32,226 bases of DNA, taken from the NCBI RefSeq assembly GCF_019683595.1, contig NZ_JADGHZ010000026.1:1-32226 (forward strand), written 5' to 3'. The stretch is from Sphaerobacter sp. (GTDB lineage: Bacteria; Chloroflexota; Chloroflexia; Thermomicrobiales; Thermomicrobiaceae). The translations under genes were made by a program, and so were the position numbers. The notes beneath the pieces were generated by a model. It did not search any database. It saw only the letters and a list, made by a program, of their open reading frames with translations, and had not been told where the DNA came from. This document shows positions 1 through 32,226 of the stretch, in pieces. Numbering within the stretch: the stretch's first letter is position 1; each line of letters begins with the position of its first letter.

Positions 1-83
1 CGTCCGTCCGGCAGGTGGGTGCAATGGTGGTGCCACGAGGGACAACCGTCAGGGACAAGGTGAGGCGGGAGGGGGAGCGGGAA

Positions 84-368
84 TCAGTAGCGGGGGCGTC
101 CGCTGCCGATGCTGCGGCGGTAGCCGAGGACGGTCAACGCGGCGAGGACGAAGCCGGCGAGGAAGAGTGCCTCGACGTTGGGGTAACCGACGATGTGAAC
201 GACGACGAGGGCGAAGAGGGTCGGGTAGATGAGCAGGCCAAGGGCGGCGAAAAGTGCAGCCTCGATCGTGGCGCTGCGCCAGTCCGCGCCGGTGAGGCGG
301 CTGACCAGGAAGGGGATCAGGGTGCCCGCCGGCACCCAGAGCAGGAAGGCGCGCGCCGTTTCATCCAC
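84..368 (-). CDS. small hydrophobic membrane protein, function unknown
   Basis: This encodes 94 aa with roughly three hydrophobic segments (about residues 6-20, 33-57 and 63-80) and a basic C-terminus, so it is probably an inner-membrane protein. I do not recognise a family. The start is GTG at 366-368, with a purine-rich GAGGGAGAGG stretch about 10 nt upstream. An ATG a few bases further upstream is in another frame and stops almost at once. The gene lies 80 nt downstream of fhs on the same strand, separated from it by a strong hairpin, so it may be transcribed separately or only by read-through. Nothing ties it to folate metabolism. The compact reading frame, RBS and hydrophobic pattern support a real gene. 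Confidence 0.6.
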   Translation of the reverse strand: MDETARAFLLWVPAGTLIPFLVSRLTGADWRSATIEAALFAALGLLIYPTLFALVVVHIVGYPNVEALFLAGFVLAALTVLGYRRSIGSGRPRY

Positions 369-403
369 CGTGTCGCATCCTCTCCCTCGTCGTCGACGGC
401 GTG

Positions 404-438
404 CCGGGCGCGCGTGACTTCAGGCCACGCGCGCCCGG
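404..438 (-). terminator. 13-bp perfect hairpin after fhs
   Basis: Positions 404-416 and 426-438 are perfect inverted repeats of 13 bp around a 9-nt loop (417-425), 11 nt beyond the fhs stop. The stem is almost entirely G/C. No T-run follows on either strand, so this is not a textbook intrinsic terminator. It could be a U-less terminator or an mRNA 3'-end stabiliser. Confidence 0.5.
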
Positions 439-448
439 TTGCCGGCAT

Positions 449-2140
449 CTAGAACAGACCCCGGATGGTGCCGTCGTCGTCGATATCTACGTTGAGCCCG
501 CCGGGCTTGCTGCCGAGGCCGGGCATGGTCCGCATCTCCCCGATGATCGGGTACACGAACCCGGCACCGGCCGACAGCCGAGCCTCGCGGACGGTCAGCT
601 CAAAGCCCTCGGGTCGCCCGCGGAGGTTCGGATCGCCGCTGAGTGAGAGGTGCGTCTTGGCCATGCACACCGGGAGCTTGTCGTAGCCCATGCTGCTGAA
701 GGTGCGCAGCGCGCGGGCAGCCGCGGGCAGGTAGGTGACGGACCCGGCGCCGTAGAGCTCGCGGGCGATGATCTCGATCTTGTCGGTGAGCGGCATGTCC
801 AGCTCGTAGAGCGGGCGGAAGGAGTTCGGCTCCTCCGTCGCACGCAGCACCGCGCGTGCCAGGTCAGCGCCGCCCGCGCCGCCCTCGCTGTGCACCCGGG
901 TGGGCACGGCATCGAACGCGCCGGCCTTGAGCGCCACCTCGCGCACCAGCTCGATCTCGGCCGCGGTGTCGGTCGGGAACTGGTTGATGGCTACCACGAC
1001 CGGCACGCCGAAACGGCGCACGTTCTCGATCTGCTTTTCGAGGTTGCCGATCCCCTCACGCAGTGCGTCGAGGTTCTCGCTCACGAGGCCCGGGTCGAGC
1101 GGCTTGCCGGCGACGATCTTGTAGCGACCGCTGTGCGCCTTCAGGGCGCGGATGGTCGCGACGAGGACGGCGGCGTCCGGCTTCAGCCCGCTGACGCGAC
1201 ACTTGATGTCGCAGAACTTCTCGAACCCGAGGTCGGCGCCGAACCCTGCCTCGGTGACTACCACGTCGGCGAGCTTGAGGCCGATCAGGTCGGCGAGGAC
1301 CGACGAGTTGCCGTGAGCGATGTTGCCGAACGGACCGGCGTGGACGATGGCCGGCGTGTGCTCGAGGGTCTGGAGCAGGTTCGGCTTGAGGGCGTCCTTT
1401 AGCAGAGCGGCCATGGCGCCAGCCACCCCGATGTCCTCAGCGGTGACCGGCTCCTTCTTGCGGTTGAGCGCGACGACGAGCCGACCCAGCCGCTGGCGGA
1501 GGTCGCGGTAGTCGGTGGCCAGGGCCAGGACCGCCATGACCTCCGAGGCCGCCGTGATGTCGAAACCGGTCTGGCGCGGGATCCCGTTACCGGCCCCGAG
1601 GCCGATGACGATGTCGCGCAGGGTCCGGTCGTTCACGTCCATCACGCGCCGCCAGAGAACGGCCGTCTGGTCGATGTCGAGCGGGTTGCCGTGGTAGATG
1701 GAGTTGTCGAGGAAGGCCGCGCAGAGGTTATGCGCCGCGGTGACGGCGTGGAAGTCGCCGGTCAGATGGAGGTTGAAGTCCTCCATCGGGATGATCTGGC
1801 TGTAGCCACCGCCGGCCGCGCCACCCTTAATCCCGAAGACGGGACCGAGCGACGGTTGCCGGATCGCCACGATCGCGCGAGTGCCGATCTTGCCGAACGC
1901 CTGGCCCAGCCCGACGGTCACCGTCGTCTTGCCCTCGCCGAGCGGGGTGGGGGTGATGGCGGTGACCACCACGTACTTGCCGTTCGGCCGATCCTTGAGG
2001 CGGTCCCGGATCGAGAGGCTGATCTTGGCCTTGTAGGGACCGTACAACTCCAGTTCGTCGGGCTGGATCCCGAGGTCCGCCGCGATCTCGGTAATCGGCT
2101 TCGGCGTGACCTGACTCGCGATCTCGATGTCCGTGAGCAT
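449..2140 (-). CDS. fhs: formate-tetrahydrofolate ligase
   Basis: Fhs makes N10-formyl-THF from formate, THF and ATP in the cytoplasm, supplying formyl groups for purine and initiator-tRNA formylation. The 563-aa product matches the usual length of about 555-560 aa. The ATP-binding stretch TPTPLGEGKTT lies near residue 65, followed by the family signature GIKGGAAGGGYSQ and a DFNLHLTGDFHA segment. An in-frame ATG lies 33 nt further upstream, but I chose 2138-2140 because GAGGGGAG sits 4-5 nt before it and the protein then begins MLTDIEIASQ, as expected. It is the third gene of an fchA-folD-fhs operon, 43 nt after folD. Identification is secure. The in vivo direction (formate assimilation or formate release) cannot be told from sequence. 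Confidence 0.97.
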   Translation of the reverse strand: MLTDIEIASQVTPKPITEIAADLGIQPDELELYGPYKAKISLSIRDRLKDRPNGKYVVVTAITPTPLGEGKTTVTVGLGQAFGKIGTRAIVAIRQPSLGPVFGIKGGAAGGGYSQIIPMEDFNLHLTGDFHAVTAAHNLCAAFLDNSIYHGNPLDIDQTAVLWRRVMDVNDRTLRDIVIGLGAGNGIPRQTGFDITAASEVMAVLALATDYRDLRQRLGRLVVALNRKKEPVTAEDIGVAGAMAALLKDALKPNLLQTLEHTPAIVHAGPFGNIAHGNSSVLADLIGLKLADVVVTEAGFGADLGFEKFCDIKCRVSGLKPDAAVLVATIRALKAHSGRYKIVAGKPLDPGLVSENLDALREGIGNLEKQIENVRRFGVPVVVAINQFPTDTAAEIELVREVALKAGAFDAVPTRVHSEGGAGGADLARAVLRATEEPNSFRPLYELDMPLTDKIEIIARELYGAGSVTYLPAAARALRTFSSMGYDKLPVCMAKTHLSLSGDPNLRGRPEGFELTVREARLSAGAGFVYPIIGEMRTMPGLGSKPGGLNVDIDDDGTIRGLF

Positions 2141-2183
2141 GGTACTCCCCTCAATCCCCGGCTCAACGCTCACCGACTAACGA

Positions 2184-3044
2184 CTATCCAGCGCGGCGGC
2201 CGCCGAGCGCGGCCCACGCGGCGCGGAGCGTGTTCTGGACGAGAATGGCATTTGTGACGGCGCCGGTGCCCCCCGGAACCGGCGTCAGCGCGCCGGCCAC
2301 CTCTCCCACGGCCGGCTCGACATCCCCAATCATCTTTCCGTCCACGAAGCTAACGCCAAAGTCAATAACGGTCGCGCCCGGCTTGACCATTTCCGGTCGC
2401 ACCAGACCGGGCCGGCCGGCGGCGGCCACCAAGATGTCCGCCTGGCGGGTCACGGCGGGCAGGTCGGACGTCCGGCTGTGACAGACGGTAACGGTGGCGT
2501 CCGCTGCGATCAGCATGAGCGCCATCGGCAGGCCGACGACCGGGCTGCGGCCGATGACGACGGCGTGGCGCCCGGCGATCTCGATGCCGTAGTGCTCGAG
2601 GATGGCCATCCCGCCCGCGGGCGTGCTCGGTGGCAGCGCTGGGAGGCCGACGGCGAGGCGGCCCGCGCTGGCAGGCGTAATACCGTCCACATCCTTTGCG
2701 GGATCGACCAGCTCGGAGGCGATCCCGGCCGGCAGGTGCCGCGGCAGCGGCTGGAGGACGATGATCCCGCTGACAGCCGGGTCGGCGTTCAGGTGCGCCA
2801 CCGCCTCCCGCAGCTCGGCCTCGGCGACGTCGCCAGGAAGCGTCACGTCCCGCACCGGGATACCGACGCGGTCGAATGTGCGGTGGATGGCACGCACGTA
2901 GGCGGCGGCGCTGGCGTCGTCTCCGGCCAGCACCGTGGCGAGCTCGGGAGGGCGCCCTGCCTGCGTGACGTATTCCGCCAATTCCTCACGCGCGCGCTCC
3001 AATATCGCACGCGCCACCGGCCGTCCCTCAAGTGCGATCGCCAC
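2184..3044 (-). CDS. folD: FolD-family methylene-THF dehydrogenase, altered cyclohydrolase site
   Basis: This is a 286-aa FolD homologue, an NAD(P)-dependent methylene-THF dehydrogenase that in most bacteria is also a methenyl-THF cyclohydrolase. Seen here: the PLPRHLP and DPAKDVDGI folate-site segments, the nucleotide-binding GRSPVVGLP motif (about residues 163-171) and a C-terminal PGGTGAVT in place of the common PGGVGPMT. The start is GTG at 3042-3044, preceded by GGAGGAGGGG; the longer open frame upstream is unsupported. The start lies inside the fchA coding region (17-nt overlap), implying translational coupling. Oddity: by my alignment, the catalytic lysine of the YVxxK motif (E. coli K54) is Ile53, and the glutamine of VQLPLP (E. 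coli Q98) is Leu97 (VLQPLP), while the aspartate (E. coli D121) is kept as Asp120. Dehydrogenase function is likely; cyclohydrolase function is doubtful. Confidence 0.93.
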   Translation of the reverse strand: MAIALEGRPVARAILERAREELAEYVTQAGRPPELATVLAGDDASAAAYVRAIHRTFDRVGIPVRDVTLPGDVAEAELREAVAHLNADPAVSGIIVLQPLPRHLPAGIASELVDPAKDVDGITPASAGRLAVGLPALPPSTPAGGMAILEHYGIEIAGRHAVVIGRSPVVGLPMALMLIAADATVTVCHSRTSDLPAVTRQADILVAAAGRPGLVRPEMVKPGATVIDFGVSFVDGKMIGDVEPAVGEVAGALTPVPGGTGAVTNAILVQNTLRAAWAALGGRRAG

Positions 3045-3765
3045 GCAGCCCCTCCTCCATCGGTTTCCCGGACATTTTCGCGCGGGTGAGATCCAGCGCC
3101 TGCCTGGCCAGTGCCGGTGCCTCCTCGCGGATCTGGTCGACGGTCGTGCGCAGCTCGGCTGCGCGGGTGGCATCGGGGAGAAGACCGAGGTTGACCTCGC
3201 TCATCAGCAGTGCAGCCTCGATCGCGCCCTGGGCCAGGGCGGCCGCGGCGCCGAGGTCACTGACGGTGAAGCGCGCCGCGAAGGGTACGGCCGCGAGCAC
3301 GAGGCGCAGGAGCGCCAGGCCGTCCTGAGCCAGGGTGATGGGCGTCTCTGCGGCCAGGGTGAGGCTCCGCTGGAGGGCTTCCTCGGCCGCGCGCTGAGCT
3401 TGTGGGTCGACGCCGGCTGAAGGGCGTGCGGCACGGTGCGCCTCCAGAAGGTCCGACAGGACGGCGATGTCCTCATCGGCCGCGGCAAGGAAGCGCGTCT
3501 GAAGGTGGCCCAGCCTGTCGCGGATCTCTTCCACTTCAGCGCGGTGGGGCTGCACCGACTTCCGGCGCAGCGAGAGGGTCGCGACCAGCTCGGCCGTGGC
3601 GGCGGCCAGTGCCAGGGTCGCGGCGGCGGCGACGCCACCGCCGGCCGGCTGCTGAGGATCGGCGAGCCGACCGGCGACCCCGGCCAGGGACTGTTCGGCG
3701 ACCCGGAGCTGCTGCGGAGCTTCGGGACTCAGGTCGACCCTCCTCTCACATCCAGAGATTCCCAT
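3028..3765 (-). CDS. fchA: cyclodeaminase/cyclohydrolase-family protein (FchA-type)
   Basis: This 245-aa, mostly helical protein belongs to the formiminotransferase-cyclodeaminase family. In stand-alone form (FchA) such proteins act as methenyl-THF cyclohydrolase or formimino-THF cyclodeaminase. Seen here: the N-terminal LADPQQPAGGG segment, equivalent to the family's 'ASPxPxPGGG', then an alanine-rich helix. A VSDLGAAAALAQGAIEAALL region follows late in the protein, where the family has 'SDxGVAA...'. It is first in the operon and overlaps folD by 17 nt. With no histidine-degradation genes around and fhs-folD downstream, methenyl-THF cyclohydrolase is the better guess. The start is uncertain: ATG 3763-3765 has only a weak GTGGGG upstream, whereas AGAGGAGGG lies before a CTG codon at 3730-3732. 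Confidence 0.85.
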   Translation of the reverse strand: MGISGCERRVDLSPEAPQQLRVAEQSLAGVAGRLADPQQPAGGGVAAAATLALAAATAELVATLSLRRKSVQPHRAEVEEIRDRLGHLQTRFLAAADEDIAVLSDLLEAHRAARPSAGVDPQAQRAAEEALQRSLTLAAETPITLAQDGLALLRLVLAAVPFAARFTVSDLGAAAALAQGAIEAALLMSEVNLGLLPDATRAAELRTTVDQIREEAPALARQALDLTRAKMSGKPMEEGLRGDRT

Positions 3766-3820
3766 GTACAGACCCCACGCCGTTCCGGATTTCCCAACGG
3801 ACAGGGCGGGGATCCCCACG

Positions 3821-3829
3821 AGTATAGCA
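3821..3829 (-). promoter_or_regulatory. extended -10 promoter for fchA-folD-fhs
   Basis: On the minus strand this reads TGCTATACT, an extended -10 element (TGN plus TATACT), 56 nt before the proposed fchA ATG. The -35 region at 16-18 bp spacing is poor. Transcription would run into the folate operon. The call rests on motif and position only. Confidence 0.45.
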
Positions 3830-3950
3830 CTCACGCCGCACGAACCGGACGCAGACCAAGCCTGCGACCTAGCCCGCTGTCGTCTTGCTGTCATGTATCT
3901 GCCGAAATGGTGTCTCGTTCATCTTCATTGTATCCATCGTGAGACCGGAC

Positions 3951-3959
3951 TGTGGATAA
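3951..3959 (-). promoter_or_regulatory. consensus DnaA box
   Basis: The plus strand reads TGTGGATAA, the exact complement of the consensus DnaA box TTATCCACA. It lies 13 bp upstream of the -35 element of the XRE-gene promoter, in a locally AT-rich stretch. A half-similar TATCCA at 3931-3936 forms an inverted repeat with TGGATA at 3953-3958. I noticed only this one perfect box in the window, so this is not an origin. It may be a DnaA-responsive or titration site, or chance. Confidence 0.45.
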
Positions 3960-3971
3960 CCTGGAAAACTA

Positions 3972-4000
3972 TTGACAGGCAGACACGCGACCGGTATAGT
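3972..4000 (+). promoter_or_regulatory. sigma70-type promoter for the XRE regulator
   Basis: TTGACA (3972-3977) and TATAGT (3995-4000) are separated by exactly 17 bp, the best promoter match I saw in the window. The predicted transcript starts near 4007, giving a leader of about 60 nt before the ATG at 4068. Confidence 0.8.
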
Positions 4001-4067
4001 AGGGGCAGTGTACGGACAGGGTTCGCTCGCGGCGGATCTGCCGAGAGCAGAATGAAGGGAGCCAGGC

Positions 4068-4508
4068 ATGGCGGGACAGGCACCGAGCGCGGCGCCCACG
4101 TTCGCGGAACTTCTCAAGCGCTTCCGGGAGGAAGCCCGTACCTCGCAGAGCCGGCTTGCCGAATCAGCGGGGTTCGACCATAGCTACGTGAGCCGACTTG
4201 AGAGCGGTAATCGCACGCCGACACGTGAGGCCGTTGTCAAGCTGGCGGATGCGCTGGGCCTCACTCCCGAGCAGCGCGACAGCCTGCTCGCCGCGGCCGG
4301 GTACATGCCGCAGCGGGTCGAGAGCCTGCTGGCCGATGAGCCGATCCTGAGCGAGGTGCTGCAGCTCCTGCAGAGCCGCGATATCCCTGAGCCGATCCGG
4401 CAGAACGTGCGGCAGATGCTCCGCTTGATGGTCAATCAGGCGCAGATGGCCGCGATCGGCTGGCCGTCCGGTCCCGATACCTCTCCCGACGCCATGGCGG
4501 CTGACTGA
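4068..4508 (+). CDS. XRE-family helix-turn-helix regulator
   Basis: The product is 146 aa. Residues about 11-66 form a Cro/C1-type helix-turn-helix: LLKRFREEARTSQSRLAESA, then the recognition-helix region DHSYVSRLESGNRTPTREAV and ALGLTPEQRD. The remainder (about 67-130) is helical with no recognised ligand domain and may serve dimerisation. The start ATG is preceded by AAGGGAG 7 nt upstream. The gene has a near-consensus promoter with inverted half-sites close to it, so autoregulation is plausible. It stands alone between the divergent folate operon and dnaE, either of which could be a target. The family is clear but the specific role is not. No toxin or prophage neighbour suggests a mobile-element regulator. 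Confidence 0.88.
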   Translation: MAGQAPSAAPTFAELLKRFREEARTSQSRLAESAGFDHSYVSRLESGNRTPTREAVVKLADALGLTPEQRDSLLAAAGYMPQRVESLLADEPILSEVLQLLQSRDIPEPIRQNVRQMLRLMVNQAQMAAIGWPSGPDTSPDAMAAD

Positions 4509-4585
4509 CGGCCGCTCGCTGCTCCGCGTACGGGGTCCATCTCCGCGCCGGGTGGTTTCGGCCGGTGCGGCGTGCCCGGCGGGTT

Positions 4586-4616
4586 CTGCAGCCCTTGCCG
4601 GACGTTGGGCCTGCAG
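4586..4616 (+). terminator. hairpin between the XRE gene and dnaE
   Basis: CTGCAGCCC (4586-4594) pairs with GGGCCTGCAG (4607-4616) with one bulged base and a 12-nt loop. It lies 78 nt beyond the XRE stop. No clear T-run follows. It may end the XRE transcript or act as an operator-like dyad ahead of dnaE. Confidence 0.4.
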
Positions 4617-4622
4617 CAGCGC

Positions 4623-4628
4623 TACAAT
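4623..4628 (+). promoter_or_regulatory. possible -10 element for dnaE
   Basis: TACAAT matches five of six positions of the -10 consensus and lies about 90 nt before the dnaE start, just after a hairpin. No acceptable -35 hexamer sits at 16-18 bp, so this is weak. Confidence 0.28.
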
Positions 4629-4659
4629 GCCGCGGGACGGTCGATCGCCGAGGGAAGGC

Positions 4660-4685
4660 CCCCTGATCAGCGGGCTGAGCAGGGG
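4660..4685 (+). promoter_or_regulatory. leader hairpin before the dnaE ribosome-binding site
   Basis: CCCCTG (4660-4665) pairs with CAGGGG (4680-4685), and inside that CAG (4668-4670) pairs with CTG (4675-4677) across a 2x2 internal loop. It ends about 15 nt before the purine-rich RBS of dnaE and could affect translation. No family was recognised. Confidence 0.35.
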
Positions 4686-4717
4686 CGGGGCGATCGTTCG
4701 GGAAGGGATAGGCTGTC

Positions 4718-7700
4718 GTGACCGCGCGTCCGTTCGCGCACTTGCACTTGCATACCGAGTTTTCGCTCCTCGACGGCATGGGGCGCATCAAGGACTACAT
4801 GGCCCGCGCTCGTGAGTTCGGGATGGAGCACGTCGCCATCACCGACCACGGCGTGATGTACGGCGTCATCGACTGGTACAAGGCGGCGCGCGCACACGAC
4901 CTCCATCCAATCCTGGGGATCGAGGCCTACCTCGCACCGGGCAGCATCGAGGACCGGGAGAAGCAGTCGTACCATCTGCTGTTACTCGCGGAGAACGAGC
5001 GGGGCTATCGCAACCTCTTGCGGTTGGCCAGCCGGGCCAGCCTGGAGGGTTTCTATTACAAGCCGCGCGTCGACCTGGACATGCTCAACAGCCTGCGCGA
5101 CGGCATCATCTGCACGTCGGCCTGTCTCGGTGGACCGGTCGCCAACAACTTCCTGCAGGGGCGCGACGAGGAAGCGGTGCGTTTGGCCGGCATACTCAAG
5201 GAGATGTTCGGCCCGGATCACTTCTATATTGAGATCCAAGACCACGGCATCGAAGGCCAGCGACAGACGAACCCGCAACTGGTCGAGCTGGCTCGCAAGC
5301 TCGACCTGCCGCTGGTGGCGACGAACGACGTCCACTACGTCGACAAGTCCGACGCGCCGTTGCAAGAGCTGCTGGTGTGCATCCAAACCAACACCACGCT
5401 CCACGACCCGAAGCGCCTCCGGATGGAGAGCGATCAGCTCTACTTCAAGAGCCCGGAGGAGATGTGGCAGCTCTTCGGCGAGATCCCCGAGGCGCTGGAG
5501 AACACGATCCGCATCGCCGAGCGCTGTAACGTCGAGCTCGAGTTCGGCCGGCTACACCTGCCCGACCCCGGCATCCCCGAGGGAATGACCCCGCACGAGT
5601 ACCTGTGCCAGCTCTGCTGGGACGGGCTGCGCCGCCGCTACCCGGAGATCACTGAGGAGGTCCGCCGGCGTCTGGAATATGAGCTGGACGTCATCCAGGA
5701 GACGGGGTTCAGCAGCTACATGCTCATCGTGCGCGACTTCGCGGAGTTCGCACGGCAGCGTCAAATCCCCTTCGGCGTGCGCGGGAGCGCGGCAGCCAGC
5801 ATCGTCCTCTACACCCTGGGAATCACCGACATCGACCCGCTGGCGAACCGGCTCGTCTTCGAGCGCTTCCTGAACCGGGAGCGCCGCGAGATGCCGGACA
5901 TTGACATGGACTTCGCCGACGACCGACGCGCGGAGGTCATCGACTACGTCGCCAACAAGTACGGTCACGACCGGGTGGCGCAGATCATTACCTTCGGAAC
6001 GATGGGCGCCAAGGCGGCGATCCGCGACACCGGCCGGGCCATGGGCTGGGCGTACAACGACGTCGACCGGATCGCGCGGCTGATCCCGTCGACCCTCAAC
6101 ATCACGCTCGACAAGGCCCTGCAGGAGAGCCCGGAGCTGCGGCAGCTCTACGAGTCTGATCCGGCGTGCCGCGAACTAATCGACAACGCCAAGCGCCTTG
6201 AGGGCATCTCCCGCCATGCCGGGACGCACGCGGCGGGTGTGGTGATCTCTGCCGATCCGCTGGTGGAGCACCTTCCCCTCCAGCGTCCGGCACGTGCCGA
6301 GGAGGGCGCCCTGCCGACCACCCAATTCCCGATGGAGACGGTGGCCCAGATCGGGCTGCTCAAGATGGACTTCCTCGGCCTGGCCAACCTCACCATCCTC
6401 GGCGAGGCGGTCAAGCTGATCCGCCAGACGACGGGTGTGGAGATCGACCCGAAGCAACTACCCGACGGCGACGAGAAGACCTACGCGATGCTGGCGCAGG
6501 GCGAGACCTTCGGCGTGTTCCAACTCGAGAGCGCCGGCATGCGCCGCTACATCCGGGAACTGCGGCCCAGCTCCATCGCCGAGCTAGCGGCCATGGTGGC
6601 CCTCTACCGGCCGGGGCCGATGCAGCATATCCCGACCTACTGCCGCGCCAAGCATGGATTGGAGCCGATCCGCTATCCGCACCCGGATCTGGCGGAGATC
6701 CTGGACGAGACGTACGGCGTCATCGTGTATCAGGATCAGGTGCTCCTGATCGCCCGCAAGTTCGCCGGGTATACCCTGGGCGAGGCCGACATCATGCGCA
6801 AGGCGATGGGGAAGAAGATCCCCGAAGTGATGGCGGCCGAGCGAGAGCGGTTCCTGCGGGGAGCGCAGGAAAAGGGGTACAGCATTGAGGACGCGCAGAA
6901 CGTCTTCAACCTGATCGAGCCGTTCGCGGGCTATGCCTTCAACAAGGCGCACGCCGTCTGCTACGCGACGATCTCGTACCAGACATCGTACCTGAAGGCG
7001 AACTACCCGGCGGAGTACATGACGGCCGTCCTGCGCGGGGCGCCCAGCCACCCGAGCGGCGCGACGCAGCGCGTGGCTGCTGCCGTGGCAGAGTGCCAGA
7101 AGCTGGGCATCCCGGTGCTCCCGCCCGACATCAACAAGAGCGGCGTCGATTTCGAGATCGAAATCCTGGAGGACGGGACCAAGGCGATTCGTTTCGGTCT
7201 GTCGATCGTGAAGAACGTCGGCGAGGCTGCGGTGGAATCCATCGTCGCGGTGCGCAAGTCGCTGCCGGGCGAGCGCTTCGAGAGCTTCGAGCAGTTCTGC
7301 GACACGGTCGACTGGACGGTGGTTAACCGCCGGGTGGCTGAGAGCCTCATCAAGTGCGGCGCGCTGGACTGCCTCGGCGACCGCGCCACCCTGCTGGCGG
7401 TCCTGGAGCAGGCGATCAGCGCCGCCCAGGCGCGGCAGCGCGCGGCCAAGAAGGGCCAGATCGACCTGTTCTCCATGGCACCCGCGGCTGCGCCGGCCCT
7501 GTCGCTGGCGATGCCCGACGACGTGCCGGAGATCCCGCGCCAGACACTCCTCGCCTGGGAGAAGGAACTGCTGGGGCTTTACCTCAGCTCACACCCGCTG
7601 AACGACCTCATCCCGCTGATCCGGGACGGTGGATACGTGCGGTTGGCTGAGATCGACGAGGAGACCGTCGGCCAGCAGATCGAAGCCATCGTGATGATCA

Positions 7701-8221
7701 CGGGCATGCGCAAGCTGACCACCAAGACGAACCGGGTGATGGCGATCTGCCAGCTCGAAGACCAGACCGGGGCGATCGAGATGGTCGTCTTCCCGGATCT
7801 CTACGAGCAGGCGGGCGAGCACCTCGTCGTGGATTCCATCGTTCGGGTGGCCGCGCGGGTGGACCAGCGCAACGACCGCATCCAGCTCGTAGCCGACCGC
7901 GTTGGGCCGGTGACGATCGACGAGCCGAAGTCCGTGGTGGTCCGTGACGTGCACGTCCGTCTCCCCGACACCGGCGATGTCGCGGCGGACGTCGAAACGA
8001 TGCACCGGGTGCGCGAGCTGTTCGACCAGTTCCCTGGCGACGACGGCGTGGTCCTGCACGTCCCCGCGCGCGGCCGAACCGTGCTGATGCGGGCATCCCT
8101 GTCCATCGACTGGTGCCCCGATGTCGAGCGGGCGCTGGAAGAGCTGCTTGGCCCCGGTTGCGCGACTGTCTCCGAGCGCACCATGCTGGTGCCCGCTGAG
8201 CCACGGCGACTCACCGCGTAG
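4718..8221 (+). CDS. dnaE: DNA polymerase III alpha subunit (DnaE1 type)
   Basis: This is the replicative polymerase catalytic subunit, 1167 aa, the normal DnaE1 length. Domain order is N-terminal PHP (about 1-290), polymerase core, tandem helix-hairpin-helix/beta-binding region, and a C-terminal OB-fold (about 990-1060, EAIVMITGMRKL onward). Polymerase aspartates are visible in PDIDMDF (D394 and D396), with the third at D551 in KMDFLGLANL; AGYAFNKAHA is also present. The PHP domain keeps a complete set of likely metal ligands (H10, H12, D19, H44, E69, H86, C136, D204, H206), unlike E. coli DnaE. The start is GTG, with GGGAAGGG upstream; the protein then begins with the expected HLHLHTEFSLLDG. 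It is monocistronic, ending at a hairpin terminator facing polX. Confidence 0.98.
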   Translation: MTARPFAHLHLHTEFSLLDGMGRIKDYMARAREFGMEHVAITDHGVMYGVIDWYKAARAHDLHPILGIEAYLAPGSIEDREKQSYHLLLLAENERGYRNLLRLASRASLEGFYYKPRVDLDMLNSLRDGIICTSACLGGPVANNFLQGRDEEAVRLAGILKEMFGPDHFYIEIQDHGIEGQRQTNPQLVELARKLDLPLVATNDVHYVDKSDAPLQELLVCIQTNTTLHDPKRLRMESDQLYFKSPEEMWQLFGEIPEALENTIRIAERCNVELEFGRLHLPDPGIPEGMTPHEYLCQLCWDGLRRRYPEITEEVRRRLEYELDVIQETGFSSYMLIVRDFAEFARQRQIPFGVRGSAAASIVLYTLGITDIDPLANRLVFERFLNRERREMPDIDMDFADDRRAEVIDYVANKYGHDRVAQIITFGTMGAKAAIRDTGRAMGWAYNDVDRIARLIPSTLNITLDKALQESPELRQLYESDPACRELIDNAKRLEGISRHAGTHAAGVVISADPLVEHLPLQRPARAEEGALPTTQFPMETVAQIGLLKMDFLGLANLTILGEAVKLIRQTTGVEIDPKQLPDGDEKTYAMLAQGETFGVFQLESAGMRRYIRELRPSSIAELAAMVALYRPGPMQHIPTYCRAKHGLEPIRYPHPDLAEILDETYGVIVYQDQVLLIARKFAGYTLGEADIMRKAMGKKIPEVMAAERERFLRGAQEKGYSIEDAQNVFNLIEPFAGYAFNKAHAVCYATISYQTSYLKANYPAEYMTAVLRGAPSHPSGATQRVAAAVAECQKLGIPVLPPDINKSGVDFEIEILEDGTKAIRFGLSIVKNVGEAAVESIVAVRKSLPGERFESFEQFCDTVDWTVVNRRVAESLIKCGALDCLGDRATLLAVLEQAISAAQARQRAAKKGQIDLFSMAPAAAPALSLAMPDDVPEIPRQTLLAWEKELLGLYLSSHPLNDLIPLIRDGGYVRLAEIDEETVGQQIEAIVMITGMRKLTTKTNRVMAICQLEDQTGAIEMVVFPDLYEQAGEHLVVDSIVRVAARVDQRNDRIQLVADRVGPVTIDEPKSVVVRDVHVRLPDTGDVAADVETMHRVRELFDQFPGDDGVVLHVPARGRTVLMRASLSIDWCPDVERALEELLGPGCATVSERTMLVPAEPRRLTA

Positions 8222-8287
8222 CGGGCGGTCTCCCGCGAAGGCCGTTCAGGTCCGGTGGCCGTGCTACCCCGTGACATCGTCGACCTT

Positions 8288-8320
8288 GGGCGGGGGTGAA
8301 CCCCGCCCTTCCTGTTCATT
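8288..8320 (+). terminator. intrinsic terminator after dnaE
   Basis: GGGCGGGG (8288-8295) and CCCCGCCC (8301-8308) form a perfect 8-bp stem with a 5-nt loop, followed by the T-rich TTCCTGTTCATT. It lies 66 nt after the dnaE stop, between convergent dnaE and polX, and may also help end the opposing transcript. Confidence 0.72.
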
Positions 8321-8387
8321 ACCGCGAAGGTGCCTGCGAAGGTGTTGACCTCATGCCGAGCTACAGGACGATCCGTCCTGGCGGATG

Positions 8388-10052
8388 CTACCGGTTGAGC
8401 CAGGCAAGCAGGTCCGGCAGCGGGCGGGTGTTCACGACCGACTCGGGACCGATCCAGGCGCGGCGGGCCACCGAGACACCGTAGCGAATGTGGTCGAGCG
8501 AGGGGATGTCATGGGCGTCCGAGTCGATGGAGATGAAGACGCCGGCTTCCTGCGCCATCCGGGCGTGCTCGTCGTTCATGTCGAGGCGCGCCGGATCGGC
8601 ATTGATCTCGATAGCGGTGCCGGTCACCCGCGCCACGCGGAAGACTTCCTCCCAGTCGTAGTCCGCACCCGGGCGGCGCTCGATGATGCGGCCGGTGGGG
8701 TGGGCCACGATGTCGACATGCGGGTTGCGTAGGACGCCGAGGATCCGCTTCATCAGCTCCTCGCGCGGCTGTCGCAGGCCGGAGTGGAGCGAGGCCACCA
8801 CCAGGTCGAATTCGGCCAGGATCTCATCGGGGAAGTCCAGGCTCCCATCGCGCCGGACCTCCACCTCAGAGGCGCGCAGCAACCGGACCTCGGGGACCAG
8901 CTCGTTGACCCGGTCGATCTCGCGCCACTGTTCGCGCAGCCGGTCGACGTCGAGTCCCCGAGCGACGCGCAAGCCGCCGGAGTGGTCGGCGATGCACAGA
9001 TACTCGTAGCCGCGCTCCCGCGCCGCCTCGGCCAACTGCTGGATCGTGGCCCGACCGTCGCTCCACTCCGAGTGGAGGTGCAGGTCGCCGCGGAGGTCCG
9101 CCACTTCGATGAGCCGCGGGAGTTTCCCTGCCCGCGCTGCGGCGATCTCCCCACGCGCTTCTCGCAGCTCCGGCGCGATCCAGGGCAGGCCGAGCGCGGC
9201 GTACACCTCGGCCTCCTCTGCGACGTGCGGCAACGTCCCCCCGGCGATGCGCACCAGTTCCGCCACGTGTGCGCTGCTTCCGGTCCAGCGGACCATCTCG
9301 GTGCCGAAGACGGCCGGCGCTGCCGCCACCACGCGCACGGAGCTGCCAATCTCGAGCGCCGCGACGACGAAGGCGTCGTTGACCTCCTCAATCTCGGTCA
9401 CCCGCGGGGCCGACTCCAACGCCGGGACGACCGCGGCCGGGCTCTCGACCGCGGCGACGAGGTCGATGTTGCCGACCGTCTCGCACTGGCGTCGCACACT
9501 CCCGGCGATCTCCACGGGGACGCCCAGCTCGGTCCGCAGATGTTCCACCAACCTCCGGGCGACCGGGTCGGCCGTCCCGATGGAGAGTCTGTTGGTGCGG
9601 CGGTGCAGGAACGCGATGCCCTCGAGGATGCGCGCCTCGGCACGCGGGCCGAAACCCTTCAGTTGCCGCACCTGCCCGGCGCGCGCGGCCGCTTCGAGTT
9701 GCACCAGCGTGGTGATGCCCAGCTCGCGGTAGAGCCGGCCGACCGTCTTCGGGCCGACACCGGGAATCCCAAGCAGGGTGAGGAGCGTGCCGGGGACTTC
9801 GTCCAGGAGCTCTTCGGTGGCGCTGTAGCGCCCGGTCTGGACGATCTCGGTGATGGCTGCCGCCAGGCCGGGGCCGATCCCCTCGATGGTGGTGAGCTCG
9901 TCCCGCGCGATGATGGCTTCGAGCGGCTCGGGCTCGTGCTCTACCGCGTCCGCCGCGCGGCGGTAGGCGTTGACGCGGAAGGCGTTCTCCCCCTTGATCT
10001 CAAGCAGGTCGGCGAACTGGCGGAGCTGCTCCGCGACCTCGCGATTGTCCAC
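8388..10052 (-). CDS. polX: PolX-family protein with degenerate polymerase site and intact PHP domain
   Basis: The 554-aa product has the bacterial PolX layout: an N-terminal 8-kDa-like helical domain with helix-hairpin-helix motifs (IEGIGPG, GIPGVGPKT, KGFGPRAEA), a polymerase-beta-like domain (about 155-310) and a C-terminal PHP domain (about 320-554). Family members do gap-filling repair synthesis, and the PHP domain acts as a 3'-5' exonuclease or AP endonuclease. Here the catalytic GDxD motif reads GNID (N195, D197), and the third aspartate of the VDLRV strand aligns with R240, so polymerase activity is doubtful; WTGSSAH (256-262) remains. PHP ligands appear complete: H325, H327, D332, H357, E396, H423, H451, D512 and H514. 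The start is GTG at 10050-10052, with GGATGAGG close upstream, 4 nt after the stand-alone PHP gene. Confidence 0.92.
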   Translation of the reverse strand: MDNREVAEQLRQFADLLEIKGENAFRVNAYRRAADAVEHEPEPLEAIIARDELTTIEGIGPGLAAAITEIVQTGRYSATEELLDEVPGTLLTLLGIPGVGPKTVGRLYRELGITTLVQLEAAARAGQVRQLKGFGPRAEARILEGIAFLHRRTNRLSIGTADPVARRLVEHLRTELGVPVEIAGSVRRQCETVGNIDLVAAVESPAAVVPALESAPRVTEIEEVNDAFVVAALEIGSSVRVVAAAPAVFGTEMVRWTGSSAHVAELVRIAGGTLPHVAEEAEVYAALGLPWIAPELREARGEIAAARAGKLPRLIEVADLRGDLHLHSEWSDGRATIQQLAEAARERGYEYLCIADHSGGLRVARGLDVDRLREQWREIDRVNELVPEVRLLRASEVEVRRDGSLDFPDEILAEFDLVVASLHSGLRQPREELMKRILGVLRNPHVDIVAHPTGRIIERRPGADYDWEEVFRVARVTGTAIEINADPARLDMNDEHARMAQEAGVFISIDSDAHDIPSLDHIRYGVSVARRAWIGPESVVNTRPLPDLLAWLNR

Positions 10053-10056
10053 GGCC

Positions 10057-10728
10057 TCATCCTCCCCGGCGGGCGAGGACCCGCTGCAGCAATTCCTCCG
10101 GCCAGGTTTGGAGCACGTCGGTCATCAGTCTCGGCTCGATCCCGGCGCCGAGCGCGACCGAGCGCTGGAAATCGCCGGTCAGCAGGTCGGAGGGGGAGTG
10201 TGTATCGCTGTTGACGATCATCTTGGCGCCGTAGCGCTGGGCGAGCCGCGCCACGTGGCCGTTGGTGAGGGAGTGGCCGCGCCGGGACGTAATCTCCAGG
10301 AACACGTCGCGGGCGGCGGCCTCACGCACGTCCTCCTCGGTGATGTGGCCCGGGTGGCCGATCACGTCCACCAGCCCGCACATGATGGCGGCGTGGTTGG
10401 AGCCCTCCGGCACCGGCTCGACCGGGGTCTCACCATGCAGCACGACGATCTCGGCACCGGCATCGAGGGCAAATCGCGCGGCCTCCGGGATCGCCTCCGC
10501 CGGGACGTGGGTGAGCTCGACCCCGACGACCACGGTGATCGGCCAGTAGCGCTCGATGATCTCCCGGTCCGCCTTCAGCGCCTTGATCAGCTCCGGTACG
10601 CCGCCGACGCCGACGTGGTCCGTCAGCCCCAGAACCCGGTAGCCGCGCTGAGCGGCCCGCCGCGCCTGCTCCATCGGGGACAGCTCCCCGTCGCTCCAGA
10701 AGGTGTGTGTGTGGAAATCGAAGACCAC
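10057..10728 (-). CDS. stand-alone PHP-domain phosphoesterase
   Basis: The 223-aa product is a single PHP domain of the type often labelled histidinol-phosphate-phosphatase-like. Metal-binding motifs are visible in order: FHTHTFWSDGELS (H, H, D), GLTDHVG, VGVELTH, VVLHGE, VIGHPGH, FLEITSRRG and NSDTHSPSD. No his biosynthesis genes are nearby, so a histidine role is not supported. Its position 4 nt upstream of polX suggests a nucleic-acid or nucleotide phosphoesterase used with PolX, which is inference. The start is GTG at 10726-10728: AGGAG lies 8 nt upstream and the PHP fold begins at once with VFDFHTH. The open frame extends further upstream, but that part has no PHP similarity. Confidence 0.85.
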   Translation of the reverse strand: MVFDFHTHTFWSDGELSPMEQARRAAQRGYRVLGLTDHVGVGGVPELIKALKADREIIERYWPITVVVGVELTHVPAEAIPEAARFALDAGAEIVVLHGETPVEPVPEGSNHAAIMCGLVDVIGHPGHITEEDVREAAARDVFLEITSRRGHSLTNGHVARLAQRYGAKMIVNSDTHSPSDLLTGDFQRSVALGAGIEPRLMTDVLQTWPEELLQRVLARRGG

Positions 10729-10773
10729 GCTCTGCTCCTCGTCTCGCCCCAGCGTGCCACAAGCCCACTGGGG

Positions 10774-10802
10774 ATGATACGCGATGCGGGTGAGGCTGTG
10801 GG
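10774..10802 (-). promoter_or_regulatory. possible promoter for PHP-polX
   Basis: On the minus strand a TATCAT -10 (10774-10779) lies 17 bp from CCCACA (10797-10802), a poor -35. It would start transcription about 40 nt before the PHP gene. The -10 matches five of six positions; the rest is weak. Confidence 0.35.
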
Positions 10803-11211
10803 TGGCACAAGCTGGACGGGGTGTTGCCGCGGCACCGGGGCGAGATTGGCACTGCCATCGGCGGTCACGCGCAAACAAGGCGTCTCAGCGGACGGCCTGA
10901 GCCTGAGGCGGGTGGTCGGAGGGATCACGCGCCGTGGTGGGTGCCCGGCGGCTTTGACCCCCGGGCTCGTGCCGGGCGATGGACACCCCATCACCTGGGT
11001 GTGAGCCCTGATCCGCTCCAGCCGCCTGCCGATGGCTGTTCGTTGTCAGCCCCGGGATTGAACCCCCGCGAACGCGCCACTCCCGGCAATCCGCACGTCC
11101 GAGCATCGGATCAAGGTCTCGGCGACCCGGTCCACCCCGTAGTTAGCGCGGCATTCATTCGGAGTTCGCGCGTGGTCGGGGCACGATGCGGTCGTGGATA
11201 GAGCCGGCGCC
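10803..11211. other. gene-free stretch with inverted repeats
   Basis: About 400 nt hold no reading frame with an RBS or recognisable protein. I see a 10-bp palindrome (10825-10834), a GCCCGGC/GCCGGGC pair (10943-10949 with 10971-10977), an ACACCC/GGGTGT hairpin (10983-10988 with 10997-11002) and a small CACGA/TCGTG hairpin (11182-11186 with 11192-11196), the last near the end of the Mur-ligase-like gene. It could be a terminator region, an unrecognised RNA gene or a dispersed repeat. Confidence 0.4.
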
Positions 11212-12414
11212 TCACTTGTCGAGGCTGGTGACGGCGTCGACGGCGTTCTGGACGTCGTCGGTGATGAGCAGACAGAGATCGCCCTCGCTGAGCATGCGGA
11301 AGGCGTGGGCGAAGGCCTGTTGCTCGGTCGGCATGGCGAGTACCAGCGGCGGGATCTCGTTCTGGGCGATGCCGGTCTTGAGGAGCTCGACGATCGGGCG
11401 CTCCGTCTCCTGGTGCAGGATGACCACACCGCCGAGACGGCCGAGCAGGCGACCGGCGTCGACGATCTGATCCTCGGGGAGGTGGGAGAAGAACCCAGCG
11501 ACGATGATCGTCCGGCGGTGGGGCTGGTGACGGATGCCGCGGATGAGGGACTTGAGCGTCCAGACCTGACGGGCGGTGTCGAGGACGATCGTGGCGCCGC
11601 GCTTATGGAAGATGTTGCAGCTCCCGGGCAGGCGAACCGGATCGGGGCTGAAGGCGCGCACCGCCTCTCGGATCGCCGCGTCCGGCACGTCGAGCGCGAC
11701 CGCGAGGGCCACGCTGCAGAGGAGGTTCTGCACCTGGAAAATCAGGGCGCCGTCGAGCGTGAAGCGTGCCTCATCGACGCGCACAACGGCTCGCTGGTCG
11801 AGCGCATCCCCGACGACGACGCTGCCGTCGGCGACCCAGACACCGCAGCCACCCTGCTCCAGGTGGCGGCGCAGTGCCGGGTTGTCGGGGTGAAGGGCGA
11901 AGAGCACGGTGGTCGCCTTCGTCTGGCTGGCGGCTTCCAGGACTGCCATGTCATCGGCGTTCAGCACGAGCAGGCCGTCGGGTCTGACGGCGCGCGCGAC
12001 GATCGCCTGCGCCAGCGCGCCACTGCTGAACTCGGGGCTGAGCAGGCAGTCCTCGTTGTTGCCGCAGAGCGTGGTGATGCCGGCAAGGGGGTAGATGCCC
12101 TCGGGGAGCCCGACGCTCGTCACGAGGGGCGTCTCCAGCTCCTGGAGCGCCACGTCGAGTTCTCCACTGCCGACGGCGGCCAGGACGCGGGACCAGGGGC
12201 CGAGCTCGCCCGGCTGCCGGACGCCACGGACGTAGACGCCGGTGCTGCTCCACAGGCCGGTCGAGCGGCCGGCGGTGGTGAGCATCGCATCGAGGAGCCA
12301 GACGGTGGTCGACTTGCCTCGGGTCCCGGCTACCCCGACCAGCGGGAGCGCTCGGGTGCGCCGCTCGCCTAGGCCAGAAGCTCCGCTTGCTTGCCGCCGC
12401 TCCACGTCAGTCAT
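11212..12414 (-). CDS. Mur-ligase-family protein resembling the C-terminal half of cyanophycin synthetase
   Basis: The 400-aa product has an ATP-binding loop GVAGTRGKSTT (residues 27-37), a GVYVRG and GPWSRVLA stretch as in cyanophycin synthetase, a central-domain LNADDMAVLEAA motif, and a C-terminal domain with PGSCNIFHKRGATIVLD and a final ITDDVQNAVDAV. Mur ligases join an amino acid to a carboxylate using ATP. This one lacks the ATP-grasp half of cyanophycin synthetase. The magnesium/histidine motif (ADHLG in relatives) reads NNEDC, and DYAHNP reads DTARQV, so activity or substrate must differ. GTRGKS resembles poly-gamma-glutamate synthase PgsB, but no pgsC or pgsA is present. The ATG at 12412-12414 overlaps the rdgB stop (ATGA), which decides the start. 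It is the last gene of glmS-tatD-rdgB. Substrate unknown. Confidence 0.75.
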   Translation of the reverse strand: MTDVERRQASGASGLGERRTRALPLVGVAGTRGKSTTVWLLDAMLTTAGRSTGLWSSTGVYVRGVRQPGELGPWSRVLAAVGSGELDVALQELETPLVTSVGLPEGIYPLAGITTLCGNNEDCLLSPEFSSGALAQAIVARAVRPDGLLVLNADDMAVLEAASQTKATTVLFALHPDNPALRRHLEQGGCGVWVADGSVVVGDALDQRAVVRVDEARFTLDGALIFQVQNLLCSVALAVALDVPDAAIREAVRAFSPDPVRLPGSCNIFHKRGATIVLDTARQVWTLKSLIRGIRHQPHRRTIIVAGFFSHLPEDQIVDAGRLLGRLGGVVILHQETERPIVELLKTGIAQNEIPPLVLAMPTEQQAFAHAFRMLSEGDLCLLITDDVQNAVDAVTSLDK

Positions 12415-13079
12415 GACTGCTCCGTTTTCTGTTCGTGCTCCGATGCCTCGTGGCGTGCGGCCTCCAGGATGGGGAGGAGCCACGCCGCCGCCGCACGGAA
12501 GGCCCGTCCACGGTGGCTGATGCGGTTCTTCTCGTCGATGGCCAGCTCGGCCATGGTCCGGTCGAATCCGGCCGGCTGGAAGAGTGGGTCGTAGCCGAAT
12601 CCGCCGCTGCCTCGTGGCTTGTCCAGGATGACACCCTCGACCGATCCCTCGGCCACGTGCTCGCGTCCGTCGGGCGTGACGATAGCGACAGCCGAACGGA
12701 ACCGCGCCGAACGCTGCGCGCTCGGGACGGCACGCAGGCGCTCCAGCAGCAGCGCGTTGTTCGCGGCGTCGTCGGTTGGCTCGCCCGCGTAGCGGGCTGA
12801 GCGCACGCCCGGCTCGCCGCCAAGGGCGTCCACTTCCAGGCCCGAGTCGTCGGCGAGCGCGATGTATCCCGTCTGCTGGGCTGCGGCGCGCGCTTTGAGC
12901 AGGGCATTCTCGGCGAATGTCGTGCCGGTCTCCTCCGGAAGCGTGACGCGTGCATCGGACGCGGTCACGATGCGAACCCACGCGGGCAGGAGCCGTCGCA
13001 GCTCGTCAACCTTACCCGGGTTGTTGGATGCCAGCACGACGGTGACCTCCTGCCGACCCGCGCCGCCCGTGGCGCTCAT
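12411..13079 (-). CDS. rdgB: XTP/dITP diphosphatase (RdgB/HAM1)
   Basis: This enzyme hydrolyses dITP, XTP and related deaminated purine triphosphates to monophosphates, keeping inosine and xanthosine out of DNA and RNA. The 222-aa product shows the family pattern: LASNNPGKVDELRRLL at the start, ETGTTFAENALLKA, ADDSGLEVDALGG, GVRSARYAG, GGFGYDPLF and SHRGRAF. A charged tail of about 20 residues follows the last conserved motif. The ATG at 13077-13079 overlaps the tatD stop by 4 nt, and its own stop overlaps the next gene by 4 nt, so translation of the three genes is probably coupled. The family role fits a chromosome with a large purine gene cluster, although those genes are on the other strand. 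Confidence 0.95.
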   Translation of the reverse strand: MSATGGAGRQEVTVVLASNNPGKVDELRRLLPAWVRIVTASDARVTLPEETGTTFAENALLKARAAAQQTGYIALADDSGLEVDALGGEPGVRSARYAGEPTDDAANNALLLERLRAVPSAQRSARFRSAVAIVTPDGREHVAEGSVEGVILDKPRGSGGFGYDPLFQPAGFDRTMAELAIDEKNRISHRGRAFRAAAAWLLPILEAARHEASEHEQKTEQS

Positions 13080-13861
13080 GCCGCCCTCCCGTCGATGTCG
13101 AGGTTGAAGAGCCGTGCGGCGTTGGCCGTGGTCGCTTCCGCGACTTCCTCCACCGAGGTGCCGCGAAGTTCCGCGACCCGCTCCACGATGAAGCGCAGGT
13201 AGGACGGCTCATTCCTCTGTCCACGGTACGGGGAGGGGGTCATGTATGGAGCGTCGGTTTCGAGGACGAGGCGCTCCAGCGGTGCGGATCGAACGACCTC
13301 ATGGAGGTCGGTTGCCTTGCGGAACGTTACGGCGCCGCCGATGCCGAGGTACATGCCCATCGCGAGACAGCGTTCCGCGTAGGCGAGGTCGCCGGTGAAG
13401 CAGTGCATCACCCCGCGATGCGGGGGACCGGCCTCCTCCAAAGCGTCCAGGGTGTCCTCAGCGGCGTCCCGCTGGTGGACGATGAAGGGGAGTTCCATCT
13501 CCCGAGCCAGGGCGATCTGCCGCAGGAAGGCACGGCGCTGGACCTCGGCGGGGGCGGTCATCCAGTGGTAGTCCAGTCCGATCTCTCCGATGGCACAGAC
13601 CGACGGCGACTGCGCCGCCTGCCGGATGCCCGCCTCAACCTCTTCGTTGTAGCGGGCCGCCTCGGTCGGGTGGAGCCCGACCGCGACGGCCATCTCCGGC
13701 TCTGCCTGTGCCAGCCGGAGCGCCGGTCCCCAGCGCTCCGGCTCGAAGCCCACCACGACGAAGCGCTCGACTCCGGACGCCCGTGCTCGAGCCAGAACCT
13801 GCTCGCGGTCCTCGTCGAACGCGTCCAGATCGAGGTGGCAGTGTGTGTCTACCAGTCGCAT
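13076..13861 (-). CDS. tatD: TatD-family metal-dependent hydrolase (DNase)
   Basis: The 261-aa protein is a TIM-barrel amidohydrolase-type nuclease with TatD motifs in order: VDTHCHLDLDAF (metal histidines), GLHPTEA, GEIGLDYHW (metal glutamate), FIVHQRDA (histidine), MHCFTGD (histidine) and LETDAPYMTP (aspartate), ending with the family-typical TTANAARLFNL. TatD proteins are 3'-5' DNases linked to DNA repair and degradation, although the cellular substrate is often unknown. ATG at 13859-13861 was chosen. GTG two codons upstream (13865-13867) is also possible; neither has a strong RBS, and the gene follows glmS by only about 11 nt, so it may rely on coupling. It overlaps rdgB by 4 nt. Confidence 0.94.
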   Translation of the reverse strand: MRLVDTHCHLDLDAFDEDREQVLARARASGVERFVVVGFEPERWGPALRLAQAEPEMAVAVGLHPTEAARYNEEVEAGIRQAAQSPSVCAIGEIGLDYHWMTAPAEVQRRAFLRQIALAREMELPFIVHQRDAAEDTLDALEEAGPPHRGVMHCFTGDLAYAERCLAMGMYLGIGGAVTFRKATDLHEVVRSAPLERLVLETDAPYMTPSPYRGQRNEPSYLRFIVERVAELRGTSVEEVAEATTANAARLFNLDIDGRAA

Positions 13862-13872
13862 CGTCACTCAGG

Positions 13873-15648
13873 TTACTTCACGGTGACGCTCTTGGCCAGA
13901 TTCCGCGGCTTGTCCGGATCCAGCCCGCGGCGCACCGCAAGGTAGTATCCCAGAAGTTGCGCCGGGATGACGCCGACGAGCGGCGAGGCGTCGCCGACCT
14001 CGGCGACCGGGATGTGCACGTCGAAGACCTCGTCCGGTTCCGGAGAGACGCCGATGATGAACCCGCCCCGGCTGCGCATCTCCATCGCGCCGGAGAGTAT
14101 GTCGTCGCGCGTCTCATCGAGCGGGGAGAAGACGATGCAGGGGGTGCCGTCTTCGACCAGGGCGATCACCCCGTGCTTCAGCTCGCCTCCGGCGAAGCCC
14201 TCGGCGTGGATGTAGCTCACTTCCTTAATCTTCAGCGCGGCTTCCAGGGCGGTGGGGTAGGAGAGCCCACGTCCGATGATAAAGCAGTGCTGTTGATCGG
14301 CGATGCGATCGGCAATCTCCTGCACCCGGCGCTCGTTGACCGGCGCCAGAGCCTGCTCGACGCCGTCCACCGCGCGCCACAGGTGCTCCCGCCCGACGTG
14401 CTCGCTGCCGTTGAGGACATGCGCTGTCAGCATCAGGATGGCCACCTTGGCGGTGTACGCCTTGGTAGAGAGAACGGACTGCTCCGGTCCGGCTCCCAGG
14501 TGGATGCTGAAGTCCGCCAGGCGGTCGAGCGTGGAGCCGGGGACGTTCACCAAGGCTGCGACGCGCGCCCCTGCGCGCTTGGCCGACATCACCGCCTCGA
14601 TGATGTCGGCCGTCTCGCCGCTCTGGGACAGCGCGATGACCAGGCTGCGGTTCGTCAGGAAGTGCTCCTGGTACTTGAACTCGGACCCCACGGCGAAGTT
14701 GACGTGGCGGCGGGCGATCCGGGAAAAGAGGTAGGAGCCGCTCAGGGCCGCGTAGCTGGCCGTGCCACAGCCGATGAGGAAGCTCCCGTAGGAGTCGCGG
14801 ATCATGGCAGCCAGTTTCCGGACCGGCTCGGCGTAGTTTTCCGCGATGGCGCGGAGCACGCGCGGCTGCTCGTGGATCTCCTTGATCAGGTAGTGGTCGA
14901 AGTTCCCGAGCGAGGTGTCCGCCGGCTGGAGGGTCAGCGGCATGTATGCCACGGAGCGGGGTTCGCCGGTCTGTCCATCGTAGACCCGCACGCCGCTGGC
15001 ATCGAGGGCGACGATTTCGCCATCCTCGACATAATGGACCTCATCGACGTGGCCGACGAGGGCGACGGCATCGGACGCGATGTACGAGGCGTGCTCGTTG
15101 CGCCCGACAACGAGCGGGGAGACGTTCTTCGCGGCGATGAGTTGCTGCGTCGCGGTGTCGAGGACGATGATGGCGTTCAAGCCACGCAGCATGCCGAAGA
15201 CGGTCCGCACGGCGCTGACGACGGTTTCGGGGTCCGTTGAGTCGCCGACCGTCTCCTCGATCAGGTGCGACACCACCTCGGTGTCGGTCTCGCTGCGGAA
15301 CGTGTGACCGGCGCCTTCGAGACGCGCGCGCAGTGTACGGAAGTTCTCGATGATGCCGTTGTGAATGACGGCGAAGCGGCCGGTGCAGTCGAGGTGGGGA
15401 TGGGCGTTCTCGTCGCTGACGCCGCCGTGTGTTGCCCAGCGGGTGTGGCCGAAGCCGATGCTGGCCTCTGGGAGCGACACGACCGCGTCGCCGATGCGCC
15501 CGGCTCGCTTGTTTACCTCAACGTGGCCGTTGACGGCGACCCCAACACCCCAGGAGTCGTAGCCGCGATACTCCAGGCGCCGCAGCGCGTCGAGGACCAT
15601 CAGCCCGGTGTCACGCTTCGGGCCGATGTAACCAAAAATACCGCACAT
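13873..15648 (-). CDS. glmS: glutamine-fructose-6-phosphate aminotransferase (isomerising)
   Basis: GlmS makes glucosamine-6-phosphate from fructose-6-phosphate and glutamine, the first step to UDP-GlcNAc for peptidoglycan and other glycans. The 591-aa protein begins MCGIFGYIG with the nucleophilic cysteine at position 2 and has HTRWATHGG in the glutaminase domain. Two SIS domains follow, with GCGTASYAALSG, SQSGETADIIEAV and a C-terminal PRNLAKSVTVK (relatives commonly end in VE). Length is normal. The ATG has GAAGGGA about 11 nt upstream. It heads the glmS-tatD-rdgB-Mur-ligase set and is preceded by a long, hairpin-rich leader, suggesting control at the RNA level. The WecA-like transferase elsewhere in the window would use its downstream product. 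Confidence 0.98.
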   Translation of the reverse strand: MCGIFGYIGPKRDTGLMVLDALRRLEYRGYDSWGVGVAVNGHVEVNKRAGRIGDAVVSLPEASIGFGHTRWATHGGVSDENAHPHLDCTGRFAVIHNGIIENFRTLRARLEGAGHTFRSETDTEVVSHLIEETVGDSTDPETVVSAVRTVFGMLRGLNAIIVLDTATQQLIAAKNVSPLVVGRNEHASYIASDAVALVGHVDEVHYVEDGEIVALDASGVRVYDGQTGEPRSVAYMPLTLQPADTSLGNFDHYLIKEIHEQPRVLRAIAENYAEPVRKLAAMIRDSYGSFLIGCGTASYAALSGSYLFSRIARRHVNFAVGSEFKYQEHFLTNRSLVIALSQSGETADIIEAVMSAKRAGARVAALVNVPGSTLDRLADFSIHLGAGPEQSVLSTKAYTAKVAILMLTAHVLNGSEHVGREHLWRAVDGVEQALAPVNERRVQEIADRIADQQHCFIIGRGLSYPTALEAALKIKEVSYIHAEGFAGGELKHGVIALVEDGTPCIVFSPLDETRDDILSGAMEMRSRGGFIIGVSPEPDEVFDVHIPVAEVGDASPLVGVIPAQLLGYYLAVRRGLDPDKPRNLAKSVTVK

Positions 15649-15998
15649 TCGATTGTGTGTCCCTTCCCGTGCCTGGCCAAAGAGCGCAGGCCATCATTCC
15701 GAGCGGCTCGTGGTCGGAGCCGCACGGGCAGAACCTGGTTGACACCCGGGGGGACGGGAAATAGGGACTGAGCTACCTGCACCGGGCCAGTCTTTGTGCC
15801 GCCGATCACTCAGCGGTTTTGCCCTGACCCTGACGACCGTGCCAGCCGGGAGGCCATCCGCCGAATCTTTCGAGAAGCCTCCACCTCGTCGACTCGCCGC
15901 CTCCTCCGGCGAGTCCCGGCGCTACGCAAGGACGGAACATCGACCGATACCCGCCCGTCCCGGTGAGGAGCGTTCCCCCGGTGGCCGGGGTGCGCCTC
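15649..15998 (-). promoter_or_regulatory. candidate structured 5' leader of glmS
   Basis: If transcription starts at the promoter near 16005-16033, glmS has a leader of about 350 nt. On the transcribed strand I see a perfect 9-bp hairpin (15891-15899 with 15907-15915) whose 7-nt loop reads GAGGAGG. Nearer the gene, CCCGTGC/GCACGGG (15722-15728 with 15666-15672) encloses a TGGCC/GGCCA hairpin (15674-15678 with 15689-15693) and faces a 7-bp hairpin (15703-15709 with 15717-15723) that shares two bases with the outer stem. I do not see the conserved core of the glmS ribozyme. No Rfam class is assigned. Confidence 0.4.
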
Positions 15999-16004
15999 AT
16001 CTTG

Positions 16005-16033
16005 ACTATAACGGCGCGACGGTGGCACTGCAA
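16005..16033 (-). promoter_or_regulatory. possible glmS promoter
   Basis: On the minus strand TTGCAG (16028-16033) and TATAGT (16005-16010) are separated by 17 bp. The -10 is good and the -35 matches three positions. It lies about 360 nt before glmS, implying a long leader. Nearer alternatives looked worse. Confidence 0.5.
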
Positions 16034-16124
16034 GGGACAAACGTACGGCCCGGCCGATCCGATACCTGCCGGATTCGCGGAGTGCTCGGGCGAAACGCCG
16101 CCGATGTGGACCGAAATCTGCGCC

Positions 16125-16152
16125 GCGTCAGCCACGTCCGTTCGTGTATAAT
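16125..16152 (+). promoter_or_regulatory. promoter for mtaB and the purine genes
   Basis: A perfect TATAAT (16147-16152) is preceded, at 16 bp, by GCGTCA (16125-16130), a partial -35. The predicted start is near 16159, giving a leader of about 30 nt to the mtaB ATG. This promoter could drive mtaB-purB-purC-purS-purQ-purL. Confidence 0.6.
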
Positions 16153-16189
16153 CCCGTTGTTGAGCGGACCTGACCCTTCGAAGGGAACG

Positions 16190-17539
16190 ATGGACTCGCC
16201 ACGCTCGCTGACACCGCAACCGCTTCACCTGCGGCGGCGCCCCCGCTTTGCTATCTGCACACTCGGATGCAAGCTCAACCAGAGTGACGAGGCCGATCTG
16301 CGACGCAGCCTGCGCCAGGCCGGGCTGCAGGAGGTGGACTTCGGCTCGGAAGCCGAGGTCTACATCGTTAACACCTGCACCGTGACGCAGTTGGCCGACC
16401 GGCGTTCGCGCCAGATGCTGCGCCGCGCTCATCGGCAGAACCCGCAGGCACTCGTCGCGGCCATCGGTTGTTACCCCGCTGTCAATCCGGATGAACTCCA
16501 CGCCATGCCCGAGGTCGATCTCGTCGTCGGCTCGATTGAGAAGGCGACGGTGGTCGACGAGATTCTTGGGCGGCTTGCCTGGGAGAACCAGGCGTTCGAC
16601 ACCGACGAGCCGGTCGAGCATGTGGAGACGCGCACCCGCCGGATGATCAAGATTCAGGAAGGGTGCCGGGCCCACTGCACCTACTGCATCATCCCCCGGG
16701 CGCGCGGCGCACCGCGGAATGTGGCCCCGGCTGAGGTCGTGCGCCGCGTGCAGGAGGCGATCGACGAGGGCTACCGCGAGGTGGTGCTGACCGGCACGCA
16801 TGTCGGGACCTACAAGTGGCCCGAGGGAGATCGAACGCTGCGGCTCGCGGATCTGCTGGAGCGGGTTCTTGATGAGACACCGATCGAGCGGCTGCGCGTG
16901 ACCTCGGTCGGGCCGCACGAGATCGACGAGCGATTCATCGCGCTGGTCAATCACCCGCGCATGGCGCCGCACCTGCACATGGCGCTCCAGAGCGGGAGCG
17001 AGACCGTGCTGCGCCGGATGAAGCGCTGGTACAACACCCGCCAGTTCCGGCGCGCCGTGCGCCGGCTGCGCGAAGAGGTTCCCGACATCGCCATCACGAC
17101 CGACGTGATCGTCGGCTTCCCGGGCGAAACCGATGAGGAGTTCGCGGAGACCTGCGAGTTCGTGCGGGAAATGGGCTTCGCCAAGCTGCACGTCTTCCCC
17201 TTCTCGCCGCGCAAGGACACGCCCGCGGCGGCGATGCCCGACCAGGTCCACCCACGGATCAAGGAGCGCCGCGCGGCGGCGCTGCGCGTGATCGGTGATG
17301 AGCTGCACGCGGAGTTCGTCGGTCGGCACCTGGGTCGGGAGGTGCGCGTGCTGGTGGAGCAGGTGGCGGAGCAACTCCCGGACGGCAGGTCTCTCTGGAG
17401 CGGGTACACCGGCAACTACCTGCGCGTCTATGTGCCGGGCGACCCCGGCGAGGATCTGGAGAACCGGTTCGTGACCGTGCGGGCGGTGGCACCGCATGAG
17501 GATGGGGTGCTGGCGGATCCGCCCATCCGCGTCGAGTAG
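16190..17539 (+). CDS. mtaB: tRNA t6A37 methylthiotransferase MtaB
   Basis: MtaB is a radical-SAM enzyme that converts t6A37 to ms2t6A37 in ANN-decoding tRNAs. In the 449-aa product the N-terminal cluster domain has CTLGCKLNQ, VNTCTVTQLADRRSRQ and IGCYPAV, each contributing a cysteine. The radical-SAM domain has CRAHCTYC (C159, C163, C166) and TGTHVGTY; a TRAM-like domain fills the C-terminus (about 375-449). The motif set fits MtaB better than MiaB or RimO (CKLNQ, TCTVT). ATG 16190-16192 was chosen because AAGGGA lies just upstream and a good promoter lies 38 nt before; the frame stays open for about 400 nt upstream without protein similarity. The stop is 25 nt before purB, so co-transcription is likely. 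Confidence 0.94.
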   Translation: MDSPRSLTPQPLHLRRRPRFAICTLGCKLNQSDEADLRRSLRQAGLQEVDFGSEAEVYIVNTCTVTQLADRRSRQMLRRAHRQNPQALVAAIGCYPAVNPDELHAMPEVDLVVGSIEKATVVDEILGRLAWENQAFDTDEPVEHVETRTRRMIKIQEGCRAHCTYCIIPRARGAPRNVAPAEVVRRVQEAIDEGYREVVLTGTHVGTYKWPEGDRTLRLADLLERVLDETPIERLRVTSVGPHEIDERFIALVNHPRMAPHLHMALQSGSETVLRRMKRWYNTRQFRRAVRRLREEVPDIAITTDVIVGFPGETDEEFAETCEFVREMGFAKLHVFPFSPRKDTPAAAMPDQVHPRIKERRAAALRVIGDELHAEFVGRHLGREVRVLVEQVAEQLPDGRSLWSGYTGNYLRVYVPGDPGEDLENRFVTVRAVAPHEDGVLADPPIRVE

Positions 17540-17564
17540 TCGAGCCAGTGGACGGAGGCGTGGC

Positions 17565-18884
17565 TTGATCGAGCGATACACCCGGCCGGAGATGGGCCGC
17601 ATCTGGAGCGAGCGGCACAAGATCGATCTCTGGCTGCGGGTCGAGATCGCGGTGGCCGAGGCCTGGGCCAAGCGCGGGGTCGTGCCCGAGGAGGCCATGG
17701 TCAAGATTCGCAAGGCGACCTGTGACCTGGAGCGGATGAAGGAGATCGAGCGCGAGACCGACCACGACGTGATCGCCTTCCTCCGCGCCACAGGCGAGAC
17801 CGTCGGCGACGCGGCGCGCTTCATCCACCTCGGGCTGACCAGCTCCGACGTGATCGACACCGCCCTGGCGCTCCAGACGGTCGAGGCGATCGACCACTTG
17901 CTGGCGGGGTTGGACCGCCTGATCGAGGCCGTCGGCCGCCAGGCCGTCAAGCACCGCGACACGTTGATGATCGGCCGGACCCACGGGATCCACGCCGAGC
18001 CGATCACCTTCGGCTTCAAACTGGCGGTGTGGTACGACGAGCTGCGCCGCAACCGTGCCCGGCTGGAGGCCGCGCGGGAGGACATCCGGGTCGGGAAGAT
18101 TTCCGGCGCCGTCGGCACCCACGCCAACGTGCCGCCCGACGTCGAGGAAGACGTCTGCGCGCTGCTGGGGCTCAAGCCCGCTCCGGTCTCCACGCAGATC
18201 ATCCAGCGCGACCGGCACGCGCACGTGATCACCACCCTCGCGATCCTGGCCAGCTCGCTCGATAAGTTCGCCACGGAGATCCGGCACCTCCAGCGTACCG
18301 AGGTGGGGGAGCTGGAAGAGCCGTTCGACCCGGGCAATATGGGTTCCTCCGCCATGCCGCACAAGCGGAACCCGCACGAGAGCGAGCGGATCAGCGGCCT
18401 GGCCCGGCTGGTGCGCGGCTACGCCGTGTCGGCGCTGGAGAACATCGCGCTCTGGCACGAACGCGACATCAGCAACAGCTCCGCCGAGCGGGTGATCTTC
18501 CCCGACGCGTTCATCCTGCTCGACTACATGGTGGCCCTGATGGCCGAGATCGTGGAAGGCTGGGTCGTCTACCCCGAGCGGATGCGCCGCAACCTGGAAG
18601 CAACCCACGGCGCGATCTACTCGCAGCGGGTGCTGCTGGCCCTCGTCGAGGCCGGGATGGATCGCCAGGAGGCCTACCGGATCGTGCAGCGCGCCGGGCA
18701 CACGGCGTGGGACACGGGCACCCACATGCGTGACCTGCTCTTGCAGGATGAAGAAGTGCGCGCCCGCCTGACTCCGGAGCAGATCGAGGCCATCTTCGAC
18801 CCGAGCTACCACACCGCGCACATCGACGAGACGTTCCGGCGTCTGGGACTCGCCGAGCAAGCGCCAGCCGGAGTGAGCCGCTGA
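17565..18884 (+). CDS. purB: adenylosuccinate lyase
   Basis: PurB catalyses two fumarate-releasing steps: SAICAR to AICAR in inosinate synthesis, and adenylosuccinate to AMP. The 439-aa product is normal length for the bacterial short form. It carries LTSSDVIDTA, GRTHGIHAEP with a catalytic histidine, and the superfamily signature GSSAMPHKRNP (flexible catalytic loop). The start is TTG at 17565-17567: GGAGG lies 6 nt upstream and the protein then begins LIERYTRPEM, the expected N-terminus. The open frame reaches back into mtaB but without similarity. purC follows after 21 nt. It is the first gene of a compact purine run, and its TTG start may hold translation down relative to neighbours. Confidence 0.97.
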   Translation: MIERYTRPEMGRIWSERHKIDLWLRVEIAVAEAWAKRGVVPEEAMVKIRKATCDLERMKEIERETDHDVIAFLRATGETVGDAARFIHLGLTSSDVIDTALALQTVEAIDHLLAGLDRLIEAVGRQAVKHRDTLMIGRTHGIHAEPITFGFKLAVWYDELRRNRARLEAAREDIRVGKISGAVGTHANVPPDVEEDVCALLGLKPAPVSTQIIQRDRHAHVITTLAILASSLDKFATEIRHLQRTEVGELEEPFDPGNMGSSAMPHKRNPHESERISGLARLVRGYAVSALENIALWHERDISNSSAERVIFPDAFILLDYMVALMAEIVEGWVVYPERMRRNLEATHGAIYSQRVLLALVEAGMDRQEAYRIVQRAGHTAWDTGTHMRDLLLQDEEVRARLTPEQIEAIFDPSYHTAHIDETFRRLGLAEQAPAGVSR

Positions 18885-18905
18885 CGGGAAGGGGAGAGAC
18901 AGAGC

Positions 18906-19805
18906 GTGGCAGCCGTGGTGGACCAGTTGGAAATTCCGGGCCTGCCCTTGTTCCGACGGGGCAAGGTGCGGGAGACGTTTGACCTGGGCGATGCCCTATT
19001 GATGGTCGCAACCGACCGCATCTCTGCCTACGACTCGGTGTTGCCGACCGGTATCCCCAACAAGGGGATCGTCTTGACCCAGCTCTCCCGCTTCTGGTTC
19101 GAGCGCACGCGCGACCTCGTGCCGAACCACCTGATCACGACCGATCTGTCCGACCTGCCCGCGGCCGCGCAGCCCTACCGCGAGCAGTTGGAAGGCCGGT
19201 CGATGATCGTAAAGAAGGCCGAGCGGATCGACATCGAGTGCGTTGTCCGCGGCTACCTGGCCGGGTCGGCATGGGCGGAGTACCGGCGCCAGGGCACGGT
19301 CTGCGGTATCCGCCTGCCTGAGGGGCTGACCGAGTGCGCCAAGCTCGACGAGCCGATCTTTACCCCGGCTGCCAAGGCGGACACCGGGCACGATGAGAAC
19401 ATCAGCTTCGAGCGGATGGTCGAGCTGGTCGGCCGGGATCTCGCCGAGCGGCTGCGGGAGGCCACGCTCACCATCTACCGCGCCGCTGAGGAGTACGCTC
19501 GCACGCGCGGGATCATCATTGCGGACACCAAGCTGGAGTTCGGCCTGGTCGACGGCGAGCTGACCATCATCGACGAGCTGCTGACGCCGGACAGTTCCCG
19601 CTTCTGGGACGCGGAGCGCTACCAGCCCGGGCGGGACCAGCCCTCATTCGATAAGCAGTACGTGCGCGATTGGTTGACGCAGTCGGGGTGGGATCGGGAG
19701 CCGCCGGCGCCGCCGCTGCCGCCGGAGGTGGTTGAGGCCACCGCGGCGAAGTACCGCGAGGCGTACGAGCGCATCACCGGCCGACCGCTGTTCCCGCTGA
19801 GCTAG
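18906..19805 (+). CDS. purC: SAICAR synthase
   Basis: This enzyme condenses CAIR with aspartate using ATP to give SAICAR, the substrate of PurB encoded just upstream. The 299-aa product is the longer form of the family. It shows GKVRETFDLGD (nucleotide-binding N-terminal motif), DRISAYDSVLP, ECVVRGYLAGSAWAEYR, and IIADTKLEFGL followed by IIDELLTPDSSRFW. The start is GTG at 18906-18908 with GGGGAGAG about 9 nt upstream; a second in-frame GTG three codons later cannot be excluded. Gaps of about 21-25 nt on both sides fit one transcript with purB and purS. Confidence 0.97.
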   Translation: MAAVVDQLEIPGLPLFRRGKVRETFDLGDALLMVATDRISAYDSVLPTGIPNKGIVLTQLSRFWFERTRDLVPNHLITTDLSDLPAAAQPYREQLEGRSMIVKKAERIDIECVVRGYLAGSAWAEYRRQGTVCGIRLPEGLTECAKLDEPIFTPAAKADTGHDENISFERMVELVGRDLAERLREATLTIYRAAEEYARTRGIIIADTKLEFGLVDGELTIIDELLTPDSSRFWDAERYQPGRDQPSFDKQYVRDWLTQSGWDREPPAPPLPPEVVEATAAKYREAYERITGRPLFPLS

Positions 19806-19830
19806 CGTGGAGAGGATTGAGGAGACGAGC

Positions 19831-20136
19831 GTGACGACCCAGGCAGACGGCGCGAAGCGCTGGCTCGCGCAGGTGTATGTGTCGCTCAAGCCCGGTGTGA
19901 ACGACCCCCAGGGGCTGGCGGTCCGCGACGGCCTGCACATGCTCGGCTACGCCGAGGTCGACGGGGTGCGGGTCGGGAAATACCTCACGCTCACACTCAA
20001 CGCCCCCGATAAGGCGACGGCCGAGGCGCGGGTGACGGCGATGTGCGAGCAGTTGCTGGCGAACCCGGTCATGGAGCGCTACGAGTTCCAGGTGAGCGAG
20101 GCAGATGGCAAGGCGCAGCCACGGGGCGAGGAATAG
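19831..20136 (+). CDS. purS: FGAM synthase subunit PurS
   Basis: PurS is the small bridging subunit that joins PurL and PurQ in the three-part phosphoribosylformylglycinamidine synthase. The 101-aa product has the expected core AQVYVSLKPGVNDPQGLAV, then LHMLGYAEVDGVRVGKYL and a final MERYEFQV, followed by about 15 polar residues beyond the usual end, making it slightly long. The start was set at GTG 19831-19833 because GAGGAG lies 6 nt upstream. An in-frame GTG at 19807, right after the purC stop, has no such site. purQ follows after 9 nt. The order purS-purQ-purL matches the assembly partners. Confidence 0.95.
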   Translation: MTTQADGAKRWLAQVYVSLKPGVNDPQGLAVRDGLHMLGYAEVDGVRVGKYLTLTLNAPDKATAEARVTAMCEQLLANPVMERYEFQVSEADGKAQPRGEE

Positions 20137-20145
20137 GCGGAGACG

Positions 20146-20856
20146 ATGCAATTCGGAGTCATCACGTTTCCGGGCAGCAACGGCGACCACGACGCGCTCT
20201 CGGCCATCGAGCTGGGCCTGCGCCAGCCGGTCGAGCCCGTCTGGTATCGCGAGACCAACGTATCTCGCTTCGACGCGCTGGTGATCCCGGGTGGGTTCTC
20301 CTATGGGGATTACCTGCGGGCGGGAGCCATCGCCCGCTTCGCTCCGGTCATGGAGGCGGTGGCGCGCTTCGCGGCCGAGGGCGGCCCGATCCTTGGCATC
20401 TGCAATGGGTTTCAGATCCTGACTGAGGCGGGACTGCTACCAGGGGCGCTCCTACGGAACAAGGGTCTCTCGTTCGTGAGCGACTGGGTACACGTCCGCG
20501 TTGAGAGCAACCGGACGCGCTGGACCGCCGGGCTTACGCCGGGAGACGTGCTGAGAATGCCGATCGCCCACGGCGAGGGACGGTACTACGCCGACTCTGA
20601 GACGCTGGAGCGCCTGGAAGCGAACGGACAGGTGGTGTTCCGCTACGTCGATGCGGCCGGGAACGTGACGCCGGAGGCGGACCCCAACGGGTCGGCGAAC
20701 GCCATTGCCGGGATAGCCAACGAGCAGGGCAACGTGGTGGGGCTCATGCCGCACCCGGAGCGCGCGTACGATGCGCTCCTCGGGAGCGACGACGGCCTGA
20801 AGATCCTGTCGGCAGTGCTGCAAGCCGGGATCGACGCGGCGACGGCCCGGGTATAG
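20146..20856 (+). CDS. purQ: FGAM synthase glutaminase subunit PurQ
   Basis: PurQ is the class I glutamine amidotransferase subunit that releases ammonia for PurL. The 236-aa product shows [14 protein letters not shown] (oxyanion region), GICNGFQIL with the nucleophilic cysteine, [10 protein letters not shown], and a C-terminal MPHPERAYD carrying the His and Glu of the triad. The N-terminal FPGSNGDHD has glycine where many relatives have cysteine (GSNCD); this is not a catalytic position. The ATG is preceded by GGCGGAG. It follows purS by 9 nt and precedes purL by 21 nt. Confidence 0.97.
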
Positions 20857-20877
20857 GGAAAGGCGAGGGGGAGCCGC

Positions 20878-23082
20878 ATGCAGGTCACGGCGGAGCTGCT
20901 GAAGGAGGTCGGGCTGTCGGCCGACGAGTACGGCCTGATCGTCGAGAAGCTGGGCCGGGAGCCGACGCAGGTCGAACTCGGCATGTTCGGCGCGATGTGG
21001 AGCGAGCACTGCGGCTACAAGAACTCCAAGCCGCTGCTTAAGCGCTTCCCGACGGAGGGGCCGCGCGTCGTGCAGGGGCCGGGGGAGAACGCCGGCGCGG
21101 TCGACATCGGTGACGGCCTGGTCGCGGTGCTGAAGATCGAGTCGCACAACCACCCCAGCGCGGTCGAGCCGTACCAGGGGGCGGCTACCGGGGTTGGCGG
21201 CATCGTCCGCGACATCTTCACCATGGGCGCCCGCCCGGTCGCGCTGCTCAACTCGCTCCGGTTCGGTCCGCTGGACGAGGCGCGCAACCGCTACCTCTTC
21301 TCCGGCGTTGTCGGCGGTATCGGCGGCTACGGCAACTGCCTCGGTGTGCCGACGGTGGCGGGCGACATCTTCTTTGACCCGGCCTACTCGGGCAATCCGC
21401 TGGTGAACGCGATGTGCGTCGGGATCGCCCGGCGGGACGAGATCATGCGGGCGCGGGCATCCGGCCCGGGAAATCTGGTCCTCATCGTCGGGGCGGACAC
21501 GGGGCGTGACGGGGTCGGCGGCGCGACCTTCGCCTCGGTCGAAGACCCCGAGGCGTCGCACCGCGGCGTGGTCCAGGTCGGCAACCCGTTCCTGGAGAAG
21601 CTGCTGCTGGAAGCATGCCTTGAGGTACTGAAGACGCCGCACGTCGTGGCGATGCAGGACCTGGGGGCGGCGGGGCTGACCAGCTCGACGGTCGAAGTCG
21701 CGAGCCGCGGCGGCGTCGGGATCGAGATCGACGTCGCCAAGGTTCCGCGGCGAGAAACGGGCATGAATGCCTACGAGGTCATGCTCTCCGAGAGCCAGGA
21801 GCGCATGCTGGTCGTGGTGCGACCGGACGGGCTCGACGCGGTGCGCGCAATCTTTGAGCACTACGACCTCCAGTGCGCCGTCATCGGGGTGGTGACCGAT
21901 GACGGGCTGGTGCGAGTGCGAGACGGGGACAAGGTGGTGGCCGAGGTTCCGACGACCCTCTTCACGGACGAGTGCCCCACCTACGTGCGCGAGGGGATCG
22001 AGTCGACTAAGATCGCGGAGCTGCGCGCTCGGGATGTGCTCGCCGTGCCGGACCTGGCCGAGCACGGCGACCTGACCGCGAGCGCCGCGCTACTCCGGCT
22101 GCTGGGCTCGCCGAACATCGGCAGCAGGGAGCCGGTCACCCGCACCTACGACTCGACGATCATGACCAACACCGTGGTGCCGCCCCGTGTGGGCGACGCC
22201 GCGGTGATCCGCGTCAAGGGAACCACGATTGGGTTGGCTATCAAGACCGACTGCAACCCGCGCTACGTGTACCTGGACCCGTATCTTGGTGGTGCGCATG
22301 CCGTGGCCGAGGCGGCGCGCAACGTCTCCTGCGTCGGCGCCGAACCGGTGGCGGTGACCGACTGCCTCAACTTCGGCAATCCGGAGCGACCCGAGATCTA
22401 CTACCAGTTGTCTCGCGCCATCGACGGGATGTCGGACGCCTGCCGGGCGCTCGGGGTTCCGGTCGTCAGCGGCAACGTGAGCCTCTACAACGAGTCGGGC
22501 TCGGAGGCGATCCTGCCGACTCCCACCGTGGGCGTCGTCGGTAGGCTGGCCGACGTCCGCCGTCATGTCGGGATGGCGTTCGTCGAGGGTGGCGGCGTTT
22601 ATCTCGTCGGGGCGCTCCAAGCGACGCTGGGCGGCAGCGAGTATCTGGCCCTCATCCACGGGCAGGTAGCCGGTGCGCCGCCGTCGCTCGATCTGGAGCT
22701 GGAGGCCGCCGTGCAACGCGCGGTGCGTGACGCGATCGCGCAGGGACTGGCCGCGGCGGCCCACGACACGTCCGAAGGCGGTCTGGCGGTGGCGCTGGCC
22801 GAGTCGTGCATCGCGGGCAAGATCGGAGGGCGGTTCGACGTGTCCGCCGTGCTCGCCGCCAATGGCGGTCGCCGGGATGTCGCGCTGTTCGGCGAGGCGG
22901 CCTCCCGCGTGCTCCTCCAGGCACCGCCAGGTGGTGAGGCCGCGCTTGAGGCGCACCTGCAGGAGCGTGGCGTACCGTTCCAGCGGCTCGGAACCGCTGG
23001 CGGCGACGGGTTCGAGATCGAGGGGCACCTGGCGCTCCCGCTCGCCGAGGTGGTGCGGGCCTGGCGCGGGGCGCTCTCGTAG
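20878..23082 (+). CDS. purL: FGAM synthase subunit PurL (small type)
   Basis: PurL is the synthetase subunit that converts FGAR, ATP and ammonia to FGAM. At 734 aa it is the short PurL that needs PurS and PurQ, both encoded directly upstream, rather than the ~1300-aa fused enzyme. Family motifs are [56 protein letters not shown] and the second-half repeat [18 protein letters not shown], ending with a [14 protein letters not shown] segment. The ATG has a strong GAGGGGGAG 5 nt upstream. A gap of 84 nt with a possible promoter separates it from purF. Confidence 0.98.
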
Positions 23083-23109
23083 CGTCCCGGCCGGTTCACG
23101 GGTGCCCCA

Positions 23110-23118
23110 TGTTACACT
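23110..23118 (+). promoter_or_regulatory. extended -10 promoter for purF
   Basis: TGTTACACT is a TGN-extended -10 (TACACT) lying 49 nt before the purF ATG in the purL-purF gap. No good -35 is seen. A nearly identical element (TGCTACACT) precedes glyA at a similar distance. Confidence 0.38.
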
Positions 23119-23166
23119 TGGTTCGCGTGCCGGGCCGGGTACGGGACCGAAGGAAGGGCGGCCACG

Positions 23167-24609
23167 ATGCCATTTGATTCGCCGCGTGAAGCGTGTGGGG
23201 TGTTCGGGATCTACGCACCCGGCGAGGATGTGGCGCGGCTGACCTTCTTCGGCCTCTACGCGCTGCAGCACCGAGGTCAGGAGAGCGCCGGGATCGCAGC
23301 CGCGGACGGCCACGAGATTCGGCTGCACACCCGCATGGGCCTCGTCAACACGGCTTTCTCCGAAGAGGATCTGGCTCGCCTTCCGGGCCACATCGCCATC
23401 GGCCACACCCGCTACTCCACGACCGGGAGTAGCCGGCAGATCAACGCCGGGCCGTTTGTGGCGCGGGCGGAGAGCGGTCCGGTGGCGGTGTCGCACAACG
23501 GGAACCTGGTCAACGGCGAGAACCTGCGGCGCGAGTTGCTTGAGCGCGGGATCCCGCTTACCAGTACGACCGACAGCGAGGCGCTGACGTGGATGATCGC
23601 GCTGGCCCACGGGCCGGATCTGGCCTCACGCGTGCGGCAGGCAATGGCGCGCTTCGTCGGTGCCTATAGCCTGGCGGTCATGACGCCCGACGCGCTGGTG
23701 GGTGTGCGCGACCCGCTGGGTATCCGCCCGCTCTGTCTAGGACGCCTCAACGGAGGCTGGGTGATCGCCTCCGAGACGTGCGCGTTGGCGACGATCGGCG
23801 CCACGTTTGAGCGGGAGATCGAGCCGGGTGAGATCGTCGTCATCGACGCGCAGGGCGTGCGTAGCTACCCGACGCCGGAACCACCCGAGCGCCAGGCGAT
23901 GTGCCTGTTCGAGCTGATCTACTTCGCGCGGCCCGACAGCCTGTTGATGGGTGAGCGGCTCCATCTGGTGCGCCAGCGCATGGGCGCGGAGTTGTGGCGC
24001 GAGCACCCGGTCGAGGCCGATGTCGTTATTCCGCTGCCCGACTCGGCAACGCCCGCGGCCATCGGCTTCGCGCGGGCGTCTGGTATCCCGTATGCCGAGG
24101 GGCTGATCAAGAACCGGTACATCGGCCGCACCTTCATCCAGCCCGACCAGCGGTTGCGGGAGCAGGGGGTCAAGCTCAAGTTCAACGCCCTGCCGGAGGC
24201 GCTGGAGGGGAAGCGCGTCGTGCTCGTCGACGACACGATCGTACGCGGGACGACCAGCCGGCCCATCGTCGAGTTGCTGCGGCAGAACGGCGCGCGTGAG
24301 GTGCACATGCGGGTCCATGCGCCGCCGATCATGTGGCCGTGCTACCTCGGGGTCGACATGGCGCGGCGCGATGAGTTGATTGCGGCCCGGATGTCGGTGG
24401 AGGAGATCGGGCGCGCGATCGGCGCCGACTCGATCGGCTACCTGAGCCTGGAAGGGCTCATGCGTGCGATCAACCTGCCGCGCTCGCGGTTCTGCACGGC
24501 CTGCCTGACGGGTCAGTATCCGGTGCCGGTGCAGATGTCGCTCGACCCGTTGCCCACACGGTCGCGGGCGCCGGAGCCCGTGTTGACGGCCGAGCAAGAA
24601 GGTCATTAG
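23167..24609 (+). CDS. purF: amidophosphoribosyltransferase
   Basis: PurF commits PRPP to purine synthesis, using glutamine to form phosphoribosylamine. The 480-aa product starts with a short propeptide (MPFDSPREA) before Cys10, the glutaminase nucleophile, followed by GVFGIYAPG and LQHRGQESAGIA. The PRPP motif VVLVDDTIVRGTTS is in the C-terminal half. Cysteines in RQAMCLF, MWPCYLG and SRFCTAC match the four ligands of the 4Fe-4S cluster of the B. subtilis-type enzyme, so an oxygen-sensitive cluster and propeptide cleavage are expected. The ATG has GAAGGAAGG upstream. It is the last purine gene of the run; gcvT follows after 39 nt, so read-through into glycine cleavage is possible. Confidence 0.98.
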   Translation: MPFDSPREACGVFGIYAPGEDVARLTFFGLYALQHRGQESAGIAAADGHEIRLHTRMGLVNTAFSEEDLARLPGHIAIGHTRYSTTGSSRQINAGPFVARAESGPVAVSHNGNLVNGENLRRELLERGIPLTSTTDSEALTWMIALAHGPDLASRVRQAMARFVGAYSLAVMTPDALVGVRDPLGIRPLCLGRLNGGWVIASETCALATIGATFEREIEPGEIVVIDAQGVRSYPTPEPPERQAMCLFELIYFARPDSLLMGERLHLVRQRMGAELWREHPVEADVVIPLPDSATPAAIGFARASGIPYAEGLIKNRYIGRTFIQPDQRLREQGVKLKFNALPEALEGKRVVLVDDTIVRGTTSRPIVELLRQNGAREVHMRVHAPPIMWPCYLGVDMARRDELIAARMSVEEIGRAIGADSIGYLSLEGLMRAINLPRSRFCTACLTGQYPVPVQMSLDPLPTRSRAPEPVLTAEQEGH

Positions 24610-24648
24610 AATCGGGCGGCTATTGGGATTCGGGGAGGAGGGGGTGGC

Positions 24649-25764
24649 GTGCCCGAGTTGAAGCGGACGCCGTTGGCCGAGCGACATGAGCAGCTCGGCG
24701 CCCGCATGGTCGACTTTGCGGGCTGGTACATGCCGGTGCAGTACACCGGCATCATTCAGGAGCACCGCACCGTTCGTACGGTGGCGGGGTTGTTCGACCT
24801 CGGGCATATGGGCCAGGTCGAGGTGGCCGGTCCCGACGCGCAGGCGTTCCTCCAGTACGTCACCACCAACGACGTCACGGCACTGACCCCGGGTGAGGCG
24901 CAGTACTCGCTGCTGCTCTATCCCGACGGTGGGGTGGTGGACGACATCATCGTCTACCTGCGCCCCAGTGGCGAGAGCTACCTGGTCGTCGTCAACGCAG
25001 CTAACGCCGAGAAGGATCTTGCCTGGCTGGCCGAGCAGCGCGAGAAGCGGTCCGATCTCGACGTCACCATTACCGACCTGTCGCCACGGCTGGGCATGCT
25101 CGCGATCCAGGGCCCGAAGGCGGAAGCCATCCTCCAGCAGCTCACCTCGTCCGATCTGGGGGAGATCGCCTACTTCCACGCCGCGGAGATCGAGGTCGAC
25201 GGGGTCCCCTGTCTGGTGTCGCGCACCGGGTACACCGGGGAGGACGGCTTCGAGATCTACTGCCCGATCGAGAAGACCGAGCAGCTCTGGGATCGGCTGC
25301 TGCGGGTCGGCGAGCCGATGGGACTCAAGCCGATCGGGCTCGGCGCGCGGGATACGCTGCGCCTGGAAGCGCGCATGCCGCTCTACGGCAACGAGATCTC
25401 GGCCGACATCAGCCCGCTTGAAGCCGGTCTGGGTTTCGCGGTGAAGCTCGACAAGGGCGACTTCATCGGGCGTGAGGCGCTGCTGAAGCAGAAGGCCGAG
25501 GGGGTAAAGCGGCGCCTGGTCGGGTTCAAGCTGGTCGAGCGCGGCGGGGTGCCGCGCACGCACTACGAGGTCCAGGTGGACGGCCGGACGGTCGGCTTCG
25601 TTACCAGCGGCACGACGTCGCCGACGCTGGGCGAGAACATCGGCTTGGCGATCGTCGACCGCGAGGTTGCCGGGGTCGGCAAGCCGCTGGACATCATCAT
25701 TCGAGGGAAGCCGGTTCGCGCGGTCCAGGTGCGGACACCGTTCCATAAGCAGAAGGAAGCGTAG
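24649..25764 (+). CDS. gcvT: glycine cleavage system T protein (aminomethyltransferase)
   Basis: GcvT takes the aminomethyl group from lipoylated GcvH, releases ammonia and forms 5,10-methylene-THF. The 371-aa length is typical. Visible motifs are [20 protein letters not shown], the [11 protein letters not shown] stretch, [46 protein letters not shown] and a C-terminal [14 protein letters not shown]. The start is GTG at 24649-24651, with a very strong GGAGGAGGGGG just upstream. It is first of gcvT-gcvH-gcvPA. Only 39 nt separate it from purF, leaving no room for a glycine riboswitch and suggesting it shares the purF transcript. Confidence 0.97.
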
Positions 25765-25802
25765 TACGGACTCCGGGCTCGAGGCAGAGGGAGGAATCGG
25801 AC

Positions 25803-26198
25803 ATGACGCAAGTCGCGCAGGGGCTGCGCTACACCAAGACGCACGAGTGGGTCAAGCTGGACGGCGACGTGGCGACGGTGGGCGTGACGGACTTCGCCCA
25901 ATCTGAGCTGGGTGACATCACCTACCTGGAGTTGCCCGAGCCCGGCACGACGGTGACCCAGGGTGAGCCGATGGGGGTCATCGAGTCGGTCAAGGCCGCC
26001 TCGGACATCTACTCACCGGTCAGCGGCGAGGTGATCGAGTCCAACAGCACCGTGGTCGATTCGCCGGAGCTGGTCAACTCCTCCCCGTACGAGGAGGGGT
26101 GGTTCGTCAAGGTGCGCGTCAGCGATCCGGCGGGCGTCGAGTCGTTGATGGACGCCGCGGCGTACGAGGCGTTCCTCAAGGAGGAGGGCGGCGCGTAG
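25803..26198 (+). CDS. gcvH: glycine cleavage system H protein
   Basis: GcvH is the lipoyl carrier that shuttles the aminomethyl intermediate between the P, T and L proteins. The 131-aa product shows YTKTHEWVKLDG at the start, VGVTDFAQSELGDITYLELP, and the lipoylation site GVIESVKAASDIYSP with Lys64, ending with NSSPYEEGWFVKVRVSD. The ATG is preceded by GGGAGGA. It lies 38 nt after gcvT and 33 nt before gcvPA. Lipoylation enzymes and the L protein are not in the window. Confidence 0.98.
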   Translation: MTQVAQGLRYTKTHEWVKLDGDVATVGVTDFAQSELGDITYLELPEPGTTVTQGEPMGVIESVKAASDIYSPVSGEVIESNSTVVDSPELVNSSPYEEGWFVKVRVSDPAGVESLMDAAAYEAFLKEEGGA

Positions 26199-26231
26199 GA
26201 GCGCCGCCGCACGTCAGGGAGGCAAACCCTC

Positions 26232-27578
26232 ATGTCGTTCGTCCCGCACACGCCAGCGGATCGCCAGGCGATGCTCGACGCCGTCGGCGTGCGCTCAATC
26301 GAAGAACTGTTTGAGCCGATCGATCCGGCGATTCGATTCCCGAAGCTGAACCTGCCGCCGCGCCTGTCCGAGCCGGAGGTGTCCCGGGAGGTCGCGCGGC
26401 TCGCCGCGAAGAACCTGAACGCCTCGACGGCGACGACATTCCTCGGGGCCGGCAACTACAACCACTATGTCCCGGCCACGGTTCATCAGATCCTCTTCCG
26501 CGGGGAGTTCTACACGGCGTACACGCCGTACCAGCCGGAGGTGGCCCAGGGCACGCTCCAGGTGATCTATGAGTTCCAGACGATGGTGGCGGCCCTGACC
26601 GGCATGGAGGTCGCCAACGCCTCGATGTACGACGGAGCGACGGCGCTGGCCGAGGGTGCGCTGCTGGCGGTCTCCATCCCGCGCAAGCGGACGAAGATCG
26701 TGGTGACGGGGACGCTGCATCCGCACTACCGCTCGGTACTGCGCACCTACACCCACGGCCTGGCTACCGAAGTGGTGGAGCTGCCGCTTCCGACCGACAC
26801 GCTGCGCGCGACGCCCGACATGCTCGACGGTTATCTCGACGAGACGACCGCATGCGTCGTCGTGCAATCACCCAACTTCTTCGGTCGGATCGAGGACATC
26901 GCGGGCTTCGCCGAGAAGGCGCACGCCGTCGGCGCGCGGCTGGTTGTCTCGACCTATCCGATCGCCCTGGGCCTGCTGAAGTCCCCGGGCGAGCTGGGAG
27001 CGGACATCGTGACGGCCGAGGGGCAGTCGCTTGGGAACGCGCAGTCGTTCGGCGGGCCGGTTGTGGGCCTGCTCGCATGCAAGCAGGAGTTGGTGCGGCA
27101 GATGCCCGGCCGCCTCGTCGGTGTCACCGAGGACTCCGAAGGCAAGCGCGGCTTCGTTCTGGCCCTCCAGACCCGGGAGCAGCACATCCGGCGCGAGAAG
27201 GCGACCAGCAACATCTGCACCAACCAGGGGCTGAACGCGCTGGCAGCGACGGTCTACATGGCGTCCCTTGGCCCGGGCGGCCTGCGCCAGGTGGCCTTGC
27301 TCTGCTACCACAAGGCGCACTACCTGGCCGAGCGCATCGCCGCGCTCCCCGGTTGGTCGGTCGTCGGCGAGGGGCCGTTCTTCAACGAGTTCGCGGTCCG
27401 CGCCCCGCGCGACCCGAAGGAGATCAACCGGGCGCTGGTTCAGGATGGCATCATCGGGGGCTACCCGCTGGGCGAGGTCGACGAGCGCCTGTCGGACATG
27501 ATGCTGGTGGCAACGACCGAGCTGAACACCCGTGAGTCGATCGATGCCTTCGTGGCGTCGCTCGAGCGACTCAGCTAG
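26232..27578 (+). CDS. gcvPA: glycine dehydrogenase (decarboxylating) subunit 1
   Basis: This is the N-terminal-type subunit of the two-part P protein, 448 aa, the usual length. Visible: FVPHTPADRQAMLDAVGV at the start, FLGAGNYNHYVPATVHQIL, FYTAYTPYQPEVAQGTLQ, ANASMYDGATALAEGALLA, VVQSPNFFGRIED and TSNICTNQGLNALAATVYM. The pyridoxal-phosphate lysine is carried by subunit 2 (GcvPB), which should act with it to decarboxylate glycine. That gene is not adjacent: a terminator and der follow. The ATG has GGGAGG about 9-10 nt upstream. It is the third gene of the gcv run. Confidence 0.97.
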   Translation: MSFVPHTPADRQAMLDAVGVRSIEELFEPIDPAIRFPKLNLPPRLSEPEVSREVARLAAKNLNASTATTFLGAGNYNHYVPATVHQILFRGEFYTAYTPYQPEVAQGTLQVIYEFQTMVAALTGMEVANASMYDGATALAEGALLAVSIPRKRTKIVVTGTLHPHYRSVLRTYTHGLATEVVELPLPTDTLRATPDMLDGYLDETTACVVVQSPNFFGRIEDIAGFAEKAHAVGARLVVSTYPIALGLLKSPGELGADIVTAEGQSLGNAQSFGGPVVGLLACKQELVRQMPGRLVGVTEDSEGKRGFVLALQTREQHIRREKATSNICTNQGLNALAATVYMASLGPGGLRQVALLCYHKAHYLAERIAALPGWSVVGEGPFFNEFAVRAPRDPKEINRALVQDGIIGGYPLGEVDERLSDMMLVATTELNTRESIDAFVASLERLS

Positions 27579-27606
27579 CTAACCGCGAGAGTAGCAAATG
27601 CAGGGA

Positions 27607-27639
27607 CGGGCGGGCCGTGTGCTCGCCCGCCCGCTTTCC
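27607..27639 (+). terminator. terminator after gcvPA
   Basis: Positions 27607-27615 and 27625-27633 form a perfect 9-bp G/C stem with a 9-nt loop, followed by CTTTCC. It lies 28 nt after the gcvPA stop and separates the gcv genes from der. Confidence 0.7.
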
Positions 27640-27692
27640 ACCCACCGGCGCAACGCCGCGGGCGGGCGTGACACGGAAGGACAGCAACGATC

Positions 27693-29030
27693 ATGGCACG
27701 ACCGTTAGTGGCGATTGTCGGCCGGCCGAACACCGGTAAGTCGACTCTTTTCAACCGCCTGGTCGGGGAGCGCCGCGCCATCGTCGAGGATCTCCCCGGG
27801 ACGACACGGGACCGGATCTATGCCGAGGCGAACTGGGGCGGGGTCACGTTCGACGTCGTGGATACCGGCGGGCTCCTGAGCGAGCAGGAGATCGAGCGGG
27901 CCTCGGCGGCCGAGATCGCGCAGGCGACCCAGGAGCAGGCGGAACTGGCCATCGAACAGGCCGACGTCATCGTCTTCATGGTCGACGGGCAGGCCGGGGT
28001 CACCGCCGGAGACCACGAGGTGGCCGACCTCATCCGGCGCTCCAAGCGGCCGGTCCTCCTGGCCGTAAATAAGGCCGAGGCGCGCACGATCCAGGATGCC
28101 GCGGTCGAGTTCTACGAGTTGGGACTGGGCGATCCCTACCCCATCTCGGCGCTGCACGGCATCGGTGTGGGCGACCTGCTGGATGCGATCGTCGCCCATC
28201 TGCCGGAGTCCACGGAAGCTGAGCGTGAGGAGGTGCCGAGCATCGCGATCGTGGGCCGGCCCAACGTCGGGAAGTCGGCCCTGCTCAACGCCCTGCTCGG
28301 CCAATCGCGGCAGATCGTCTCGCCGATCCCGGGCACGACGCGGGACGCGGTCGACACCGAAATCACCTGGGCGGGGAACCGGGTGGTGCTGGTTGACACG
28401 GCCGGGATCCGGCGCCCTGGTCGGATCGAGCGCGGGATCGAGAAGTACAGCGTCCTGCGTTCCACCCGCGCGGTGGAGCGGGCGGATGTCGCCGTCCTCG
28501 TCATCGATGCGACCGAGCCGTTCACGGCGCAGGACCAGGCGATCGCGGGAGCGATCGCCGAAGCCAAGAAGGGCATCATCGTCGCCGTCAACAAGTGGGA
28601 CCTCGTCGAGAAAGACCACCGCACCATGCAGGAGTTCACGGAGAAGGCTCGCGAGGCGTTCCACTTCATTTCCTATGCGCCGATCGTCTTCATCTCGGCG
28701 CTGACCGGGCAGCGGGTCAATCAGGTGATGGAGCTGGCGCTGGCGATCTTCGCCGAGCGGCAACGGCGCATCCCGACCGGAGAGCTCAACCGGGTGATCC
28801 GGGACGCCGTGTACCGGCACCCACCGCCGACGAAGCCGAACAAGTGGCTGAAGATCTACTATGTGACCCAGGCCGATGTGAACCCGCCGACCTTCGTGTT
28901 CTTCGTCAACGCGCCCCAGAACGTGCATTTCTCCTACAAGCGTTACCTGGAGAACACGCTGCGCAAGCATTATGGCTTCACCGGCACGCCGATCGTGATG
29001 CGGTTCCGGGCGCGCCGAGAGGATGCGTAG
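27693..29030 (+). CDS. der: ribosome-assembly GTPase Der (EngA)
   Basis: Der is the essential double-GTPase needed for maturation of the 50S subunit. The 445-aa product has two GTP-binding domains: the first with [21 protein letters not shown] and NKAE (acidic residue E instead of D, as in some other Der proteins), the second with [26 protein letters not shown] and NKWD. A KH-like C-terminal domain follows (from about residue 345; [23 protein letters not shown]). The ATG has GGAAGGA about 10 nt upstream. It stands between terminators and promoters of the gcv set and glyA, so it is probably a separate transcript, although no clear promoter was seen in the 53 nt after the terminator. Confidence 0.98.
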
Positions 29031-29090
29031 GAGCCGTGACGGCGCTGTCACCGTGCCGCGGCTGGACGCGCAAGCGGTGTTCATACGGTG

Positions 29091-29099
29091 TGCTACACT
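29091..29099 (+). promoter_or_regulatory. extended -10 promoter for glyA
   Basis: TGCTACACT, a TGN-extended -10, lies 52 nt before the glyA ATG in the 121-nt gap after der. No convincing -35 is present. It resembles the element before purF. Confidence 0.42.
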
Positions 29100-29151
29100 G
29101 ACCGGGAGGCAGGAGCCTGGAAGTGACGATGACCAGGGAAAGGATATCGGG

Positions 29152-30420
29152 ATGGGTGCGCTGCGGGCGGTAGACCCGGCAGTGGCGGATGCGATCGCGC
29201 AGGAGCAGCGGAGGCAGTCATCCACGATTGAGTTGATCGCATCGGAGAACTTCACGAGTGCCGCGGTGATGGAAGCCGCGGGGACGGTGCTCACCAACAA
29301 ATACGCTGAGGGCTACCCCGGCAAGCGCTACTACGGTGGGTGTGAATACGTCGACATCGTCGAATCCCTGGCACGCGACCGCGCCCGGCAGATCTTCGGT
29401 GCCGACCATGCCAACGTTCAGCCCCACTCAGGGTCGCAGGCGAACATGGCCGCGATGCTGGCCGTGCTCAAGCCCGGCGATCGGATCCTCGGGATGAACC
29501 TGCAAGAGGGTGGGCACCTCACGCACGGCTTCGGGATCAACTTCTCCGGCCGCCTCTTCGACGCTCATTTCTACGGTGTCGACCCGAAGACCGAGCGCAT
29601 CGACTACGACGCCGTGCGGCGCATCGCCCATGAGGTCAAGCCGCAACTGATCATCGCCGGTGCGAGCGCCTACCCGCGGGTGATCGACTTCGCCCGCTTC
29701 CGCGAGATCGCGGACGAAGTGGGCGCTGTGCTCATGGCGGACATCGCCCACATCGCCGGGATCATCGCGGTCGGCCTGCATCCCACCTCGGTGGGCGCGG
29801 CGCAGATCACGACGACCACCACGCACAAGACGCTGCGCGGCCCGCGCGGCGGCATGATCCTGTGCGAGGCGGAGTACGCGGAGGCGATCGACCGCACCGT
29901 GTTCCCCGGCACACAGGGCGGGCCGCTGCTGCACATCATCGCGGGCAAGGCGGTGGCCCTCCACGAGGCGATGCAGCCCGCGTTCCGTGAGTACATCGAG
30001 CGCGTGCTGGAGAACGCTCGGGTGCTGGCGGAGACGCTGCAGTCAGAAGGCTTCCGGCTGGTGTCGGGCGGGACCGACAACCACCTGATGCTGGTCGACC
30101 TGACGGAGATCGGGATCAGCGGCCGCAAGGCCGAGCGGCTGCTGGACGCCGTCGGCATCACCGTCAACAAGAACACCATCCCCGGCGACCCGCGGCCGCC
30201 GGCACAGGCAAGCGGCATCCGGTTGGGAACGCCGGCCATGACGACCCGCGGCTTCGGGCCGGACGAGATGCGGCAGACCGGTCGCTGGATCGCTGCGGTG
30301 CTGCGCGCGCCCGACGACGAGGCGCTGGCAGACCGGGTACGCCATGAGGTCGCGGAGATGGCTGCCCACTTCCCCGTGCCCGGTCTGGAATCCGCCGCTT
30401 CGGTGGCGGGTGGCGGCTAG
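29152..30420 (+). CDS. glyA: serine hydroxymethyltransferase
   Basis: GlyA moves the serine C3 to THF, giving glycine and methylene-THF, the main entry of one-carbon units. The 422-aa product shows [41 protein letters not shown], the pyridoxal-phosphate site [14 protein letters not shown] with Lys226, [18 protein letters not shown] and [17 protein letters not shown] 29152-29154 was chosen because AAAGGA lies 7-10 nt upstream and the protein starts with the expected region; the open frame reaches into the der-glyA gap without similarity. Glycine made here is the substrate of the gcv proteins upstream, and the methylene-THF feeds FolD/FchA at the other end of the window. Confidence 0.98.
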
Positions 30421-30452
30421 GGCAGCGGCGGCAGAGGGAGGTGGCACCGAGC

Positions 30453-31529
30453 ATGGGCCACGTGTTGATCGCACTAGCTGTCGCCCTGGCTGCCGGGGGG
30501 ATCTCAGCGAGCCTGATTCCGCAACTCACGGCACTGGCGCATCGGTTGGGACTCGTGCAGTACCCACGCGAGCGTGACGTGCATCAGAAACCGGTGCCCC
30601 GGATCGCCGGCCTCGGGATCTTCATCGGCTTTGTGGTGGCGCTGGCTGTCAGCTTCTGGTTGCCGGTGGACCGGTTCCCGATCGAGGTCGAGCGCATCCT
30701 CCTGCTCCTGATCGGTGCCACCCTTGTCGTCGGCGTCATGCTCTGGGATGACCTGGTGGGGATCTCGCCGTTTCCGAAGCTGCTCTGGCAGCTCGTCGCG
30801 GCCGCGATCGTGATCGTGCCACGGTTGCGTGGGCCGGATCACGGGCTGGTCATCGAGCAGTTCAACAGCCCCTTCGGCGGCGTCGTGCACCTCCCGCTGG
30901 TCGCAGCGATCCTCTTCACGTTCTTCTGGATCCTGGGCATGATGAACACGCTCAACTGGATCGATGGCCTGGACGGGCTGGCGGGGAGCGTCTCGCTCAT
31001 CGCCTGTGGTGTCCTGTTTATCCACACCTTCTTCCGCCCTGCGGGGAACCCCCAGTTCACGATCTCCCTCTTGCCGCTCGCGCTCGGCGCAGCCGTCCTC
31101 GGCTTCCTGCCCTTCAACTGGCACCCCGCCCGGATCATCATGGGTGACAGCGGCGCGATGTTCCTCGGCTTCACCCTGGCGGTGATCTCAATTATCGGCG
31201 GGGCCAAGATCGCCACCGCGCTCCTGACGCTGTGGGTGCCGATCCTGGACGTCGCCTGGTTGATCCTCTACCGCCTGGTGAACGGCAGGTCGCCCGCGCG
31301 GGCCGACCGCGGTCACCTGCACCACCGGCTGCTGGATCTCGGCTGGTCGCAGCAGCAGATCGTGTTCTTCATCGCCGCGATCTCGGCGATCCTGGGTGCG
31401 ACCTCGTTGCTGCTGCCGTGGCCGCAGCTCAAGCTGGCTGCCCTCGTATTGGCCGGAGTGATCGGGGTGGTGCTGCTCAGCGTGCTGGCGCGCCGGACCG
31501 GGCAGGAATTGAAGCGCGCGGCGGACTAG
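30453..31529 (+). CDS. WecA/MraY-family phospho-sugar:polyprenyl-phosphate transferase
   Basis: This 358-aa polytopic membrane protein, with about ten or eleven hydrophobic segments, belongs to the family that transfers a sugar-1-phosphate from a UDP-sugar to undecaprenyl phosphate. Conserved cytoplasmic-loop motifs are visible: VPRIAGLGIF, LWDDLVGISPFPKL, MNTLNWIDGLDGLAGSVS, MGDSGAMFLGF and GHLHHRLLDLG. The HxHHR-type motif fits WecA/TagO-like GlcNAc-1-P transferases better than MraY, so the likely product starts a wall or surface glycan. ATG 30453-30455 follows GGGAGG at 11 nt; a GTG four codons earlier overlaps that RBS. It lies 32 nt after glyA and 26 nt before the next gene. The exact sugar is unknown. 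Confidence 0.9.
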   Translation: MGHVLIALAVALAAGGISASLIPQLTALAHRLGLVQYPRERDVHQKPVPRIAGLGIFIGFVVALAVSFWLPVDRFPIEVERILLLLIGATLVVGVMLWDDLVGISPFPKLLWQLVAAAIVIVPRLRGPDHGLVIEQFNSPFGGVVHLPLVAAILFTFFWILGMMNTLNWIDGLDGLAGSVSLIACGVLFIHTFFRPAGNPQFTISLLPLALGAAVLGFLPFNWHPARIIMGDSGAMFLGFTLAVISIIGGAKIATALLTLWVPILDVAWLILYRLVNGRSPARADRGHLHHRLLDLGWSQQQIVFFIAAISAILGATSLLLPWPQLKLAALVLAGVIGVVLLSVLARRTGQELKRAAD

Positions 31530-31555
31530 CGTTCGGAGGAACGGAGGTCAGCGGC

Positions 31556-31999
31556 GTGCCGATCTACGAGTATCGCTGCCACGACTGTCGCCGGCGTGTC
31601 AGCATCTTCTTCCGCTCGGTGGCCGCGGCATCCGCGCCGCAGTGCCCGCGCTGCGGCGGCACCAACCTGGAGCGCCTCTTCTCGCGGGTGGTTGTGCGGA
31701 GAGGCTCAGCGCGATCGGGGCACGAGGTCGCCGATGACGCCTGGGACGCGGGTGACGACGCCGGTGACGTCGGAGAATCACCCTTCGACCTGGGGGATGT
31801 GCCGGGATTGGATGACGACGCTGACCCGCGCGAGATCGCGCGGTGGACGCGGGAGATGAGCGCCAGCCTGGGGGAGCCGCTGGATCCCGAGCTGGACCAG
31901 GCGCTGGCGGATATCGAGCGCGGCGCGGACCCGGAGGAGGTGCTGGACCGCGTCGCTGACGCTGACCTGGACGATCCGCTGGATCCGGAGGGAGACTAG
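31556..31999 (+). CDS. FmdB-type zinc-ribbon protein with acidic tail
   Basis: The 147-aa product begins PIYEYRCHDCRRR, the start of the FmdB/CxxC regulatory-domain family, with a four-cysteine zinc ribbon (C8, C11, C30, C33; QCPRCGG) and the following NLERLFSRV. Such domains occur in small proteins of uncertain role, some annotated as regulators. The remaining 100 residues are very acidic and rich in Asp, Glu, Gly and Pro, and contain a predicted helix REIARWTREMSASLGEPLD, a stretch that recurs in this family from related genomes as I recall. The start is GTG 31556-31558 with GGAGG 8 nt upstream. It is probably co-transcribed with the WecA-like gene (26-nt gap). No target can be named. Confidence 0.85.
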   Translation: MPIYEYRCHDCRRRVSIFFRSVAAASAPQCPRCGGTNLERLFSRVVVRRGSARSGHEVADDAWDAGDDAGDVGESPFDLGDVPGLDDDADPREIARWTREMSASLGEPLDPELDQALADIERGADPEEVLDRVADADLDDPLDPEGD

Positions 32000-32006
32000 A
32001 CCCTCG

Positions 32007-32192
32007 TTATTGGAGCAGCAGATCGAAGCGCAATTGGTCCTCGTCGCGCCGGCCCAACAGCGAGACCAGATGGACCACCGCGGAGAAGACGCGGTGCCCC
32101 AGCAGTGCGCCGAGCGTCGTGCCGCCGATGACGCCACAGATCACGCCGAGCGCGAACGGATAGATGAACGGGGTTCGCGGGCCCTGCGACAT
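32007..32192 (-). CDS. small membrane protein, function unknown
   Basis: The 61-aa product has a glycine-rich hydrophobic stretch (about residues 9-32, PFALGVICGVIGGTTLGALLG), likely one membrane helix or hairpin, and a charged tail RRDEDQLRFDLLLQ. It resembles small YtxH-like membrane proteins in layout, but no family was recognised. The start was set at ATG 32190-32192 because GGAGGGG lies 6 nt upstream; the open frame extends seven codons further without support. It converges with the zinc-ribbon gene, 7 nt from its stop. Its promoter may lie beyond the window end. Confidence 0.62.
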   Translation of the reverse strand: MSQGPRTPFIYPFALGVICGVIGGTTLGALLGHRVFSAVVHLVSLLGRRDEDQLRFDLLLQ

Positions 32193-32226
32193 GATCAACC
32201 CCTCCGGGGCCAACTACACCGGATGC

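Follow-up and report, generated by a model that had tools for sequence, protein, structure and literature searches.

A FolD with both cyclohydrolase residues replaced, encoded next to FchA in Sphaerobacter sp.: a predicted division of labour in folate metabolism

Annotations of FolD call it bifunctional nearly without exception, and so do 25 of the 25 NCBIfam models listed for it. In a 32,226-nucleotide stretch of DNA from Sphaerobacter sp., which we call the window, a folD gene overlaps fchA, and the residues that serve the cyclohydrolase step in E. coli FolD are replaced in its product. This raises the question of which protein hydrolyses methenyl-THF at this locus. Judging from the sequences, we consider it highly probable that FolD is a dehydrogenase only and that FchA does the cyclohydrolase step, as the original prediction had proposed.

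The fchA-folD-fhs locus and the FolD active site

The source genome (3.89 Mb, 99.98% complete) encodes one protein with PF00763, FolD, and one with PF04961, FchA. The genes are transcribed from the minus strand in the order fchA, folD, fhs, and dnaE and an xre-type gene lie on the opposite strand (Table 1). The original prediction placed fchA directly upstream of folD with a 17-nt overlap; this is borne out, and the overlap is identical in both of the other two sampled genomes of the genus. The Shine-Dalgarno sequence of folD lies within fchA, and folD is probably translated in step with it. Beyond the genus the length of the overlap is not conserved: in more distant relatives the genes overlap by up to 17 nt or are separated by as many as 88 nt, and one family within the order has fchA and folD at non-adjacent places. 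In much of the order the fchA-folD(-fhs) group is conserved together with xre and dnaE, and the XRE-type protein may regulate the folate genes. In three sampled genomes from other genera of the family (loci L385-L387), and in others, fhs is missing from the cluster and found elsewhere in the genome. In those three the fhs found elsewhere is of a more distant type with a lower PF01268 score, an apparent replacement of the cluster gene.

Table 1 Positions of genes, signals and active-site codons in the window
Feature	Position	Strand	Remarks
fhs, formate-tetrahydrofolate ligase	449-2140	-	Next gene of the cluster; PF01268 E 2.4e-257
folD, methylenetetrahydrofolate dehydrogenase without cyclohydrolase dyad (predicted function)	2184-3044	-	GTG start at 3044; 286 aa; PF00763 and PF02882
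Asp120 codon GAC (E. coli Asp121, pterin binding)	2687-2685	-	Kept; read in the sequence
Leu97 codon CTC (E. coli Gln98 position)	2756-2754	-	Read in the sequence
Ile53 codon ATC (E. coli Lys54 position)	2888-2886	-	Read in the sequence
fchA, methenyltetrahydrofolate cyclohydrolase-type FTCD_C protein	3028-3765	-	245 aa; exact start uncertain; TGA ends at 3028; PF04961
Overlap between fchA and folD	3028-3044	-	17 nt; sequence reading
AGGAGG, Shine-Dalgarno sequence of folD	3051-3056	-	Within fchA, 6 nt before GTG; sequence reading
FchA Asp99 codon	3469-3471	-	Aligns with FTCD residue 412 and does not vary in the family; from alignment
XRE-type regulator	4068-4508	Opposite to fchA, divergent	Kept near the cluster

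The window FolD matches PF00763 (E 1.3e-28) and PF02882 (E 3e-55), and its AlphaFold model (pLDDT 95.5) superimposes in Foldseek with a TM score of 0.91 on 1b0a and of up to 0.96 on 6v6y. We aligned it to E. coli FolD from NC_000913 and to FolDs from the PDB. The alignment is gapless and equates Y50, K54, Q98 and D121 of E. coli with Y49, I53, L97 and D120; together with the codons it confirms the substitutions that had been predicted. The protein thus has the two domains, the fold and the Tyr50 and Asp121 equivalents of the FolD family, and it lacks both residues that mark a bifunctional FolD, the lysine of the YxxxK motif (K54) and its positioning glutamine (Q98). Realignment brings no lysine into the site: there is no substitute near Ile53 (Y-V-R-A-I-H-R). 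The glutamine that follows L97 (VLQPLP) was considered as a shifted Q98 and rejected; in the gapless alignment it matches E. coli L99, and relatives have M, L or Q at this position (VLMPLP, LLLPLP, VFQPLP). A genus mate (genome G291) carries the same Ile and Leu, so a sequencing error does not explain them.

According to published work, K54 of FolD serves as acid/base in the cyclohydrolase step, Q98 positions it and D121 binds the pterin (PMC3338484; PMC3368264). The E. coli K54N mutant has no detectable cyclohydrolase activity and about 19% of the dehydrogenase activity, Q98H retains about 1% and 8%, respectively, and deletion of K54/R55 abolishes the cyclohydrolase (PMC5688156). Since these homologous mutants lose all or nearly all of the activity, an enzyme carrying I53 and L97 should act solely as a dehydrogenase, and the window FolD should have lost its cyclohydrolase activity. 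In the mechanism that we propose, FolD would be a monofunctional 5,10-methylene-THF dehydrogenase in which Tyr49 and Asp120 are kept for folate binding, the Rossmann domain serves NAD(P), and the acid/base lysine and its positioning glutamine have given way to hydrophobic Ile and Leu. FchA, an all-helical enzyme of the FTCD_C fold and a protein of its own, would convert the methenyl-THF that FolD forms to 10-formyl-THF, and Fhs, from the next gene, would connect 10-formyl-THF with formate.

State of the K54/Q98 pair in FolDs with and without adjacent fchA

We located FolD and FTCD_C in 300 Chloroflexota genomes, in 41 genomes of the window's order and in 199 genomes from the phylum to which a Paraclostridium belongs. 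FTCD_C was in addition located in 246 genomes from the phylum that includes a Thermoleophilia genome. Further loci came from scanning named genomes for FchA; the methylotroph loci among these contain no FolD. Loci were picked by gene position or HMM rank, with the residues unknown at selection. Top-ranking FolDs are enriched in canonical ones, so low-ranking, non-adjacent FolDs were added. Pooling gave 249 distinct FolDs, which come from Chloroflexota, Bacillota, Actinomycetota and other groups; 85 of them have an intact K54/Q98 pair and 164 a broken one. None of the 85 intact FolDs adjoins fchA, and all 137 FolDs that do adjoin it have a broken pair, with fchA upstream in 113 cases and downstream in 24. 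Counts of 0/85 against 137/137 argue that loss of the pair next to fchA is not due to chance. After clustering at 60% identity there are 26 intact clusters, none of them adjacent, and 62 broken ones, 45 adjacent and 17 not (Fisher p 2.9e-11, with kinship not corrected for). The association is phylogenetically clustered. In a tree built without the K54 and Q98 columns, the pair changes state six times on the best tree, the deep branches of which are weakly supported; on well-supported branches there is one independent pair, and with either count significance is not reached when phylogenetic independence is demanded. The survey suggests a general rule by which FolDs encoded next to fchA have a broken K54/Q98 pair.

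The replacements are chemically different and vary between lineages. Chloroflexota have I, L or V at position 54 (E. coli numbering), Actinomycetota V54 with L98, and Clostridia and some Actinomycetota have A54 together with F98 or M98. Clostridia also have 23 folD-fchA pairs in which K54 is kept and Q98 is replaced by Glu, which led us to reject a rule based on K54 alone. Every fchA-adjacent FolD has the pair broken, and the rule has to be widened from the lysine to the pair. The clostridial loci with folD first (L298, L299, L303, L305, L306 and L342-L359) show K54 with Glu98 in every case seen, a distinct and uniform kind of break. A further variant occurs at loci L127, L132, L141, L142, L150 and L158, where fchA-adjacent FolDs have Glu in place of D121, and L142 in addition Phe in place of Y50; the exchange suggests a changed pterin site. 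The mere presence of a PF04961 gene was rejected as a predictor, because intact FolDs coexist with a long frame of FTCD size or with a distant PF04961 gene.

Broken FolDs also occur apart from fchA (27 cases), and for 20 of these FTCD_C is found elsewhere in the genome. Five stand in tandem with a canonical FolD: at L075 and L161 (Chloroflexota) a FolD with ILD or IQD at the three positions accompanies one with KQD, and at L360, L361 and L373 (Clostridia) a QQE FolD does so. Such tandem folD pairs would apparently be a second way to divide the dehydrogenase and cyclohydrolase work, with no FchA at the locus. The remaining two (genomes G307 and G320) come from fragmented drafts in which neither FTCD_C nor a tandem FolD was found.

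FchA and the alternative readings of the locus

The window FchA matches PF04961 with E 3.8e-32. Its predicted model (pLDDT 92.4) is all-helical, with 7vg4 as the best PDB match (TM 0.93 by target length in Foldseek), which is FchA, the methenyl-THF cyclohydrolase of Methylobacterium extorquens (PDB). FTCD and the Thermotoga cyclodeaminase come after it, 1tt9 and 1o5h being among the Foldseek matches. The protein retains GGG, Asp99, Ser169-Asp170 and Asn192, the last four positions being invariant across the family. Asp99 falls on FTCD residue 412, which we take to be an annotated active-site residue of the cyclodeaminase. Two residues shared by all 79 other FTCD_C sequences, an arginine (R103 in M. 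extorquens) and the proline of PGGG, are lost; taking together the window's family and the family that resembles it most closely, both are missing from 17/17 sequences. The score against the NCBIfam FchA equivalog NF045657 is 66.5 bits, below the cut-off of 275. FchA is therefore a member of its family by fold and core residues, yet a divergent one. It very probably does the cyclohydrolase step.

The folate genes of the order bear on its substrate. The formiminotransferase domain PF07837 (FTCD_N) is found in none of the 41 genomes of the order, the source genome included, and the control genome matched; the order thus has no known source of formimino-THF. This makes it unlikely that FchA is specific for formimino-THF, an outcome that the original prediction had named as speaking against it. 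Nine genomes of the order have no Fhs (PF01268) yet have FolD, FchA and PurH, an enzyme that consumes 10-formyl-THF. Eight of these nine FolDs were read, and the pair is broken in all eight. With Fhs absent and PurH kept, 10-formyl-THF could arise in the nine only through FchA or by spontaneous hydrolysis. The opposite combination, Fhs without FchA, occurs in no genome of the order. The window genome has Fhs, so this argument applies to it by kinship. The predicted division of labour is well supported by the E. coli mutants, by the survey of 249 FolDs and by the absence of PF07837.

The original prediction also raised a channelled complex, and a physical association of FolD with FchA for channelling is speculative. 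In its strong form, the two proteins would be an obligate complex, with FolD completing the FchA site or handing methenyl-THF over directly. This we regard as unlikely. What suggests it is that both partners have changed together in the window's family and in the family closest to it, FolD in K54/Q98 and FchA in the Arg and Pro. The junction varies, and the genes lie apart in one family of the order, so a complex is not required. We know of no such channelling for a FolD/FchA enzyme pair.

Slightly less probable still is the reading in which FolD has lost its cyclohydrolase and FchA is a poor one too, so that hydrolysis is largely spontaneous, Fhs supplies 10-formyl-THF from formate, and FchA is relaxed or has another role. 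The loss of the otherwise invariant Arg and Pro would fit it, as would two observations on Fhs: nearly all of the families in which FchA diverges most possess it, and the relatives that lack it, in other families, mostly have an FchA scoring nearer to the canonical one. E. coli without cyclohydrolase activity survives, and K54N mutants apparently do so through spontaneous hydrolysis of methenyl-THF (PMC5688156). However, fchA accompanies folD one to one in 17/17 genomes of the family, and Asp99, Ser169-Asp170 and Asn192 are invariant, which would not be expected under relaxation.

We think it very improbable that FolD is still bifunctional through another acid/base residue, with FchA as an accessory. 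His54 and Arg55 lie next to Ile53 on the same helix, and these or other polar residues could in principle act. But the site has gained no lysine, the replacements are hydrophobic and vary from lineage to lineage, and both K54N and the K54/R55 deletion abolish the cyclohydrolase in E. coli (PMC5688156); the exceptionless link to fchA would also be left without an explanation. Least probable of all is that FchA serves the degradation of histidine or purines as a formimino-THF cyclodeaminase and is a neighbour of folD by coincidence: PF04961 covers cyclodeaminases too, 1tt9 and 1o5h stand beside 7vg4 among the structural matches, and a distant Chloroflexota locus (L032) has a putative formiminotransferase-like ORF upstream of fchA, but FTCD_N is missing from all 41 genomes of the order, and elsewhere in the phylum the FTCD_C frames of about 520 aa, the size of fused FTCD, accompany intact FolDs and are non-adjacent in the loci read.

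Known systems and wider significance

The arrangement predicted here, with FolD as dehydrogenase and FchA as cyclohydrolase, has relatives among known systems. In acetogens (Acetobacterium woodii, Clostridium formicoaceticum) the dehydrogenase and the cyclohydrolase were purified separately, to judge from the titles of Moore 1974, Clark and Ljungdahl 1982, and Ragsdale and Ljungdahl 1984 cited in PMC7793690. Acetogens have the same three genes as the window, with fchA paired with folD (fhs-fchA-folD; gene set in PMC9618320, C. autoethanogenum cluster in PMC3584212). The window differs in its lineage, Chloroflexota, in the order fchA-folD-fhs with an overlap, and in the residues, which are I54/L98 (E. 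coli numbering) rather than the A54/F98 found in a Paraclostridium folD adjoining fchA or the K54/E98 of other Clostridia. In Methylobacterium extorquens the cyclohydrolase step is likewise given to FchA, with which the window FchA shares the 7vg4 fold as modelled, but the dehydrogenase there is MtdA, unlike the window FolD, and a Methylobacterium genome (G342) gave no match to PF00763. The bifunctional FolD/MTHFD enzymes of E. coli, M. tuberculosis and human have the fold, both Pfam domains, Y50 and D121 in common with the window FolD, and differ from it in K54 and Q98. Yeast MTD1 is FolD-like and is described as a monofunctional NAD-dependent dehydrogenase in reference titles in PMC11064299. 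Its structure (1edz) belongs to a protein that is distant in sequence from the window FolD (E 1.5e-6). We know of no pairing of yeast MTD1 with FchA.

Separate enzymes are thus known from acetogens, and the residue rule seems to be unreported in the open literature searched; in open PMC literature we found no paper that states a link between the K54/Q98 pair and fchA. The general rule is of more interest than the locus itself, which is a variant of a known arrangement. From two residues and the gene next door one can predict, with no exception to date, the FolDs that probably have dehydrogenase activity alone. FolD would have to be re-annotated in much of Chloroflexota, in many Clostridia and in some Actinomycetota, and models of one-carbon flux and designs of the reductive glycine pathway would change accordingly. 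Carolacton anchors to K54 of FolD (PMC5688156), so bacteria with a K54-less FolD should be insensitive at that target. Why a bifunctional enzyme with a shared site is repeatedly taken apart becomes a testable question.

Two further observations concern the neighbourhood of these genes. At 26232-29030 of the window, gcvT and gcvH precede gcvPA, which is followed by a der-like GTPase gene and not by gcvPB, so the second glycine dehydrogenase subunit must be encoded elsewhere. On the minus strand at 84-368 lies a gene for a 94-aa hydrophobic protein with no Pfam match; members of the family retain it downstream of either fhs or folD.
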